NCBI RefSeq assembly: GCF_016592575.1 | Contig: NZ_AP017470.1 | Coordinates: 1,077,471-1,141,470, forward strand | Direction: 5' to 3' | Length of the DNA stretch: 64,000 nucleotides | Source of the DNA: Thermotomaculum hydrothermale | GTDB taxonomy: Bacteria; Acidobacteriota; Holophagae; Thermotomaculales; Thermotomaculaceae | Part shown: piece after piece, positions 1 to 64,000 of the stretch | Layout of the letters: every line of letters begins with the position of its first letter | How positions within the stretch are numbered: position 1 is the stretch's first letter | Notes under the pieces: generated by a model | Databases searched by the model: none | What the model was told of the DNA's origin: nothing | Seen by the model: only the letters and a program-made list of their open reading frames with translations | Program-made: the position numbers and the translations under genes

Positions 1-1498
1 ATGGGTGGTCTTTTATCTCCACAACCTCAACAAACTTTCCATCAGGGGAAATACCTGTAAACCTTAATCCCTTTTCCTCAAGTATAGGCCTGAATTCCAT
101 ATTAAACTCATATCTATGCCTGTGCCTTTCGTGAATAACCTCTTTTTTATAAGCCTTGTAAACAAAACTATCTTTAGTTTGTATTTCACAGGGGTAACTT
201 CCAAGCCTCATATTTCCGCCTAACTCTTCAACTCCAACCAATTCCCTTAACTTGTAAATAATTTTGTACGGCGGTTCTTCATCAAACTCTGTTGAATTTG
301 CATCAACCAAACCTGCAACATTTCTCGCAAATTCAACACAGGTTAACTGCATTCCAAGGCAAATTCCAAAAAAGGGAATTTTATTCTCCCTTGCATAGCC
401 TATAGCCTTAATCATACCCTCAATTCCCCTTGAACCAAAACCGCCGGGCACCAAAACCCCATCCACTTCATCAAGTATTTTAAGTTTTGACTCGTCCTTT
501 TCAAACATAGAGGAATCAATCCACTCTAACTGGACATCAAGCCTGTTGATAAACCCTGCATGATGAAGTGCCTCAATAAGAGATTTGTATGAGTCTTTAT
601 ACTCGGTGTACTTTCCAACAATACCAATTTTTACAATATCCTTCGGGTTCTCAATCTTTTCCTTTAACTCATACCACTTCTTTAGATTTGGCTTGCACTT
701 TTTTAATCCTAAATGCCTGCATACAAGCTGGTCAAGCCCCTGCTCTGCAAACATTAAAGGCACAAAATAAATATTTTCCACATCCCTTGCCTCAACAACG
801 CATTCATGCCTTACATTGCAGAAGAGGGCTATTTTATCCTTGATTGACTGAGGCAGTGGCCTTTCTGTTCTTGCAAGGATTATACTTGGTTGAATACCTA
901 TCTCCCTTAACTGCTTTACACTGTGCTGTGTCGGTTTACTCTTTAATTCCCCTGCTGTTTTAATGTATGGGACATAGGTTAAATGGATGTATAAAACATC
1001 CTGAGGGTCGTGTTCAAGCCCAAACTGCCTTATTGCTTCAAGAAAGGGAAGAGACTCTATATCGCCTACCGTTCCCCCTATTTCACAGATAGAGATATCA
1101 ACCCCGTCAACAACCTTTTTTATTGAAAGCTTTATTTCATCTGTAACATGGGGAATAACCTGAACGGTTTTTCCTAAATAAACCCCTTTCCTCTCCTTGG
1201 TTAAAACTGAATTGTATATCTTCCCGGCAGTCTGGTTGTGGTCTTTAGTTGAATGGGAAGAGGTAAACCTTTCATAATGCCCCAAATCTAAATCTGTTTC
1301 TGCCCCGTCATCTGTAACATAAACCTCTCCGTGCTGATAAGGGCTCATTGTACCAGGGTCAACATTTAGATATGGATCAAACTTCTGAAGGCTAACTGTG
1401 TAGCCCATACTCTCCAAAATAGCACCTATTGATGCGGCGGCAATTCCTTTGCCTAATGAGGATAAAACACCGCCTGTAACAAAGATAAATTTAGTCAT
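1..1498 (-). CDS. pyrG: CTP synthase, C-terminus cut by window edge
   Basis: CTP synthase makes CTP from UTP with glutamine-derived ammonia in the cytoplasm. The start ATG (1496-1498) gives MTKFIFVTGGVLSSLGKG, the classic N-terminal synthetase-domain signature, and the frame stays open to base 2, about 499 residues. The last readable residues, SPDGKFVEVVEIKDHP, belong to the class I glutamine amidotransferase domain just before its catalytic His-Glu pair, which lies outside the window. About 35-45 residues are therefore missing, judged from the usual length near 535-545. The stop codon of kdsB directly abuts this ATG, and a GGGGGAA Shine-Dalgarno lies inside the kdsB tail, so the two are probably co-transcribed and translationally coupled. 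The identification is firm. Confidence 0.97.
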   Translation of the reverse strand, partial: MTKFIFVTGGVLSSLGKGIAAASIGAILESMGYTVSLQKFDPYLNVDPGTMSPYQHGEVYVTDDGAETDLDLGHYERFTSSHSTKDHNQTAGKIYNSVLTKERKGVYLGKTVQVIPHVTDEIKLSIKKVVDGVDISICEIGGTVGDIESLPFLEAIRQFGLEHDPQDVLYIHLTYVPYIKTAGELKSKPTQHSVKQLREIGIQPSIILARTERPLPQSIKDKIALFCNVRHECVVEARDVENIYFVPLMFAEQGLDQLVCRHLGLKKCKPNLKKWYELKEKIENPKDIVKIGIVGKYTEYKDSYKSLIEALHHAGFINRLDVQLEWIDSSMFEKDESKLKILDEVDGVLVPGGFGSRGIEGMIKAIGYARENKIPFFGICLGMQLTCVEFARNVAGLVDANSTEFDEEPPYKIIYKLRELVGVEELGGNMRLGSYPCEIQTKDSFVYKAYKKEVIHERHRHRYEFNMEFRPILEEKGLRFTGISPDGKFVEVVEIKDHP

Positions 1499-2254
1499 TT
1501 ATTCCCCCAATATTTTTTTCAAATTTAAGTAATCTTCCATAGTATCCACACCTAAACTATCAAACTCTGTTTCAACAACAAAAATCCTGTATCCATTTTC
1601 AAGAACCCTTAACTGCTCAAGCCCTTCCGTTTTTTCAAGGAAAGTCATTTCCATCTTAGATAATTTTATCAAAAAATCCCTTTTATAGGCATACAAGCCT
1701 GTGTGTTTAAAATAATTTGAGTATTCTGTTTCACTTAAAGGAAATGGGTAACCCATCTCTTTTGTTTTTTTATAAGGAATGGGAAGCCTTGAAAAGTAGA
1801 GGGCAAAATTGTTTTTATCACAAACAACCTTAACCACATTTGGATTAAATAACTCTTCTTTTGACTTTATTTTTGTTTTTAAAGTTGTCATAACAATTGA
1901 ACCATCTTCTAAAAAAGGCTTTATTGCAGATTCAATTGATTCTGGCTTGATTAAAGGCTCATCCCCCTGCACATTAACTATAACATCAGCATCAATCTTT
2001 AAGGCAACCTCTGCTATTCTATCTGTGCCTGATTTATGTTTATTAGAGGTCATTACACATTTTCCGCCAAAGGATTTTACCTCATTGAAAATCCTCTCAT
2101 CACCTGTTGCCACAATAACATCTTCAAGCAAATCCACTTTTTTACACTGCTCATAAACCATTTGAATGATAGATTTACCTTTGATTTTTAACAGAGGTTT
2201 TCCCGGAAGCCTTGTTGACGCATACCTTGACGGTATAATAGCATACACCTTCAT
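1499..2254 (-). CDS. kdsB: 3-deoxy-manno-octulosonate cytidylyltransferase (CMP-Kdo synthetase)
   Basis: KdsB activates Kdo with CTP to give CMP-Kdo for lipid A-Kdo assembly in the cytoplasm. The protein has 251 residues, the normal family length. It opens with MKVYAIIPSRYASTRLPGKPL, the nucleotide-binding signature with the conserved RxxSTRLPGKPL element, and has NVQGDEPLI near residue 95, the metal/CTP-binding motif. HTGLYAY in the second half is also typical. Its presence shows that the organism makes Kdo-containing lipopolysaccharide. It sits immediately upstream of pyrG, whose product is its co-substrate supply, with no base between stop and start. Confidence 0.96.
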   Translation of the reverse strand: MKVYAIIPSRYASTRLPGKPLLKIKGKSIIQMVYEQCKKVDLLEDVIVATGDERIFNEVKSFGGKCVMTSNKHKSGTDRIAEVALKIDADVIVNVQGDEPLIKPESIESAIKPFLEDGSIVMTTLKTKIKSKEELFNPNVVKVVCDKNNFALYFSRLPIPYKKTKEMGYPFPLSETEYSNYFKHTGLYAYKRDFLIKLSKMEMTFLEKTEGLEQLRVLENGYRIFVVETEFDSLGVDTMEDYLNLKKILGE

Positions 2255-2302
2255 GTGAATAGAGATTATCAGAAAAAAACCTTTAAAGCAAGATTAAAAA
2301 AA

Positions 2303-3286
2303 TCAAAACCTTATGCTATACCTTGAAGTACTAACTTCAACCTTACCTGAAAGATTCAACTTTTCAAGCCAGTAATGAACCTGTTTAACAATTACCATTT
2401 TGTTAAAAATGTAATCGCTTTCATCAAAAGCAGGCCCAACAGTAATTGTCCCACCATTTTTAAAGAAAAAATCCTTTAGCGCAATATAAAGTCTGTATGA
2501 GGTGGGGTCTGATGGGTCTTTTTTAAATAGTTCTATACTATATTTGCATCTGCCTTTCTTTAAACTGCATGGTATTATAACTCTTGCTTCGTTTTCGTAA
2601 GAATGCTCCTTGCTTTTGTATAAAAACCTTATAGGGTCTATAACTTCCCTTATCTCAAGCCCAAATTTAGCAATATTTGCAGGATTTATATCTCTTAAAA
2701 CAGAACAGATTGCATCAATAGCCATTAACTGGTCTCTCTCATCGTAAGAAACCCTGTAAACAGGGATTCCGTCTGAAGATTTAATCTTTACACCAAGGCA
2801 AACACCTTTACCCTTGTCTGCATAATCTCTCCACATAGGCAACTGGTCATCTATATAATCATAATCTATATTTTTTTTCAAAGATTTCTTTCCCCAGATT
2901 GTTAAATCCCCAACCCTGTCAGACACAAGGCAACCCACAAAAACAACCTGTGGGGGAGAAAAAGGCTTTTTATCTATCTCATCATCTTTATACACTTTTG
3001 ATAAAAGGCCTCTTAAACTGTCGTTGCCTGAATGCTCTGATAACTCAAGCAAAACCTTCCCCTCTCTCGGGTCGTTAAATGTATCTGCATCAAAACAAAA
3101 AAAGTCAGGATAAAAAGGTCTTGAAGACAATGATGGGTTAACACTCTCGGCCTCCTGCTTTTTAGAGTATGCCCCCTGACACATTGAAACAAAACCCTTA
3201 AAAGAGGTGTAATAATAGAAGTTACCCTCTCTCACCTCATGCATTTTTAAGATTTTATCCCTGACAGCCTTAAGTTTGTTAAGCAT
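2303..3286 (-). CDS. DUF2971-like protein of unknown function
   Basis: No enzyme function can be assigned. The 327-residue protein shows features I associate with the DUF2971 family: an N-terminal FYYYTSFKGFVSM stretch, then FNDPREG around residue 70, LPMWRDYADKGKGVCLGV around 150-167, and HSYENEARVI around 230. There is no signal peptide or membrane segment. DUF2971 proteins often occur in accessory and defence-rich regions, but their biochemical role is not established. The gene lies 55 bp after an orphan coiled-coil gene on the same strand and may be the last gene of that operon. The start ATG has only a weak Shine-Dalgarno; Met15 is an alternative. Confidence 0.6.
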   Translation of the reverse strand: MLNKLKAVRDKILKMHEVREGNFYYYTSFKGFVSMCQGAYSKKQEAESVNPSLSSRPFYPDFFCFDADTFNDPREGKVLLELSEHSGNDSLRGLLSKVYKDDEIDKKPFSPPQVVFVGCLVSDRVGDLTIWGKKSLKKNIDYDYIDDQLPMWRDYADKGKGVCLGVKIKSSDGIPVYRVSYDERDQLMAIDAICSVLRDINPANIAKFGLEIREVIDPIRFLYKSKEHSYENEARVIIPCSLKKGRCKYSIELFKKDPSDPTSYRLYIALKDFFFKNGGTITVGPAFDESDYIFNKMVIVKQVHYWLEKLNLSGKVEVSTSRYSIRF

Positions 3287-3341
3287 TGGATTAATTTTTA
3301 TCCCTTATCATTTTCTAAATTTTTACTTATTTTATATAAAA

Positions 3342-4676
3342 TCATTTTTTATATTTTCCCAAAACCTTTTTCATACTATTTCCTGATTTTTTTAACAACG
3401 ATGAACTAACTTTACTTATTTTCTTTTTAATTACATTAACATCTTTTTTAATTTCACCAACATCTATTTTAATCAAATCAACATCTTTATTAATTGAATC
3501 AATATCCTCACTAAATTTTTTTGTTTTTTCCTCAAAGATAAACTCTTCTAAATCACTTATGCTGCACCCAAATTTAAATTTATTAGATACCTCATTATGT
3601 TGTGCAGAGAGTTTAAGAATATCCTCAGCATTTTTGTTTCTTAAAAACCTTAAATTAAAGGATTTTTTAAAAGCCCTGGCAATATCTTTTTTAGGTATTT
3701 TTTTGTCAGATACTTCTTCCCATTTATTTTTTATTTCAAGAGGATTTTTTCTGCCACATAAAACTGCAATTTTTTCATTATTATCATTTAATTTTTCTTT
3801 TTTAACGGTTATATTCCCATTCTCAAGACCAATACTTACTTTTTCAATCTCAATACTGTCAAACTTATTTGCTTTTTCAAGACAATTCTGGTTCTCATTT
3901 TCCTTTGTTAAATAGAAGGTAATATCTTCTATATTTGTTTTATCATCTATAATAAAATCATTGGTTAACCTGAACAGGTTATAAAACTTTTTAACAAGGG
4001 TTAAATGCTTTGGTTGAACATCTCCGGTATTTACCATAAAACAAAGATAAGTTTTCCCGGAAAGTTCAGTATTGCATTTTTTTAACTTTAAACCAAATCT
4101 GGAAAAAAAACTATTATTAGTACTTTCAGATATTTTATGAAAAATATCGCATAAAGGAGTGCCGTAAAAGTATATGTTTAAAGAATCTTCTTCGGAGCTA
4201 TTTATAGGCATGGTAAAATCCCGATTAAAGAGTACATCTTCCTCTATTATTTTTATTTCTTTCAGGTACTCTGGATTAATATTATTTTCACATATCTCTT
4301 TCTCACCTGAAAAAATCTTATCAAGTATCTCTTGCTTTTTAAATTTCTCAACCATTGGTTCAACATTTGTGTATAAATTAATCTTCTTAATTTTTCCCAA
4401 ATGTTTATTTTCTTCAATAAAAAAATACTTATACTTAAATTCCCACAATTCAACAAAACAAAATTTTTCGTTTAACAACCATTCTTTAATCTGGTTTTCT
4501 TCTCCAATGAAAATATTTAATTCAATACTTCTGTCAATATCAGGGAAATATATATCCCAATCTTCAACAGATACAGCATCATTAAAAATTCTTTTCAAAA
4601 GATAAATAAAAGAATAAAAATTTGCATATTTATGCAAATAAAATCTGGTATTAATTCCATCAATTTCTAAAATCAC
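3342..4676 (-). CDS. orphan protein with C-terminal coiled coil
   Basis: I do not recognise this 444-residue protein. It has no signal peptide, membrane span or known catalytic motif. The N-terminal 300 residues are a mixed alpha/beta, Lys/Glu/Asn-rich region. The last 60 residues (from about 385) form a heptad-like coiled coil with repeated DV-x-x-I-K-K-D units (KDVDLIKIDVGEIKKDV) and a basic tail. The start is GTG at 4676, preceded by AGGTGAG about 7 nt upstream. The gene begins 13 bp after the binding-protein gene stop, so it appears to be in the operon of the ABC transporter. It could be an accessory partner of the DUF2971-like protein downstream; that is inference. Confidence 0.55.
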   Translation of the reverse strand: MILEIDGINTRFYLHKYANFYSFIYLLKRIFNDAVSVEDWDIYFPDIDRSIELNIFIGEENQIKEWLLNEKFCFVELWEFKYKYFFIEENKHLGKIKKINLYTNVEPMVEKFKKQEILDKIFSGEKEICENNINPEYLKEIKIIEEDVLFNRDFTMPINSSEEDSLNIYFYGTPLCDIFHKISESTNNSFFSRFGLKLKKCNTELSGKTYLCFMVNTGDVQPKHLTLVKKFYNLFRLTNDFIIDDKTNIEDITFYLTKENENQNCLEKANKFDSIEIEKVSIGLENGNITVKKEKLNDNNEKIAVLCGRKNPLEIKNKWEEVSDKKIPKKDIARAFKKSFNLRFLRNKNAEDILKLSAQHNEVSNKFKFGCSISDLEEFIFEEKTKKFSEDIDSINKDVDLIKIDVGEIKKDVNVIKKKISKVSSSLLKKSGNSMKKVLGKYKK

Positions 4677-4689
4677 TTTCTCTCACCTC

Positions 4690-5733
4690 TTATTTTAATT
4701 TAATAAATTGAGGTAATGGAGGTCTTTTTTTGATTATTTTTTCTTCAATTAAAAAATCTGTCATATCCTTATAAAGCCTTTTGTAATCGTACTTGCTTCC
4801 CTCTTTTATAATTGAGTTATAGGCTTCATTGTAAGAGAGGGGAAAGTATTCAAAAGACAAAGCCTTTTTGTAACTTTCAACAGTGTACTTTGTTGAAGCG
4901 TTTTTTCTTAAATAGTCAAGGCTATACTTTGAGTTATGCTCTATATCTGAGAAAACAAAGTTTGTGCACTCGTACCACATTTTAATAAGTTTTATTAAAT
5001 CTTCTCTATGGTTTTTCAGGTAACTTTCCTTGCACACAAGCCCCGTAATGTCGCTAAAGCCTATGTCGTCCATTATTAGAAGGGATTTCCCTCCCCTTTT
5101 TATAGCCTCTGTTAACTGAGTAAGACCAACAGCGGCAATATCTATGTCCCCGTGCTGGGCGGCAAGTATTGCATCAGCCATTGGAACATCGTATATCTTT
5201 AAACTCTTCTTATCAATACCTGCAGTTTTTGCCAGTTTAAAAACAAGCATCTCGTAAATAGTTTGTTTTTGCAGGCCTATTTTTTTACCAAGAAAAATCT
5301 TTACAGCATTTTCGTCTATTTTACCGTTGTTAAAAATAGGGGGGATATCATTTTTAAAGGTTACAAACGCCCCACCTTTGAAAATATATACAGGGAAAAC
5401 AAATACAAGTTTATCTTCAGCACCTTTGTTAATGTTGTCATACTTTGTAAGGTACTCCCCATAACTTGCAAAACCAACATTGAAGCGGGAATTGTACCCG
5501 CTTAAAAGAGGCATAATATTTTGCCACGGAACTGTGGTAATGTTTACCTTTAAGTTATATTTTTTTTCAAGTTTAAGGGGTTTTACATTTACAATCATTG
5601 CAAGGTCCTGATATGGTGATATTAAAAGGTTAAGACTGTTCTCCTTCTTTACCTTTTTCTCACAGGAAACAAATAGTAATAACAAAACAGGAAGGATTAA
5701 AAATAATTTTAATTTAAAACCTGACTTCTTCAT
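4690..5733 (-). CDS. ABC transporter substrate-binding lipoprotein (NMT1/SsuA-like)
   Basis: This is the periplasmic binding component of an ABC importer. The chosen ATG (5731-5733) has AAGGAGATT just upstream and gives MKKSGFKLKLFLILPVLLLLFVSC, a lipoprotein signal peptide with Cys at the cleavage site, about 347 residues in all. The mature part resembles the nitrate/sulfonate/taurine/thiamine-precursor binding family (SsuA/TauA/ThiY), with the LLISPYQDLAMIVNVKPLKLEKKY opening typical of it, including an early strand and a helix facing the ligand. Its start overlaps the permease stop by 20 nt. The substrate cannot be read from sequence. An in-frame upstream start is possible but lacks a Shine-Dalgarno. 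Confidence 0.8.
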   Translation of the reverse strand: MKKSGFKLKLFLILPVLLLLFVSCEKKVKKENSLNLLISPYQDLAMIVNVKPLKLEKKYNLKVNITTVPWQNIMPLLSGYNSRFNVGFASYGEYLTKYDNINKGAEDKLVFVFPVYIFKGGAFVTFKNDIPPIFNNGKIDENAVKIFLGKKIGLQKQTIYEMLVFKLAKTAGIDKKSLKIYDVPMADAILAAQHGDIDIAAVGLTQLTEAIKRGGKSLLIMDDIGFSDITGLVCKESYLKNHREDLIKLIKMWYECTNFVFSDIEHNSKYSLDYLRKNASTKYTVESYKKALSFEYFPLSYNEAYNSIIKEGSKYDYKRLYKDMTDFLIEEKIIKKRPPLPQFIKLK

Positions 5734-6475
5734 AATCCAATCTCCTTTCCCAGTAAACAAGTTTTTTTATAATAACTATGGTTAAAGTATCGTATATGTA
5801 ACTTAAAATTGCAAGAAGAAAAACGCAGACAAAAATCCCGCTTAAATTAAAGGTTGTCCTTGCTGTTTGAATAAGATATCCCAATCCGCTTTGAGAGCCT
5901 ATCATCTCAATTGTAATAATTGAGGCAATAGAAATTACAAGGGCAAACCTCAAGGTTGGAAGTATCTTTTCAAGGATAAGGGGTATTGCTATCTTAATAC
6001 TCATATCCCTTCTATTTATCCCCAAGTTTAAAAGGGAGATTCTATACTTTTCAGGCATATCGTATAAAATCTGATAGCCTGAAAAGGCAAGGTTTACGCT
6101 TACAGCAACGATTAACATTAAAACCTTACCCTTATCTGAAAAACCAAACCACAAAAGGAAAAAAGGTATTGTTGCAACAGGGGGAATTGCCCTTATAGAT
6201 TGTGCAAAGGGTTGAAAAAGGTTGTCAAACTGCTCGTATTTAAACATTAAATAGCCTATAAGAATACCTATAAAAATACCACCAGCCATACCAGCCGCAA
6301 GCCTTATTGCAGTAAGGGAAAAGTGATAGAGAAAAAGCGATTTTAACTCATAAAACTCTTTTATAACGCTTAATGGAGAAGGAAGGTAATTTTCTGGAAC
6401 CTTTAAAAAGTAAGAGAGAATAATCCATAATAGAGGCATTAAGATAAAACCTAAAATTTTAGTTAATCTTGACAT
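5714..6475 (-). CDS. ABC transporter permease (SsuC/TauC family)
   Basis: This is the inner-membrane channel of the same importer, with about six hydrophobic segments in 253 residues. The cytoplasmic coupling segment is visible as AIRAIPPVATIPFFLLWFGFSDKGK, including the family Pro-rich loop, and the second half carries the EAA-type loop around LGINRRDMSIKIAIPLILEKILP. The start ATG at 6475 was chosen because it has GAGAGG 8 nt upstream and gives MSRLTKILGFILMPLLWIIL. It overlaps the ATPase stop by 17 nt, and its own stop overlaps the binding-protein start, consistent with a translationally coupled transporter set. Confidence 0.85.
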   Translation of the reverse strand: MSRLTKILGFILMPLLWIILSYFLKVPENYLPSPLSVIKEFYELKSLFLYHFSLTAIRLAAGMAGGIFIGILIGYLMFKYEQFDNLFQPFAQSIRAIPPVATIPFFLLWFGFSDKGKVLMLIVAVSVNLAFSGYQILYDMPEKYRISLLNLGINRRDMSIKIAIPLILEKILPTLRFALVISIASIITIEMIGSQSGLGYLIQTARTTFNLSGIFVCVFLLAILSYIYDTLTIVIIKKLVYWERRLDYEEVRF

Positions 6476-7073
6476 TTTCAAGCCTCTCAATTGGGAATAT
6501 ATCTCCAAACTCATAAACCTCTCCACCAAAATCCCTTATCTCCTCCTCGTAATGGGAGGTTATTATAACCAATCTCTCTTTTGACAATTCTTTAATATAA
6601 TCTGATATCAACTTCCTGCTATCTTTGTCTATAAAATTCAAGGGTTCGTCAAAGAGATAAAAATCGCTTTGTGAAAGAAAAGCCCGTAACAATTCAACCT
6701 TTCTTCTCTGCCCGAAAGACATTTCAAAGCATTTTTTTTCTATATGCTCCTCAACTAAAAAATAAAGAGAATGGGAAGTAATGTCTTTTTTAGTTAAATT
6801 TTTGTTTAAGAGTATATTTTCAGTACCTGTTAGCCAGGGGAACAATCCTATATCCTGGGTTATCATATACTTTTTAGGGTTTTTAATTGAAAATTTTATC
6901 TCACCCTTTGACGGCTTTAAGGTACCAAATAAAAGGTTTAAGAGAGTTGTTTTACCACACCCTGACCTTCCCTTAAAAAGGACAAGGGAAGATTTGTTTT
7001 CAAAGAAAAAATTTTCAAAAATCCTTACCCCGTTACCGTAATCAAAGGTAACATTATCAATCTTAACCTTCAT
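6459..7073 (-). CDS. ABC transporter ATP-binding protein
   Basis: This is the ATPase subunit of the importer: 204 residues, short for the SsuB/TauB class. Walker A is GRSGCGKTTLL, the Q-loop is MITQDIGLFPWLTGTENI, Walker B is FYLFDEPLNFID, and the switch His is in TSHYEEE. The signature motif reads MSFGQ in place of LSGGQ, keeping the terminal GQ. The start ATG at 7073 gives MKVKIDNVTFDYGNG, the natural domain start; a TTG three codons upstream overlaps the radical SAM stop. It sits directly after the radical SAM gene, which suggests a shared substrate or product. Confidence 0.85.
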   Translation of the reverse strand: MKVKIDNVTFDYGNGVRIFENFFFENKSSLVLFKGRSGCGKTTLLNLLFGTLKPSKGEIKFSIKNPKKYMITQDIGLFPWLTGTENILLNKNLTKKDITSHSLYFLVEEHIEKKCFEMSFGQRRKVELLRAFLSQSDFYLFDEPLNFIDKDSRKLISDYIKELSKERLVIITSHYEEEIRDFGGEVYEFGDIFPIERLENVKIN

Positions 7074-7078
7074 AATAT

Positions 7079-8047
7079 TCAAACAGCAAAGGTTTGATAG
7101 TTAAAAGGGGAGTAACTGGAAACTATGGTTTTGTAATAGTTGTCAATACCTGACAATTTATTAATATTTATTGAGTGCCTTCTATAGTATTCTGTGTGAA
7201 GGGCATCGTATGATGTCATTACCAACCCGTCGTGGGACACCCTTAATATTCCCATCAATGTTGGAGGGGTTTTAATAAAAATAACCTTGTTTTGCAAACC
7301 TGAATCTATTATTGCTTTTTCTATATCAAAAACAGAGAGTTCTGAATCCACAAAATGATAGGTGTCAAGCAATAAAAAGCAGTTTTCCTTTTTTAAAAAA
7401 GACTTGCTTTTTGAGAAAACACCTAATAATTTATCTAACCCTATTTCATTTACCGAATAAGGCTTGCCCCTTTCAGTTTTCAGAAAAGGGGAGAATAGTA
7501 ACCTTTTTATGTTTTTATACCTGTTTGTAAAGTCAATTACTTTATCAATAGAGTTTATTGTTTTACTGTCTATTACCGAAAGTATGTTAACATTTTCAGC
7601 ATTATTTTTTTCAAGCATATCAAGGTTTTTTAAAACTCTTTCAAACTGGCTTTCAGTTCTGTAAAGCCCCTCGCCATGTACACTTATATCAAGGTTTTCA
7701 AATTTTCTTAAAAAATCAATATCATTTGGGAGATTTATCCCGTTTGTTATAACAGAAACCTTTTTCCCTGATTTTTCCCCCTTTTCCACAATGTACCTTA
7801 AAATTCCAATGCTTTTCTCATCGTAAAAAGGCTCTTTACCAACAATTACTATCTTTTTTGCTTCTGTTTCAAATACCCTATCTATTACATCTTTTGAGAT
7901 ATATTCTTTTCCTGAAGAATAGTTTAAATAGCAATGCTCACAACTTGCATTGCATAAGTTGTTAATAGTTAAAGTAAAAATGTTCAAACTATCTGAAAAC
8001 CTGTCATCAATATCAATTATTGTGCTTCCTGTAACTGAACCCGCCAT
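7079..8047 (-). CDS. radical SAM enzyme linked to an ABC importer
   Basis: This is a radical S-adenosylmethionine protein of unknown substrate. The chosen ATG (8045-8047) follows GAGGAGGTTT, a strong Shine-Dalgarno, and gives 322 residues starting MAGSVTGSTIIDIDDR. The CxxxCxxC cluster is CNASCEHCYLN at about residues 34-44, followed by IVGKEPFYDEKSIGIL, in the place of the usual GGEP motif, and a TIM-barrel-like series of strands (SVITNGI, LDISVHGEG). Only one further Cys (KKENCFLLL) is present, so there is no SPASM-type auxiliary cluster. It heads the operon of an SsuABC-like importer. No precursor peptide gene was found beside it. Confidence 0.8.
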   Translation of the reverse strand: MAGSVTGSTIIDIDDRFSDSLNIFTLTINNLCNASCEHCYLNYSSGKEYISKDVIDRVFETEAKKIVIVGKEPFYDEKSIGILRYIVEKGEKSGKKVSVITNGINLPNDIDFLRKFENLDISVHGEGLYRTESQFERVLKNLDMLEKNNAENVNILSVIDSKTINSIDKVIDFTNRYKNIKRLLFSPFLKTERGKPYSVNEIGLDKLLGVFSKSKSFLKKENCFLLLDTYHFVDSELSVFDIEKAIIDSGLQNKVIFIKTPPTLMGILRVSHDGLVMTSYDALHTEYYRRHSININKLSGIDNYYKTIVSSYSPFNYQTFAV

Positions 8048-8189
8048 ATTAAACCTCCTCTTATAGAACTGAATCATATTTTTTCTTACAACATTATATA
8101 ACATCATTATCAATTCAGAAGCAAATTTTGTGCCAGTTTTTTGTTTTTTTTTGAAACAAATGTTCATTGAGAAAGGTATAATATTGCGT

Positions 8190-8930
8190 ATGATTGAGGT
8201 GAGGGATTTAAGAAAGGTTTTTAAATCTAAGAGAAAAAAGGTTGAGGCTTTAAAAGGGATAAGTTTTGATGCACACCCTGGAGAGATTTTCGGGCTTTTA
8301 GGGCCAAACGGTGCAGGGAAAACAACAACTTTGAGGATTCTTTCAACAATGCTAACCCCAACTGATGGAGATGCAAGGATTGACGGAGTTTCAGTTAAAG
8401 ATAACCCTATGGAAATTAGAAGAAAAATAGGTTTTCTATCAACAGAGACAGGTCTTTACGACAAACTTACGGGAGAGGAAACCCTTAAATTTTTTGGAAA
8501 ACTCTCAGGGCTTGAAGAGAAAGAGATAAAAGAAAGGTCTGATTTTCTATTCTCATCTTTAGGGCTTGAAAAAGACAGAAAAAGGCTTGTTGGAGAATAC
8601 TCCACAGGAATGAAGCAGAAGTTAAGCATAGCAAGGGCTTTAATTCACAACCCTGAGATAATTATTTTTGATGAACCGACAAATGGCCTTGACATTCTTA
8701 CCACAAAAACTGTTGTTGATTTTCTATTGGACATGAAATTAAAGGGCAAAACAGTTGTAATATCAACGCATATTTTAGATGTTGTTGAAAAACTTTGCGA
8801 CAGGGTTGCAATTATCCATAGAGGAAAAATTGTGGCAAACAACACAATAACTGAATTAAAAAATGAATACAACGCCAAAACTATTGAAGAGGTATTTTTC
8901 TCACTTGTCAATTTTGAAGGGGAAAAATAA
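8190..8930 (+). CDS. natA: ABC exporter ATP-binding protein (NatA-like)
   Basis: This is the ATPase of an ABC-2 type exporter. With the start at 8190 (MIEVRDLRKVFKSKRKKVEALKG) it has 246 residues. Walker A is GPNGAGKTTTLR, the signature is YSTGMKQKLSIARAL, Walker B is IIIFDEPTNGLD, and the switch His is in VISTHILDVVE. The YSTGMKQ form of the signature and the pairing with an ABC-2 permease are typical of NatA, part of a Na+ extrusion pump; other substrates are possible. The stop overlaps the permease start by one base. It is divergent from the radical SAM operon, with a 142-bp shared upstream region. Confidence 0.82.
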   Translation: MIEVRDLRKVFKSKRKKVEALKGISFDAHPGEIFGLLGPNGAGKTTTLRILSTMLTPTDGDARIDGVSVKDNPMEIRRKIGFLSTETGLYDKLTGEETLKFFGKLSGLEEKEIKERSDFLFSSLGLEKDRKRLVGEYSTGMKQKLSIARALIHNPEIIIFDEPTNGLDILTTKTVVDFLLDMKLKGKTVVISTHILDVVEKLCDRVAIIHRGKIVANNTITELKNEYNAKTIEEVFFSLVNFEGEK

Positions 8931-10129
8931 TGAACACTAAAAACATATTTACCATTTTAGGCAAAGAATTAACTGTTTTTTTAAGGGATAAACGCACGCT
9001 AATTACAACCTTCATAGTACCTCTGGTTTTTTACTATGTATTTTTCAACATAATGACTGGAATGGCGTTGAAAACCAAAAAAGAAATTAAAAACAAAAAA
9101 GTAAAGGTTGGATTTAGCCAGAGTATAGAAAATGATTTAATCGCATATATAAGCAAAAATGGAGAAAACATATCTCTTTTACAAACAAAAGTAACCGATG
9201 CAGAAAAATTGCTTGCAGATAAAAAGATAGATGCTTATCTATTCAAGGAAGAAGGAAAGATTGTAATTGAGTACAACTCTGCCAAGAGGCTGTCAATAGA
9301 GGCAAGGAAGAGGCTTAAAAATGCGCTTGATGATTATAAAAAATTTATTGTAAACAAAAATTTAACGGAATTAGGCATTGATAAAAAAATTGTTAATCCA
9401 TTTGAAATTGAAGACAAAGACACTGCATCTCAAACTGATGTTGCAATGGCTTTTATTGGAAGGCTTATGCCATACCTGATTATCATTATGCTTTTCTCAG
9501 GGGCATTGGGCTTTGGGCTTGAGGTATCAACAGGAGAAAAGGAAAAGGGAACAATAGCAACATTGCTTGTATCTCAGGCAAGCAGAAGCGAGATTGTTTT
9601 AGGAAAACTGATTTATGTAATTGCAATTGAAATTATTTACTCAATTGTAAATATTGCAGGTTTTCTCCTTGCATCCCTTTCAACCTCAAAAATGGTATCA
9701 AAGGAAATAGCAAAAGAGGCTGTAAAGAATGCAGACAAAATGCAAAGCATGAGTTTAAGCATAAACCTGTCAACAATTACAATGCTTGTTGCTTTGATAA
9801 TTCCAATTGGAATAATCTCTGCGGCTTTGATAATTGCAATAGGAAGCTATGCAAAATCAATGAAAGAGGGACAAACCTTAATGACTCCTGTTTTACTTGC
9901 AATAATTATGGTTGCAATTCTTACATTAAACGCACCGTTAAAAGTGCCAGAGTACTATTATTTTATCCCTATACTTAACACAGCATTTTCTATGCAGGAA
10001 ATCTTAATGGGGAAAGCGGTATTTTCACACTTTTTGCTTGCAGTCACTACAACAATAGGACTTGCGGCAATTCTTATAGGGTTTTCAATTTATCTGTTTA
10101 ACAGGGAAGATATTCACTTCAGAGTATAG
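8930..10129 (+). CDS. natB: ABC-2 exporter permease (NatB-like)
   Basis: This is the membrane subunit of the exporter, 399 residues. An N-terminal membrane segment follows MNTKNIFTILGKELTVFLRDKRTL, the ABC-2 entry signature. A roughly 130-residue extracytoplasmic domain comes next, then about six membrane segments from residue 180, including the conserved EKEKGTIATLLVSQASRSEIVLGK element of the NatB/CcmB-like family. It overlaps natA by one base (TAATG). NatB transports Na+ in Bacillus; the substrate here is inferred from family only. Confidence 0.82.
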   Translation: MNTKNIFTILGKELTVFLRDKRTLITTFIVPLVFYYVFFNIMTGMALKTKKEIKNKKVKVGFSQSIENDLIAYISKNGENISLLQTKVTDAEKLLADKKIDAYLFKEEGKIVIEYNSAKRLSIEARKRLKNALDDYKKFIVNKNLTELGIDKKIVNPFEIEDKDTASQTDVAMAFIGRLMPYLIIIMLFSGALGFGLEVSTGEKEKGTIATLLVSQASRSEIVLGKLIYVIAIEIIYSIVNIAGFLLASLSTSKMVSKEIAKEAVKNADKMQSMSLSINLSTITMLVALIIPIGIISAALIIAIGSYAKSMKEGQTLMTPVLLAIIMVAILTLNAPLKVPEYYYFIPILNTAFSMQEILMGKAVFSHFLLAVTTTIGLAAILIGFSIYLFNREDIHFRV

Positions 10130-10140
10130 TCAATTAAAAA

Positions 10141-10815
10141 TTAGTGGCCTCCGCCGCATTCCTGTTGCCATTGCTCCATTTTTAAATTCCAGTTGTCTAA
10201 AAACTCGTTAAAATTTTCATTCTCCTGATTGAGTCTTTCCCTCATTCTATTTGCTAAGTTAAGAAAATTTCTACCTTTTGAACTATAATAGTTATTATGA
10301 TGGTGATGATGCCATCCGCCAAAAAAACCACCCCACCCTGAAGAACGAGAGGCCATTCTAAAATAGTAATTGGCCAAACTTCTAAATTGCCTTTCCATAT
10401 TTGAGTAATATCGTACCCGCGTATTGTGGTCTCTTATACGATTTGCCCTTTCACTCAACAAATTCTCCCTCTCCCTTTGACACTCTTCTCTGCTTTTTGT
10501 GTTTTCATCCTCTGTTGAAGAATTGTCAGATGGTTGAGAAATTGCCGGTTCTGGATTGTCTGAATTGTTATTTTCTAAATCTGAATTTTCTGAATCAGAA
10601 TTGGTTGTACTTCCCGACACATCACCTCTATCAGGAGAGGAATTATCCGAATCATTTCCCTCTAATGTGGTAAGCTTTACATTTGTCTTCTGAAAAAACC
10701 TTTTAATCTCTTTTCCGTACTTTCCCACTGCCGCCATTGTTGATACAGCAATGAGAACTATAATTATTATATATTCAGTTTGAGATGCTCCTTTTTTGTT
10801 TTTAGTTTTCCTCAT
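10141..10815 (-). CDS. Flp-pilin-like protein with Asp/Ser-rich linker and His-rich tail
   Basis: The first 45 residues look like a Flp-type pilin: a basic leader MRKTKNKKG, cleavage-like G-A-S-Q-T-E-Y with Glu5, then a hydrophobic helix IIIIVLIAVSTMAAVGKYG. Instead of ending near 60 residues as Flp pilins do, it continues for a total of 224. It has a low-complexity Asn/Ser/Asp linker (about 55-110), a helical Arg/Asn/Glu-rich part, and an aromatic/Gly/His patch with WGGFFGGWHHHHHNNYY near 165-180. It ends QQECGGGH. No Tad assembly genes are in the window. It could be a minor pilin or pseudopilin, or a surface metal-binding protein. The gene is convergent with natB. Confidence 0.6.
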   Translation of the reverse strand: MRKTKNKKGASQTEYIIIIVLIAVSTMAAVGKYGKEIKRFFQKTNVKLTTLEGNDSDNSSPDRGDVSGSTTNSDSENSDLENNNSDNPEPAISQPSDNSSTEDENTKSREECQRERENLLSERANRIRDHNTRVRYYSNMERQFRSLANYYFRMASRSSGWGGFFGGWHHHHHNNYYSSKGRNFLNLANRMRERLNQENENFNEFLDNWNLKMEQWQQECGGGH

Positions 10816-10859
10816 AATTTAAATTTAATACTTTTTAAGTAAAAAATCAAAATTGAATA

Positions 10860-10887
10860 AAAAAAAGGGGGAATAATCCCCCTTTTG
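10860..10887 (-). terminator. rho-independent terminator of etfBA
   Basis: On the minus strand a 9-bp stem (AAAAGGGGG with CCCCCTTTT) around a 6-nt AT loop ends in a T run. It lies 27 bp past the etfA stop. Confidence 0.85.
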
Positions 10888-10913
10888 TGATTTATATCAA
10901 TTGGTTTTAATCT

Positions 10914-11870
10914 TTAAGCTTTTGCCTTTTTAATTTCTTCAATCAAAGCAGGAACAACCTTAAACAGGTCAGCAACAACACCTAATGAAGCAACATTGAA
11001 TATAGGAGCATCTGGGTCTTTGTTTACAGCAATTATGTACTGAGATGTACCCATACCAGCAAGGTGCTGAATAGCACCAGAAATACCAAATGCCATATAA
11101 ACCTTAGGTGATACAACCTTACCTGTCTGCCCAACCTGGTGAGAGTGGTCAATCCAGCCTGCGTCAACTGCAGCCCTTGAAGCACCAACTGCTGCGCCAA
11201 GCAAGTCTGCAAGCTGCTGGAGTTCGTTTTGAAAGTATTCTGGGCCTTTAACTCCCCTACCACCGGAAACAATGATTGTGGCTTCAGTTAATTCAACCTT
11301 GCCAGCCTCTTTCATTTCAACCTTTACTGCTTTTGCCTTTGCTTCGCCTTCAACTGAAAATTCAACAACTTCGCCTGCTCCTTCGCTTTCAGCAAGTTCA
11401 AATACATTTGGCCTTAAAGTAACCATTGCTATATCTGATTTAAATTCAACAGTTGCAATTGCCTTACCTGAATAAACAGGCTTTCTTACAATAAGTTTAC
11501 CGTCTTTAACTTCGGTTGCAGTAATGTCTGTAACAAGGCCTGCTTCAAGTTTTGCAGATACCCTTGGAGCAAAATCAACACACATTGAAGTACCAGGAAA
11601 AACAACAATTTTTGCTCCATTTTCCTTTGCAACCTTGGCGACTCCCTCTGCATATAAATCAGGTGAGTATGCGTCAGGTGTTTCAGATACAAAAACCTTG
11701 TCTGCACCGTATTTTTTTATTTCGTCAACTACACTTCCAGCCCCTTTTCCTAAAACAACAACACCAAGGGGAAGTGAAAGTGCAGAGCCTAACCTTTTTC
11801 CTTCTGAAATAGCTTCTTTAGAAGCCTTTTTTAAATTTCCATCTCTCTGGTCAGCAAATACTAATATCAT
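10914..11870 (-). CDS. etfA: electron transfer flavoprotein alpha subunit
   Basis: EtfA binds FAD and, with EtfB, carries electrons from acyl-CoA dehydrogenases or similar enzymes. The 318-residue protein has the N-terminal alpha/beta domain and a C-terminal FAD domain from about residue 200. The FAD motifs seen are SGGRGVKGPEYF, GASRAAVDAGWIDHSHQVGQTGK, GISGAIQHLAGM and IIAVNKDPDAPIF. The length is normal for a plain EtfA without an iron-sulfur extension. It lies 12 bp downstream of etfB. No acyl-CoA dehydrogenase or ETF:quinone oxidoreductase gene is adjacent, so its partner lies elsewhere. Confidence 0.96.
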   Translation of the reverse strand: MILVFADQRDGNLKKASKEAISEGKRLGSALSLPLGVVVLGKGAGSVVDEIKKYGADKVFVSETPDAYSPDLYAEGVAKVAKENGAKIVVFPGTSMCVDFAPRVSAKLEAGLVTDITATEVKDGKLIVRKPVYSGKAIATVEFKSDIAMVTLRPNVFELAESEGAGEVVEFSVEGEAKAKAVKVEMKEAGKVELTEATIIVSGGRGVKGPEYFQNELQQLADLLGAAVGASRAAVDAGWIDHSHQVGQTGKVVSPKVYMAFGISGAIQHLAGMGTSQYIIAVNKDPDAPIFNVASLGVVADLFKVVPALIEEIKKAKA

Positions 11871-11882
11871 GATAACCCCCTA

Positions 11883-12668
11883 TTATAATACCTTTGCTTC
11901 GTTTTTAAGGAATTCAACAATCTCTTTTGCCGCAACTTCAGGCTCAACCTCAATCTTCTTACCTGCCTGCCTTGCAGGTGGCAATTCTAATGAAACATAA
12001 ACTGTTTTAGCACCAGCAAGACCAACCTCGTCTGCGTTTAAGCCTAAATCGGCAGGTGTAAGCTTTTCAAGAGGTTTCTTCTTTGCCTTCATAATTCCTC
12101 TTAAATTGGGGTATCTCGGCTCGTTTAATCCCCTCTGTGCTGTAACAATTGCCGGAAGTTTTGTTTCAATTGTTTCTCTTCCGCCTTCTATTTCTCTTTC
12201 ACCTCTAATTGTGTCTCCGTCTATTTCAAGTTTAATGCAGGTTCCAATGTGGCCAATTCCAACCATTTCTGCAACAAGCTGTCCAACCTGAGTATTGTCG
12301 TTTCCAACACCCTGTTTTCCGAAAAAGATTAAATCAGGATTGTGCTTTTCAATAACCTTTGCAAGTGCCTTTGCTGTTGAATATGCGTCTGCACCTTCAA
12401 AAGCAGCATCTTCTAAAAGTATTGCCTTATCGCAACCCATAGCAAGAGCGGTTCTCAATGCAGATTCTGCCCTGCTTGGCCCCATTGATACAACTGTAAC
12501 TTCACCACCAAGGTTTTCCTTTGTTTTTACTGCTTCTTCAATAGCAAATTCGTCGTAAGGGGAAACAATCCAGTTAATTCCGTCTTCAACAATAGATTTA
12601 CCGTCATCCGCAATTTTAATCTTGGTCTCGGTATCCGGTACCTGTTTGATAAACACCATTATGTTCAT
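11883..12668 (-). CDS. etfB: electron transfer flavoprotein beta subunit
   Basis: EtfB forms the heterodimer with EtfA and usually holds AMP or a second FAD. The chosen ATG (12668) has GGAGG 6 nt upstream and gives MNIMVFIKQVPDTETKIKI, the family start, with 261 residues. The nucleotide-binding segment FFGKQGVGNDNTQVGQLVAEM and the EtfB signature VTAQRGLNEPRYPNLRGIMKAKKK near residue 185 are present, the latter including the conserved recognition-loop region. An in-frame TTG four codons upstream is less likely. A consensus-like promoter lies just upstream, so etfBA is probably its own transcription unit. Confidence 0.96.
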   Translation of the reverse strand: MNIMVFIKQVPDTETKIKIADDGKSIVEDGINWIVSPYDEFAIEEAVKTKENLGGEVTVVSMGPSRAESALRTALAMGCDKAILLEDAAFEGADAYSTAKALAKVIEKHNPDLIFFGKQGVGNDNTQVGQLVAEMVGIGHIGTCIKLEIDGDTIRGEREIEGGRETIETKLPAIVTAQRGLNEPRYPNLRGIMKAKKKPLEKLTPADLGLNADEVGLAGAKTVYVSLELPPARQAGKKIEVEPEVAAKEIVEFLKNEAKVL

Positions 12669-12698
12669 ATAATCCTCCAACCCTTTTTTGGTATTTTA

Positions 12699-12727
12699 AT
12701 TTTAAGTTATAGGGGGAAATAAGTCAA
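12699..12727 (-). promoter_or_regulatory. sigma-70-type promoter for etfBA
   Basis: Minus-strand TTGACT (12722-12727), a 17-bp spacer and TAAAAT (12699-12704) lie 31 bp upstream of the etfB start. Confidence 0.6.
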
Positions 12728-12753
12728 GAAAAAAATGAATGAGTATTCATTCA
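12727..12753 (-). terminator. AT-rich terminator of the ispE-ftsH-folP operon
   Basis: A 7-bp inverted repeat (TGAATGA and TCATTCA, 12736-12753) with a 4-nt loop overlaps the folP stop codon and is followed on the minus strand by a run of seven T. The stem is low in GC, so efficiency is uncertain. Confidence 0.45.
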
Positions 12754-13946
12754 GATAAAAGCCTGATGATTTCTATCGCCTTTTTTGTTTCAAAAACATC
12801 GTGTACCCTTAAAGCAAATACTCCCTGTAAAACTGTGTAAACAGCCACAGCAATGGATGGGGATAATCTTTCTTCAACCTCTAAGTTTAGCAGCCTGCCA
12901 AACATACTCTTTCTTGAAGCACCTATTAAAACAGGGAAGCCAATGGAAGAAAATGCTTCTATATTCCTTAAAATTTCAAGATTGTGCTCGTCATTCTTCC
13001 CGAAGCCAATTCCAGGGTCAATTATAATGTTTTCTCTCTTTATTCCTTCACTTATTGCTTTATTGCTTCTATCTTTCAAAAATTCTCTTATTTCAAAGAC
13101 ACAGTCTTCATAATATGGATTTTTTTGCATATTTTCTGGTGTGCCTTTTATGTGCATCCCAATGTATAGAGCATCAAAGGAAGCAACAGTTTTAAACATT
13201 CTCTCATCCATTGTGCCAAATGAGATGTCGTTAATTATGTCAGCCCCTTCCTTTAAACACTCTTCAGCAACCTCGCTTTTGTAGGTGTCAATTGAAACTG
13301 GAATATTAAACCTTTTTTTAATCTCTTTTAAAATCGGCAGTACTCTATTTAATTCTTCTTTTGCATCAACCCTTTTTGAACCAGGCCTTGTTGATTCCCC
13401 GCCTATGTCAACTATGTCCACACCCTGTTCAATCATTTCTTCAACCCTTTTTAACGCAGCATCTACCCTGTTAAACCTGCCACCATCGTAAAAAGAATCA
13501 GGGGTTACATTTAATATTCCCATAATTAGAGGATAGGATTTAGAATTTAACCTGTTTAAAATATTAGAGTAATCTTTATCTAATTTTAACTGCCTCTCTA
13601 ACTCTTCCCCAATTTCTTTCAATTTGTACGGCTGCTTTTTCATTTTTTCAGCAAGGAGTTTCAAATGCTTTAAAGTGCCAGCAATAAAAACATCGTTTTT
13701 CCCCATTTCAAACCAGAGGCACTTCCCGCTTATTGCAGCCTCTCCACCTATTGATAGAATATCCTGCTTGATTATAGCCGCAGCCCTATTGTCAAGGTTT
13801 TTTATTACAAAGGTTTTAAATTGAAATTTAGGGGTCATTACCACAGTGCCTGCCGGGTCAACCCCTATTCTGTTAAAAAAGCGCTTTATCCTGTCAGGAC
13901 TGCTGAGGTTCAGGGGATAAATCGCCCTTGCTTTCTCCTCTAACAA
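12747..13946 (-). CDS. folP: dihydropteroate synthase with N-terminal extension
   Basis: FolP condenses p-aminobenzoate with dihydropterin pyrophosphate in folate synthesis. The TIM-barrel motifs are all visible: [15 protein letters not shown] (about 140-155), [38 protein letters not shown] and IGASRKS. The reading frame has a further 135 residues in front of the barrel that are not part of the catalytic core; similar extended forms are known in some bacteria. The frame begins with TTG at 13946 inside the ftsH tail (overlap 53 nt), with no strong Shine-Dalgarno, so the true start is uncertain. The tilS-ftsH-folP order is common in many phyla. Confidence 0.92.
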
Positions 13947-15738
13947 TTGAATACACCTCTTCTGCAGTTAGTACTTCTTTTTCAAGCAACTTATTTGCAA
14001 GCTCAAGAAACTCTTTTTCATATTTTGTAAGCAAATCCTTTGCCTTTTTATAATTTCTCATAATTATGTTTTTAATTTCTGTATCAATCAATTTTGCAGT
14101 ATCGTTTGAGTAATTTTGATGCTTAACAAGGTCTTTCCCTAAGAATATTTCCTGCTCTTCAACTCCAAGGTTCAAAGGCCCCAATTCACTCATACCCCAT
14201 TTGCACACCATTTTTCTTGCAAGGTCTGTGGCAACCTCAATATCGTTGCCTGCGCCTGTTGTTATGTGCCCCATGTAAACCTCTTCTGCCACTCTGCCAC
14301 CCATAAGTATAGCAATTCTATTTTCAAGGTAATCTTTTGTATAGGTGTACCTGTCGTCTTCAGGCAATTGCACAGTTACCCCCAATGCCCTGCCTCTTGG
14401 TATAATTGTTACCTTGTGGATTGGGTCTGCCCCAGGTAATAGTGCAGCAACAAGGGCATGCCCTGCCTCGTGATAGGCAGTATTCTTTTTCTCATCGTCT
14501 GACATTGCCATTGATTTTCTTGCCAGCCCCATTATAACCTTGTCTTTTGCTTCTTCAAAATCTTCCATTTCCACCAATTCTTTGTCTTTCCTTGCTGCAA
14601 GCAAAGCAGCCTCATTTACAAGATTGGCAAGCTCTGCTCCAGCAAATCCCGGGGTACTTCTCGCAATAATCTTTAAATCAACATCCTCTCCTAAAGGAAT
14701 ATTTCTTGTATGTATCTTTAAAATAGCCTCTCTTCCCCTTACATCAGGTCTGTCAACAACAATTCTCCTGTCAAACCTTCCAGGCCTGAGCAAAGCAGGG
14801 TCAAGAACATCAGGCCTGTTTGTGGCAGCAATGAGGATTACCCCATCCTTTGTTTCAAAACCGTCCATTTCAACAAGCAACTGGTTTAATGTCTGTTCCC
14901 TTTCATCGTGTCCTCCGCCTAAACCTGCACCTCTGTGTCTTCCGACAGCATCAAGCTCGTCTATAAAAATAATACACGGGGCATTCTTTTTCCCCTGCTC
15001 AAATAAATCCCTCACCCTTGATGCACCAACACCAACAAACATTTCAACAAACTCAGAGCCGCTTATTGAAAAGAAAGGTACCCCTGCCTCTCCTGCAACA
15101 GCCTTGGCAAGCAAGGTTTTTCCTGTTCCGGGAGGTCCCATAAGCAATACGCCTTTGGGGATTTTACCCCCTAACTTTTGAAACTTTTTAGGATTTTTCA
15201 AAAATTCCACAACCTCTTTTAATTCTTCAATTGCTTCATCAACCCCTGCAACATCCTTAAAAGTAATTTTTTTATTGTCAACAAGCCTTGCCTTGCTCTT
15301 CCCAAAACTTAAAGCCTTCGCTCCTCCACCCTGCATCTGCTTCATAAACATAACCCAGATTACAATAAGCACTATCAATGGAGCCCAGCTTATTAAAACA
15401 GTCATAAAGGTTGATTCTTTATCCTCAACTACATTGAAGTCTTCAAGGTTTCTCCAGCTTAAAATTTTATTTACAATGTCTGGATAATCTGCAGGAACAA
15501 CTGTTACAAATTTTTCAAACTTTGAATTATTTTTAACAAAGGGAGAAATAAATTCGCCTTTAATGTTCTGCCCCTTCATTTCAACCTTTGCTATATTCCC
15601 CTTTTCCCCCTGTTCAATAAATTGCTTAAATGATATGTCGGTTATTTTAGTTTCAGCGTGCATAAATATATTTACAAGCAAAAATATTAAAGAAAAGGCA
15701 AATAGCCATAAAAGTATAGTTTTTACATTATCATTCAC
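13894..15738 (-). CDS. ftsH: ATP-dependent zinc metalloprotease FtsH
   Basis: FtsH is the inner-membrane AAA+ protease that degrades membrane and regulatory proteins. The 614-residue protein has two N-terminal membrane segments (about 7-27 and 105-128) around a periplasmic domain. Walker A is GPPGTGKT, Walker B is [11 protein letters not shown], the second region of homology is [21 protein letters not shown], and the zinc site is HEAGH near residue 418. It starts with GTG at 15738 preceded by GGAGG at 8 nt. The window also encodes HflK and HflC, its usual membrane partners, in another operon. Confidence 0.97.
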
Positions 15739-15774
15739 CTTATAATCCTCCTCTTATAATGTGCAGGTTTGATT

Positions 15775-17169
15775 TTATCCTAAACAATCTTTCATGTAAA
15801 CCTTAATTAAATTACCTTTCTGTCCTGTGATTTTCAATCTGTCTGAAACTGCTATTCCAGGCACAAATAGAATCTCACTATTATCTTTTAAAACAAAAAT
15901 CGTTTTTCTCCCAAAGTCACTTAATCCTTTTTTCTTTAAAAATTTATTCAAATTTTTAATCTCTTTTCCCATAAAAATTAAAAAATCTTTCTCAAAATCA
16001 ATCCTCTCAATTTTTAATGACGAATTTAAAAGCGATTTGTTGAGTAAAACATACTCATTTTTTTTGCTTAAATCAAAACTTCCAGCTTTTTCAAATACAA
16101 ACTCATAGCCCAAAAGCAAAGATACACTGCCTTCACCCTTTACTTTGAAAGAAAAATTATAAAAAAAATCATTTTTTACCAGATAAAAGTAATTTTTAGT
16201 TTTTACCGCATACAGAGATTTATCAGGGAACAAACTTCTCTTTGAAGATTTTTTTTGTTTAGCAAATTCATACAAATCTCTCAACAACTTTCTATTTGCC
16301 CTGTATGTGCTTCCCATAACCTTTTCAAACAAAAAAAGCATTGCTTCATAAAAGGCATATTCAGGAATATTTGTTAACAAATCAAGCTTAACCCTTACCC
16401 CGTATTTGTCTAAAAAGTAATTGTGTTTTAAAAAATTCTCAATAAAAAAACTTTGTGCTTTCAGGGAATTTTCAATATTTTCAAACAACACCTCAAACCT
16501 TTTTCCAAAATCTTTCCCAAAAACCAACGATAAGTCTTTTATTAAAAACTTTCTTACTTTATTTCTTTTGTAATTTTCGCTAAAGTTGCTTAAATCAATT
16601 TTGTATTCAATTCCATAATTTTCAAGTGTTTTTCTAATCTCTTCCCCTGAAATGCTCAATATTGGCCTTATAAAGAAATTATTTTTATATGATATCCCCT
16701 TCAACCCTCTTATTCCTGTTCCCCTGTCAATATTTAGAAAAAAAGTCTCAATTGAGTCGGTTAAATTGTGCGCAAGTGCTATTAAATTTCCTTTTCCCTC
16801 TTTAATCAGTGACTCAAAAAACTCATAGCGCAACTTCCTTGCTGCCATCTCAATTGATATTCCATTTTTCTCTGCGTAATTTTTAACATCTCCCTTGTCA
16901 GAGTAAAAATTCAAACTGAATTTTTTAGCAAGGTTTTCCACAAAAACCTCTTCATCTTCTGCTTCTTCCCTTAATTTATGGTTAAAATGACAGACAGACA
17001 GTTCAAAATTCAATTCATTTTTCAAAGCCAAAAGACAGTAAAGCATAAAAATAGAATCTGCCCCTCCGCTTACTGCAGCAATTAACCTGTCACCATTTTT
17101 TATAAGATTTTTTTGAAGGATAACGTCTCTTACCTGAAGAAAAACCTTATCCGAATAAAAGTCTTTCAT
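15775..17169 (-). CDS. tilS: tRNA(Ile)-lysidine synthetase
   Basis: TilS converts C34 of the CAU-anticodon tRNA-Ile to lysidine, so that AUA is read as Ile. The PP-loop motif AAVSGGADSIFML is near residue 35. HNLTDSIETFFLNIDRGTGIRGLKGI, typical of TilS, is near 130-155, and a C-terminal TilS domain gives a total of 464 residues, the long form of the family. The ATG at 17169 was chosen because it has CGGAAG upstream; the longer TTG frame lacks one. It overlaps ispE by 23 nt and precedes ftsH by 36 bp, within the same operon. Confidence 0.93.
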   Translation of the reverse strand: MKDFYSDKVFLQVRDVILQKNLIKNGDRLIAAVSGGADSIFMLYCLLALKNELNFELSVCHFNHKLREEAEDEEVFVENLAKKFSLNFYSDKGDVKNYAEKNGISIEMAARKLRYEFFESLIKEGKGNLIALAHNLTDSIETFFLNIDRGTGIRGLKGISYKNNFFIRPILSISGEEIRKTLENYGIEYKIDLSNFSENYKRNKVRKFLIKDLSLVFGKDFGKRFEVLFENIENSLKAQSFFIENFLKHNYFLDKYGVRVKLDLLTNIPEYAFYEAMLFLFEKVMGSTYRANRKLLRDLYEFAKQKKSSKRSLFPDKSLYAVKTKNYFYLVKNDFFYNFSFKVKGEGSVSLLLGYEFVFEKAGSFDLSKKNEYVLLNKSLLNSSLKIERIDFEKDFLIFMGKEIKNLNKFLKKKGLSDFGRKTIFVLKDNSEILFVPGIAVSDRLKITGQKGNLIKVYMKDCLG

Positions 17170-18016
17170 AATCGCTTCCGCTGACAAATTCAAGTTTTAC
17201 CGCTTTGAAGTTTTCTGGAAGGAATTTCTTTGCCCTGCTTAAATCTTCTCCAAATATGATGAATGTTGAGCCTGAGCCTGACAGCATTGGTTTATACCCT
17301 TTTGATTTCAAATAAGCAAATAATTCAAATAAATCCCTGTCGTAATATTGAAGAAGTCTGTCAAAGTCATTGTAAAATGAATGGTAACCTTTTTTGTATG
17401 TGTTTAAAACAATTTCTGAAAATTTAATTAAATCAATATCAGTTTTCTCGCATTTTTCATCAAAGAGAGAATACATCTTTTCTGTTGGATAATGCTTTCC
17501 TGTAAAAACGGCAAGAAATTCAGTATTAACAAGGTCTTTAATCTTTGTTACCCTATCGCCTTTGCCTGTACCCATAACAGTCCCGCCTAAAAGAAATAGA
17601 GGCACATCAGAGCCTATTTTAGCGGCTAAATCAAGTATTCTTTTATTTGCTTTAATTTTAAAATGCTTTTTCAAAAAATATAAAACAGCACCGGCATTTG
17701 AGCTGCCACCGCCCATACCCCCTCCCGGAGGTATTCTTTTATCAATAAAAACCTTAAAAAAACAGGGCTCAACCTTAAACTCCTCAACAAAAAGCTCAAT
17801 TGCTTTATAAACAAGGTTTGACGAATCAAGGGGAATATCCCTGTTTGAAGAAATCTCAATTCCCTTTTTCCCTTTTTCAATTGTTAAATCTATCTCATCA
17901 AAGATTGAAACAGTCTGATACAAAGTAAATAAATTGTGATACCCATCTTCTCTTTTTTCTGATATGTACAAAAGGGGATTAATCTTGGCAAATGATTTTA
18001 ACTTAAAGGTTGTCAT
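17147..18016 (-). CDS. ispE: 4-diphosphocytidyl-2-C-methyl-D-erythritol kinase
   Basis: IspE phosphorylates CDP-methylerythritol in the non-mevalonate isoprenoid pathway. The 289-residue protein shows the GHMP-kinase layout: AKINPLLYISEKREDGYHNLFTLYQ at the N-terminus with its substrate-binding Lys and His, the ATP loop PPGGGMGGGSSNAG near residue 95, and MLSGSGSTFIIF near 240. It overlaps both the LolB-like lipoprotein gene upstream (14 nt) and tilS downstream (23 nt). In many proteobacteria lolB is likewise just upstream of ispE. Confidence 0.95.
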   Translation of the reverse strand: MTTFKLKSFAKINPLLYISEKREDGYHNLFTLYQTVSIFDEIDLTIEKGKKGIEISSNRDIPLDSSNLVYKAIELFVEEFKVEPCFFKVFIDKRIPPGGGMGGGSSNAGAVLYFLKKHFKIKANKRILDLAAKIGSDVPLFLLGGTVMGTGKGDRVTKIKDLVNTEFLAVFTGKHYPTEKMYSLFDEKCEKTDIDLIKFSEIVLNTYKKGYHSFYNDFDRLLQYYDRDLFELFAYLKSKGYKPMLSGSGSTFIIFGEDLSRAKKFLPENFKAVKLEFVSGSDYERLLFG

Positions 18017-18569
18017 TGAAAATCACCTTAAACCCTTTCGGAATTTTTACAGTCAATTTAGTTACTCCACCTTTAACAACACCGCTTAAAGGTTTTAAAA
18101 GAACATTACCCTGTTTTCCAATAATTACAATTTCCTTCTTCTCATTAACAATGAACCTGAACCCGTCTTTCTTCCCTGTTGTGCAATTGTTTTTCAAATA
18201 ACAGTTAACGAAAAAATCAAAAAACAAATTTACAGGGATATCAACTCCCGTAACCTTTTTCAATTCAAAAGGTTTCTTATTATCAATATAAACAGTTCTG
18301 TTATTATAATCAACTATAATTAAACTCTTTTTATCATAAAAAACATTTGCTATCAATTTGTTTGTTGGAAGAAGCACACTCATGCTTATTTTATTAGAAG
18401 TATCTGTGTTTATGTATATTCTTAAAGAGTGGATACTTTTCTCGCCTACCTTTGCGGAAAAGCGGAATAAAACTGAATAAATATTGCCTTCACTTGATAC
18501 CGGCCTCTTTACACAGGCAATACTAATCAGAATTAATAAGATTAAGCCTGTCTTTAACTTCTTTAACAT
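18003..18569 (-). CDS. LolB-like outer-membrane lipoprotein candidate
   Basis: This is a small lipoprotein of 188 residues with signal MLKKLKTGLILLILISIAC and Cys at about residue 19. The mature part is beta-rich (repeated alternating strands such as IIVDYNNRTVYI and LTVKIPKGFKVIF), compatible with the open-barrel fold shared by LolB, LolA and DUF4292-type lipoproteins. No clear LolB signature could be read. The position between a TPR protein and ispE, overlapping ispE by 14 nt, matches the lolB locus of many proteobacteria. It could be a lipoprotein-trafficking factor; this is inference from context and fold-like pattern. Confidence 0.5.
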   Translation of the reverse strand: MLKKLKTGLILLILISIACVKRPVSSEGNIYSVLFRFSAKVGEKSIHSLRIYINTDTSNKISMSVLLPTNKLIANVFYDKKSLIIVDYNNRTVYIDNKKPFELKKVTGVDIPVNLFFDFFVNCYLKNNCTTGKKDGFRFIVNEKKEIVIIGKQGNVLLKPLSGVVKGGVTKLTVKIPKGFKVIFNDNL

Positions 18570-20262
18570 TTGAGATTCCAAAATCTATTGCGTCTAACCA
18601 GTACTCTTTTGCTTTATCAAAATCACCCTTTTTAAAGTATAAATCACCCATATGAAGACATATTTCAGGGTTCAAAGGAGCCTTTTTATAAGCAAAAAGC
18701 AGGTTTTCTTCTGCTTTTTCTATATTCCCGTTTTTCAAATACGCATATCCCAATGTATCCCTGTACGAAGGCATTTCAGGTTGTTTTTCCACCGCCTTTT
18801 CTGCAAGTTCCAGAGATTTTTTAATATCTATGTCAAACTCAACAAGAAAATATGCATAATTGTTTAAAACTCCTGCATCTTCAGGGTATCTTTCATAAAG
18901 TTTTTTGTAAATTTTAAGTGCTTTATTAATCTCTCCAAGGTTATGATAGCAGAGGGCAAGCCCCTCTAAATAAAGTTTATTGTCCTTAGTCATTTTTGCA
19001 CATTTCAAATAGTATTTAGCTGAAGTTTTATAGTCTCTAAAAGAATAATAGAGAGCAGAAAGGTAATCATAGCCTAAAAGTTTAGGATTTTTATTAAAAA
19101 TCTCTTCCACCTTTTGAACAAAATCCTTGTCTTTGGCAACCATTTTAAGAATGTACAAAGCCTTTTTTGCCTCTTTGATATTGCCATCAAGTAGCAATGC
19201 CTCAAACCTTTCCTTTAAAATATCGTCAGGGGATAACCCGTAAATCTTTTCGTAATTTAATGTCTCTTTGTAAGCAGATTTATATTCTTTCATCGCAATT
19301 AAAAGGCGGATATAGTCAAGGTAAACATCCTGGGAGAGGCTTCCTGGAAGTTTTATATCCTTGCTTTTCAAAATCTTCTGATAATTCTCTTTAGCATTTT
19401 TGTATTGATGCAAATAGGCATATGCAGTAGCAAGGCAGTAAAGGGATACAGGTGTTGGAGATTTCTTTAGATTTTTATCAAAAATCTTAACTACATCATT
19501 GTACTTAGCAGACATTAATGCTGACAATAAAAGCCTGTCCCAATCATTGTAATCCCTGTAAATTGCCTTTAAATTTAGGGAAAATTTGTAGGAAAAAAGG
19601 TAAAACCCGTTTTGAAAACTCAATGTTATCAATTCATTTAAAATTCTTGGATTGTTAATGTTTAAGCGGGACAATTTTTTTAAAGTTTTAAAAAGTTCAA
19701 ACTTTTTGTTTTTAGTATTGTAGGCCACGCTTACATAAAAAAGGGTATAGAAATCATTTCTAAATGATTCTGGTAAATTTTCATAATCTTTAATTATGCT
19801 GTCATAATCCTGCAATAAAAATTCAGCCTCTATAATTTTGTAATAAATCTCATAATCCTTTGATAACTCAAAAGCCTTTCTATAATTTTCAAGCGCTTTC
19901 TTGACAATTTCACCTGATTTCAGCACATTAACAAGGTCTGAGTAATAGTCTCCAAGTCTTAAATAGCCTTCCGGATTATCAGGAAACTCCTTTGTTGCAA
20001 GTTCAAGGTATTCAATTGTCTTTTCCATCTCTGAAAGAGACTTATAGCAATCTGCTAATTCAAAGTAAATGTATATGTCTTTGTTGTATTCAAGGGCTTT
20101 TTCAAAATGAGATATAGCCTTTTCGCAATCACCTCGGGCTGATAACAAAACCCCCTCAGTAAATTCTTTCAAAGACTTATTTATGTTTTTATTATTATTT
20201 TCTGCAAAGGAATATCCAGAAAGCAAAAGAAAGGATAAAGTTATAATAAAAATCTTTTTCAT
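18523..20262 (-). CDS. exported tetratricopeptide-repeat protein
   Basis: This 579-residue protein starts with a signal peptide (MKKIFIITLSFLLLSGYSFAE) and then consists almost entirely of TPR-like helix pairs. Clear repeats include ISHFEKALEYNKDIYIYFELADCYKS (about 45-70), IEYLELATKEFPDNPEGYLRLGDYY, INKALKIYKKLYERYPEDAGVLNNYAY and the last one near FDKAKEYWLDAIDFG, each spanning about 34 residues. TPR arrays act as scaffolds for protein complexes, here in the periplasm or on the outer membrane. It heads the ispE-tilS-ftsH-folP operon and overlaps the LolB-like gene by 47 nt. Specific partners are unknown. Confidence 0.8.
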   Translation of the reverse strand: MKKIFIITLSFLLLSGYSFAENNNKNINKSLKEFTEGVLLSARGDCEKAISHFEKALEYNKDIYIYFELADCYKSLSEMEKTIEYLELATKEFPDNPEGYLRLGDYYSDLVNVLKSGEIVKKALENYRKAFELSKDYEIYYKIIEAEFLLQDYDSIIKDYENLPESFRNDFYTLFYVSVAYNTKNKKFELFKTLKKLSRLNINNPRILNELITLSFQNGFYLFSYKFSLNLKAIYRDYNDWDRLLLSALMSAKYNDVVKIFDKNLKKSPTPVSLYCLATAYAYLHQYKNAKENYQKILKSKDIKLPGSLSQDVYLDYIRLLIAMKEYKSAYKETLNYEKIYGLSPDDILKERFEALLLDGNIKEAKKALYILKMVAKDKDFVQKVEEIFNKNPKLLGYDYLSALYYSFRDYKTSAKYYLKCAKMTKDNKLYLEGLALCYHNLGEINKALKIYKKLYERYPEDAGVLNNYAYFLVEFDIDIKKSLELAEKAVEKQPEMPSYRDTLGYAYLKNGNIEKAEENLLFAYKKAPLNPEICLHMGDLYFKKGDFDKAKEYWLDAIDFGISNVKEVKDRLNLINSD

Positions 20263-20287
20263 TCAGCCACCTCATAAAAAATAAAGT

Positions 20288-20685
20288 GGAAGAAAGGCTG
20301 TAAGCCGAATTCTGTCTCGGGTAATCATTCCTCTGGGATATCGGTTACCCGATACCACAAGCGGCCTACCCGGAAGCATGGGGCGGGCCACCCTCGTACG
20401 CTCCCCTATTTGGCCTTGCTCCGTGCGGGGTTTACCGTGCCTCCAATGTCACCATTGGAGCGGTGGGCTCTTACCCCACCTTTTCACCCTTACCCAGCAC
20501 CTACTTTGCCTATTTCAATTACTGCCCACAACAATAAATAAACACGCAAAGTAGGTGCTGGGCGGTATGTTTTCTGTGGCACTTTCCTTCTCCTTTCGGA
20601 GACCGGGCTTTCCCCGGCGCACTGCCCTGCGGAGTTCGGACTTTCCTCAAAGGCAAAAGCCTTTGCGATTACCCGCCTTTCTTCC
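20288..20685 (-). ncRNA. rnpB: RNase P RNA, bacterial type A
   Basis: RNase P RNA is the catalytic part of the enzyme that trims tRNA 5' ends. The minus strand carries the hallmarks in order: a P1 helix closed by GGAAGAAAGGC and GCCTTTCTTCC at the two ends, GAGGAAAGTCCGAACTCC (P3/P4 side, near 20638-20655), ACAGAAA in the middle, GGTAAGAGCCCACCG, and the 3' block ACAGAATTCGGCTTACAG near 20300. The total is about 398 nt. A 17-bp perfect hairpin occupies the P12 position. A TATAAT box sits 7 bp upstream of the 5' end. Confidence 0.95.
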
Positions 20686-20692
20686 TTTAAAT

Positions 20693-20720
20693 ATTATACA
20701 TTTAAGTGGAAAATTAGCAA
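20693..20720 (-). promoter_or_regulatory. rnpB promoter
   Basis: On the minus strand TTGCTA (20715-20720), a 16-bp spacer and a perfect TATAAT (20693-20698) end 7 bp before the inferred RNase P RNA 5' end. Confidence 0.65.
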
Positions 20721-20765
20721 CAATATTAAATACTTGAAGTTATTTAAGAGGGAATATTTTAAAAA

Positions 20766-20841
20766 TGGAGCCAATGATAAGGACTTACCCCCCAACCTTC
20801 CCGATTAAAATCGGGATGCTCTTTCCTTTTCGCTATGGCAA
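20766..20841 (-). pseudogene. tRNA relic with Lys(TTT)-like anticodon arm
   Basis: The minus strand has an encoded CCA end (20766-20768), a decayed T arm resembling that of the neighbouring tRNA-Thr(TGT), and an intact hairpin CCCGATTTTAATCGGG with AGAGC before it. The D arm and the 5' acceptor strand are unrecognisable, so it is not expected to be functional. The same anticodon-arm module recurs three times near 55.7-56.2 kb. Confidence 0.6.
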
Positions 20842-20922
20842 TGTGATATTAAACTTCTCAAGAATGTATTTTCTTGACTTCCACGATTTATTTTGGGGAT
20901 TTTCGTTTCAGGGCATAAAAAA

Positions 20923-20998
<76 letters not shown>

Positions 20999-21145
20999 TC
21001 ACGCAAAGAATAAAATATCAAAATTAGAAAAAGAATGCAAGCACTTTTTAAAAAAGAGTTATAAATAAGTCTAACTTATTGAAATACAAAAAGATAGACT
21101 CAATTCAGAGAAAATTTTGTTTTTTCTAACCCTTTATCTTTTACA

Positions 21146-22987
21146 TTACCTTATTTTTCTTACATTTAAAACATACATCTGGATAAACTGCCCGTCAAAC
21201 GGCTGGGAAACCACCGTTACACCAGGCACAATCAATTTATCGTTATTCCCTATTAACTTGCCATCCTGAGCATCCGCTGATAGTATAACTTTTGCCCCGC
21301 CCCTTACCTGAATTGTTTTTGTGTAATTTATCTTGAAGCACTTTGGTATTCCCGCCTGTCCAGCATTTAAATAGTAAACCTGATGGGGGGCACTGATTTC
21401 TAATTTGTATATGTTGTAATATCTGTCGGTAGGATATCCGCCTATATACCACATTCCGTCCTTCTTTCCCCCTGCATAAGACTCCTGCTCAACAACACCT
21501 AAAAACCTGAGGGTAACCTCGTAAAGGCTGTTCGGGTCTCCACCTAAAACAGCTGATTTAACCGGATGTTGATAGAGTGCATTGTAACCTGCACCATCAA
21601 ATCCACCGTTACAGGGCATTTCCCAGAAAAGCCCTTTAAGCGAGGCGGTAACCTCCCTCACCATTTTATTTGAGGGATTTTGCGTATATGTGTTATCACC
21701 ATAATTATTTTGTGGTTGAGCAGGCAAAGAGTATGTTGATTTAAGCTTTGCCAATTCATTGTTAGATAACAGCCTTAAAGCCCTGTTACACCCTGCATAC
21801 ATCATTCCCCTCTGCCCTTCACACACATTAATTACATATTCAGGATTTTCTTTGCAAACCATTTTCACCCTGCCTTTAATAACAGAAACAGTTAAGGCTT
21901 CAGTTGAAGGGTCGTATATTGCCTCAAATTGCGTTCCCTCAACTCCCACTATTGCATTTTCACACTCTATGTGGAAAGAGTGGCTTTTGCCTGTTAAATT
22001 TTTGAAAAACAAACCTCCAAAAAACATATAAACCCTGTGAGAAAATGAGTTATCCTTTGGTTTTGGTTTATTAAATTTAATTCTTGTATTCGGCCTTAGC
22101 ATTATAACCGCTGTGTCAGCATGGTAATCGGTAAAAATTATTTTAGCAAAGCCACCATCTACATTTAATTCCTGCCCTTCATAAATCGGGTCATGGGCTT
22201 TAAGTTTTTGTCCTGTGTTTTTGTCAACAACAGAGGCATTACCGATTATAACCTGAATATAGCCTATCTTTTTGGTATACCTTTGAGAATTACCTGCTGT
22301 ATTCCCACCGCTAACAGCAACACCCTGCGAAACAGTCCCGCCAGGTGAAAAGGAATATACATCAAGTTTTGCACTTCCAGGAACAAAGCAAAGGTCATAA
22401 GAACCTGTTCTTTTACCTGCATAAATTACAACCTTGTACCTTCCCGCCTCATAGAGAAAGGGGTCAATTAAATACTTTAGCGTGCCGTCAGGCTTAACCT
22501 GATATGAAAACTTGCTTGATTCGCTTTTAACCTTATTTCCTTGTGTATGCTTGTAATATGCGTATGTAATTACCTTATGCCATTTATTGTCTCTGCCTAA
22601 ATGGGATACCTCAAAAGATGGGGCTTGATGATAAAAAACATTTTCAGGAATTTTTGATTCAAAATTAAATGTTACATACTGCTTTGAAGGAAGTGAAAAT
22701 TCGTAAGTCCTGCTAATCTTCTTTGATACCTGCTCCCATGAAACTCTGTCCTTACTATTATTGCAATTTATAAATTCGTTGTAATTGTAAATATTCCTCT
22801 CCCAGCACTCTGGAAACTGAGCGGTAAAAGTTGCTATTTTCTTACTGCCCGGAAATACCGTACATTTCTGCCAGTTTTCAGCATATAGAAAACTAAAACT
22901 CAGTAAAAAAGAGAGCAAAAAGATTAGAATAAATCTCTTGAATTTGAAAAAATCATTTAGCCCGCCGTAAAAAAAACTTTTGTACAT
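21146..22987 (-). CDS. secreted FecR-domain protein
   Basis: This 613-residue exported protein has a signal peptide (about residues 18-41, ending SFLYAEN). The centre (about 245-400) is FecR-like: an opening YIQVIIGNASVVDKNTGQKLKAHDPIYEGQELNVDGG strand set, MLRPNTRIKF, then CENAIVGVEGTQFEAIYD and VIKGRVKM. FecR domains sense or scaffold at the cell surface or periplasm. No sigma factor or TonB receptor gene is adjacent, so it is not a classic FecIRA unit. The N-terminal 200 residues contain several Cys (CTVFPGS, FPECWE, INCNN) and a beta-rich fold, and the C-terminal 200 are another beta-rich unit. AGGAGGT precedes the ATG. Function unknown. Confidence 0.7.
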   Translation of the reverse strand: MYKSFFYGGLNDFFKFKRFILIFLLSFLLSFSFLYAENWQKCTVFPGSKKIATFTAQFPECWERNIYNYNEFINCNNSKDRVSWEQVSKKISRTYEFSLPSKQYVTFNFESKIPENVFYHQAPSFEVSHLGRDNKWHKVITYAYYKHTQGNKVKSESSKFSYQVKPDGTLKYLIDPFLYEAGRYKVVIYAGKRTGSYDLCFVPGSAKLDVYSFSPGGTVSQGVAVSGGNTAGNSQRYTKKIGYIQVIIGNASVVDKNTGQKLKAHDPIYEGQELNVDGGFAKIIFTDYHADTAVIMLRPNTRIKFNKPKPKDNSFSHRVYMFFGGLFFKNLTGKSHSFHIECENAIVGVEGTQFEAIYDPSTEALTVSVIKGRVKMVCKENPEYVINVCEGQRGMMYAGCNRALRLLSNNELAKLKSTYSLPAQPQNNYGDNTYTQNPSNKMVREVTASLKGLFWEMPCNGGFDGAGYNALYQHPVKSAVLGGDPNSLYEVTLRFLGVVEQESYAGGKKDGMWYIGGYPTDRYYNIYKLEISAPHQVYYLNAGQAGIPKCFKINYTKTIQVRGGAKVILSADAQDGKLIGNNDKLIVPGVTVVSQPFDGQFIQMYVLNVRKIR

Positions 22988-23346
22988 AATAAAACCTCCT
23001 GAATATTTAAAAGTTAAAAACTTCCTTTAAAAATTTTCTTTTCATCAGAGGTTTAACTATGAACAACAAAAAACAGAGGCGGGAAAAGTTAGTTAACTTC
23101 TGATTTAAAAGAAATTAATGCTAAAATCTCTAAAAAAACAATACAGGTTAACTACTAAGATACCAAATACGCCTTTTATTCTTAAATTCACTATACCAAA
23201 ATAACCTTATAAACAAAAGACAAAATAAAAGCAAGTGGATAAATAGAAAAATAATTTTTAAAGAAGTTAGTAAAAACAGAATAAATCTAAAAAAAAATTA
23301 ATTTTTCAATTAAAAAACAGGTGATGTTATAAGTCAAAAATTATCC
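22988..23346 (-). other. 359-bp AT-rich intergenic region
   Basis: No ORF, tRNA or clear terminator was found. It separates the STAS gene end from the FecR gene start, so it presumably carries the FecR promoter and the end of the hflKC operon transcript. It is dominated by A and T runs. Confidence 0.5.
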
Positions 23347-23688
23347 TTATTCAAAAGCCTTGAGCGCCTCTTCTTCGTCGGTGTAGTAGTCAAAAATGCT
23401 TAACAATTGCGCTATCTGGAATATGTCTTTTATTTTTTGAGATAAACTCAATAACTTTAACTCTCCCCCTGCTTTTTTTACCTTCATTAAGAGGCTTACA
23501 ACCTCTCCTGTGCCTGAGGAGTCAAGGTAACTTACCCTTGCCATGTTTAGAATGATTTTTTTCTCACCCTTTTCAAGAAGAGAGGTTATCTTTTCCCTTA
23601 ACTGCTTATCCCCCTCTCCTATCGTTATCTTGCCCTTTAAATCAAGGATTATAATGTCGTTAACCTTTCTTTCTTTAATTTCAAGCAT
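23347..23688 (-). CDS. STAS-domain anti-sigma factor antagonist
   Basis: This 113-residue protein is a single STAS domain of the SpoIIAA/RsbV type. The strand ILDLKGKITIGEG is followed by the phosphorylation-site motif VSYLDSSGTGEVV near residue 57, where the Ser of DSSG is phosphorylated by the partner kinase. It overlaps the RsbW-like kinase gene by 8 nt, the usual arrangement of a partner-switching module. No sigma-B-type factor or PP2C phosphatase is adjacent, so the target is unknown. The module ends the hflKC operon. Confidence 0.85.
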   Translation of the reverse strand: MLEIKERKVNDIIILDLKGKITIGEGDKQLREKITSLLEKGEKKIILNMARVSYLDSSGTGEVVSLLMKVKKAGGELKLLSLSQKIKDIFQIAQLLSIFDYYTDEEEALKAFE

Positions 23689-24106
23689 TTTGCACCTCTT
23701 TTACCCTCTTTGTTATTTCAACGGTAAATTTGTTATTCTCCCTTTTAAAAGAAACACTATCGCAGGCTTTTTTTACAAAAAGCAAACCCCTCCCCGAAGG
23801 CTTTAAAATATTTTCAGGCCTTGTCGGGTCGGGGATTTTTTCAATATCAAATCCTACACCGCAATCGCTGATATTTGCTTTAATTTTTTTGTTTTTATAA
23901 ACAACTTTAACCTCAATAAGCAAATCTTCCCTTTTTTTATTTCCGTGAAGATATGCATTGATAAGCAATTCGTGAAAACCAACCTTAAACCAGTAGATTG
24001 AGTCTTCATCTAATTTACACTGGTTTTTTAAGAAAAAATCAACTCCGTCTTCAACAATGTTCAATAGTTTAAGTTTTGAATTGACGGTAAATGCAATTTC
24101 TCTCAT
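23681..24106 (-). CDS. RsbW-like serine kinase / anti-sigma factor
   Basis: This is a small GHKL ATPase of 141 residues (HATPase_c_2 type). The N box is FHELLINAYLHGN near residue 47-59, the G1 box is ISDCGVGFDIEKI, and the G2 region is RPSGRGLLFVKKACDSV. Such proteins phosphorylate a STAS partner, here the gene directly downstream, and bind a sigma factor or another regulator. It begins 5 bp after hflC. The coupling to hflKC and pcm suggests envelope- or protein-damage-linked signalling; this is inference from context. Confidence 0.83.
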   Translation of the reverse strand: MREIAFTVNSKLKLLNIVEDGVDFFLKNQCKLDEDSIYWFKVGFHELLINAYLHGNKKREDLLIEVKVVYKNKKIKANISDCGVGFDIEKIPDPTRPENILKPSGRGLLFVKKACDSVSFKRENNKFTVEITKRVKEVQNA

Positions 24107-24111
24107 CTATG

Positions 24112-25044
24112 CTATTTAGCCCTTTTCATTAAATTGTAAACATCGCTGTCTGTTGATAGTATTAACACATCGTCTTTTTTTACCGTTTTTTCAAGAGTTT
24201 CAAGTGTTTTTAAAAATTTATAAAAGTTAGGGTCTTTTGAATAAGCCTGAGCATATATTTTTGTGGCTTCTGCGTCTGCCTTACCTTTTATTTCCTGCGC
24301 CTTTTTGTATGCCTCAGACCTTATCTTTTCAAGCTCTCTTTGAGTTTTACCTATAATTTCAGCCTTTTTACCCATACCCTCAGAGCGGTACTGCTCTGCA
24401 ATCCTCTTTCTTTCGCTTATCATTCTTTGATAAACCTTTTTTCTAACCGATTCAACATAGTTGACCCTTTTTATTCTGACATCAACAACTTCAATTCCAT
24501 AGGAAGGGGTAATCTTTGAAATTTTTTCTAAAATCTGCCTTGTTATTTTTTCCCTTCCAACCTTTACAGTAAACTCTGAATTATCGGATAATTCACCGCT
24601 GTAAGTTGCAGCCATCTCCATCGGCCTGTTTGTTGTTCTTACAACCTCAATTAAATTGTACTTTGCTATTGCAATTCGTGTTTCCCCGTCAAGTATATCA
24701 TCAAGCCTGCTCTGTGCTCCCATCTCATTTCCAACTGTTTCAAAGAATTTAAGAGGGTCTTTAATTCTCCACCTTGCATATGTGTCAATCCATATGTATT
24801 TTTTATCCTTTGTGGTTACCTGATTTGCATCTCCATCCCATTCAAGCCATCTTTTTTCAAAAAAGTTTGCCTTCTGAATAAAGGGGATTTTAAAGTGCAA
24901 GCCTGATTCTGTTATAGGCTTTCCAACAGGCTTACCAAATTGAGTTATAACAACCTGCTCTGTTTCTTTAACTATAAAAGCTGAAGATGATAACAAAAAT
25001 AAACCTAAGATGGCTAAAACTATAATAACAACTGCTGATTTCAT
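24112..25044 (-). CDS. hflC: FtsH-associated prohibitin-type protein HflC
   Basis: HflC forms with HflK a large SPFH/prohibitin cage around FtsH in the inner membrane. The 310-residue protein has one N-terminal membrane segment (about 3-23), then VKETEQVVITQFGKPVGKPITESGLHFKIPFIQ, the band-7 start, and a long Lys/Glu-rich coiled coil (about 200-270). Family signatures include SLDDILDGETR-like AQSRLDDILDGETRIAIAKY and the ISERKRIAEQYRSEGMGKKAEI region. Its ATG overlaps the hflK stop (TAATG). Confidence 0.93.
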   Translation of the reverse strand: MKSAVVIIVLAILGLFLLSSSAFIVKETEQVVITQFGKPVGKPITESGLHFKIPFIQKANFFEKRWLEWDGDANQVTTKDKKYIWIDTYARWRIKDPLKFFETVGNEMGAQSRLDDILDGETRIAIAKYNLIEVVRTTNRPMEMAATYSGELSDNSEFTVKVGREKITRQILEKISKITPSYGIEVVDVRIKRVNYVESVRKKVYQRMISERKRIAEQYRSEGMGKKAEIIGKTQRELEKIRSEAYKKAQEIKGKADAEATKIYAQAYSKDPNFYKFLKTLETLEKTVKKDDVLILSTDSDVYNLMKRAK

Positions 25045-26015
25045 TACTTACCCCCTTTCATTAAATCTAAAAGGGGAAGGATATTCTTCTGTTTTGAATC
25101 AATTACTATTACCTTCCCGAATTTAGGCAAGAGTTTCTGCATTGTTTCAAGGTACAGCCTGTCTTTGGTAACCTTTGGGGCTTTTTTGTACTCTTTTAAA
25201 ACATCATTAAACATTGCCACATCGCCCTTTGCTTCGTTGACCCTTTTCAAAGCATAGCCTTCTGCTTCCTGAATAATCTGCAATGCCTTACCTTTTTCGT
25301 TTGGAATTACCTTGTTGTACTGCGCCCATGCCTGGTTAATCATATTTTCCTTCTCCTGCAATGCCTGGTTTACCTCGTTAAAGGAAGGCTTAACAGGGTC
25401 TGGGGGGTTTACATCCTGTAAAACAACAAGTTTTACATCAAGCCCTGTCTCATATTCATTGCACAGTTTTTGAATTTTATTTTTGCACTCCTGAGCAATC
25501 TCTTCCCTTCCTGTTGTTAAAATCTCGTTTATAGACCTGTCTCCTATTACCTCTCTCATAACCGCTTCGCATATATTTCTAAATGTCCCTTTAACATCCC
25601 TTACTTTAAAAAGGTATTTAACAGGGTCTTTTATTTTGTATTGAACACTCCACTCAATTTCTCCTATATTTAAATCCCCTGTAAGCATGAGGGATTCGTG
25701 AAGGTAATTTTCCGTTGAGTACTGAGATTTAATCCCAGCCCTTAATGTTCTAAATCCAAATTCCTCTTTTAACTGCTTTTTTACAGGAACTTTTTTAACA
25801 ATTTCCACTCCAAAAGGAATTTTAAAGTGAAGCCCTGGCTTTTCAATCCTTACAAATTTTCCAAACCTTGTAACAACTCCCACCTCATCTGGTGCAATAG
25901 TGTAGTATGATGTAAAAGCAAGAATTATCAGAGGGATTAGCCATAGTAAAAAAAGAAACTTTCTTGCCTGTTTCTTATACTTTTCAATATCTGGATTAAC
26001 CGTGTAAACTTCCAT
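25044..26015 (-). CDS. hflK: FtsH-associated prohibitin-type protein HflK
   Basis: HflK is the partner of HflC. The 323-residue protein has a membrane segment at about 20-42 and then TIAPDEVGVVTRFGKFVRIEKPGLHFKIPFGVE, the SPFH start. The coiled-coil part has ALQEKENMINQAWAQYNKVIPNEKGKALQIIQEAEGYALKRVNEAKGD, diagnostic of HflK. It is shorter than the E. coli protein (419) because it lacks the Gly-rich cytoplasmic N-terminus. AAGGAGG precedes the ATG. FtsH is encoded elsewhere in this window. Confidence 0.93.
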   Translation of the reverse strand: MEVYTVNPDIEKYKKQARKFLFLLWLIPLIILAFTSYYTIAPDEVGVVTRFGKFVRIEKPGLHFKIPFGVEIVKKVPVKKQLKEEFGFRTLRAGIKSQYSTENYLHESLMLTGDLNIGEIEWSVQYKIKDPVKYLFKVRDVKGTFRNICEAVMREVIGDRSINEILTTGREEIAQECKNKIQKLCNEYETGLDVKLVVLQDVNPPDPVKPSFNEVNQALQEKENMINQAWAQYNKVIPNEKGKALQIIQEAEGYALKRVNEAKGDVAMFNDVLKEYKKAPKVTKDRLYLETMQKLLPKFGKVIVIDSKQKNILPLLDLMKGGK

Positions 26016-26024
26016 AAAGCCTCC

Positions 26025-26636
26025 TTAAACAAGAGGGACAAACCTGACATGACAAAGCTGCCTGAATTCAGGCTTTCCCTTTACTTTTTTAATTTTATAC
26101 AAAATTTGATAAAACCCCTGTTCAATAGGAATTACCATTATTCCATCTTCCTTTAAATTCTCAAATAACTTTTCAGGAAAACCTGATGCCGCTGCCGTTA
26201 CCATTATCCTGTCAAACTTTTCGTTAAATTCAATGTTTTTGCCATTCCCTAAAATTAGTTCTACATTTTTAAAAGGGTACTTAGAAAGGTTTTTTTTGGC
26301 AAGTTCATATAGTGATTTTAGCCTTTCAACGGACACTACCTCTTTAGAAAGGTAAGCAAGTAATGCTGTCTGATACCCGCTACCTGTTCCTATTTCCAGC
26401 ACCCTTTTATCCTTGTCAGTCTCCAATGCTTCTGTCATTAAAGCAACAATGTAAGGCTGGGAAATAGTTTGCCCGTCAACAAGGGATAAAGGGCTGTCGT
26501 TATAGGCAAATTGAATATCCTCAGGCAAAACAAAGTCTGCCCTGTCAATTTTAAACAATGCTTCAATTACCTTTGGGTCTTTAATCCCTCTTGAGATTAT
26601 TTGATTTTCCACCATCTCTTTAAGGGAATGAGCCAT
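26025..26636 (-). CDS. pcm: protein-L-isoaspartate O-methyltransferase
   Basis: Pcm methylates isoaspartyl residues in damaged proteins using SAM and so starts their repair. With the ATG at 26636 (AAAAGG upstream) the protein has 203 residues. Family motifs are the pre-motif DSPLSLVDGQTISQPYIVALMTEAL, motif I VLEIGTGSGYQTALLAYL, and FDRIMVTAAASGFPEKLFENLKEDGIMVIPI. It lies 9 bp upstream of hflK in the same operon, so protein repair and membrane protein quality control are co-expressed. Confidence 0.95.
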   Translation of the reverse strand: MAHSLKEMVENQIISRGIKDPKVIEALFKIDRADFVLPEDIQFAYNDSPLSLVDGQTISQPYIVALMTEALETDKDKRVLEIGTGSGYQTALLAYLSKEVVSVERLKSLYELAKKNLSKYPFKNVELILGNGKNIEFNEKFDRIMVTAAASGFPEKLFENLKEDGIMVIPIEQGFYQILYKIKKVKGKPEFRQLCHVRFVPLV

Positions 26637-26637
26637 T

Positions 26638-27543
26638 TTATTTAGCCTTTTCAAAACGGATAATTACAATAGTTCTCACCTTAAAAGGAATTTTCTCTCC
26701 AGTTTCTTTAAAAAATAAATAGCCATTTGCACTCTGCTTTACAGAGTAAAAGCTGGGAAGCCCTGTATCTTTGTTTACGGTAACACTCCCTTTTTGTTCA
26801 CCTTTTAAATAATTTATTGCTTTTAAACCTTTAATGTTTTTTTCCATTTCAGGAAGTTCAAAATCAGATTTTATTTTAAATAATACAGAGTTGTCCGTAA
26901 TCTTTTCTACCTTATAAATAACTTTGGCCTTAATTTTAGAATTACCCTGTTCAAAATCCTGATTAACTGCAAATTCCTTTCCCTCTGTGATTTCCCTATT
27001 TAAATAGGGGAATAAATTAAAATCTAACCCGTAACTCTTACCTACATTTTTATTTTTTAAAGATTTTTTTATTTTCTTTTTCAAACTTTTGTCTTTAAAT
27101 TTTAGATTTTCCAAAACAGATTCTATTACTTTTTCAAACCCTGATACCCTTTTAACCTTAAAATCAGTTTTGTCAAATACATAGGTTAAAGGGTTTGATT
27201 TCATCTCAACAAGTGTGGCTAAAAATGGGTTTTGAGGATAATTTTCAAATTTATCTGTATCAAATTCATTAGTCCCTAACGGTGATTTAATCTTTAATTT
27301 CCCTTTTTTCAACTGAAAAGATAAGGTAATCTCAGTCTTTGTTGAATCAACAACCTTTACATTAAAAACCAATTCTGACTCTGTCTCATTTCTATAAATA
27401 TTTTGCCCATTCCCGGTTTCCATTGCCTGACTTTTCTTAATGCTGTAAATAAATTCATCACCTTTATTTATGTTTAGCTTTAATTGATAGGAAAAAAGCG
27501 GTAGTACAAAAAAACAAAATGAAATTACTAAAATTTTTCTCAT
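26638..27543 (-). CDS. exported protein of unknown function
   Basis: I do not recognise a characterised family for this 301-residue protein. It has a signal peptide (MRKILVISFCFFVLPLFSYQ) and a beta-rich, Lys-rich body with motif-like stretches KLNINKGDEFIYSIKK near the start and DKTDFKVKRVSGFEKV near 150, and it ends with EKIPFKVRTIVIIRFEKAK. The pattern (a quantity computed from strands, then a model-like repeat) resembles DUF6263-type exported proteins, a weak suggestion. It overlaps the preceding gene by 4 nt and is followed directly by pcm. Confidence 0.65.
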   Translation of the reverse strand: MRKILVISFCFFVLPLFSYQLKLNINKGDEFIYSIKKSQAMETGNGQNIYRNETESELVFNVKVVDSTKTEITLSFQLKKGKLKIKSPLGTNEFDTDKFENYPQNPFLATLVEMKSNPLTYVFDKTDFKVKRVSGFEKVIESVLENLKFKDKSLKKKIKKSLKNKNVGKSYGLDFNLFPYLNREITEGKEFAVNQDFEQGNSKIKAKVIYKVEKITDNSVLFKIKSDFELPEMEKNIKGLKAINYLKGEQKGSVTVNKDTGLPSFYSVKQSANGYLFFKETGEKIPFKVRTIVIIRFEKAK

Positions 27544-28220
27544 TCATTCCCCCTTTTAACTGTAAGACAACCGGATAAACTCCCATTGGCTTTAAGCCAT
27601 ATATCCGCAGATAAAATAGACATTGTCAGGCAGCTATCTGAAAAAAGCAAGCTTGCTGACCCGAAAGCAGCAGATAAATCGTCAAACTGGGATGAATTTC
27701 CGTAAATTTTATAATCATTCACAATTCTTACCCTTAACTCTCTGCTTTTTCTATACAATGATTTTACCAGATTTTCACAATTATTTGATTTAAGATTGGT
27801 TATGTTAACCTTTTTAAAAGCAAAAATAAATTTTTCTAATTTGTATTCAGTGTAATTGTTGTAGTCTTTTGAATAAAATGATTTTTCAAAAGAAAAGGGA
27901 TATGACAGAATAGCAATTCCCTTAAACATTCTTCCAAACTCATAGGCAATTTTTTTTATCTTTTGCCTGTTTTTTATCATTCTCTCAATAATTTTTTTTT
28001 CCATACAGACAAAGGCTTCAATTTCTTTTTTTGAAGAAAAATCACTCTCTTTTACGCTTTTTGCACCGTTTAAAATATCTTTTTTATTGTTTTCTAAATA
28101 AAGCCTTAACCCTTCCGGAAAGGTTTTGTAAGCGTTGACAATCATATAGTTGACGGTTAAATCACTCCATCCAAATAAGGGCAAACTGCACAAAATAAAT
28201 ATCAGAACAATTTTTTTCAT
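27540..28220 (-). CDS. exported protein of unknown function, helix-rich
   Basis: This 226-residue protein has a signal peptide (MKKIVLIFILCSLPLFGWS) and is predicted to be largely helical. The mature start, SDLTVNYMIVNAYKTFPEGLRLYLE, loosely recalls the N-terminus of zinc-dependent phospholipase C-like or S1/P1 nuclease-like folds, but the His ligands of those enzymes are missing, so I do not assign that function. Four Cys occur in the mature part (VCMEKK, NNCENL, DSCLTM, SGCLTV), which could form disulfides. It sits 2 bp after the PhnP-like gene. Confidence 0.6.
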   Translation of the reverse strand: MKKIVLIFILCSLPLFGWSDLTVNYMIVNAYKTFPEGLRLYLENNKKDILNGAKSVKESDFSSKKEIEAFVCMEKKIIERMIKNRQKIKKIAYEFGRMFKGIAILSYPFSFEKSFYSKDYNNYTEYKLEKFIFAFKKVNITNLKSNNCENLVKSLYRKSRELRVRIVNDYKIYGNSSQFDDLSAAFGSASLLFSDSCLTMSILSADIWLKANGSLSGCLTVKRGNE

Positions 28221-28222
28221 CT

Positions 28223-28984
28223 TTAAACCTCTATTTCAAGCCCGTCAAAGGCAGGCTTTATGTTTCCCGGCAACTCTTTTTCAAGTTGAGAGTGAAGTAT
28301 TTCGTGGGAAAAATGAGTAAAGTATGCCATTTTTGGCTTTACTCTGTTTACAAATTCAATAGCCCTGTCTATGGTTAAGTGTGAAATTGAGGGGGTATAG
28401 CGAAGCGCACCAACAACAAGGGTTTTAACCCCTTTTAATTTTTCAATCTCTCTATCTTCAATAAAGTTGAAATCTGTAATATATCCGAAATTGTTAAACC
28501 TGAAGCCTGTTACAGGCATATCACCGTGAATGGCTTTTACAGGGGTAATCTTTAAACCAAAAAGCTTTACAGTGCTTTCTATTATATTCAAATGAAATGA
28601 AGGCTTAACCATTCTTTCATCCCTCTTGCCTTCAAATGCATAAAAGAATAATTTCTTTAAGTTTGAAACAGTAAACTCACTTCCCCATACTTCCATTGGT
28701 TGTTTTTGCCTTAAATAGAATATTCTCGTGTCATCCAATCCAAATACATGGTCTGCATGGGGATGGGTAATAAAGATTGCATCTATTTTTTTAATCTTAT
28801 AAATCAAAGCCTGAAGCCTGAAATCTGAAGATGCATCAACAAGTATTGTCTTCCCTTTGTGCTCAATTAAAATAGACGAGCGAAACCTTTTATCCCTGAA
28901 ATCCTTTGAGGTGCAAACCCTGCAATTGCAACCTATAAGGGGTACCCCCATTGAAGTTCCTGTTCCTAAAAATTTAACCTTCAC
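28223..28984 (-). CDS. PhnP-like metallo-beta-lactamase-fold phosphodiesterase
   Basis: This 253-residue protein is an MBL-fold hydrolase of the PhnP/COG1235 group, which includes cyclic phosphodiesterases. It starts KVKFLGTGTSMGVPLIGCNCRVC, with the Cys-rich loop typical of this group. The metal motif is THPHADHVFGLDD (HxHxDH), further ligands are likely in IHGDMP and the closing AYFTHFSHEI, and ILVDASSDFR is the usual preceding Asp strand. No phosphonate genes are present, so the physiological substrate is open. Its ATG overlaps the end of the nucleotidyltransferase gene by 4 nt. Confidence 0.82.
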   Translation of the reverse strand: MKVKFLGTGTSMGVPLIGCNCRVCTSKDFRDKRFRSSILIEHKGKTILVDASSDFRLQALIYKIKKIDAIFITHPHADHVFGLDDTRIFYLRQKQPMEVWGSEFTVSNLKKLFFYAFEGKRDERMVKPSFHLNIIESTVKLFGLKITPVKAIHGDMPVTGFRFNNFGYITDFNFIEDREIEKLKGVKTLVVGALRYTPSISHLTIDRAIEFVNRVKPKMAYFTHFSHEILHSQLEKELPGNIKPAFDGLEIEV

Positions 28985-30384
28985 TTTGCATTCTCCTTTT
29001 TCAAAGAATATATCAGCTTTAACGCTTCCTCCCTTGTAAAATCAGGGTTTTCAAGTTGCTTTTCCATTATGAGATTTAAAACTTTGCCAACCTCTCTTGA
29101 AGGAGCAATGTCAAGAATTTTAATTACATCATACCCTGACACTAACTTTGGAAGGTTTAAAATCTTTTCCTTTTCTTCTTTATAAAATTTTAAAAAATCT
29201 CCGGCAACTTTAATTGCTTTTTCAAAATTCCCTTTGGATAAAGGCCCCCTTGCTGCGTCTTTGTCAGAGAGAAACAACAAAACAAGAAGGATTGAATCCT
29301 CTCTCATCATATTTATCAACTTTCTGAATGACTTTTTTGAATACCCGTTTATCATAAAGTTGAGAAAAAGCATGTGCCTTCTTACAAGAAGATAAATCCT
29401 TTCAAGCAAATCTTTAGGTAAAAAATCAAGTTCTTTTAAAACTATTGAACCGCTTTCAAACTGGTGGTTTCTAAATGTGGTATAGCCATTTTCGTCGTAA
29501 TCAAGGGTTTTTGCCTTGCCAACATCGTGAAAAAGGGCGGCAAACCTTAAAACTATTTTGTCAGAATCGTTTAACTTAAAACTAAAAAAGGGGAAAAACT
29601 TTGCAAATTTTTGATAGTTAAATGAATTTTCAACAACCTTTAATGTATGGTTAACCACATCTAAGTGGTGATAACCGTTTTGAGGGATATTTTTTATTTC
29701 TTCAAAAGATGGAAATAGGGTTGAAAGAACAGGGTAAATCATCTCCCTTATAGCTTTAAACCCGTTATCATTTTTAAAAATCTTAAATAACTCTTCCCTT
29801 ACCCTCTCCTTTGCAGTTTGTTTAAGCAAAGAAGAATTTTTAAAGGCAAAAGACTTTGTCTTCTCCTCTATTTTGAATTCATCAAGGTAAACATAAAACC
29901 TGAATAATCTTAAAATCCTCAAAGGGTCTTGTTTGAAATTATTCTCAAAATGTGTTTTTAACATTCTGCTTTCCAAATCTAATATACCCTTTGCAGGGTC
30001 AATAAATTCATTTTTTTCAAAGGAAAAAGCAATTGAATTTATGGTCAAATCCCTTGATAACAAATTCTCTGTAAGGGAATGTTCTTCAACAGGGGAAAAA
30101 TCCACCGTCATCTCTCTGTTTACAAGCCGGTAAGTTTCAAATCTTTTAGGTTTGACAATGTTTAGTTTGTAATTTTCAGAAAAATCTTTTAAAAAAGGCT
30201 TAATCTTATTTTTCAATTCATTATCATCTTTATAAAGGATAAGAAAATCAAAATCATTAATTTCTCTGTTTAACAAAAAATCCCTTACAACTCCCCCAAC
30301 TGAAATAATTTTTAAGTCGAATTTTTTGCCTATCTGCCAAACTGTTTTTGAAAATTTATCGTCAAAGTAAGTGTTCAGTTTCAT
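28981..30384 (-). CDS. tRNA nucleotidyltransferase / poly(A) polymerase family with HD domain
   Basis: The N-terminal class II nucleotidyltransferase domain carries GGVVRDFLLNREINDFDFLI (G-G-x-V-R-D and DxD catalytic residues) near residue 30-50, then DLTINSIAF and the RNA-binding element DPLRILRLFRF. The C-terminal half has an HD phosphohydrolase motif ALFHDVGKAKT. Such proteins add or repair CCA or act as A-adding enzymes. The tRNA-Thr genes in this window encode CCA, so a repair role is likely. The ATG at 30384 gives 467 residues; a GTG six codons upstream is also possible, and neither has a good Shine-Dalgarno. Confidence 0.88.
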   Translation of the reverse strand: MKLNTYFDDKFSKTVWQIGKKFDLKIISVGGVVRDFLLNREINDFDFLILYKDDNELKNKIKPFLKDFSENYKLNIVKPKRFETYRLVNREMTVDFSPVEEHSLTENLLSRDLTINSIAFSFEKNEFIDPAKGILDLESRMLKTHFENNFKQDPLRILRLFRFYVYLDEFKIEEKTKSFAFKNSSLLKQTAKERVREELFKIFKNDNGFKAIREMIYPVLSTLFPSFEEIKNIPQNGYHHLDVVNHTLKVVENSFNYQKFAKFFPFFSFKLNDSDKIVLRFAALFHDVGKAKTLDYDENGYTTFRNHQFESGSIVLKELDFLPKDLLERIYLLVRRHMLFLNFMINGYSKKSFRKLINMMREDSILLVLLFLSDKDAARGPLSKGNFEKAIKVAGDFLKFYKEEKEKILNLPKLVSGYDVIKILDIAPSREVGKVLNLIMEKQLENPDFTREEALKLIYSLKKENAK

Positions 30385-30424
30385 AGGAGTTAATGATAGC
30401 ACAACGCAAACAAGGTGTTAATAA

Positions 30425-30455
30425 TTAAAAAAGCCCCTGAAATTCAGGGGCTATA
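30425..30455 (-). terminator. rho-independent terminator of the PLP enzyme gene
   Basis: Minus-strand inverted repeat AGCCCCTGAA/TTCAGGGGCT (30432-30452) is followed by a T run. It lies 14 bp after the stop of the Cys/Met metabolism enzyme and separates it from the downstream operon. Confidence 0.85.
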
Positions 30456-30465
30456 TTTTTGTAAG

Positions 30466-31770
30466 TTATTTGTGTGCTAATTTTATTCCCTCATCAAGGG
30501 CTTCAATTAAAATCCTTGAGCCTTCAAGACCAACAGATATCCTTATTAACTCCTCAGTAATTCCCATTCTCTCCTTTTCCTCTTTTGGTACCTCAGAGTG
30601 AGTCATTGACGCAGGATGCTGAATATAGGAAATTACACTCCCTAAAGACACAGCCAACTCCATTGGAGTATCGTGCCTTGCAAAGTAATTCATAAGCTTA
30701 ACCGCTGCGTCGTATCCACCCTTTAATTCAAAAGAAATCATTGCACCACCCATTCTCATCTGCTTTTTAGCCCTTTCATAGTGTGGATGGGATTCTAAAA
30801 ATGGGTAGATAACCTTTGAAACAAGCTCGTGTTTTTCAAGGAATTTAGCAATCTCAAAAGCGTTTATACACTGCTGTTTTACCCTTACACTTAAATCCTG
30901 CACATTTTGAGCATTCAGCCAGGAATCAAATGGTGATGGAGTAACACCTAAATCTTTGTAAAAACCAAAAGCATAATTCAGCATAAACTCCCATGGCCCT
31001 AAAAGTGCCCCACCAACAGAGGTTGAATGGCCGTTTATGTATTTTGTGGTTGAATGAATAACAATATCAGCCCCTAACCTGAAAGGCTGCTGAATGTAAG
31101 GGGAACAAAATGTGTTGTCAACTATTAAAGGTATCTCATACTTTTCAGTTAAATCTGCAAGTGCCCTTATGTCATTTACCTTTAAAGTCGGATTTTCAGG
31201 CGTCTCAACATAAACTCCCTTAATCTTGGGATTTTCTTCAAGTGTTTTCTTTACAAGCTCTGTATCTGTTGTGTCAATAAAGTGTGTTTTAATTCCGTAC
31301 TTCTTCTCCCAGTGCCTTAAAAGAGAATCTGTGCATCCGTAAACAGTACCGCAAATCAACTCATCTCCGGAATCAAGGAGAGCCATCAATGCTGTTGAAA
31401 TTGCACCCATACCTGAAGATGTAATCAGCACACCTATTGTCGGCTCTTTTTCATCAGCATCAAGGGCATTGTCTATTATGTGCTGACACTCTAATTGAAA
31501 AATAACCTTTTCAAGATATTCGGTTGTAGGGTTTCCAAGCCTTGTGTAAATCCTTGCATAAGGCCTTTCGCCTGATTTTGATTTTCCTAAAAATCTTAAC
31601 TTTCCGTCTTCTGCACTCTGGAAATTAAAGGTACTTTTCTGATAAATAGGTGGTAAACCTGTACCAACCGCTTTTGCATTAAAAACATCTTCATCTGCAA
31701 AAATAGAATCACACTTTGCATACTTTTTCTTTTTTTCAATCCACTTATCCCACCAGGCAAACTTAGACAT
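30466..31770 (-). CDS. Cys/Met metabolism PLP-dependent enzyme (methionine gamma-lyase / cystathionine gamma-synthase type)
   Basis: This cytosolic fold-type I PLP enzyme acts on sulfur amino acids or their O-acyl precursors. The ATG at 31770 has GGGGGAAAT upstream and gives 434 residues. Family motifs are YTRLGNPTTEYLEKVIFQLE (phosphate-binding Tyr-Arg), TSSGMGAISTALMALLDSGDELI, ETPENPTLKVNDI, the DNTF strand, and the PLP lysine in IHSTTKYINGHSTSVGGALLG. Close members catalyse gamma-elimination of methionine, gamma-replacement or homocysteine formation; sequence alone does not decide. It is a single-gene unit bounded by terminators. Confidence 0.85.
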   Translation of the reverse strand: MSKFAWWDKWIEKKKKYAKCDSIFADEDVFNAKAVGTGLPPIYQKSTFNFQSAEDGKLRFLGKSKSGERPYARIYTRLGNPTTEYLEKVIFQLECQHIIDNALDADEKEPTIGVLITSSGMGAISTALMALLDSGDELICGTVYGCTDSLLRHWEKKYGIKTHFIDTTDTELVKKTLEENPKIKGVYVETPENPTLKVNDIRALADLTEKYEIPLIVDNTFCSPYIQQPFRLGADIVIHSTTKYINGHSTSVGGALLGPWEFMLNYAFGFYKDLGVTPSPFDSWLNAQNVQDLSVRVKQQCINAFEIAKFLEKHELVSKVIYPFLESHPHYERAKKQMRMGGAMISFELKGGYDAAVKLMNYFARHDTPMELAVSLGSVISYIQHPASMTHSEVPKEEKERMGITEELIRISVGLEGSRILIEALDEGIKLAHK

Positions 31771-31904
31771 GATTTCCCCCAATATTTTTCCTTTTTTTGT
31801 CTACATTTAATTCTTTTCCAAAAAAATTTTTCTGTCAATATGTCAACAGAAAAAAAATTCTCCTTGATTTTCAATAAGTTGTATTTTTATGATTTTTTAG
31901 AAAA

Positions 31905-31931
31905 ACAAAAAAAGCGGGGTTTCCCCCGCCA
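31905..31931 (-). terminator. rho-independent terminator of the thiolase gene
   Basis: Minus-strand GC-rich stem GCGGGG/CCCCGC (31914-31929) with a short loop is followed by a run of T. It lies about 30 bp after the thiolase stop. Confidence 0.85.
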
Positions 31932-31960
31932 AAATGCTAAATCTTTAAAATTTATAATGT

Positions 31961-33148
31961 TTACTTCACTCTTTTGTATATTCCCACATAGTTGGAAGCT
32001 GCGGAGCCGCCTATGTTAAAAGTAATGCCTATTTTAGGGTCTTTTAATTGATGTCCTATTGCATTACCCAGCAATTGCCTTGTTGCAATAACACCCATTG
32101 AAACACCTGTTGCACCAACTGGATGGCCTTTGGCCTTTAGCCCTCCTGAGAGATTTACAGGTAATTTCCCATCTTTGTAAACAATCCCCTCTTCAAGGGC
32201 TTTATACCCTTCCCCATCCTTTGTTATCCCAAGTGCTTCATATGCAAGCAATTCAGCAATGGTAAAGCAATCGTGCACCTCTGCAAAATCAAGGTCATCA
32301 ACTGTAATTCCTGCCTTTTCATATGCTTTTTTTACTGCAACCTTGCCAGCAGTAAACTCATAATTAGGCCTCTTTGACATTGGCAAATAGTCTGTTGCAC
32401 ACTCCATAGCAGCAATTTCAATGAGGTTTTCCTTGATTTTTTCAGCCTTATCTTTTCTTGCAATAACCATTGCGGCAGCCCCGTCTGAAATTAAAGAGCA
32501 ATCGTACAATCTTAAAGGCTCAGCGATTATAGGGTTTTTCTCATCCGGTGTGTTTAATATATCTTCATAAGTTATATCAAGGGGAAGCTGTGCTAATGGG
32601 TTTTCAAGGGCATTCTTATGGTTTTTTGCTGAAATTTTTGCAAGCGAAACCCTTAATTCGTCAAGAGAGTATCCGTGATGAGCCATATAGCCCTTTGCAT
32701 ACTCTGCAAAAAGACCGGGAAATGTCATACCTTTTTCTCCCTCAGTCGGCCAATGAGAGCCTGTTGCAAGCACCTTTGTTACCCCGCTTGTGGGAAGGGA
32801 AGTCATTTTTTCAACCCCTATAACAAGGGCATAGTCTACCATCCCTGCTTCAATTGCATTCATCGCCATTAAAATTGCCGCAGAACCGCTTGCGCAGGCT
32901 GATTCAAGCCTTGTTGTCGGTTTAAACCTTAAATCAGGGTGAATTTCAAGTGCAATAGGGCCTAAATGCCCCTGGTTATTGAACCCCCCTGAATCATAGC
33001 TTGCAACAAAAATTGCACCTATATCCTTTGGTTCAATTCTCGAATCTTCAATAGCCTCTTTTCCCGCATCAACAATTAAATCGTACAAAGTCTTTTCTTT
33101 TAACTTCCCAAACTTTGTGTGCCCAGTGCCAATAACCACAACACTCAT
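31961..33148 (-). CDS. thiolase-family acetyl-CoA acetyltransferase-like protein (SCP-x type)
   Basis: This 395-residue thiolase-fold enzyme belongs to the SCP-x/archaeal thiolase branch rather than the classic FadA branch. The nucleophilic Cys lies in RLESACASGSAAI near residue 86, the active-site loop is AEVHDCFTIAELLAYE, and the C-terminal GGLKAKGHPVGATG contains the catalytic His. Its N-terminus is VVVIGTGHTKFGKL, typical of the branch. Members either condense or cleave acyl-CoAs, and archaeal relatives form a complex with HMG-CoA synthase and DUF35; no such partners are here. It could serve fatty acid or acetoacetyl-CoA metabolism using the etfAB pair. Confidence 0.82.
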   Translation of the reverse strand: MSVVVIGTGHTKFGKLKEKTLYDLIVDAGKEAIEDSRIEPKDIGAIFVASYDSGGFNNQGHLGPIALEIHPDLRFKPTTRLESACASGSAAILMAMNAIEAGMVDYALVIGVEKMTSLPTSGVTKVLATGSHWPTEGEKGMTFPGLFAEYAKGYMAHHGYSLDELRVSLAKISAKNHKNALENPLAQLPLDITYEDILNTPDEKNPIIAEPLRLYDCSLISDGAAAMVIARKDKAEKIKENLIEIAAMECATDYLPMSKRPNYEFTAGKVAVKKAYEKAGITVDDLDFAEVHDCFTIAELLAYEALGITKDGEGYKALEEGIVYKDGKLPVNLSGGLKAKGHPVGATGVSMGVIATRQLLGNAIGHQLKDPKIGITFNIGGSAASNYVGIYKRVK

Positions 33149-33282
33149 AAATACCCCCTAAAAAGTTATTCAACTGTTTTAATAATAAGTAATTTATAAG
33201 TTATTTGCAAGAAAAGACAAATTTCCTGATAAGTTGTTATGTTTGAAATATTTTATAATTTTTTTTAAGCAAGTTTCTTTCT

Positions 33283-33795
33283 TTATATTCCCGTTAATAA
33301 ACGCCTTACAAAAGAGTAACCGGAGATAAAAGCTCCAAACAGAAACATAACAGCAACAATCAATGCAATATACAAACCTAAGCCTGCCTTTGTTTCAAGC
33401 ACTGCCTCATTTGGTTTTTCTGGATTGTAAAAAACATTAACTTTTTTGTTTACAGGGTATTCCTTTAACTTACTTTTAACAACATACTTTGAATTAGAGG
33501 TAAACCTTCCGAACGATACCCTGTTCCCCTCATAATCAGTATTGTTAACAGAGTACTGATATCTTATTTTATAGGAATAGGTATTATTGTACTTTTTCTT
33601 CTTTTTATCCCATTCCCTTTTGGTAATCAATTTAGATTCTGTTATTGTCCCTGAAACAGAAGGCCATTTTTTGCTTGCATTAACCTTCTTCATCCCAGAT
33701 TTCCACATAAAAAAACTGCCTAATCCTGCTGCAAGGCAAATCAGGAAAATAAAAAATAGTGATTTTGCGCTTGCATTTGTTCTTCCTATTCTCAT
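33283..33795 (-). CDS. DUF3592 membrane protein
   Basis: This 170-residue protein has two membrane segments (about 10-28 and 140-162) around an exposed beta-rich domain. The domain reads WPSVSGTITESKLI, then YSYKIRYQYSVNNTDYEGNRV, and later VNVFYNPEKPNEAVLE, which is the DUF3592 pattern: W-x-x-x-x-G-x-I and a P-x-x-P-x-x-A-V-L ending. The function of the family is unknown. It is a single gene between the thiolase and the RND operon end. Confidence 0.75.
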   Translation of the reverse strand: MRIGRTNASAKSLFFIFLICLAAGLGSFFMWKSGMKKVNASKKWPSVSGTITESKLITKREWDKKKKKYNNTYSYKIRYQYSVNNTDYEGNRVSFGRFTSNSKYVVKSKLKEYPVNKKVNVFYNPEKPNEAVLETKAGLGLYIALIVAVMFLFGAFISGYSFVRRLLTGI

Positions 33796-33851
33796 AAACC
33801 ATCCTTCCTTAAAATGTAATGGTTTATGCTAACATAGTTTTGAATAATAAA

Positions 33852-33878
33852 CAAAAAAAGCGGGGAAAATCCCCGCAA
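33852..33878 (-). terminator. rho-independent terminator of the efflux operon
   Basis: Minus-strand GCGGGG/CCCCGC stem (33860-33876) with loop ATTTT is followed by seven T. It ends the TetR-TolC-MFP-RND-RND transcript. Confidence 0.88.
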
Positions 33879-33901
33879 ATGTAAATTATGTTAATCTGCG
33901 T

Positions 33902-36900
33902 TTACTCATCAAGGGTTTTACCCGCCAATTTGTACCTTATCTTCTCCTTGATTATATAAAATGTAGGTATAAACACCAGTGTGAGAAATGTACCAACAAT
34001 CAAACCGCCTATTGCAACGATTGCAAGAGGTGAAAGCCTTTCAAGCCCAACTGCCCACTCAAGCGCAACCGGCAACATACCAACAATTGTAGTAACTGCG
34101 GTAATTAAAATAGGCCTTGTCCTTACCTGAATAGCCATTCTAACGGATTCCAATAAAGGATGCCCTTGCTCTCTATACATCTTTACAAAGTCAATTAACA
34201 AAATTGAATTGTTAACAATAACACCTGCAAGCAGGATAAATCCCATAAAGGCAGGCATGCATCCGTGTTTCCCGGCAATTAGAAGCGCCCAGACAGCACC
34301 CATAAAAGCAAATGGTATTGCAATCATAATAACAAACGGGTCGGAAAATGACTTAAATATAACAATAAAAGTAAGATACAAAAACAAAATAGATAAAATA
34401 AGGGCTTTGTCCAGCCTGCCGAAAGACTCATTCATTTGTGTCATTTCTCCTTCTTCCGAAACATGATAACCTTCGGGAAACTTAATTTTAGCCACAGCCT
34501 TATTTCTTTGGTTATACAAGAATGAAGTTGGCGCAGTAGCCCTGTATCCATAAATATTTGCCGTGTACCTTAGCTTATCCCTTGTAATAATAGTGGGAAC
34601 ATAAACCTTTTCAACCTTCGCAACCTCTTTTAAAGGAATGTAAAAGCCTTTAGGAGTAAGAATATTCATTGTCATAATTTTTTGAACATTGTCTCTCTTT
34701 GTGTCAAGGTATCTAAACCTTATTCCTATTCCATCCTGGTTGAATATTCTAAATACACTTGCTGGTACACCTCTCACTGCAGTTGTAATCTGCATTGAAA
34801 CATCAATAGGGGTAAGCCCGTATGTTGCAAGTTTATCCCTGTTAAAGAATAGGTGATACTCTTCCTTGTCAAGTTTCCAGTTTCTTGAAACAGACTTGAA
34901 TCCCGGCATTGAGATTAAATTCTTACCCACTTCTTCAGTAAGTTTGTCAAGCCTCTCTAAATTATCTCCTGCAATCTCAACATCAATTGTAGATGCAATA
35001 CTTGAAAGAGGTGTTGAGCCGTATTCAAACACATCAACATATTTAACCCTTTTCATCCCCCTGATCTTTTTCCTCAAGATATCTTCAATCTGCCATATGT
35101 TTTTATCCCTCTGAAACCTGTCAACATAGTTTATCGTTATGTCAATCTTTTGAGGCGATCTTCCCTTTCCGAATGTAATAAGCCCGGGCTCGGAACCTAT
35201 ATAGCCTAATTCTGAGATAACCCCTTTTTCATTTAAAATTATCTTTTCAATATCTTTTAAAAGTTGTTCTGCTTTTTCAATTGAAGAGTCGGATTCTGTT
35301 TCAACACTTATTTTAACAATACCGGTATCCATAGGGGGCAGTAAATCCCTTCCTACAATAGGCATTTGCCTCATAGAAACAACAAAAACAATTATAAGCA
35401 AAGGAATAAAAATAAACTTATACCGGTTTACAAAGTCAAAACTTGCAAGAAAAAACACCCGAAGCCTGTCCACAAAGTTTATTTCAAAAAAGTGAGCAAA
35501 CTTATTAGCCCAAAGTATTGCTTTGTACTCTGCTTTATCCCTATCTTTGATAAAATATGGAGCCAAAAGCGGGATAATGGTTATGGAAACCGCATAGGAA
35601 GACAAAAGTGCAATAGATAGTGTTACCGTCAACGGCCTCATTACCTTTTCAACATATCCACCTAAAAACATAATGGGAACAAGAACAATAACGGTAGAAA
35701 ATGTTCCTGAAAAATCAGCAAGCATTATCTCTGCTGTTGCCTTCCTCGCAACATCTCTTATGTTTCCTTCTCCTTCCCTGTAATGCCTTTCAATATTCTC
35801 CACAACAACAATAGCATCGTCAACAAGCATACCAACTGCAAGAATAACAGCTGTAAGTGTTATCATATTGAATTCCATTTTTGAAAGCCACATTATTGTA
35901 AAGGTAAGGAAAAATGTAAAGGGAATTGAAACACCTGTAATTAATGCAGACCTTAAATCAGAAATCATTAAGAAGATAACAAGTACAGTAAAGATAATCG
36001 CTTCTTTCAGAGACTCTTTCAGATTAGAAACTGTAAGGTTAATAATCCTCTCCTGGGAGTCTGCAATGTTGATATTAACCTGAGGGAATTTCTTTCTTAA
36101 AGCTGGTAAAGCCTTTTTTACCGCTTTAATGGTATCCATTGTGTTTCCGTCTTCGTGCCTTACAATGTTGATTGAAATTGCAGGCTTACCATTGAAATGA
36201 AATGCTGAAAATCTATCTTTTACAGTGTTTTTAATTGTTGCAAAATCCCTCAAATGAACTGTTGTACCTTTGTAAGATACAGGGATGTCTTTTATCTGAT
36301 TGATATTCTCCAACTCACCCTTTGTTTTGATAACAACCTGTGATTTTTTATTTAAGATAAACCCTTCAGGAATATCAAGGTTGTTTGCCTTAATAGCTTT
36401 AATAACTGCAGAAAAGGGAATTCTAAGCTGAGCAAGCTTTGCAGGGTCAACCTGAATTGAGACTTCTCTTATCTGTCCACCAAAAACCTCTGCGTCTGAA
36501 ACTTCCTGAATCTGTAATATTGCGTCCTTTAACTCATTTTCAGCCAACTGTCTTGTTAAAGCAAGGTCGTATCCGCTTCCCTCTTTTGGTGTAATTGCTA
36601 AAGTCATAACAGGGTTGGTAAAATCACCCACCTTAAATATCTGCGGAGGCAGTATGTCTTTAGGTAATTTACTTTGAACCTTCTGCAATGCAATTACAAC
36701 ATCGGTTGCCGCTTCTTGCAATTTTTTTGAATAATGAAATTCAACTGTTACAACGGCTAACTCATCCTTTGATATACTCTGCACTCTCCTTACCCCGGAT
36801 AATGCGTTACATTCCCTCTCAATAGGCCTTGCAACATACTGAGCCATATCCCTTGCAGAAGCGCCAGGCTCCATAACCAAAACTGCAACTGTGGGCCTCT

Positions 36901-37039
36901 GAACCTCAGGGAATAGGTCAGTCTTTAAGGTGTATGAAGAATACACCCCCATTACAAAGGCAAGGAGAGAAAGCACCATTACTAAATGTGGATTTTTAAA
37001 GATAAAATCCACAAATGCGTTTCTTTTTATTTCTTCCAT
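33902..37039 (-). CDS. RND multidrug/metabolite efflux permease, copy 2
   Basis: This inner-membrane proton-driven RND pump has 1,045 residues and the AcrB/HAE1 layout: a first membrane helix (about 17-35), a large periplasmic loop, helices 2-6, a second loop and helices 8-12. The proton-relay Asp pair is in AVGMLVDDAIVVVENIERHYRE near residue 405. It is a tandem paralogue of the upstream RND gene: the first 365 residues are identical apart from position 3 or so, whereas residues after 370 differ in patches. It is the last gene of the efflux operon. The substrate is unknown; two pumps in tandem can form a heterotrimer, as in MdtBC. Confidence 0.92.
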   Translation of the reverse strand: MEEIKRNAFVDFIFKNPHLVMVLSLLAFVMGVYSSYTLKTDLFPEVQRPTVAVLVMEPGASARDMAQYVARPIERECNALSGVRRVQSISKDELAVVTVEFHYSKKLQEAATDVVIALQKVQSKLPKDILPPQIFKVGDFTNPVMTLAITPKEGSGYDLALTRQLAENELKDAILQIQEVSDAEVFGGQIREVSIQVDPAKLAQLRIPFSAVIKAIKANNLDIPEGFILNKKSQVVIKTKGELENINQIKDIPVSYKGTTVHLRDFATIKNTVKDRFSAFHFNGKPAISINIVRHEDGNTMDTIKAVKKALPALRKKFPQVNINIADSQERIINLTVSNLKESLKEAIIFTVLVIFLMISDLRSALITGVSIPFTFFLTFTIMWLSKMEFNMITLTAVILAVGMLVDDAIVVVENIERHYREGEGNIRDVARKATAEIMLADFSGTFSTVIVLVPIMFLGGYVEKVMRPLTVTLSIALLSSYAVSITIIPLLAPYFIKDRDKAEYKAILWANKFAHFFEINFVDRLRVFFLASFDFVNRYKFIFIPLLIIVFVVSMRQMPIVGRDLLPPMDTGIVKISVETESDSSIEKAEQLLKDIEKIILNEKGVISELGYIGSEPGLITFGKGRSPQKIDITINYVDRFQRDKNIWQIEDILRKKIRGMKRVKYVDVFEYGSTPLSSIASTIDVEIAGDNLERLDKLTEEVGKNLISMPGFKSVSRNWKLDKEEYHLFFNRDKLATYGLTPIDVSMQITTAVRGVPASVFRIFNQDGIGIRFRYLDTKRDNVQKIMTMNILTPKGFYIPLKEVAKVEKVYVPTIITRDKLRYTANIYGYRATAPTSFLYNQRNKAVAKIKFPEGYHVSEEGEMTQMNESFGRLDKALILSILFLYLTFIVIFKSFSDPFVIMIAIPFAFMGAVWALLIAGKHGCMPAFMGFILLAGVIVNNSILLIDFVKMYREQGHPLLESVRMAIQVRTRPILITAVTTIVGMLPVALEWAVGLERLSPLAIVAIGGLIVGTFLTLVFIPTFYIIKEKIRYKLAGKTLDE
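35933..37027 (-). repeat. 1,095-bp duplicated tract, copy in RND gene 2
   Basis: Bases 35933-37027 match 39164-40258 at a constant offset of 3231 with no difference found by eye. The tract covers the coding region for about residues 5-369. Outside it the two genes diverge clearly. Confidence 0.9.
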
Positions 37040-37082
37040 TTCTGCTCCATATAATTTAGCAAATACTATTACTATTCATAGT

Positions 37083-37107
37083 AAAAAAAAGCGGGGAAAA
37101 TCCTCGC
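37083..37107 (-). terminator. decayed terminator between the RND genes
   Basis: Stem GCGAGG/CCCCGC on the minus strand, with one A-C mismatch, has the same loop and T run as the terminator at 33852. It looks like a duplicated copy that has lost strength and could allow read-through into the second RND gene. Confidence 0.55.
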
Positions 37108-37129
37108 TAATTTTTTTAATTTTTAAAAT

Positions 37130-40100
37130 TTACTCGTCAAGCTTTTTGCCTGAAATGGAGTATCTGATTCTCTCTTTAATGGTATAGAATGTTGGAATAA
37201 ATACAAGTGTTAAAAATGTTCCAACAGTCAAACCCCCAATTGCAACAATTGCAAGAGGAGACAGCCTTTCAAGACCAACTGCCCACTCTAAAGCAATAGG
37301 AATCATACCAACAATTGTTGTAACAGCTGTCATTAAAATAGGCCTTGTTCTTACCTTAATTGCCATTTTAACAGATTCAAGGAATGGATGTCCCTGCTCC
37401 CTGTAAATCTTAATAAAGTCAATTAAGAGAATTGAGTTTTTAACAACAACACCTGCAAGCAAGATAAATCCCATAAAGGCAGGCATACATCCGTGTTTAC
37501 CAGCAATTAGCAAGCCCCAGACAGCACCGATAAAAGCAAATGGAATAGCAATCATTAAAACAATCGGGTCTGAGAAAGACTTGAATGTTACAACAAATGT
37601 TAAGTACAGGAAGAGAACAGAAAGAATAAGAGCCTTGGCAAGCCTTCCAAATGACTCATTCATCTGAGACATTTCTCCCTCTTCAGTAACATGGTAACCT
37701 GCAGGGAATTTTACCTTGCCTACAGCCTTATTCCTCTGCTCGTAAAGAAATGTAACCGGAGCGGTGGCTCTGTATCCGTAAACATCTGCGGTATATCTTA
37801 ACTTATCCCTTGTGATAACAGTGGGAACATAAACCTTTTCAACCTTCGCAACCTCTTTTAAAGGGATGTAAAAGCCTTTAGGTGTCAGAATATTCATTGT
37901 CATAATCTTCTGAACATTGTCTCTCTTTGTGTCAAGATATCTAAACCTTATTCCTATTCCATCCTGGTTGAATATTCTAAATACACTTGCTGGTACACCT
38001 CTAACCGCTGTAGCAATCTGCATTGAAACATCAATAGGGGTAAGCCCGTATGTTGCAAGTTTATCCCTGTTAAAGAATAGGTGATACTCTTCCCTGTCAA
38101 GCTTCCAGTTTCTTGAAACAGACTTGAATCCCGGCATTGATATTAAATTCTTACCCACTTCTTCAGCAAGTTTGTCAAGCCTCTCTAAATTGTCTCCTGC
38201 AATCTCAACATCAATTGTGGATGCAATACTTGACAGAGGTGTTGCACCAAATTCAAATACATCAGCGTATTTTACACCCTTCATTCTTCTAATTTCTTTT
38301 CTCAACTCGTCCTCAATCTGCCAGATATTCTTCTTTCTTTGAAACCTGTCAACAATGTTAACTGTAATGTCAATCTGCTGTGGGGTTCTTCCCTTTCCGT
38401 AGGTTATCAAGCCTGGTTCAGAACCAATAAAGCCTAACTCTGAAATCAATCCAGGAAGCTTTGCAATCTTCTTTTCAATATTTGATAATACTTTTTCAGT
38501 TTGCTCAATTGAGAAATCTGACTCTGTTTCAACCCTAATTTTTATAATACCTGTATCCATAGGAGGCATTAAGTCTCTTCCAACAACCTTTTTCATTGCC
38601 CTTCCAGATAAAAGCAAAGCTATTACAATAATAGGAATAAAAATCCATTTAAACTGGTGGACAAACTCAAATGTTGCAAGGAAGAAAACCTTTAGCCTGT
38701 CAACAAAGTTTACCTCAAAAAAGTGGGCAAACTTGTTTAACCAGAGGATAATCTTGTACTCATCCTTATCATGCTTTTTAATTATAAAAGGTGCTATTAA
38801 AGGAATTATGGTAATTGAAACAACATAGGAAGATATAAGCGCAATGGATAAGGTAACAGTTAACGGCCTTAAAACCTTTTGAACATATCCGCCTAAAAAC
38901 ATTATCGGGATTAAAACAACAACTGAAGAGAATGTACCTGAAAAAACAGCAAGCATAATTTCGTATGTTGCCTCTCTCGCAACCTTCTTTAAGTCGCCTC
39001 CCTTTTCCCTGTAATGCCTTTCAATATTCTCTACAACAACAATAGCATCGTCAACAAGCATACCAACTGCAAGGATAACCGCAGTTAAGGTTACCATGTT
39101 GAACTGCATGTGGAATAACCACATTATTGCAAATGTCAAAAAGTAGGTAAATGGAATTGAAATACCTGTAATTAATGCAGACCTTAAATCAGAAATCATT
39201 AAGAAGATAACAAGTACAGTAAAGATAATCGCTTCTTTCAGAGACTCTTTCAGATTAGAAACTGTAAGGTTAATAATCCTCTCCTGGGAGTCTGCAATGT
39301 TGATATTAACCTGAGGGAATTTCTTTCTTAAAGCTGGTAAAGCCTTTTTTACCGCTTTAATGGTATCCATTGTGTTTCCGTCTTCGTGCCTTACAATGTT
39401 GATTGAAATTGCAGGCTTACCATTGAAATGAAATGCTGAAAATCTATCTTTTACAGTGTTTTTAATTGTTGCAAAATCCCTCAAATGAACTGTTGTACCT
39501 TTGTAAGATACAGGGATGTCTTTTATCTGATTGATATTCTCCAACTCACCCTTTGTTTTGATAACAACCTGTGATTTTTTATTTAAGATAAACCCTTCAG
39601 GAATATCAAGGTTGTTTGCCTTAATAGCTTTAATAACTGCAGAAAAGGGAATTCTAAGCTGAGCAAGCTTTGCAGGGTCAACCTGAATTGAGACTTCTCT
39701 TATCTGTCCACCAAAAACCTCTGCGTCTGAAACTTCCTGAATCTGTAATATTGCGTCCTTTAACTCATTTTCAGCCAACTGTCTTGTTAAAGCAAGGTCG
39801 TATCCGCTTCCCTCTTTTGGTGTAATTGCTAAAGTCATAACAGGGTTGGTAAAATCACCCACCTTAAATATCTGCGGAGGCAGTATGTCTTTAGGTAATT
39901 TACTTTGAACCTTCTGCAATGCAATTACAACATCGGTTGCCGCTTCTTGCAATTTTTTTGAATAATGAAATTCAACTGTTACAACGGCTAACTCATCCTT
40001 TGATATACTCTGCACTCTCCTTACCCCGGATAATGCGTTACATTCCCTCTCAATAGGCCTTGCAACATACTGAGCCATATCCCTTGCAGAAGCGCCAGGC

Positions 40101-40270
40101 TCCATAACCAAAACTGCAACTGTGGGCCTCTGAACCTCAGGGAATAGGTCAGTCTTTAAGGTGTATGAAGAATACACCCCCATTACAAAGGCAAGGAGAG
40201 AAAGCACCATTACTAAATGTGGATTTTTAAAGATAAAATCCACAAATGCGTTTCTTTTGGTTTCTTCCAT
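37130..40270 (-). CDS. RND efflux permease, copy 1
   Basis: This second RND permease has 1,046 residues and begins 2 bp after the membrane fusion protein gene, so it is the pump directly coupled to that partner. The layout and the proton-relay motif VGMLVDDAIVVVENIERHYREKGG (near residue 405) match the HAE1 family. Differences from copy 2 concentrate between residues 370 and 680 and after 850; the segment around 680-800 is again nearly the same. No metal-efflux (CusA-type) signature such as a Met cluster was noticed. The substrate is unknown. Confidence 0.92.
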   Translation of the reverse strand: MEETKRNAFVDFIFKNPHLVMVLSLLAFVMGVYSSYTLKTDLFPEVQRPTVAVLVMEPGASARDMAQYVARPIERECNALSGVRRVQSISKDELAVVTVEFHYSKKLQEAATDVVIALQKVQSKLPKDILPPQIFKVGDFTNPVMTLAITPKEGSGYDLALTRQLAENELKDAILQIQEVSDAEVFGGQIREVSIQVDPAKLAQLRIPFSAVIKAIKANNLDIPEGFILNKKSQVVIKTKGELENINQIKDIPVSYKGTTVHLRDFATIKNTVKDRFSAFHFNGKPAISINIVRHEDGNTMDTIKAVKKALPALRKKFPQVNINIADSQERIINLTVSNLKESLKEAIIFTVLVIFLMISDLRSALITGISIPFTYFLTFAIMWLFHMQFNMVTLTAVILAVGMLVDDAIVVVENIERHYREKGGDLKKVAREATYEIMLAVFSGTFSSVVVLIPIMFLGGYVQKVLRPLTVTLSIALISSYVVSITIIPLIAPFIIKKHDKDEYKIILWLNKFAHFFEVNFVDRLKVFFLATFEFVHQFKWIFIPIIVIALLLSGRAMKKVVGRDLMPPMDTGIIKIRVETESDFSIEQTEKVLSNIEKKIAKLPGLISELGFIGSEPGLITYGKGRTPQQIDITVNIVDRFQRKKNIWQIEDELRKEIRRMKGVKYADVFEFGATPLSSIASTIDVEIAGDNLERLDKLAEEVGKNLISMPGFKSVSRNWKLDREEYHLFFNRDKLATYGLTPIDVSMQIATAVRGVPASVFRIFNQDGIGIRFRYLDTKRDNVQKIMTMNILTPKGFYIPLKEVAKVEKVYVPTVITRDKLRYTADVYGYRATAPVTFLYEQRNKAVGKVKFPAGYHVTEEGEMSQMNESFGRLAKALILSVLFLYLTFVVTFKSFSDPIVLMIAIPFAFIGAVWGLLIAGKHGCMPAFMGFILLAGVVVKNSILLIDFIKIYREQGHPFLESVKMAIKVRTRPILMTAVTTIVGMIPIALEWAVGLERLSPLAIVAIGGLTVGTFLTLVFIPTFYTIKERIRYSISGKKLDE
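39164..40258 (-). repeat. 1,095-bp duplicated tract, copy in RND gene 1
   Basis: This is the partner of 35933-37027. The boundaries are sharp: a C/T difference just before the tract on one side, and three bases differ at the extreme 5' coding end on the other. This points to recent gene conversion or recombination between older paralogues. Confidence 0.9.
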
Positions 40271-40272
40271 TT

Positions 40273-41394
40273 TTACTCTCCTTTACCTAATAAAACTTCA
40301 GTCCCCTTTTCTAACCTCATTAAAAGAGAATCGCTACCAACAACTACTAAATCTCCCTCATGTAAATTACCTTCAACAGCATAGCTATTTGCTGAAGCAC
40401 CTAAAACCTTAACATTAATTGGCTCTACCTTTTTATTTACAATCCTGAAAACAGTATTTGTGTATGCAGATGTTAAAACAGCACCATCTGGCACAAGCAA
40501 TGCGTCCTGAATAACCTCAACAGGTATTTCAACTGAAAGCTTGCTTCCAAGCGGGAGATTAAAGGGATGCTCTGAAAAGTCAATTTCAACAGAACCTACA
40601 CCTAAACCCCTTGCAGAAGGATAAACCCTTGCAATTTCAGCATCCAACTCTTGATTGTTGTAGAGAACCTTTGCTTCCCTTCCAACTTTGATTTTAGGGA
40701 TATCGTCCGATGCAACTGTTACAACAAGCTTGCACGCATTTTTATTTTCCAATTGAACAAGAGGCATAGAGGGCATAATAACATCGCCTTCATTTACCAT
40801 AACCTTTGTTATAACCCCTGAAAAGGGAGCCCTAACTGAGTAAAATGAGAATTTGTCCTGCAAGTTGTACAATCCCTTCTTTAAATTGGAAAGTTGAATT
40901 TCCCCTGCCTTAAGTCTGTTTTCACTTACTTCCAACGCCTGCTTTGAAATTGCCTTATTCTGATATAAATTTAAGTCTCTTTCGTAAATATTTTTTAAGT
41001 TCGCAACTGTCTTTTCCATATCTGCAATTGCTTTCTTCTGGTCTTGAATAGATTTTTCCAGCGCTTTCCTTGTTCCAAAGCTTGAGCCTTCAATCCCGTC
41101 AAGTTCAATAATCTTATCGCCTTTTTTTACAAAATCACCTTCCCTTTTTAGAATCTTTGTTACCTGTCCCTGAATCCTGCCCCTTACCATTGCCTGCTTG
41201 TTAGATTCAAGGGTACCAATGTAAAGCATCCACTTTTTAAATACACCTTTTTTAACCCTGGCAGTGTCAACAGGCACTGGCAACTTTGTTTCAATCCTGA
41301 TTGATTGAAGTTGATGCCATCTAAGTTTAACAAGAGCAATACCCCCAATCACTAAAACAAGAAATACAATGATTAAAATAGTCCATCTTTTCAT
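40273..41394 (-). CDS. RND efflux membrane fusion protein (HlyD/AcrA family)
   Basis: This is the periplasmic adaptor linking the RND pump to the TolC-type channel. The 373-residue protein has an N-terminal anchor (WTILIIVFLVLVIGGIALV), a biotinyl-lipoyl-like half VRGRIQGQVTKILKREGDFVKKGDKIIELDG, a coiled-coil hairpin (about 110-170), and the second lipoyl half FSFYSVRAPFSGVITKVMVNEGDVI. There is no lipobox Cys, so it is anchored by its N-terminal helix. Its start overlaps the TolC-family gene stop by 4 nt. Confidence 0.93.
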   Translation of the reverse strand: MKRWTILIIVFLVLVIGGIALVKLRWHQLQSIRIETKLPVPVDTARVKKGVFKKWMLYIGTLESNKQAMVRGRIQGQVTKILKREGDFVKKGDKIIELDGIEGSSFGTRKALEKSIQDQKKAIADMEKTVANLKNIYERDLNLYQNKAISKQALEVSENRLKAGEIQLSNLKKGLYNLQDKFSFYSVRAPFSGVITKVMVNEGDVIMPSMPLVQLENKNACKLVVTVASDDIPKIKVGREAKVLYNNQELDAEIARVYPSARGLGVGSVEIDFSEHPFNLPLGSKLSVEIPVEVIQDALLVPDGAVLTSAYTNTVFRIVNKKVEPINVKVLGASANSYAVEGNLHEGDLVVVGSDSLLMRLEKGTEVLLGKGE

Positions 41395-42692
41395 TTTAAC
41401 TCTCCTTCTATAGATTTCTTAAGTTCTTCCATAGCAATAAAATAATCATACTTCGCCTTAATTACATTTGCGTCCGCAAGCTGTTTCCTTGCCTTTGCAA
41501 AGAGTAAATCATCAATGTCGCCTCTTCCATTGTCATACTTTAACTGCTCAATCCTCTCAACTTCCTTCTGAAACTTTAAAGAAGCAAGGGCTGTTTTATA
41601 ATTCTGATACTCTTTTTTAACCTTTGTGTAAGCGTCAACAACCTCTTTCCTAACATTAAGTTTCTTGGATTCAACAAGGTTTAAAGCTGACTCTTGCTCT
41701 TTTTTTGCCTGCTTAATTTTGTGATACCTTTTTCCCATGTCAAATAGAGGAAAAGAAACATTTGCAGTAACAGTCCAGAATTTATCGTTAAAATCAATAT
41801 TGTCGCCGTTAACACTCATTAAGTTGGCATCTATACTTACCTTTGGCATCCAGTCTGCCTTTGTTATTTTTAAGTTTAGCTTCTTAATGTTTGCAAAGGA
41901 TTTTGTTGCCTTATAATCACTTCTATTCTCAAAAGCAATACTAATAAGTTTGTTTAAATCCGGGAGATTTAATTCAGGCTCACCTTTAACATCTCCAACA
42001 AGGTTATAATCTTTAACCTTTTCGTCTCCCATTAAATTTGCAAGAGCATTTAAAAGTGATTCTTTTATCTGATTTAAGGTTTCAATCTTGTACTTTGCAT
42101 CTTCAATCTGAAAATTTACCTTGTAAACATCGACCTCAGCAAATTTGCCTAATTTATACCCTTCTTCAATATGAGTCTTTAAACTTTCAAGAGATTTTAA
42201 GTAAGCATTCAATGAATCAAGCTGCTTATCAACCGAAATAATACTTAAAAAAACCTTTGTCGTTTTGTACCTTAAATTCCATTCAAGATATTTCAATTTG
42301 TAGTAAGTGGAGTTTTTCTTCTCAACTGCAATTTTTTCTCCCGCCATAATCTTTCCACCAGTGTAAATTGGAAGCTTATAGTCAAGCCCCCAGTACCAGT
42401 ATTCGTTATCAAACGGCATATTTGTAATTCCAGCAAGCATTAAATCCTTACTCATAGGTCTTATAATATCTTCATCGCTTGTCTTCCTGTAACCTGCATT
42501 TAAATCTAATTCTCCGTACTTAACCTTTTTCGCCGCCTTAACCCCGTATTCACTTGCCTTTAAATTAAGTTTCAAAGCCTTGTAATCTGGATTATTTGCT
42601 AATGTTTTCTGTATAGCATCGTTTAGCGTTAAATTTTGAGCAAATAATAATGGAGTTAACAACAACAAAAAAACAGGTAAAATCCTTTTCAT
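41391..42692 (-). CDS. TolC-family outer membrane efflux protein
   Basis: This is the outer-membrane exit duct. The 433-residue protein has a signal peptide (MKRILPVFLLLLTPLLFAQ) and the two-fold helical repeat of the family: LTLNDAIQKTLANNPDYKALKLNLKASEYGVKAAKK at the start, and a second unit with LPDLNKLISIAFENRSDYKATKSF near residue 245. Amphipathic strands such as KLDYKLPIYTGGK and VTANVSFPLFDMGKR mark the barrel. It overlaps both neighbours by 4 nt (ATGA). Confidence 0.92.
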   Translation of the reverse strand: MKRILPVFLLLLTPLLFAQNLTLNDAIQKTLANNPDYKALKLNLKASEYGVKAAKKVKYGELDLNAGYRKTSDEDIIRPMSKDLMLAGITNMPFDNEYWYWGLDYKLPIYTGGKIMAGEKIAVEKKNSTYYKLKYLEWNLRYKTTKVFLSIISVDKQLDSLNAYLKSLESLKTHIEEGYKLGKFAEVDVYKVNFQIEDAKYKIETLNQIKESLLNALANLMGDEKVKDYNLVGDVKGEPELNLPDLNKLISIAFENRSDYKATKSFANIKKLNLKITKADWMPKVSIDANLMSVNGDNIDFNDKFWTVTANVSFPLFDMGKRYHKIKQAKKEQESALNLVESKKLNVRKEVVDAYTKVKKEYQNYKTALASLKFQKEVERIEQLKYDNGRGDIDDLLFAKARKQLADANVIKAKYDYFIAMEELKKSIEGELK

Positions 42693-43270
42693 ACTAAAAC
42701 CCCCTTTAAAAATATTTTTACAATTTCATTACAATCTTTATCAATTCCAAAAACCTTTCCTGATAGAAAATACTTCAAAACCATTGACTGAATAATCCCC
42801 AAATATACTTGTGCAGCAACCCATTCATTTACATCTTTTCTTATCTCACCAGATTGTTTTTTTAATAATAGCAAATTAGCAATTTTTTCTAACATTTTTT
42901 TGTAAAAAGAAAACATGGCTTCCCTCGTTATTTCATCATTTTCAAGGGAAGACTCAGACATAATAAGAATTGTTACTCCTTTAACCTTTTTTAAATAAGC
43001 GGTTATTAAACAGGTTAAATCGTTAAATAACTCCTCAGCAGGCTTTTTGCTATTAATTTGATCTGTAAGTCTAAGCATATTTTTCTCAATAAAATGGATT
43101 AAAGTAACCAGAATCTCTTTCTTATCATTAAAATGCCTGTATAAAGCAGGCTCAGAAAAGCCCATTTTCTCAGCCAGGTTTTTTGTGGTTAATTTATGCA
43201 AACCTTCATTTGCAATAATCTCAATTGCCTTCTCAACTATTTCCTGTTGTCTTTTTGATAATGTGTTCAC
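42689..43270 (-). CDS. TetR-family transcriptional regulator of the efflux operon
   Basis: This 193-residue regulator has a TetR N-terminal helix-turn-helix: RQQEIVEKAIEIIANEGLHKLTTKNLAEKMGFSEPALYRHFNDKKEILVTLI, residues about 7-58. The rest is an all-helical ligand-binding and dimer domain. It is the first gene of the efflux operon and overlaps the TolC gene, so it most likely represses its own operon, relieved by a pump substrate. A 20-bp inverted repeat lies 13 bp upstream of its start. Confidence 0.93.
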   Translation of the reverse strand: MNTLSKRQQEIVEKAIEIIANEGLHKLTTKNLAEKMGFSEPALYRHFNDKKEILVTLIHFIEKNMLRLTDQINSKKPAEELFNDLTCLITAYLKKVKGVTILIMSESSLENDEITREAMFSFYKKMLEKIANLLLLKKQSGEIRKDVNEWVAAQVYLGIIQSMVLKYFLSGKVFGIDKDCNEIVKIFLKGVLV

Positions 43271-43282
43271 CTATCACCCCCA

Positions 43283-43302
43283 TAGTTAGTTAACACTAAC
43301 TA
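43283..43302. promoter_or_regulatory. probable TetR-type operator
   Basis: Perfect inverted repeat TAGTTAGT-TAAC-ACTAACTA lies in the leader region just upstream of the TetR gene, the typical size and place of an autoregulatory TetR-family operator. Confidence 0.7.
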
Positions 43303-43354
43303 ACATAATTCCAAAACAATCTTTTGTCAACAAAAAAATTAATTTTTTAAAAAA

Positions 43355-43384
43355 TAAATAGGGCACGCCTATTTGCGTGCCCTT
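43355..43384 (-). terminator. rho-independent terminator of the porin-cytochrome operon
   Basis: Minus-strand stem GGGCACGC/GCGTGCCC (43361-43383) with a 7-nt loop is followed by an AT-rich, T-containing tail. It lies 31 bp after the octaheme cytochrome stop. Confidence 0.75.
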
Positions 43385-43414
43385 TAGGGAGGTTAACTTC
43401 TCTTTTTGTCTGGT

Positions 43415-45235
43415 TTATTTTTTATTATTATTTTCCGTATCTACAGAATAAATCCACCATAAACCTTCTGGGCCAAAATACTTTTTAAGTATGGTGGCAT
43501 TCTTCACATCAAAATCCTCATTCCATACTGTTGCTGTTGGGTCAAGGCCAAGCTTCCACAAATTCACCCTGTCGTTATGACAGCTATCTGCGCAGGTGTT
43601 TGGCATTCCCCCTTCGTCCTGATACATTAATGTTTTCTCAGGAGGAATTACCTCAAAACTGTGATCTCTTAAAACAGATTCAATATTTGTATTGGCAACA
43701 GCTGTCATATGGCACAATGTGCACCTTGACAACCCCATTGTTCTATCCGGCGCAAAGGGGTGATGAGTGTGAGCACTAACAACCTTACCTATTGCATCAA
43801 CATTATTTTCAAAATCCTGAACCATTTCAGGGGTAATATCTTTAAAAGGGCCGTGCGATGCATGGCATGCAAGGCAAAGGGTATCATCCTTATCACTTGT
43901 TTTAATCTCAACTCCATCCACATTCAAGCTTGTTACTATCTGAAAATCCTGTTCTCTTCCATGCGGGTCATGGCAGTCAAAGCACCTTAAAACATGATAA
44001 GGATTTTGAACATGCTTAGACCTGTTTAACTCTGAATAGTGCTGATTGTGTTCGTAAGATGAAACACCGTCAGGCCAGAACTCATTTGCATTAATATAAT
44101 AATCCTGCAGAGGCTCATTTAAAGCTATATTCCACTCTTTATCTTCTGAATCATTGTAAGGCCAGTTAAATGTTTTATTGGGGACAGACCTTACCCTGTT
44201 ATGGCACCTTCCGCATGTTTCATTTGCCTTATTTGGGTCAAGTTTGTCTGGATTTACAATTTTTGTAGGGTCTCCACCACCTAAAATATGTGCAGAACCA
44301 GGGCCATGGCAGGCTTCACAGCCAACATTTAAAATATCCTTTATTCCATCGTTGTCATAATCAAGGTAATACGGGTCATCAGGGTTATATAGTGTCGCAG
44401 GAAAAGGCTGATACTCCCATTCACCGTCTGACCATTTACCTAAATGCCTTATCCCTGTTGTATGACAACCTATACAGTTTTTAGAAAAAGATGGCTTCAT
44501 TACAGATGCAATTTCAGAGAGAGTCATGCCATTATGAATTTTTGGAGTTCCGTCTGGCTTGTACCACGCTTTTGCCTTGTAAGCTTCATAAGCATGAGGT
44601 GCTAAATTGTACTGAACAACAGAAAAGTATGTATCAAGAGAGTAACCTGTCGGACTGTCTGTTGCAGGAATCCTTACAATATATCTTTCTCTCCACTGCT
44701 GCATCCCCCCGTTTACCATTACAACAGGCAAATCAACATCTCCAATAGTAATTGTATAAACACCGTCTTTTACAGAAAGCTTGGGGGCATAGGGTTTATA
44801 TGGGTCAAATGGAGATGAGATTTCATTGAAATCAAGCCCTTCAACAAAATCGTCAATACCGTTTTGGTTGTAATCAGCTATAACGCCCTTTCCTTCAATC
44901 ATTGAATTTTCAACCTTTGGCACTCTCAATGTCCTTGCGTGATTTGTGTCTTTCCATGTTGAATATTCAGTATGGCAGGCAAGACAGTATTCTGAACCAA
45001 CATAGGTTCTTTCCTCATTATCTTTCGTCTTTCCATTCTTCGCCAATTCTTTTCTTAATTTTTCAATTATCTTCTTAACATAGGGAGTATTCATTCTTTG
45101 ACGCACGGTCTCCGGGTCTTCAATCTTTTTGTGTTTGATAACCATTTGCTCACCGCTTACAGTATTAAACCGATTAGCCGCACAGACCATGCTGGCAAAA
45201 AAAATCATTACCAGCAAAATTACCGTTTTTTTCAT
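43415..45235 (-). CDS. secreted octaheme c-type cytochrome
   Basis: This 606-residue exported cytochrome has a signal peptide (MKKTVILLVMIFFASMVCAA). Seven CxxCH sites are seen: CLACH (84-88), CIGCH, CEACH, CGRCH, CFDCH, CLACH and CTLCH. An eighth site is CADSCH, a CxxxCH variant near residue 560. Two Asp-rich loops, DYNQNGIDDF and DYDNDGIKDI, look like calcium-binding loops. YVGSEYCLACH resembles the cytochrome c554-type family. It is the last gene after a decaheme cytochrome and an MtrB-like barrel, so it is probably the outer-face electron-transfer partner, in the place of OmcB or MtrC. The Cys of the signal is not a good lipobox. Confidence 0.85.
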   Translation of the reverse strand: MKKTVILLVMIFFASMVCAANRFNTVSGEQMVIKHKKIEDPETVRQRMNTPYVKKIIEKLRKELAKNGKTKDNEERTYVGSEYCLACHTEYSTWKDTNHARTLRVPKVENSMIEGKGVIADYNQNGIDDFVEGLDFNEISSPFDPYKPYAPKLSVKDGVYTITIGDVDLPVVMVNGGMQQWRERYIVRIPATDSPTGYSLDTYFSVVQYNLAPHAYEAYKAKAWYKPDGTPKIHNGMTLSEIASVMKPSFSKNCIGCHTTGIRHLGKWSDGEWEYQPFPATLYNPDDPYYLDYDNDGIKDILNVGCEACHGPGSAHILGGGDPTKIVNPDKLDPNKANETCGRCHNRVRSVPNKTFNWPYNDSEDKEWNIALNEPLQDYYINANEFWPDGVSSYEHNQHYSELNRSKHVQNPYHVLRCFDCHDPHGREQDFQIVTSLNVDGVEIKTSDKDDTLCLACHASHGPFKDITPEMVQDFENNVDAIGKVVSAHTHHPFAPDRTMGLSRCTLCHMTAVANTNIESVLRDHSFEVIPPEKTLMYQDEGGMPNTCADSCHNDRVNLWKLGLDPTATVWNEDFDVKNATILKKYFGPEGLWWIYSVDTENNNKK

Positions 45236-45258
45236 AAAGCCTCCTATTTGTTAAAGAA

Positions 45259-46083
45259 TTACTCCATAAAATACTTATTTGTGTTTGAGCCATGGATAGC
45301 ATTGTGACATGCAGTACAGTTTCTGTACCTTATATCCCACTGGTTATGAAATGCCGGTGCATCAGCATGACAGGATAAACAAAGAAGCCTCGTTGAATTA
45401 AATCTCAACAAATTAGCATTGTTTGAACCGTGGGGGTCGTGGCACTCAATACAGCCTTTTCTTTCATTGGCAAGGTGAGGGAAAATATAAGGTCCTTTGT
45501 TTTCAGCATGGCATTTCTCACACTTCTTTTTAATTAAATGAGTCCTTAGTTCTCTATAAGTTTCATGAGGGTTGTGGCAGTTTAAGCAAAGGTTTGAATA
45601 CTCACCAGCTGGATGGTGATAAGGCATATTTATTTTGGCGTTTAATTCTTTGTGGCAATTTAAACAAAGTTTGGAATTTGAAGTTATTAAAAGCTTCTCA
45701 GACGGCTTTTTCTTACCTTCCAAATATTTGCCTGTGTGTGCCATTGTGTGACAACTTAAACAACTTTTGTTTTTAGAAAAGTGACTTGAGTGAGAATAGT
45801 TAAAAGAACTATGGCATTTCAAGCAAATCTGGTTTATTTTTTTTGGTGATACACCTTTAAAAGTGTTTATGTTCTCGGTTGAAGGGTCATCTGCATGCCT
45901 GTCCCCACTTCCATGACAATCTTCACAGCTTACCCCATTCTTTTCATTGTGCGGAGTGTGTAAAATAGGTTGCTCAATATCGTCGTGACACTCAATACAG
46001 GTTTCGCTCCCTACATTTGCCTTTAAAATATAGGGAGTCAAAACAATTGCTAAAATTGCAAAACAAAACTTTATCTTTTTCAT
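45259..46083 (-). CDS. periplasmic decaheme c-type cytochrome (MtrA/DmsE-like)
   Basis: This 274-residue exported protein has signal MKKIKFCFAILAIVLTPYILKA and exactly ten CxxCH motifs (CIECH at 29-33, CEDCH, CLKCH, CLSCH, CLNCH, CLNCH, CEKCH, CIECH, CLSCH and CTACH at 256-260), about one per 25 residues. The spacing, the size and the neighbouring beta-barrel fit the MtrA/DmsE/PioA family, which threads through an outer-membrane porin and carries electrons from periplasm to surface. It lies 9 bp after the barrel gene and 23 bp before the octaheme gene. Confidence 0.88.
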   Translation of the reverse strand: MKKIKFCFAILAIVLTPYILKANVGSETCIECHDDIEQPILHTPHNEKNGVSCEDCHGSGDRHADDPSTENINTFKGVSPKKINQICLKCHSSFNYSHSSHFSKNKSCLSCHTMAHTGKYLEGKKKPSEKLLITSNSKLCLNCHKELNAKINMPYHHPAGEYSNLCLNCHNPHETYRELRTHLIKKKCEKCHAENKGPYIFPHLANERKGCIECHDPHGSNNANLLRFNSTRLLCLSCHADAPAFHNQWDIRYRNCTACHNAIHGSNTNKYFME

Positions 46084-46092
46084 AAAAATCTC

Positions 46093-47964
46093 CTATTTAA
46101 TTATTCTAAGTCCGCAAGCTATCTGGTTTATGTTGTAGTTGTAAATGCTCTGTTTATCTTCAGAATAATCAAGGTAAGTCCCCTTTAACCAGATAGAAAG
46201 CCATTTGTTAACAGTGTATGTTAAATCTGCAAAGCATTCCCAGTTTTGAAGGGGGAAACTGTCACCACTATCGTCGTAGTAGTAAAGCCTCAGCCTTGCA
46301 AAAAACCTATTGAATTTATAAGTTCCGCTTAAATAAAAGGCATTCTCTGACAATTCATAGTAGTTGTCATCAACATTTATGTTTTCGTTAATAAACAAAA
46401 GGCTTGAGAAATCAATTTCCATTCTTGTGTAACCAAGAGAAAAGTAACCTTTTGAGTATGAATAGTTAATTGATGCGTTGTAATAGAGGGAATCATCCTT
46501 TAAATCAATATTTTCGTCGTCATTGTTTTTTGTAATTTGCGTTGCACTTCCAGAAAAACTTAATCTGTCATTTAACAAATAATTTGCACTTAAAGTATAA
46601 CCATTTCTATTCTTTCCTGCATTCCTGAAAATAGGGGCATTTATATATTCATGAAAGACGCTTGCTTTAACCCTCAATTTGGACAATTTTAAATCAAACC
46701 CAATTTCATTATGATTGCTGGCTGTTTGATAGTTGTTGTCATGGTAAATATAATCATCGTTGTAAAACTCAGATTTAATGTTTACACTTACATTATTTGT
46801 AATGTTATAGTCTATAAAAAAACTATTGGCATTTCTATGATGCTTGTAATAGTAATACTCAATTGAACTTGTATTTGTTGAAAAAACCGGTGTATCTGAA
46901 ACACCATAAACCACCCACTCTAAAGATTTAGCCAAATTGCTTTCCGTTTTTAGAGAGTTGTAATCTAAAACATACCCTAAAGTGAGTTTGTCACTCGGCA
47001 TGTATGTTAAATTAAAGTTAGCAATATACTCAGGTGCATCAGCACTACCTGAAACTGTTGCAAAAAAATCATTTCTTGAGCCAGCATCTAAAAAAATAAA
47101 ACTTTTGTTACTGTTTAAATTATTTTTTATTGAACCATTTGTGTAATACATTGATAACCCAACACTTAATTTAGAAAGATTGTAATTGATAAGCAGTTTA
47201 CTTGTATTCAAATCGCTGGTGTTTTCCCCTGCTGAATTAATTGCAAGACTTGTAGTCATATTATTAAGAGCAAGTCCGTTTACATCTTTATTTAATAAAA
47301 CAGGTTTATCAAGCACACCAACACTCTGGCTTGCAATAATACTCAATCTGTTTATTCTATAATTCAACCCAAGTTCAAACGCTTCATAGCTTGTTCTCTT
47401 TAAATAGGATAAGTTGTAAATATCACTCCAGTCCTGGTGGGGAAGGTTCAAATAGCCATGAACTTTATTTTTAGTATAATTTGCAAATAGGTTTAAATTG
47501 CTATTCACTTTATAGTTAAAACTCAAATTTAATCTGCTTCTTACAAGGTTTCTATTATTTGAGCCAAAGTTGTAATCTGGGAGATAAAAATAATCAAAAT
47601 CCTGTTTGTAGTAAAACTTAAACCTCCATTTCAATGACTTCTTTAACGTAAATTTAACAAGCCTTCCATTGTCAAACCTGTCCCCTGTACTTGCAAAAAA
47701 ATAAAACTCGTCAAAAAATGAATTCTTCTTATTGTTTGTCACATTAATCTTTAAATAATCAATCAACTCCCCTTCTGATAGGTCAAAATGGTTTCTGTAA
47801 AAATTTCCCCTATCAGAATTTAGAAAACTGTACCCTAAACTAAAATCAGTAGATACTTTTATCCCATCGGAAGCACATAAAAGAAAAGAGAAAGAAAAAA
47901 CAATTAGAAACATAACAAAACGCATTAATTTTCCAACCCCCTGATTTAGTAATAATTTATACAT
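46093..47964 (-). CDS. outer-membrane beta-barrel of the porin-cytochrome complex (MtrB/PioB-like)
   Basis: This 623-residue protein with a signal peptide (MRFVMFLIVFSFSFLLCAS, after a 13-residue leader in this reading) is a large barrel: repeated alternating strands such as LKWRFKFYYKQDFDY, LRVKASVFHEYINAP and YFSLGYTRMEIDFSS, ending in a final strand INQIACGLRIIK. MtrB/PioB-type porins hold the decaheme cytochrome in the outer membrane. No N-terminal CxxC was seen. ATG 47964 is chosen because it has AGGGAG 6 nt upstream and a promoter 40 bp away; ATG 47925 is a possible alternative. It opens the three-gene operon. Confidence 0.78.
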   Translation of the reverse strand: MYKLLLNQGVGKLMRFVMFLIVFSFSFLLCASDGIKVSTDFSLGYSFLNSDRGNFYRNHFDLSEGELIDYLKINVTNNKKNSFFDEFYFFASTGDRFDNGRLVKFTLKKSLKWRFKFYYKQDFDYFYLPDYNFGSNNRNLVRSRLNLSFNYKVNSNLNLFANYTKNKVHGYLNLPHQDWSDIYNLSYLKRTSYEAFELGLNYRINRLSIIASQSVGVLDKPVLLNKDVNGLALNNMTTSLAINSAGENTSDLNTSKLLINYNLSKLSVGLSMYYTNGSIKNNLNSNKSFIFLDAGSRNDFFATVSGSADAPEYIANFNLTYMPSDKLTLGYVLDYNSLKTESNLAKSLEWVVYGVSDTPVFSTNTSSIEYYYYKHHRNANSFFIDYNITNNVSVNIKSEFYNDDYIYHDNNYQTASNHNEIGFDLKLSKLRVKASVFHEYINAPIFRNAGKNRNGYTLSANYLLNDRLSFSGSATQITKNNDDENIDLKDDSLYYNASINYSYSKGYFSLGYTRMEIDFSSLLFINENINVDDNYYELSENAFYLSGTYKFNRFFARLRLYYYDDSGDSFPLQNWECFADLTYTVNKWLSIWLKGTYLDYSEDKQSIYNYNINQIACGLRIIK

Positions 47965-48004
47965 TAGAGCTCCCTAAATAATGATTTAATTCACTTTTAA
48001 GCTA

Positions 48005-48033
48005 AATATATTACTATTTGGCTAAATTGTCAA
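48005..48033 (-). promoter_or_regulatory. promoter of the porin-cytochrome operon
   Basis: Minus-strand TTGACA (48028-48033), a 17-bp spacer and TATATT (48005-48010) lie 40 bp before the barrel ATG. Both boxes are near consensus. Confidence 0.7.
48013..48030. promoter_or_regulatory. 18-bp operator candidate over the porin operon promoter
   Basis: Minus strand ACAATTTAGCCAAATAGT fills the spacer between the -35 and -10 boxes. It differs at only two of 18 positions from the site upstream of the ArsR gene (48768-48785). A shorter relative, ATAACCAAATATT, lies at 48058-48070. The core ATTTAGCCAAAT is nearly palindromic. Confidence 0.65.
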
Positions 48034-48073
48034 ATTAAAATTAATTTATTTTCCAAAATAACCAAATATTCAG

Positions 48074-48376
48074 CTAAAAAATTTTACCAGATTCTTTTAA
48101 CTGTTTTTTAACCTTAGACCAGATTCCATGTTTTTTATAAAATTCTTTTAATTCCTGTAGCGGAGGAAAGGTTATTGCCTCGCCAAGGCAAAGGTTAGCA
48201 CATGTTGTGCACCCAACTACACAGTCAAGAGGATTCTGAACAATAGGTCCATTTTTAGTCCATTTATAAACATTTTTACCGCAATTCATACACATTCCAC
48301 ATTTAACACATTTATCAGGGTCTATAGAAGGTGCCCAGTTAATTTCGCTCCTTTTTACACCAGCAAACCATGCCAT
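48074..48376 (-). CDS. 4Fe-4S ferredoxin-type protein
   Basis: This 100-residue cytoplasmic protein has a first Cys group CVKCGMCMNCGKNVY (about 23-37) and a second, CVVGCTTCANLC (about 52-63), consistent with two [4Fe-4S] clusters in a slightly unusual arrangement. AGGAGG precedes the ATG. The start MAWFAGVKRSEINWAPSIDPDKC and the last 35 basic residues (KEFYKKHGIWSKVKKQLKESGKIF) lie outside the cluster domain. It lies between the porin operon and the ArsR pair and might supply electrons or act as a redox signal partner; its role is not proven. Confidence 0.85.
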   Translation of the reverse strand: MAWFAGVKRSEINWAPSIDPDKCVKCGMCMNCGKNVYKWTKNGPIVQNPLDCVVGCTTCANLCLGEAITFPPLQELKEFYKKHGIWSKVKKQLKESGKIF

Positions 48377-48428
48377 AACAACCTCCTAATATGAAAATAA
48401 TCACAAAATATAAGAAAAAAAATAGAAA

Positions 48429-48752
48429 CTACTCTTCTAAAAAATCAGACTTTCTCTTTAAATCTCTCTTTAACTTCTCCTCCACACAGAGAAAAAAGTT
48501 CAAAACGCACGGTGTAACAAGAGAATAAAAAAACTGCAATCCTCTCTTTTCACTTTTGACTATCCCTGCTTTTTTTAAAACAGATAGATGCTTTGAAACA
48601 GTAGAGACATCAGCATCTATTTTCTCCGTCAAATCACAAACACACAGCTCTTTTCTCTCAAGTTCAAGAACGATAAAAGCCCTTGTGGGGTGAGCCAACG
48701 CCTTCATAATGTTTGCTAATAATTCACTTTTGAATTTTTCTTTTTCCTTCAT
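48429..48752 (-). CDS. ArsR-family regulator with CVC metalloid-site motif
   Basis: This 107-residue winged-helix regulator has ATG at 48752 with TAGAGGTG upstream. It has LAHPTRAFIVLELERKELCVCDLTEKI, where ELCVCDL is the classic As(III)/Sb(III) binding signature of ArsR, then the recognition helix VSTVSKHLSVLKKAGIVKSEKRGLQFFY. Two more Cys occur at the C-terminus (TPCVLNFFLCVEEKL). Its upstream region holds an 18-bp site like the one over the porin-cytochrome promoter, so it is a candidate regulator of both. No arsenic resistance genes are in the window. Confidence 0.88.
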   Translation of the reverse strand: MKEKEKFKSELLANIMKALAHPTRAFIVLELERKELCVCDLTEKIDADVSTVSKHLSVLKKAGIVKSEKRGLQFFYSLVTPCVLNFFLCVEEKLKRDLKRKSDFLEE

Positions 48753-48767
48753 AAACACCTCTATTTT

Positions 48768-48785
48768 ACAATTTAACCAAATAGC
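48768..48785. promoter_or_regulatory. 18-bp operator candidate upstream of the ArsR gene
   Basis: ACAATTTAACCAAATAGC lies 16-33 bp before the ArsR ATG and matches the porin-operon site at 16 of 18 positions. A minus-strand TTGACA (48792-48797) precedes it; the best -10 (TAAAAT, 48763-48768) is 23 bp away, so the exact promoter is unsure. Confidence 0.6.
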
Positions 48786-48804
48786 AAAATATGTCAAGAA
48801 AAAA

Positions 48805-49128
48805 TTAAATCTCTGAAATCTTTTTCCTTTCTTCAAGGCTTTTCTTTGCAATTGAAATAGCGCAGGAATGGAATGTTGATAAACAAGTACACTCACAACT
48901 GTAATAAGAGGTTTGAGCATCTTTCCTAACCTTTACTATCCCCTCATCTCTCAATATTGAAAGGTGTTTGGAAAGGGTCGGCATTTTTATTCCCAAAGTT
49001 TCTGCTAACTCTCCTACAGAATACTCTCTTTTTTCAAGTAACCCAACAATATACACCCTTAAAGGAGTGCTAAACACTTTTGCTATTTTTGCAAACTCTT
49101 TAGCCCTTATCCAATTTAACTCACTCAT
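48805..49128 (-). CDS. second ArsR-family regulator with C-terminal Cys cluster
   Basis: This 107-residue winged-helix protein has ATG at 49128 with GAAGG upstream. The DNA-binding part is FSTPLRVYIVGLLEKREYSVGELAETLGIKMPTLSKHLSILRDEGIVKVRKDAQTSYYSC. Unlike its neighbour it has no CVC motif in the first helix; instead it has a C-terminal group, SCECTCLSTFHSC, a possible iron-sulfur or thiol/metal site. It is divergent from acs and upstream of the first ArsR gene. Two regulators with different sensor sites next to a respiratory operon are unusual. Confidence 0.85.
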   Translation of the reverse strand: MSELNWIRAKEFAKIAKVFSTPLRVYIVGLLEKREYSVGELAETLGIKMPTLSKHLSILRDEGIVKVRKDAQTSYYSCECTCLSTFHSCAISIAKKSLEERKKISEI

Positions 49129-49224
49129 AACCTTCACCTTGTTTTTTATAAATTGATTATACATAAATTCCCTTAAATTTAAAACAGGATAAACCTATAA
49201 TCTATTTTGTTCTTATGTTTCACC

Positions 49225-49253
49225 TTGCAACAGAAATGTTTTTTATTTAAAAT
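49225..49253 (+). promoter_or_regulatory. promoter of the acs operon
   Basis: TTGCAA (49225-49230), a 17-bp spacer and TAAAAT (49248-49253) lie 69 bp before the acs start, which has a strong CAGGAGGGGG Shine-Dalgarno. Confidence 0.5.
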
Positions 49254-49322
49254 AAAATCAAGTTAAATCTAAAAAAAGTTATTTGATAAGTGTAATTAAA
49301 ATTATTTTTTCAGGAGGGGGAT

Positions 49323-51353
49323 ATGGCAGATTTTAAAAAAAATGATGGTATTACTGAAGCTCAAATTGCCGTTCACTGGAAGGAAGAGGATTATTACTAT
49401 CCAAAAACACATTTTATAGCACAGGCAAATATGACTGATGAAAAAATCCTTGAGAAATTTGGAGAGAAGAATTTTCCAAACTGCTTTAAAGAGTATGCTG
49501 ATTTACTTGACTGGTACGAATACTGGCACACCACATTGGATACAAACAACCCACCCTTCTTTAAATGGTTTGTAGGAGGAAAACTCAACGCATGTTATAA
49601 CTGTCTGGATAGACACCTTGACAAATACAAAAATAAAGCAGCATTGCACTATATCCCCGAGCCAGAAGATGAGCCAATTCAGCATATTACTTACCAGGAA
49701 TTGTACAGAAGGGTAAATGAATTTGCCGCACTTCTAAAAGATTTCTGCGGGTTAAAGGCTGGTGATACAGTTACCCTTCACATGCCAATGGTACCTGAAT
49801 TACCAATAGTAATGCTTGCATGCGCAAGGTTAGGGGTAATTCATTCACAGGTTTTCTCAGGATTTTCAGGAAAGGCATGCGCAGACAGAATTGTTGATGC
49901 GAAAAGCAAGGTTTTAATAACAATGGATTCATATTACAGAAATGGAAAACTTTTAGACCACAAGAAGAAAGCAGACATTGCTTGCAATATGGCAAAAGAG
50001 ATGGGACAGGAGGTTGAAAAGGTTTTAATCTGGCAGAGATACCCCGGCAAATACTCAAGCGAAACACCACTTGTGGAGGGGAGAGATTTTATTGTAAACG
50101 ATGTTTTGAAAGATTACTATCACAGAGAAATTGAACCTGAAATTTTGCCATCAGAAGGAACTTTATTTTTAATGTACACATCAGGAACAACAGGAAAACC
50201 AAAAGGGGCACAGCACTCAATTGGCGGATACTTATCCTATGTTACAGGTACATCAAAGTACATCCTTGACATTAAACCTGAAGATGTTTACTGGTGCATG
50301 GCAGATATCGGCTGGATAACAGGCCATTCATATATTGTCTATGGCCCCCTTGCGCTTGGTGCTTCAAGTGTAATATTTGAGGGAGTACCAACTTATCCTG
50401 ATGCAGCAAGGCCATGGAGAATTGCTGAGGAGTTGGGAGTAAACATATTCCACACATCACCAACTGCAATCAGGGCTTTAAGAAGGCTTGGGCCTGACGA
50501 ACCTAAAAAATTTAATTATCACTTTAAACTTATGGTAACAGTTGGTGAGCCTATTGAACCTGAGGTATGGAAATGGTATTACCATGTTGTTGGCAAGGAA
50601 GAGGCTGTAATAATTGATACCTGGTGGCAAACAGAAACAGGCGGATTTTTGTGCACAACTGTACCTGCAATCCACGCAATGAAACCTGGAAGCGCAGGCC
50701 CTGGAGCACCTGGGATTTACCCTGCAATATTAGACGACAATGGAAATCAACTTGAAGCAAGCTCAAACAAAGCAGGAAATATTGTTATTAGAAACCCATG
50801 GCCTGGAAGAATGCTTACAATCTGGGGAGATGATGAAAGGTTTGTTAATCAATACTATAGAAGGTTTAACAGAGACCCAGAAAGCAAAGACTGGAGAGAC
50901 TGGCCATACTTTGCAGGGGATGCTGCTGTTGAAGCGCCAGACGGCTATTTCAGAATTTTAGGAAGAATTGACGATGTAATTAATGTTGCAGGCCACAGGC
51001 TGGGAACAAAAGAATTAGAATCCGCCGTGCTTCTTGTTGAAGAGGTGGGAGAAGCAGCAGTTGTTCCTGTTGCAGATAAAATCAAAGGAAAAGTGCCCCA
51101 TGTATTTGTATCCTTAAAACCTGGCTTTAGCCCCTCAAAAGAATTGGAAGAGAAAATAACTCAAACCCTTGTAAAAGAAATAGGCCCAATTGCAAAGCCT
51201 GGAAAGGTATGGATTGTTCCGGATATGCCTAAAACAAGGTCTGGTAAGATTATGAGAAGAGTGCTTGCCGCTATTGCAAATAAACAGGATGTGGGAGATA
51301 TTACCACCCTTGCAAACCCCGATATAGTAAAACAAATTCAGTCAATGGCTTAA
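49323..51353 (+). CDS. acs: acetyl-CoA synthetase (AMP-forming)
   Basis: Acs activates acetate to acetyl-CoA through an acetyl-adenylate. The 676-residue protein has the ANL motifs: YTSGTTGKPKGAQHS (P-loop like, about 281-295), WCMADIGWITGHSYI, DTWWQTETGG, YFRILGRIDDVINVAGHRLGT and the C-terminal catalytic lysine motif PKTRSGKIMRR. The last is the site acetylated by Pat or AcuA enzymes in other bacteria. It leads a four-gene operon whose other members are a GNAT-CoA ligase fusion, an AcuB-like protein and an AcuC-like deacetylase, a complete acetate-use and acetylation control set. Confidence 0.97.
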   Translation: MADFKKNDGITEAQIAVHWKEEDYYYPKTHFIAQANMTDEKILEKFGEKNFPNCFKEYADLLDWYEYWHTTLDTNNPPFFKWFVGGKLNACYNCLDRHLDKYKNKAALHYIPEPEDEPIQHITYQELYRRVNEFAALLKDFCGLKAGDTVTLHMPMVPELPIVMLACARLGVIHSQVFSGFSGKACADRIVDAKSKVLITMDSYYRNGKLLDHKKKADIACNMAKEMGQEVEKVLIWQRYPGKYSSETPLVEGRDFIVNDVLKDYYHREIEPEILPSEGTLFLMYTSGTTGKPKGAQHSIGGYLSYVTGTSKYILDIKPEDVYWCMADIGWITGHSYIVYGPLALGASSVIFEGVPTYPDAARPWRIAEELGVNIFHTSPTAIRALRRLGPDEPKKFNYHFKLMVTVGEPIEPEVWKWYYHVVGKEEAVIIDTWWQTETGGFLCTTVPAIHAMKPGSAGPGAPGIYPAILDDNGNQLEASSNKAGNIVIRNPWPGRMLTIWGDDERFVNQYYRRFNRDPESKDWRDWPYFAGDAAVEAPDGYFRILGRIDDVINVAGHRLGTKELESAVLLVEEVGEAAVVPVADKIKGKVPHVFVSLKPGFSPSKELEEKITQTLVKEIGPIAKPGKVWIVPDMPKTRSGKIMRRVLAAIANKQDVGDITTLANPDIVKQIQSMA

Positions 51354-51362
51354 AGGGGGAAT

Positions 51363-53765
51363 ATGTTTAAAATAATTCCCGATGGGAAATCCTTTAAAGA
51401 GCATGTGCTTTTAAAAAACGGAGAGGGAATCCTTATTAGAGCTGCAAAGCGAGAGGATATCCCTCTCGTTTCTGAATTTATGAAAAGATTATCAAAAGAA
51501 TCTTTAAGAATGAGGTTTATGGCTGCTGTTAATGAAGTGCCTCAAAATATAATAGAAGATTTATGCACAGGGGATTTTGTTGAAAGCGGTTGCCTCCTTG
51601 CAATAATCAACGAAGAAACTGAACCAAAGGTTATTGGGCTTGGGAATTTTATATCAATGGGGGATTCCCGCTCTGCTGAAGTTGCATTTTTAGTTCAGGA
51701 TGAATATCAGGGAAGAGGAATAAGCACAATAATACTTGAACGCCTTGCAGGGATATGCGCAGCAAACGGATACATAGAACTTGTTGCAGAGGTTTTGCCT
51801 GATAATCAGCAAATGCTTAATGTTTTCAAAAATTCGGGCTTTAAGGTTCATCAATTATGGGACTCTGATGCAGTGCACATAGAACTGCCAGTAATAGGCG
51901 GGGCCTCACTATGGGAACAGGCAGCAATGAGGGAAAGGATTGCGGTTGCAAACTCTCTAATGCCAATACTTAAACCTAAAAAAATAGCCGTAATTGGAGC
52001 GTCAAGGGACAAAAACTCTATAGGAAATATGATTTTTAGAAACATCCTCTCAAACGGATTTACCGGCACTGTTTACCCTGTTAACCCAAAAGCAGAATCT
52101 GTAAACGGTGTTAAGGCATACAAATCAGTGGAGGATTTACCTGAAGAAATCGAACTTGCCGTTATTGCAGTTCCAGCAAAAGAGGTTATTAAGGTAAGTG
52201 AAGAAGCAGCAAACAAAGGGGCAAAGGGGCTAATTGTTGTAAGTGCAGGATTTGCTGAAAGCGGTAAAGAAGGAAAAAAAAGGCAGGAAAAACTATTAAA
52301 CCTTGTTAGAAATAGAGGTATGAGGCTAATTGGCCCAAGTTGTTTAGGTGTAATGAACACCCACCCTGAAGTAAATTTGAATGCAAGCCTTGCCCCCACC
52401 CTGCCTGAAAGAGGTACAGCCGGCTTTTTCTCCCACTCCGCAGCGTTGGGGCTTGTGATTTTAAACTATGCAAAAAAAAAAGGAATTGGATTTACCACCT
52501 ATGTCTCTGCAGGAAACAGGGCTGATGTTTCTGGCAACGACTTGCTTCAATACTGGTATGAAGATTCAAACACAAAACTTGCAATTTTATACCTTGAAAC
52601 ATTTGGCAATCCAAGAAAATTTGTAAGAATTGCAAGAAACATGTCAAGGAAAAAGCCTATTTTGTGCATAAAAACCGCAAAAAGCAAAGCGGGAAGAAAA
52701 AAAGCAGAGGAGAAAACAGGCAAATCAGGGGGCGGCAAAGAAGAAACAGAAGCGTTATTTCATCAGGCAGGCATAATTGTTGCCGACACATTAGATGAAT
52801 TATTTGACATAGCAATGATTCTTGTGCACCAGCCTCTGCCTCAAGGAAAAGGAGTTGGCATAATAGCAAATTCAGCAGGATTTGCCACTTTATTTGCAGA
52901 CTCAAGCGAAGCAAACGGGCTTGAAATCAAAGAGGAAAATTTAATAAATTTAGGTGCCTTTGCAAAACCTGATGATTACACCAAATCTGTTAAAGAGTTG
53001 TTGCTTAAAGAAAATGTCCATTCTCTATTGGTGGGCTTTGCCTGTGTTGGAAACTGCGGGCCAGAAGATATTGCTCAATCAATCAAAAAGGGAGTTGTTG
53101 AAGCGGAAAGGGAAAATGGCATCAAAAAACCTGTTTTATTGTGCTTAATGGGAATGTACGGCACTGTAAATCTAAAAACTGAATACACAGAAAAGAATGA
53201 AGAATACACCTTCCCTGCATTCAGATTTCCAGAATCAGCGCCAAAGGCTTTATCTCAAATAGTGAAATACTCTGAATTTATAGAAAAACCTGTGGGGAAA
53301 ATAGCGTGGTATGAAGATACAAAGGGGGATAAGGCAAGAAAACTCTGCCAAAAATACATAAACGAAAAGGAAAAAAACATTGAGATTTTGCTTAAACCAG
53401 AAGAAGCAAAGGAAATTATTGACTGTTTCAACCTGCCTCAATGCAACAATCCTAATGCATTTAAATGCACCCTGTTTGTAAAGCCTGACCCTGTCTTTGG
53501 CCCTTTGTTAAGGCTTGAAACTCATAAGGGGCACTCAATTGTAAGAATAACCCCCATCACAGAAAGAGATATTGAAGAGTTAGTTGAAAGATTAAACCTT
53601 CCTGAATGTAATAAAATTGGTGAGATATTCGGGAGAGTATCCCAGATGATAGAAGAAATACCGTGGCTATACTCCCTTAAAATTCCCTTAAGCGAAAAGG
53701 GCATTATAGCAAAAGACATTAAAATGGCATTGAGACCGTCAGGCTTTATAAAAATAGAGTTTTAA
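51363..53765 (+). CDS. Pat-type protein acetyltransferase: GNAT fused to degenerate NDP-forming acyl-CoA synthetase
   Basis: This 800-residue fusion has an N-terminal GNAT domain (about 15-175; FLVQDEYQGRGISTIILERLA is the acetyl-CoA binding motif). Then comes a CoA-binding Rossmann domain (IAVIGASRDKNSIGNMIFRNIL, about 206-300) and a succinyl-CoA ligase-like part. The usual SHTG motif with the phosphorylated His reads EEKTGKSGGG here, and the C-terminal ATP-grasp part is shortened and lacks the usual ATP-binding strand set. It is therefore probably not a synthetase but a CoA-sensing protein acetyltransferase. It sits 9 bp after acs, whose lysine is the natural target. Confidence 0.82.
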   Translation: MFKIIPDGKSFKEHVLLKNGEGILIRAAKREDIPLVSEFMKRLSKESLRMRFMAAVNEVPQNIIEDLCTGDFVESGCLLAIINEETEPKVIGLGNFISMGDSRSAEVAFLVQDEYQGRGISTIILERLAGICAANGYIELVAEVLPDNQQMLNVFKNSGFKVHQLWDSDAVHIELPVIGGASLWEQAAMRERIAVANSLMPILKPKKIAVIGASRDKNSIGNMIFRNILSNGFTGTVYPVNPKAESVNGVKAYKSVEDLPEEIELAVIAVPAKEVIKVSEEAANKGAKGLIVVSAGFAESGKEGKKRQEKLLNLVRNRGMRLIGPSCLGVMNTHPEVNLNASLAPTLPERGTAGFFSHSAALGLVILNYAKKKGIGFTTYVSAGNRADVSGNDLLQYWYEDSNTKLAILYLETFGNPRKFVRIARNMSRKKPILCIKTAKSKAGRKKAEEKTGKSGGGKEETEALFHQAGIIVADTLDELFDIAMILVHQPLPQGKGVGIIANSAGFATLFADSSEANGLEIKEENLINLGAFAKPDDYTKSVKELLLKENVHSLLVGFACVGNCGPEDIAQSIKKGVVEAERENGIKKPVLLCLMGMYGTVNLKTEYTEKNEEYTFPAFRFPESAPKALSQIVKYSEFIEKPVGKIAWYEDTKGDKARKLCQKYINEKEKNIEILLKPEEAKEIIDCFNLPQCNNPNAFKCTLFVKPDPVFGPLLRLETHKGHSIVRITPITERDIEELVERLNLPECNKIGEIFGRVSQMIEEIPWLYSLKIPLSEKGIIAKDIKMALRPSGFIKIEF

Positions 53766-53775
53766 AGGAGAATAT

Positions 53776-54405
53776 ATGCTTGTAAAAGAAATAATGAATA
53801 AATCCCCTAAATTGATTAATTCAAACACCAAACTGTGCGAAGCATACGAAATTATGCAAAAAAACGGTATAAGGCATCTTCCAGTCATTGAAAACGGCAA
53901 ATTAGTTGGAGTGGTTACAGACAGGGATTTAAGGCTTGCAACAAGCAGGCTTGCAAAAAAGCCTTTTAACCCTGAAGATGAAGTTAAAAAAGTAATGAGT
54001 TCACCAGTGCAAACAATAAACGCAAATGACCCTGTTGAGCAAGCTGTAAGAATAATGAGAGAGTTAAAAATCGGTTGTCTTCCTGTCATAGAAGGGGGGG
54101 AAATTGTCGGTTTAATCACTGTTTCAGACATACTTGATGCAATGCTTAAACTGATAGGTATAAACCTGCCATCAGGAAGGCTTGATTTAAGAATGGAAAA
54201 CAGACCTGGACAACTTGCAAAGCTTGCAAATCTTCTTGCAGAAAAAAACATAAACATTCATTCAATACTAACCTACCCTGAAAATGGGAAAAGAAGTAGG
54301 CTTATTCTCAGAGTTGGAACAATGGAAATCAGGCCTCTGGCAAAAGAAATATGCAATTTAGGAATTGAGGTTGTCTGGCCGCCTAAAATATCATGTGTAA
54401 AATAG
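53776..54405 (+). CDS. acuB: AcuB-like protein: two CBS domains and ACT domain
   Basis: This 209-residue protein has CBS domain 1 (about 1-70, MLVKEIMNKSPKLINSNTKLCEAYEIMQKNGIRHLPV), CBS domain 2 (about 72-135, VMSSPVQTINANDPVEQAVRIMRELKIGCLPVI) and a C-terminal ACT domain (RPGQLAKLANLLAEKNINIHSIL). This is the AcuB layout; Bacillus AcuB (about 214 residues) lies between AcuA and AcuC in the acetoin/acetate operon. CBS domains bind adenine nucleotides and ACT domains bind amino acids, so it may sense energy state for the acetylation cycle. It begins 10 bp after the Pat-like gene. Confidence 0.88.
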   Translation: MLVKEIMNKSPKLINSNTKLCEAYEIMQKNGIRHLPVIENGKLVGVVTDRDLRLATSRLAKKPFNPEDEVKKVMSSPVQTINANDPVEQAVRIMRELKIGCLPVIEGGEIVGLITVSDILDAMLKLIGINLPSGRLDLRMENRPGQLAKLANLLAEKNINIHSILTYPENGKRSRLILRVGTMEIRPLAKEICNLGIEVVWPPKISCVK

Positions 54406-55529
54406 TATTCCACAAAGATTATCTCCTATACAATTTCGGGGAAAATCACCCCTTTTCACCCTTACGCTCACTTTTAGTTTATGAATTTGTAAAAGAAGTT
54501 ATTGGAGAAAACTATTTAATTTTCCCAGAAGCACCGGTAAATTCAGAAGAACTTGAAATCATCCATACCAAAGAATACATTTCAATTGTTGAAAAAGCAT
54601 CTAATGGAATTGAAATTGAAAACGCAGAGTTTTTCGGGCTTGGAACAGCCGACAACCCAATATTTCCCAAAATGGCAGAAGGCTGCCGCTTTATGGTTGC
54701 AGGAACTTCTCTTGGTGCTGAATTGATTTATGAAAACAGATGCAACATAGTAATAAACTTAGGCGGCGGCCTTCATCACGCACAAAAAAATAACGCTTCA
54801 GGTTTTTGTTTATACAACGACATTGCTTATGCCATAAAGCGATTGACATTAAAAGGCTTGCATGTGCTTTACCTTGACATAGACGCCCACCACTCAGACG
54901 GAGTGCAGAATATCTTTTACTCAGACGACAAGGTTTTAAATATTTCCCTACACGAATCAGGGGAATACCTTTTCCCCGGTACAGGCTGGACTTATGAATT
55001 AGGAAGAAGCATGGGGAAGGCAACAACAATTAATATTCCATTAGAACCATTCACAGAGGGAGAAAACTATTTAAAAGTGCTTGAAGAGATATTTATCCCG
55101 GCAATAAAGTGGTTTAAACCAGATTTAATTGTATTGCAGGCAGGGGCTGATTCACACTATTTAGACCCTCTTGCTGATTTAATGCTTACAACAAGGGATT
55201 ATGAAGAAATTTTTAAAAAAATTCTTAAATGGAGTAAAGAATACTCAAATGGGAAAATGCTCATAACATTAGGCGGGGGCTATAACCACATAGTTTCAGC
55301 GAAAATATGGTCTATTATGTGTTCTATTTTCACAGGGAAGCAATACCCTGAAAAATTACCTGACAGAGTTCTAAAAAAATGGGAAAAGATATTAGGCAAG
55401 AAAATAAACCCTGAAATTCACGACCCTGAAAATCCATTTGAACCAATACCGAGAAAAGAAGAAATAAACAGAACAAATTTAGACAGAGTTGAAAAGATAT
55501 TAGACCTTGTATCCCCTTACTGGTGGTAA
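54393..55529 (+). CDS. acuC: AcuC-like class I/II lysine deacetylase
   Basis: This 378-residue arginase/deacetylase-fold protein has the HDAC motifs: NLGGGLHHAQKNNASGFCLYNDIAYAI (catalytic His pair), YLDIDAHHSDGVQNIFY (zinc Asp and His), GADSHYLDPLADLMLT (zinc Asp) and a closing LITLGGGYNHI. AcuC deacetylates and reactivates acetylated acetyl-CoA synthetase in Bacillus. It overlaps the AcuB gene by 13 nt and ends the operon, so the operon carries both writer (Pat-like) and eraser (AcuC) for the same enzyme. Acetylpolyamine or acetoin roles are alternatives. Confidence 0.88.
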   Translation: MCKIVFHKDYLLYNFGENHPFSPLRSLLVYEFVKEVIGENYLIFPEAPVNSEELEIIHTKEYISIVEKASNGIEIENAEFFGLGTADNPIFPKMAEGCRFMVAGTSLGAELIYENRCNIVINLGGGLHHAQKNNASGFCLYNDIAYAIKRLTLKGLHVLYLDIDAHHSDGVQNIFYSDDKVLNISLHESGEYLFPGTGWTYELGRSMGKATTINIPLEPFTEGENYLKVLEEIFIPAIKWFKPDLIVLQAGADSHYLDPLADLMLTTRDYEEIFKKILKWSKEYSNGKMLITLGGGYNHIVSAKIWSIMCSIFTGKQYPEKLPDRVLKKWEKILGKKINPEIHDPENPFEPIPRKEEINRTNLDRVEKILDLVSPYWW

Positions 55530-55651
55530 AAAAAGGAACTTAACTCCCCAAAATATATTGTAAAGCTTAAAATCTGTACCAGAATCCCACACCAAATATC
55601 TCTAATTTTTTATAACTGTTAGAAAAAGTAATTTTTAAATAAATAAAAAAA

Positions 55652-55727
55652 TGGAGCCACCGAGGGGATTTGAACCCCTGACCTTCCCGATTAAAATCGG
55701 GATGCTCTACCACTGAGTTACGGTCTA
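55652..55727 (-). pseudogene. tRNA-Lys(TTT)-like element 1, aberrant
   Basis: The minus strand has an encoded CCA, 3' acceptor CGGTGGC, T arm AGGGGTTCAAATCCCCT and anticodon arm TCCCG-ATTTTAAT-CGGGA. The loop has 8 nt instead of 7. The 5' acceptor strand reads TAGACCG and mispairs in its outer three positions, and A10 faces C25 in the D stem. It is probably a decayed or recombined copy rather than a working tRNA. Confidence 0.6.
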
Positions 55728-55781
55728 ATTTTTCGGAAGATATTTACATGGTCAGAATTAAAAACTGGTGATTTTAAAAAA

Positions 55782-55857
55782 TGGAGCCACCGAGGGGATT
55801 TGAACCCCTGAGCTTCCCGATTAAAATCGGGATGCTCTACCACTGAGTTACGGTCTA
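55782..55857 (-). pseudogene. tRNA-Lys(TTT)-like element 2, aberrant
   Basis: This is a duplicate of element 1, 130 bp away, with the same 8-nt anticodon loop, the same mispaired acceptor and a single base change before the anticodon arm (gagctt for gacctt on the plus strand). Confidence 0.6.
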
Positions 55858-55911
55858 ATTTTTCGGAAGATATTTACATGGTCAGAATTAAAAACTGGTG
55901 ATTTTAAAAAA

Positions 55912-55987
<76 letters not shown>

Positions 55988-56088
55988 TTAAATTAAGCAA
56001 AAAAATTATATCAAATTACTAACAACAATTTGTTATTTTTTAATAGGGGAATTTCCAATATCAAACCCACAAGCTTATCTTTTTAATA

Positions 56089-56164
56089 CGAGACATGAAG
56101 GGGATTTGAACCCCTGACCTTCCCGATTAAAATCGGGATGCTCTACCAGCTGAGCTACGGTGGC
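56089..56164 (-). pseudogene. tRNA-Lys(TTT)-like element 3, aberrant 3' end
   Basis: The minus strand has an intact 5' half (GCCACCG acceptor, D arm like tRNA-Thr(CGT)), the same TCCCG-ATTTTAAT-CGGGA arm and an intact T arm, but the 3' acceptor reads TCATGTC with no CCA. It is thus the mirror case of elements 1 and 2, whose 5' acceptor strand is altered. Confidence 0.58.
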
Positions 56165-56372
56165 AAAATTTTAGCAAAAAAATTATATCAAATTACTAAA
56201 AACAATTTAACCTTTTCAAAAGAAAGATAGAAATGACCTGCCATTCAGAGCAATTAAATATGATATTTTACCATTTAAAAAAATCAAAGAAAATCATGTC
56301 TCCAGTACCCAAAATAAAATTTTTTAAACAGAGTTAAGTTAAAGACTTAAAAATTTATAAACCTTTCAAAGC
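56165..56372 (-). other. 208-bp AT-rich spacer
   Basis: No gene was seen between the last tRNA-like element and the end of the UspA gene. The first bases (AGCAAAAAAATTATATCAAATTACTAA and so on, 56173-56198) nearly repeat 55995-56020, another sign of duplication in the tRNA cluster. Confidence 0.5.
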
Positions 56373-56786
56373 CTATTTTAATTTTCCCCTTATCATTAAA
56401 ATTGGTTTATCTGTACTATGCTTTAAAACATCGGAAACACTACCCTCTAAAAAATCTTTTATTCCCTTGTGTCCATGGGTTGCAAGGCATACTAAATCCC
56501 AATTACCCTCATTTACTATTTTTAAAACCTCATCTTCAGGTTCACCAAGTTTATATGAATTTGTTACTTCTATCTGGTTATCTTTAAAAAAATTTTCTGC
56601 TTTTTCAAAACACTCTTTTGTCTTTTCTATCAAATACCTCTCTTGGTCAAGTGTATGGGCATGCACAACATGGAAAAGATGAACACTTGATTTATGTATT
56701 TGAGAAAGTTTTAAAACATGGTCAATAATTACCTCATCTACTTTAGAACAATCTAAAAGCAATAAAATCTTTTTATACAATGACAT
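56373..56786 (-). CDS. universal stress protein UspA family
   Basis: This single UspA domain of 137 residues is cytoplasmic. It starts YKKILLLLDCSKVDEVIIDHVLKL and ends with the ATP-binding type motif ATHGHKGIKDFLEGSVSDVLKHSTDKPILMI, close to the G-x2-G-x9-G(S/T) pattern. It follows the MntH-type gene by 1 bp, so it is co-transcribed. The pairing suggests a role in metal or oxidative stress; the ligand is inferred from family. Confidence 0.85.
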   Translation of the reverse strand: MSLYKKILLLLDCSKVDEVIIDHVLKLSQIHKSSVHLFHVVHAHTLDQERYLIEKTKECFEKAENFFKDNQIEVTNSYKLGEPEDEVLKIVNEGNWDLVCLATHGHKGIKDFLEGSVSDVLKHSTDKPILMIRGKLK

Positions 56787-56787
56787 T

Positions 56788-58035
56788 TTATACCTCTCCT
56801 ATAAATAAGGTTGCATACAAAAGATAAACATTCAAACAAATAACAATTGCTGAAACAATGATGGAAGCAATAAGCTCAAACTTATTTATTTTAAGCCCTC
56901 CCATTATTTTTTTGTTATTGCTTAAAATAATTAGAGGAATCAATGTAAATGGAAGTTGCACACTTAAAACAACCTGGCTGAAAATAAGTATCTTAAATGT
57001 GTCTAAACCAAGTAAAATTATGAAAAGTGACGGAATAGCAGTTATAAATGTTGCCAATTTGTAAAGTTTTGTCCGTGGATCTTCTGGCTTTCCCAAAAAG
57101 CCTGTTATTACATTAACTTCAGCCATTGAAGAGGTAATAGAAGAAGAAATTCCAGCAAATAGAAGTGCAATACCAAATAAAAGACCAGCTAAATTCCCGG
57201 CAAGTGGATAAAGGGTCTGAGAAGCCTGCTCTATGCTATCTACTTTAATTCCATACTTAAAAAAAACTGCTGCTGCAACAATTATCATTGCTGAATTTAC
57301 CACCCAACCAAGCAACATTGAAATAGTGGTATCTATCTTTTCAAATTTTAAAAGTTTTTTCTTCTCTTCTTCACTCTCCCCCCACTCTCTGCTGTGAATT
57401 ACATTTGAATGTAAAAAGATGTTGTGAGGCATAACAACCGCCCCAAGTATCCCCATTGCTATATAAATACTTTTACCGCTTATTTTAGGAATAAAAAGCG
57501 ATGAAGCAACCCTACTCCAATCTGGATTTACTATTAAAAGTTCTATGACATAACAAAAAGCAATAATTCCAAGAAATAAAATTATTATTTTTTCAAGCCG
57601 GTGATACCTTTGAGTAACAATAAAAAACACCTCAATTGCAACTGTTAGAACTGCCCCAAGCCAGAGAGGAAAATGAAAAAGCAACTTAAATCCAATTGCA
57701 CCTCCTAAAAGTTCTGCAACATCTGTTGCAACACATGCCAAAACAATTGTAAATCCAATTACTGCTGAAACAGGTTTTGAAAAATTTTCCTTAATGTTTA
57801 CAGCAAGTGATTTACCAGTTGAAATTCCTATCCGGGCAGAAATACTTTGAATTAATATTAACATCAATGTACTTAAAGTTATAATCCAGAGCAGTTGATA
57901 ACCAAATTCAGCACCACCAGAAATATTTGTTGCCCAATTTCCAGGATCAATAAAACCTACAGTTATTAAAAAACCAGGTCCTAAAAATCTTAAAAAAAGC
58001 TTTATCAAATTATTTTCTTTTAAATCAAATAACAT
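56788..58035 (-). CDS. mntH: Nramp-family divalent metal transporter (MntH type)
   Basis: This proton-linked Mn(II)/Fe(II) importer of the inner membrane has 415 residues and about 11 membrane helices. Helix 1 holds the metal-site motif FIDPGNWATN, and helix 6 holds AVVMPHNIFLHS with the Met-Pro-His metal ligand. The transport signature follows as a cytoplasmic loop with Glu/Lys-rich SREWGESEEEKKK. No Mn-riboswitch was seen upstream. It lies near a PerR-type regulator and a peroxiredoxin, a sensible peroxide-defence neighbourhood. Confidence 0.92.
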   Translation of the reverse strand: MLFDLKENNLIKLFLRFLGPGFLITVGFIDPGNWATNISGGAEFGYQLLWIITLSTLMLILIQSISARIGISTGKSLAVNIKENFSKPVSAVIGFTIVLACVATDVAELLGGAIGFKLLFHFPLWLGAVLTVAIEVFFIVTQRYHRLEKIIILFLGIIAFCYVIELLIVNPDWSRVASSLFIPKISGKSIYIAMGILGAVVMPHNIFLHSNVIHSREWGESEEEKKKLLKFEKIDTTISMLLGWVVNSAMIIVAAAVFFKYGIKVDSIEQASQTLYPLAGNLAGLLFGIALLFAGISSSITSSMAEVNVITGFLGKPEDPRTKLYKLATFITAIPSLFIILLGLDTFKILIFSQVVLSVQLPFTLIPLIILSNNKKIMGGLKINKFELIASIIVSAIVICLNVYLLYATLFIGEV

Positions 58036-58097
58036 TTAAAACCTCACCTCTATTTATAGAAAAGTATAACACAAGCTTTAAAATTACAAAAATCTCA

Positions 58098-58124
58098 ATA
58101 AAAAAAGGGGCATTAAGCCCCTCT
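58098..58124 (-). terminator. rho-independent terminator of the peroxiredoxin gene
   Basis: Minus-strand stem AGGGGC/GCCCCT (58106-58122) with a 5-nt loop is followed by seven T, 21 bp after the peroxiredoxin stop. Confidence 0.85.
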
Positions 58125-58145
58125 AAAACTTAAAGTAACAAACCT

Positions 58146-58757
58146 TTATGAAAGTATTTCTTCAATAGTTACATAATCCCCTACTCTTCCTGTCATCTTT
58201 TCTTCGTCTGTGTTAACAGGAAGTGTCTTTTTACCAGGTCTCCAGTTTGCAGGAGTTACTTCCCCTGTTTTATATGCATGCTGCCATGCTTTAATCTGTC
58301 TGATTAATTCGTTTACATTTCTACCAACAGCAGGAGCAATTGTCTCTTCTGCCACAATTATTCCATCAGGGTTAACTATAAACCTTCCCCTTAAAGCTAC
58401 TCCTTCACCCTCAATATAAACGCCAAAAGCCCTTGAAACCTCTCCAGTTGGGTCAGCACCAATGGTCATCTTTAAGCCTTTAAGTAAAGGTTCGGTTTCA
58501 ACAAATCTCTTATGTGAATAGTGAGTATCAGTTGAAATTGCAAGCACTTCAACACCAAGACTTCTTAATTCGTCAAGTTTAGCATTCATTGCAGCAATCT
58601 CAGTCGGGCATACAAAGGTAAAATCAGCTGGATAAAAACATATTACAGCCCATTTCCCCCTGTACTGTTCGTCAGAAACCTTAACAAATTTCCCTGTTTC
58701 TGCATTAAAAGCCATCATCTCAAATTTCGGTAATTCCTTTAAAACCATGTTTGCCAT
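58146..58757 (-). CDS. AhpC-like peroxiredoxin lacking the resolving cysteine
   Basis: This thiol peroxidase has 203 residues. The peroxidatic Cys is in ADFTFVCPTEIAAM near residue 51, and RFVETEPLLKGLKMTIGADPTGEVSRAFGVY and the Arg of LRGRFIVNPDG are also canonical. The usual C-terminal resolving Cys of the GEVCPANW motif is replaced by Thr (GEVTPANWRPGKKTL), so it resembles the AhpC sequence but should behave as a 1-Cys enzyme or use another thiol donor. AAGGAGG precedes the ATG, and a 28-codon ORF ends 2 bp upstream. Confidence 0.92.
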   Translation of the reverse strand: MANMVLKELPKFEMMAFNAETGKFVKVSDEQYRGKWAVICFYPADFTFVCPTEIAAMNAKLDELRSLGVEVLAISTDTHYSHKRFVETEPLLKGLKMTIGADPTGEVSRAFGVYIEGEGVALRGRFIVNPDGIIVAEETIAPAVGRNVNELIRQIKAWQHAYKTGEVTPANWRPGKKTLPVNTDEEKMTGRVGDYVTIEEILS

Positions 58758-58759
58758 AA

Positions 58760-58846
58760 CTACCTCCTTAATTTTTTTTGTTCGGCAACTTCGTTCTTTA
58801 CTTCTTTTTTTTCTTCAATTTTTTTAATCCCTTTTGAACAAGCCAT
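58760..58846 (-). CDS. 28-residue leader or micro-protein upstream of the peroxiredoxin
   Basis: ATG 58846 follows GGGAGGTTAAA, a strong Shine-Dalgarno. The ORF encodes 28 residues starting MACSKGIKKIEEKKE, with a single early Cys, rich in Lys and Glu, and a Lys-Lys-Leu-Arg-Arg end. Its stop TAG lies inside the Shine-Dalgarno/start region of the peroxiredoxin gene, 2 bp from that ATG, which suggests translational coupling. It may be a small helix protein, a Cys-containing redox leader peptide, or just a coupling ORF. Confidence 0.5.
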   Translation of the reverse strand: MACSKGIKKIEEKKEVKNEVAEQKKLRR

Positions 58847-58864
58847 TTTAACCTCCCGCATATA

Positions 58865-58893
58865 AATTTAATCTAAATAACAATTTTTGTCAA
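58865..58893 (-). promoter_or_regulatory. promoter of the leader-peroxiredoxin unit
   Basis: Minus-strand TTGACA (58888-58893), a 17-bp spacer and TAAATT (58865-58870) lie 18 bp upstream of the leader ATG. An ATTTA-GAT-TAAAT inverted repeat overlaps the -10 side. Confidence 0.65.
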
Positions 58894-58928
58894 CAAATAT
58901 TTTTTATTTTTTTCATTTTTTCTCAAAT

Positions 58929-58969
58929 TAAAAAAATTATTTGCAAAAAACTAATTTTTTTATTATATT
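58929..58969 (+). promoter_or_regulatory. promoter and inverted repeat upstream of the PerR/Fur gene
   Basis: A TTGCAA (58941-58946), 17-bp spacer, TATATT (58964-58969) promoter lies upstream of the PerR-type start. A perfect 11-bp inverted repeat, TAAAAAAATTA (58929-58939) and TAATTTTTTTA (58952-58962), straddles the -35 and spacer and could be an operator, though such repeats arise easily in AT-rich DNA. Confidence 0.4.
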
Positions 58970-59000
58970 AATTAAGGAAATGAATTTAAAGGAGTATATC

Positions 59001-59426
59001 ATGCAAACAACACTTTCAAACATTAATGTAAAAGACATCTTAAAAAAAGCAAATTTAAAGATTACCCCTCAGAGAATTTTAATTCTTGAGGTAATCAAAG
59101 AAAAGGGTCATGCAACAATTGATGATATTTATAATCAGGTTAAAAAACAATACCCTTCTATCTCAATTGCAACTGTTTACAAAAACATTCATAACCTTTA
59201 TGAAAAAGGTGTTTTAAGGGAAATAAACCCTCAAAAAGATAAAGCATTCTATGAAATCACCATATACAATCACAGTCATTTTATATGCACATCATGTCAT
59301 AACATTTATGATATTGAGCCCTGTGATAATCAAATAATTCAACAGTGTTTTAAAGAAATTCCTGGAAAAATTAGTGAACTTGAATTGAACGTATACGGTA
59401 TCTGTGAGAATTGCGCTAAAAAATAA
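59001..59426 (+). CDS. Fur/PerR-family metalloregulator
   Basis: This 141-residue protein starts at ATG 59001, after AAAGGAG. The N-terminal winged helix reads LKITPQRILILEVIKEKGHATIDDIYNQVKKQYPSISIATVYKNIHNLYEKGVL. The metal part has HSHFICTSCHNIYDIEP and the C-terminal pair CENC, giving the CxxC...CxxC structural zinc site of Fur/PerR proteins. It faces a peroxiredoxin gene, the arrangement of PerR, so peroxide sensing is likely, with iron sensing as the alternative. The gene sits just past an inverted repeat that may be its own operator. Confidence 0.9.
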   Translation: MQTTLSNINVKDILKKANLKITPQRILILEVIKEKGHATIDDIYNQVKKQYPSISIATVYKNIHNLYEKGVLREINPQKDKAFYEITIYNHSHFICTSCHNIYDIEPCDNQIIQQCFKEIPGKISELELNVYGICENCAKK

Positions 59427-59693
59427 CTTAACAAAAAATTAACAGTTTTTGTGAAAAAACCTGTGGAAAACATTGTTTAAAAATAAAAAATCCTTTATAA
59501 AACAGTCACTTTATCATAGTGCACAAAATAATGTTCATAAAAATATCTTCTTTATTTACTATAAATTGCATTTTTTGTTTAATAATTATACCTACCAATG
59601 GCAAGTGTGTTCAAGGTTTTCCACAAGAAATACATTTTTTATTAAAAATTCTTTTTATAAGTTAAAATATCTTAAAAGATTTTAGGGGGAGTA
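59427..59693. other. 267-bp AT-rich region with a pair of DnaA-box-like sites
   Basis: No gene was found. TGTGGAAAA (59463-59471) and TTTTCCACA (59617-59625) are inverted copies matching the relaxed DnaA-box form TTWTNCACA. No dnaA or dnaN gene is near, so an origin is not claimed. Confidence 0.3.
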
Positions 59694-60413
59694 ATGAAAA
59701 TTACAGTGTTCAACGGCAGTCCAAGAAAGTTTACAGGAAATACACATAGAATAGTCAAAGCTTTTTTAAAAGGATGTGAAAAAGCAGGAGCAAAAATAGA
59801 AAATATTTTTCTTGCATCTAAAAAAATCAATCACTGTATGGGGTGTTTTCACTGTTGGACAAAAACCCCGGGGAAATGTATTCAGAGAGACGAAATGGAC
59901 CAATTAATTCCAAAGTTTATGTCTTCAGATATAGTTGTACTTGCAACACCACTGTACACTGATTCAGTATCCTCTATTTTAAAGAAATTCTTTGAGAGAC
60001 TGCTTCCAATAGTTAAACCCCATTTTGAGAGGGTTAACGGTGAAACAAAGCATATACCAAGGTATGAAAAGTACCCTGATTTTGTCTTTATATCAAACTG
60101 TGGCTATCCAGAATACTCTCAATTTCAGGTTTTAGAGCACTTTTCAGAGAGGCTTGCAAGAGAATTAAACGCTAAGCTTCTTTTAAAGATTTTCAGGACT
60201 CAAGGAGAATTGTTAAGTGCTGACCACATATTGTTAAAACCTATAATTTACAAATTTTTAAAAAGCGTGGAAAAAGCAGGATACCAATTGGTAAAAAATG
60301 GCCATGTTGAGAAAAAAATAATAGAAAGCTGGGAAAAACCTTTAATCCCTATTGACATGTTTTTGAAAAAGGCAAATGAGCACTGGGATGAAAAACTTAA
60401 AAAGATACAATAA
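59694..60413 (+). CDS. NAD(P)H-dependent FMN reductase / iron-sulfur flavoprotein-like protein
   Basis: This 239-residue flavodoxin-fold protein starts MKITVFNGSPRKFTGNTHRIVKAF with the FMN phosphate loop GSPRKxTGNT. The following segment INHCMGCFHCWTKTPGKCIQRDEM has a CxxCxxC...C set like that of the iron-sulfur flavoproteins and the NADPH-dependent FMN reductase family. A stretch DIVVLATPLYTDSVSSILKKFFER is typical. GGGGGAG precedes the ATG. It may handle two-electron to one-electron transfers; the partner is unknown. It overlaps the YhcC-like gene by 38 bp. Confidence 0.82.
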   Translation: MKITVFNGSPRKFTGNTHRIVKAFLKGCEKAGAKIENIFLASKKINHCMGCFHCWTKTPGKCIQRDEMDQLIPKFMSSDIVVLATPLYTDSVSSILKKFFERLLPIVKPHFERVNGETKHIPRYEKYPDFVFISNCGYPEYSQFQVLEHFSERLARELNAKLLLKIFRTQGELLSADHILLKPIIYKFLKSVEKAGYQLVKNGHVEKKIIESWEKPLIPIDMFLKKANEHWDEKLKKIQ

Positions 60414-61320
60414 GTTTTCAGACTTTTTAAAACAAAGGTTTGGAGAAAAGGTTTACAGAATAACCGTTGACGGAGGATTTACCTGTCCAAACAGAGACGG
60501 GAAAAAGGGAAAGACTCCCTGTCTATACTGTGATGAGAGGGGGAGTGGCGCAAGACATATTGACATAACCCTTGACTTACAAAACCAGTATTTAAAAGGT
60601 AGAAAAATTTTAAAGGAAAAGTTGAAGATAAACAAATTCATCCCATATTTTCAATCATTTACCAATACCTATGCAGACTTTCAAACCTGTGTAAAAAGGT
60701 ATGAAGCAGTATTAAACCTTCCTGATGCGGTTGGTATTGCTATTGGAACAAGGCCAGACTGTGTTGAAGACAAACTCCTTGACTATTTAGGGGATTTATC
60801 AAGGGAAAAATTGGTCATCCTTGATCTTGGAATTCAAAGCACAACAGATAGAGTGCTTGAAATTATAAAAAGGGGACACACAGTAAAAGATACTATAAAA
60901 TTCTTAAAAAAAGCAGAGAAATACCCTGATTTACACATTGTTGCACACCTCATATTTGGACTTCCAACAGAGACAAGGAAAGAGATGCTAAATTCTCATA
61001 AACTATTTTTAGATTACAAACTTGATGGAGTAAAATTTCACCAGTTAAATATATTAAAAAATACAGGGATGGAAAAACTTTATTTAAGCGGAGAATTAAA
61101 ACCAATAGAACTTGATTTTTATGTAAACCTTGTAACAGATTTTTTGGAGAGAATCCCCTTCAGAATTGTTATCCATAGGCTTTCAGCAAGGGCTGATAAC
61201 CACTCCACCCTAATTGCCCCTGAATGGGGGAAATTCCACCACAAACCTTCAACACTAATTGAAAAAGAATTAATAAAACGTGATTCATATCAGGGAAAAT
61301 TAGTAGACAAAATCAAATAA
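60376..61320 (+). CDS. YhcC-like radical SAM protein
   Basis: This radical SAM protein of the YhcC family (TIGR01212) has 314 residues from the chosen ATG (MSTGMKNLKRYNKFSDFLKQRFGEKVYR). The cluster motif is TCPNRDGKKGKTPCLYCDERG, i.e. Cys, 12 residues, then CxxC, which is the unusual spacing of this family. VAHLIFGLPTETRKEMLNS is the other hallmark. The E. coli homologue's substrate is not established. Two starts are possible (60376 or 60388); both lie inside the preceding flavoprotein gene. Confidence 0.85.
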   Translation: MSTGMKNLKRYNKFSDFLKQRFGEKVYRITVDGGFTCPNRDGKKGKTPCLYCDERGSGARHIDITLDLQNQYLKGRKILKEKLKINKFIPYFQSFTNTYADFQTCVKRYEAVLNLPDAVGIAIGTRPDCVEDKLLDYLGDLSREKLVILDLGIQSTTDRVLEIIKRGHTVKDTIKFLKKAEKYPDLHIVAHLIFGLPTETRKEMLNSHKLFLDYKLDGVKFHQLNILKNTGMEKLYLSGELKPIELDFYVNLVTDFLERIPFRIVIHRLSARADNHSTLIAPEWGKFHHKPSTLIEKELIKRDSYQGKLVDKIK

Positions 61321-61360
61321 TCCTCTGTATATTAAATGTAAGTACAGTTAAGGAAGCTAA

Positions 61361-61888
61361 ATGGAAAGAGAAAAAGCGCCAGAATTGTTTCGTGAAGAAG
61401 ATTTTGAAAAGTTTTTTAAGGAGAATGAGAAAACAGCGTTTTCTTTTGCTTACTCTATTTTAATGAACAGGGAAGACGCTAAAGACGCAGTGCAAGAGGG
61501 ATTTATGAAGTTTTATAAAGCAAGAAACAGGCTTGATGCAAACAGGAATTTAAAAGCATACCTTTTCCAGATAGTTAAAAATGTGTGTTTTGACATATTG
61601 AATTCCAGAAAAAATACAGAAGAGATTGAAAATATACCATTAAAAGAGATAAACAACAGAATTGAAAGCATGGACAGGAAAAAGATTATTAAAGAGGCAA
61701 TGAAAATCCTCAACCGGCAGGAGAGAATGGTTATCTCTCTTTTAACCTTTGAAGGCTTCTCATCAAAGGAGGTGGGAGAAATTATGAATATTTCAGACTC
61801 AACAGTTAGAAACCACTTTATGAACGGAAGGAACAAGATTAAAAACTTTATTATTAAAAACTATCCAGATTATGCGAGGGCATTATGA
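61361..61888 (+). CDS. ECF-type RNA polymerase sigma factor
   Basis: This 175-residue ECF sigma factor has sigma region 2 with AFSFAYSILMNREDAKDAVQEGFMKFYKAR and LKAYLFQIVKNVCFDILN (about 25-85), and region 4 with ILNRQERMVISLLTFEGFSSKEVGEIMNISDSTVRNHFMNGRNKIK (about 115-165). Its stop overlaps the anti-sigma gene start (ATGA), the standard layout of a sigma/anti-sigma pair. The third gene has a secretin-N-like domain, so the output may concern envelope or pilus/secretion functions. Confidence 0.93.
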   Translation: MEREKAPELFREEDFEKFFKENEKTAFSFAYSILMNREDAKDAVQEGFMKFYKARNRLDANRNLKAYLFQIVKNVCFDILNSRKNTEEIENIPLKEINNRIESMDRKKIIKEAMKILNRQERMVISLLTFEGFSSKEVGEIMNISDSTVRNHFMNGRNKIKNFIIKNYPDYARAL

Positions 61889-62364
61889 ATTGCAAAGAGA
61901 TTCAAAAACTAATTCCACTGTATTTAAAAGGCTTACTTGATGAAAATAAAAAAATTGAAATTGAAAAGCATATAGCTTTATGCAAAGAATGCACAGATAC
62001 TTTAAGATTGGAAAAACAAATAGAAGAAAGCCTTTCTGAATTTTTTGAGGAAGAATTTGAAAAAGCAACCCCTTTGAATATTGAATTTAAAGAAACTAAA
62101 AAAGAAACATTCCTAAAGTTTAGTATGTTTAATAAACTTGCTATTGCAATTGCTGCAAGTTTTTTTATTGCATTTATCATTTTCCTCTCTGGAAAACAAA
62201 AAAATAAAACAATAAAAATAACAACTCCTGTTATCCGCACCGTACAATTCTCATCCCCAATAATAAAGGATGTGGTTTTTATAGACGGAAAACTTAAAAC
62301 AAGGGTAAACAAAGTAGGTGACAATATCTATATGATTAAAATATTAGGAGGAAGAAATGATTAA
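61885..62364 (+). CDS. membrane anti-sigma factor with zf-HC2 motif
   Basis: This 159-residue protein opens MNCKEIQKLIPLYLKGLLDENKKIEIEKHIALCKECTDTL, with Cys3, His and CKEC forming the H-x3-C-x2-C zinc-binding anti-sigma domain. A single membrane helix lies at about 88-106 (LAIAIAASFFIAFIIFL), followed by a short outer part. It overlaps the sigma gene by 4 nt and the next gene by 8 nt. Confidence 0.85.
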   Translation: MNCKEIQKLIPLYLKGLLDENKKIEIEKHIALCKECTDTLRLEKQIEESLSEFFEEEFEKATPLNIEFKETKKETFLKFSMFNKLAIAIAASFFIAFIIFLSGKQKNKTIKITTPVIRTVQFSSPIIKDVVFIDGKLKTRVNKVGDNIYMIKILGGRND

Positions 62365-63097
62365 AAGATTTTTGGTTTTCCTGCTTGTGTTAACAACCTT
62401 TTTAAACGGGATATACTCTTTCTCAGAAGATAAAGAAATTCCCGCAAGGCTTCAAACAGAGGTAATTAAACTCAGGCATATAAGCTTTACAAAGCCTATA
62501 GAAGAGACAATTAAAACAATAATTGATACAGATTATTCAGGAAATGCATTCTTTACTTTTGACAAGAAAAACAATGCAATTATAGTTACAGCAACAAATG
62601 TAACAATTGACAAAATTAAAAGGTTTATAAACAAGTTTGATGTAAAGGGAATTCCTGTGAATTTAAAGATTTACATTTTGACCGAGTCAAAAGAAAAAGG
62701 GGATATTAAAAAACTCCCTAAAAGCCTTGTTAACAAACTTGAAAAAATAAATATTTATGGTGCCGAAATCCTTGCAAACGCTTTTATAACAAGCAAAACA
62801 GGTAAAAGCGTTATGGTAAGCCTCAAAGACCCTGATTATGGCACCCAGTTTCAGATAACCTTTTTTCTTACAGAAGACGGAAATAAAATAGGGCTTTACG
62901 ATTTTACCGTGTATAAAATTACCAAAGAAAAAGTCCAGGCATATTATAAAGACAAACCAATTCCGTCACAAGATGTTTACAAAAAATGGAAAATTATTCA
63001 GTCCTCTTACAGCATATCTCCAAATGACCCTCTAATAATAGGGATAAGCGGTGACAACAATGTTGACTACATATTTGCGGTGACAATGATTAAATAA
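62357..63097 (+). CDS. exported protein with secretin-N-like domain
   Basis: This 246-residue exported protein has signal MIKRFLVFLLVLTTFLNGIYSFS. The next part, VIKLRHISFTKPIEETIKTI, then ITVDKK-like FDKKNNAIIVTATNVTIDKIKRFINKFD, follows the secretin_N (type II/III secretion ring) pattern. The second half is an unassigned beta-rich domain. It is too short for a secretin channel, so it may be a periplasmic regulator or adaptor that shares the fold. It is coupled to an ECF sigma/anti-sigma pair, which suggests it is the sensed or regulated component. Confidence 0.62.
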   Translation: MIKRFLVFLLVLTTFLNGIYSFSEDKEIPARLQTEVIKLRHISFTKPIEETIKTIIDTDYSGNAFFTFDKKNNAIIVTATNVTIDKIKRFINKFDVKGIPVNLKIYILTESKEKGDIKKLPKSLVNKLEKINIYGAEILANAFITSKTGKSVMVSLKDPDYGTQFQITFFLTEDGNKIGLYDFTVYKITKEKVQAYYKDKPIPSQDVYKKWKIIQSSYSISPNDPLIIGISGDNNVDYIFAVTMIK

Positions 63098-63124
63098 CTT
63101 AAAGTAAACAGGTTAATCTGCTAT

Positions 63125-63151
63125 AATCCCCCTATAAAAGGGGGATTTTTT
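63125..63151 (+). terminator. rho-independent terminator overlapping the next ribosome-binding region
   Basis: Stem AATCCCCC/GGGGGATT (63125-63132, 63140-63147) with 7-nt loop TATAAAA is followed by six T. The GGGGGA of the 3' arm is also the only Shine-Dalgarno-like element before the ATG at 63153. Confidence 0.8.
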
Positions 63152-63152
63152 C

Positions 63153-63908
63153 ATGATTGTGCTTTTAACTGACTTCGGGCTAAAAGATGAATATGTTGCT
63201 GAGATGAAAGCAGCTATAAAATACATTGAACCGTCTGTTGAAATAATAGATTTAACACACTTTGTTGAATCTGGAAACATAAAACACGGGCAATTTTTTT
63301 TAAAATACTCATACAAATTTTTCCCCAAAAACACAATATTTGTTGCAGTTGTTGACCCTGGAGTCGGGGGAGAAAGGGCTGAGGTTTGTGTCAGGTTTGA
63401 AGAAAGGTGGTTTATAACACCTGATAATGGAATACTAAGCTTTGCACAAAATGGAATTGTTTACAGGATAAAAAATGTTAAAAACCCCATTACAAAATCA
63501 ATTAGCAACACTTTTCACGGTAGAGATATTTTTGCCCCTGCTGCAGCATACCTCTATCAGGGAAGAGGAGATTTTTTTGAAAGAATTGAAAACTTAAGCA
63601 CTTTGTTAGAGTTAGAAGAGGTTAAAAGTTTAAATCAGTTAGACAGAGGAGAAATTCTCCACATTGACAACTTTGGCAATATTATTACTAACATTTCAGA
63701 CAAACTCTTTGAAAAAATTAAGATTGAAGTAAACGGAAAGACAATATCCCACTTTGCAAATAGCTTTGAAGAGGCAAAGCTAAAAGGATACGACCTATTT
63801 ATCTCAAATGGGAGTAAAGGCTTACTGGAAATTGCTTCTCCTCAAAACAATGCTGCAAAAATTTTGAATGCAAAAATATCTCAAAAAATAAAAATATCGG
63901 AGGTGTAA
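63153..63908 (+). CDS. SAM hydroxide adenosyltransferase (DUF62 family)
   Basis: This 251-residue protein of the DUF62/PF01887 family hydrolyses SAM to adenosine and methionine or similar. It starts MIVLLTDFGLKDEYVAEMKAAI, with the family strand and Asp, then VAVVDPGVGGERAEVCVR, ITPDNGILSF, SNTFHGRDIFAPAAAYLY (catalytic His/Asp region), and in the C-terminal domain HIDNFGNIITNIS. Its Shine-Dalgarno sits in the hairpin of a terminator, so translation may depend on its own transcript start. It abuts the next gene. Confidence 0.9.
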   Translation: MIVLLTDFGLKDEYVAEMKAAIKYIEPSVEIIDLTHFVESGNIKHGQFFLKYSYKFFPKNTIFVAVVDPGVGGERAEVCVRFEERWFITPDNGILSFAQNGIVYRIKNVKNPITKSISNTFHGRDIFAPAAAYLYQGRGDFFERIENLSTLLELEEVKSLNQLDRGEILHIDNFGNIITNISDKLFEKIKIEVNGKTISHFANSFEEAKLKGYDLFISNGSKGLLEIASPQNNAAKILNAKISQKIKISEV

Positions 63909-64000
63909 ATGTCAATACTAAGAGCTAAAAAAAAGAAAAAAAGACCTGTTTTAAAATTTATTGTCGTTTTAATTATCGTCTGGGCGGCAAGCGGGCTATA
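63909..64000 (+). CDS. partial CDS, membrane-anchored protein
   Basis: The ATG at 63909 is directly after the stop of the SAM hydrolase gene and has GGAGGTG upstream. The 30 readable residues start MSILRAKKKKKRPVLKF and then a hydrophobic segment IVVLIIVWAASGL, so it is anchored with a basic N-terminal cytoplasmic side. The window ends within it; no family can be named. Confidence 0.6.
   Translation, partial: MSILRAKKKKKRPVLKFIVVLIIVWAASGL

Follow-up and report, generated by a model that had tools for sequence, protein, structure and literature searches.

The ArsR/SmtB-type repressor ArsR1 appears to be an autorepressor which derives from an arsenic-efflux regulator and which, beyond its own gene, represses one and probably a second outer-membrane electron conduit, a reading to which we assign, from sequence evidence, a probability of roughly 0.7. 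The encoding gene arsR1 is located on the minus strand at 48429-48752 of the window, i.e. of the whole 64,000-nucleotide stretch of Thermotomaculum hydrothermale DNA that was analysed. The proposal of the first-pass annotation, that a single ArsR connects its own promoter with an electron-transfer promoter via a shared operator, is supported by a footprint conserved across phyla and by a second conduit operon in the same genome. The candidates for the regulator come down to ArsR1 and its genomic paralogue. While ArsR-type control of energy metabolism is already known, an ArsR at an electron conduit would be the new part. To our knowledge, the mechanisms that turn on outer-membrane electron conduits are poorly understood outside Geobacter and Shewanella.

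The two 18-bp elements from which this proposal started, ACAATTTAGCCAAATAGT on the minus strand at 48013-48030 and ACAATTTAACCAAATAGC at 48768-48785, were recovered at these positions and are identical at 16 of 18 positions, differing at the remaining two. A genome scan for the motif, as the first-pass annotation had suggested, did not return many random copies: the joint consensus ACAATTTARCCAAATAGY matches exactly at two places in the single-contig genome of 2,317,141 bp, which are the two elements themselves, and its only match with one mismatch (position 1746542) is located inside a coding sequence, with an operator-matrix score below 7. The first element fills, as described, the 17-bp spacer of a near-consensus sigma-70-type promoter (TTGACA-17-TATATT, 11/12 positions; 48005-48033, minus strand) in front of the barrel gene of the electron-conduit operon. 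The second one overlaps the -10 element of the sigma-70-type arsR1 promoter (TTGACA-16-TAAATT, 10/12 positions; 48770-48797, minus strand). Both promoters are predicted by consensus match only. An ArsR gene with a CVC motif does follow the second element, but its start had to be corrected to 48752, giving a protein of 107 aa. The nearly palindromic core that had been noted within the 18-bp element was rejected as the operator, since the dyad axis kept across phyla is located about 4 bp away from that palindrome.

Each of the two elements belongs to a longer operator of 24 bp, CTATTTGGC-N6-GCCAAATAG, with the structure of a 9-6-9 dyad. The 64-kb window was scanned with a matrix derived from 68 distinct foreign sites, none of them from the source genome, and the three best matches among the 64,000 positions were the sites A1 (48014-48037, 20.7 bits), B (48761-48784, 17.2 bits) and A2 (48046-48069, 16.0 bits), all listed on the minus strand, followed at a distance by a match of 10.3 bits. 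Site A1, which reads CTATTTGGC-TAAATT-GTCAAATTA on the plus strand, contains one perfect 9-bp half-site, is the only dyad in the genome with at most one mismatch and scores above the autoregulatory site B. In the barrel promoter it overlies the -35 box and the larger part of the spacer, so that bound ArsR1 would exclude RNA polymerase. Site A2 lies upstream of the barrel promoter and corresponds to the third site reported at 48058-48070, which is indeed present but is a complete, weaker dyad rather than a partial one. Between the centres of A2 and A1 lie 32 bp, corresponding to about three turns of the helix, a spacing that would suit dimers bound side by side. Site B in front of arsR1 reads CTATTTGGT-TAAATT-GTAAAATAG on the minus strand, with the -10 element at its centre, and its position and layout are the same in the genomes G006 and G008, which belong to the family of the source genome, and at the genomic paralogue. 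The far half-sites are degenerate at A1, A2 and B as well as at the site E described below.

With a GC content of 35% in the window and of 31% in intergenic DNA, a chance similarity of AT-rich promoter DNA has to be considered for these sites. Under a second-order background model of intergenic DNA, matches of the grade of A1 are expected about 0.02 times in all intergenic DNA of the genome (about 200 kb) and about 1e-5 times in a gap of 110 bp, and a match of the grade of A2 about 1e-4 times in such a gap, whereas A1 and A2 occur together within one 110-bp gap and the matrix was built without either of them. Chance is therefore a highly improbable explanation. A generic dyad pattern allowing three mismatches gave about 200 matches in the genome, not above the reversed control, and is thus useless unless the AT-rich centre is included.

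The operator was furthermore followed across 79 relatives of ArsR1 taken from named genomes of many phyla. A dyad of at least 14 bits was detected upstream of the gene in 74 of the 78 cases with enough upstream DNA, compared with 2 of 3,499 control windows from the same contigs. A second dyad is located within 140 bp after arsR in 34 of the 79 loci. Since its six central bases differ, the operator is defined by its two 9-bp half-sites rather than by the -10 element. The arsP permease motif was found within 1.7 kb in 49 of the 77 loci with enough sequence, and the relatives of ArsR1 mostly seem to regulate operons of the type arsR-arsP-thioredoxin-CcdA. In the promoters of the paralogue and of the G006 and G008 orthologues, CTATTTGGC-TATATT-GCCAAATAG or a close variant directly follows TTGACA. 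These operons, in which arsR precedes genes for the ArsP permease, an ArsE-type thioredoxin and a CcdA-like protein, share with arsR1 the regulator family, the 24-bp operator before arsR and the autoregulatory layout with the -10 element inside the dyad, and the source genome has one of them as the paralogue. The operator of this subfamily, as defined here by the operator itself, is present before arsR1 (site B, 17.2 bits), but the neighbour of arsR1 is an outer-membrane electron conduit instead of a permease: arsP is not located directly downstream, where the ferredoxin and conduit genes are found. A strong operator of 27.7 bits was also observed away from any arsR in Candidatus Zixiibacteriota (L148:6662-6685), about 120 bp before an open frame of 162 aa, so additional targets of the ArsR1 family may exist in other phyla. 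Given its occurrence in many phyla, the 24-bp operator is also useful for mapping arsR-arsP regulons. The operator strings did not occur in the open-access papers that were searched.

ArsR1 exceeds the profile cut-offs of the ArsR family (PF01022, 54 bits, cut-off 22; NF033788, 88 bits, cut-off 55) and its model (pLDDT 94) shows the winged-helix ArsR domain, with Foldseek matches to Rv0081, NolR, SmtB and CadC. Four cysteines are present (C37, C39, C82 and C89), three of which (C37, C82 and C89) are invariant in 49 of 49 relatives, while C39 is conserved in 44 of 49. In the model C82 lies at the start of helix alpha-5 and C89 within this helix, and C37/C39 occupy the position that belongs to the As(III) site in the plasmid R773 ArsR. 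The earlier suggestion of a thiol- or metalloid-type signal is favoured by the three invariant cysteines and by the relatives heading arsP/ArsE-type operons. In a phylogenetic tree ArsR1 is placed near the proteins of G006 and G008 and near the paralogue, with weak resolution.

The genome contains five ArsR genes, and two further ArsR loci lack such an operator. The paralogue of ArsR1 (52-62% identical; 62% over the matched 89 residues) is encoded at about 1.614 Mb (G000:C1:1614606-1614914; L052:2784-5916) at the head of an operon comprising arsR, the arsP permease gene, an ArsE-type thioredoxin gene, a second small gene and a CcdA-like (DsbD_2) gene. Its recognition helix is nearly identical to that of ArsR1 (DISTVSKHLSILKKVG against DVSTVSKHLSVLKKAG), and the operator before it is the best one found in the genome (27.2 bits). 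The conduit sites might hence be bound mainly by this paralogue at 1614.6 kb, or by both ArsR proteins, which would place the conduit in a shared arsenic regulon. Site A1, however, adjoins arsR1 and agrees with the arsR1 site in 16 of 18 bases including the AT-rich centre, whereas the site of the paralogue differs at 4 of those 18 positions, and this alternative is regarded as unlikely.

The second ArsR-family gene of the window (arsR2, 48805-49128, minus strand, open frame to 49164) encodes a protein with a C-terminal CECTC motif. According to the matrix search of the 64-kb window no operator of the 24-bp type precedes it, and ArsR2 was rejected as the binder on account of this and of the different DNA upstream of its G006 orthologue. 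The latter is preceded by another inverted repeat, ATTAGG-N8-CCTAAT (L054:6570-6593), which is possibly ArsR2's own operator.

Located 53 bp behind arsR1 is a gene for a 4Fe-4S ferredoxin-like protein of 100 aa (48074-48376, minus strand) which is probably co-transcribed with arsR1. Relatives sharing 69-70% identity were detected in G098, near an ACR3-like fragment, and in G144, and a weaker relative was detected in G099 near ArsR genes.

The conduit operon consists of a conserved three-gene module on the minus strand, which is present in several Acidobacteriota. The putative outer-membrane barrel (46093-47964, 623 aa) has no Pfam match and a marginal hhalign profile match to barrels of the MtrB/PioB type (80.9% probability), and its place among the electron conduits rests more on the neighbouring genes than on its own sequence. 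The barrel gene is followed by genes for a DmsE-type decaheme cytochrome (45259-46083, 274 aa, 10 CXXCH motifs; TIGR03508 at 167 bits, below the cut-off of 192) and for a C554-like cytochrome with seven CXXCH motifs (43415-45235, 606 aa; PF13435 and PF22113), which is likely the outer partner. None of 29 other acidobacterial barrel loci, including those of G005 and G006 from the same family, carries the operator (best score 7.5 bits). There is thus no orthologous conservation of the conduit sites, and as relatives possess the same cytochrome operon without the site, the wiring, seen in one genome, is lineage-specific.

Directly behind the cytochrome genes the window contains a TetR-TolC-MFP-RND efflux cluster on the minus strand (37130-43270). 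A homologous cluster lies near the genes for ArsR2, ArsR1 and ArsP in G006, with identities between the window and G006 of 39% for TetR, 51% for MFP and 45% for ArsR2. We infer as the simplest history that the conduit operon and the ferredoxin gene moved to the former place of arsP and that the conduit promoter adopted the control by ArsR1. The same arrangement, with the conduit and ferredoxin genes appearing in the place of arsP, together with the second operator in the arsR-arsP gap of 34 of the 79 relatives, would also be compatible with remnant sites, i.e. with an operon that landed behind arsR1 and with an old operator of the arsP gap that has no present function. This is considered quite unlikely, taking into account that A1 has retained one perfect 9-bp half-site and a score above that of the autoregulatory site, that it lies exactly on a near-consensus promoter and that a similar site occurs before an unlinked conduit.

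This unlinked conduit was found by a pattern search of the genome for the dyad with an AT-rich centre and at most three mismatches. Among the seven places returned, five are intergenic, namely A1, A2, B, the operator of the arsP paralogue and site E at 2.158 Mb, and all five lie at arsR1, arsR-arsP or decaheme-conduit promoters. The other two (0.300 and 1.747 Mb) lie inside genes without evident relation. Site E (14.5 bits) is located 130 bp upstream of a decaheme cytochrome gene which belongs, together with a following barrel gene of the MtrB/PioB type, to an operon (G000:C1:2157246-2158130; L252:8041-11284) divergent from a sugar-phosphate gene cluster. The cytochrome scores above the cut-offs of the GSU2203 family (385 bits, cut-off 325) and of the DmsE family (248 bits, cut-off 192), and the GSU2204/MtrB_PioB-type barrel reaches the MtrB_PioB cut-off. 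Read by eye, the promoter is TTGACA-17-AATAAT with the half-site GCCAAATAT within the spacer, and sites E and A1 have the same register with TTGACA (TTGACAAATTTGCCAAATA against TTGACAATTTAGCCAAATA). Across 396 acidobacterial genomes the 19-base promoter motif TTGACAAWTTWGCCAAATA has two exact occurrences, which are the conduit promoters of the source genome. Since these two sites served to define the motif, the search tests its rarity elsewhere and not its presence here. Four matches with a single mismatch in other Acidobacteriota were discarded since they are not near cytochrome genes. A match of the grade of site E is expected about 0.5 times in all intergenic DNA of the genome, and the site is moderately significant if taken alone. 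No site was detected at a third decaheme-barrel operon (1.590 Mb) or at the cytochrome clusters at 1.37, 0.777 and 0.105 Mb.

Binding, repression and ligand of ArsR1 are deduced from these sequence features, and the proposed control would act as follows. Dimeric ArsR1, whose lineage comprises the regulators of arsP-type efflux operons, would bind the 24-bp dyad. At the arsR1 promoter, where the dyad encloses the -10 element, binding would cause autorepression of arsR1 and the ferredoxin gene. At the conduit promoter the strong dyad on the -35 box and spacer would be assisted by the weaker A2 three helical turns upstream. The ligand is presumed to be thiol-reactive, with As(III) or a comparable soft metal(loid) as the most likely candidate and a persulfide as a less likely one, and may be held by C37/C39 together with C82/C89, which would release ArsR1 from the DNA. 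Release would then switch on arsR1 and the ferredoxin gene and the barrel-decaheme-cytochrome conduit and, more weakly, the second conduit of the GSU2203/2204 type at 2.158 Mb. With sites of the arsenic-repressor type at two electron-export operons, part of the respiration is probably under the control of a thiol-reactive metalloid signal.

Arsenate respiration was rejected as an explanation since no ArrA-like gene was identified in the genome, in which a search for an arsenate respiratory reductase gave one partial match to PF00384 (39 bits). As no such reductase is recognisable, signal and electron acceptor need not be identical. It is conceivable, and we propose it tentatively, that duplication and rewiring of an arsenic-efflux repressor have placed two separate outer-membrane conduits under induction by As(III) or another thiol-reactive signal. 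If true, extracellular respiration would belong to a metalloid stress regulon, for example by reducing the sensed element or by keeping it outside the cell. The operator points to a regulator, to predicted binding sites, to a small regulon and to a few candidate signals, and each of these can be tested once a single protein has been purified.

In Shewanella sp. ANA-3 the arr operon for arsenate respiration is reportedly controlled by an ArsR. This resembles the present case in that an ArsR repressor joins a metalloid signal to a respiratory operon, but the source genome has no ArrA-like reductase and the target is a porin-cytochrome conduit. The repressors sHdrR and SoxR of Hyphomicrobium denitrificans, which control sulfur oxidation with effects on denitrification, are likewise of the ArsR type with conserved cysteines and control energy metabolism, but differ in their sulfane-sulfur signal and target genes (PMC12423496). 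Against the BigR model, which we regard as the closest curated model for such repressors, ArsR1 scores 53 bits and thus falls far short of the 155-bit cut-off. In Geobacter, one-component regulator genes also adjoin porin-cytochrome operons, i.e. orfR and the TetR-family OrfS at omcB/omcC and a LysR- or TetR-type regulator at extHIJKL, but no ArsR regulator is named in the paper on them (PMC6148476). The one paper found that brings ArsR together with extracellular electron transfer mentions ArsR in a list of mutated regulators and no further (PMC13194489). The earlier statement that ArsR control of an electron conduit has not been described agrees with our search, which found no such paper in the open-access literature, the only literature covered, so that this absence is weak evidence.

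Two minor observations concern other loci. At L009:2583-4104 a biotin-carboxylase-like gene is present in two pieces in different frames, owing to a frameshift that is either genuine or an assembly error. Two transposase-like copies with the same N-terminal sequence were detected at L254:16404-17537 and L256:2381-3244, one of which lies beside a large cytochrome cluster.
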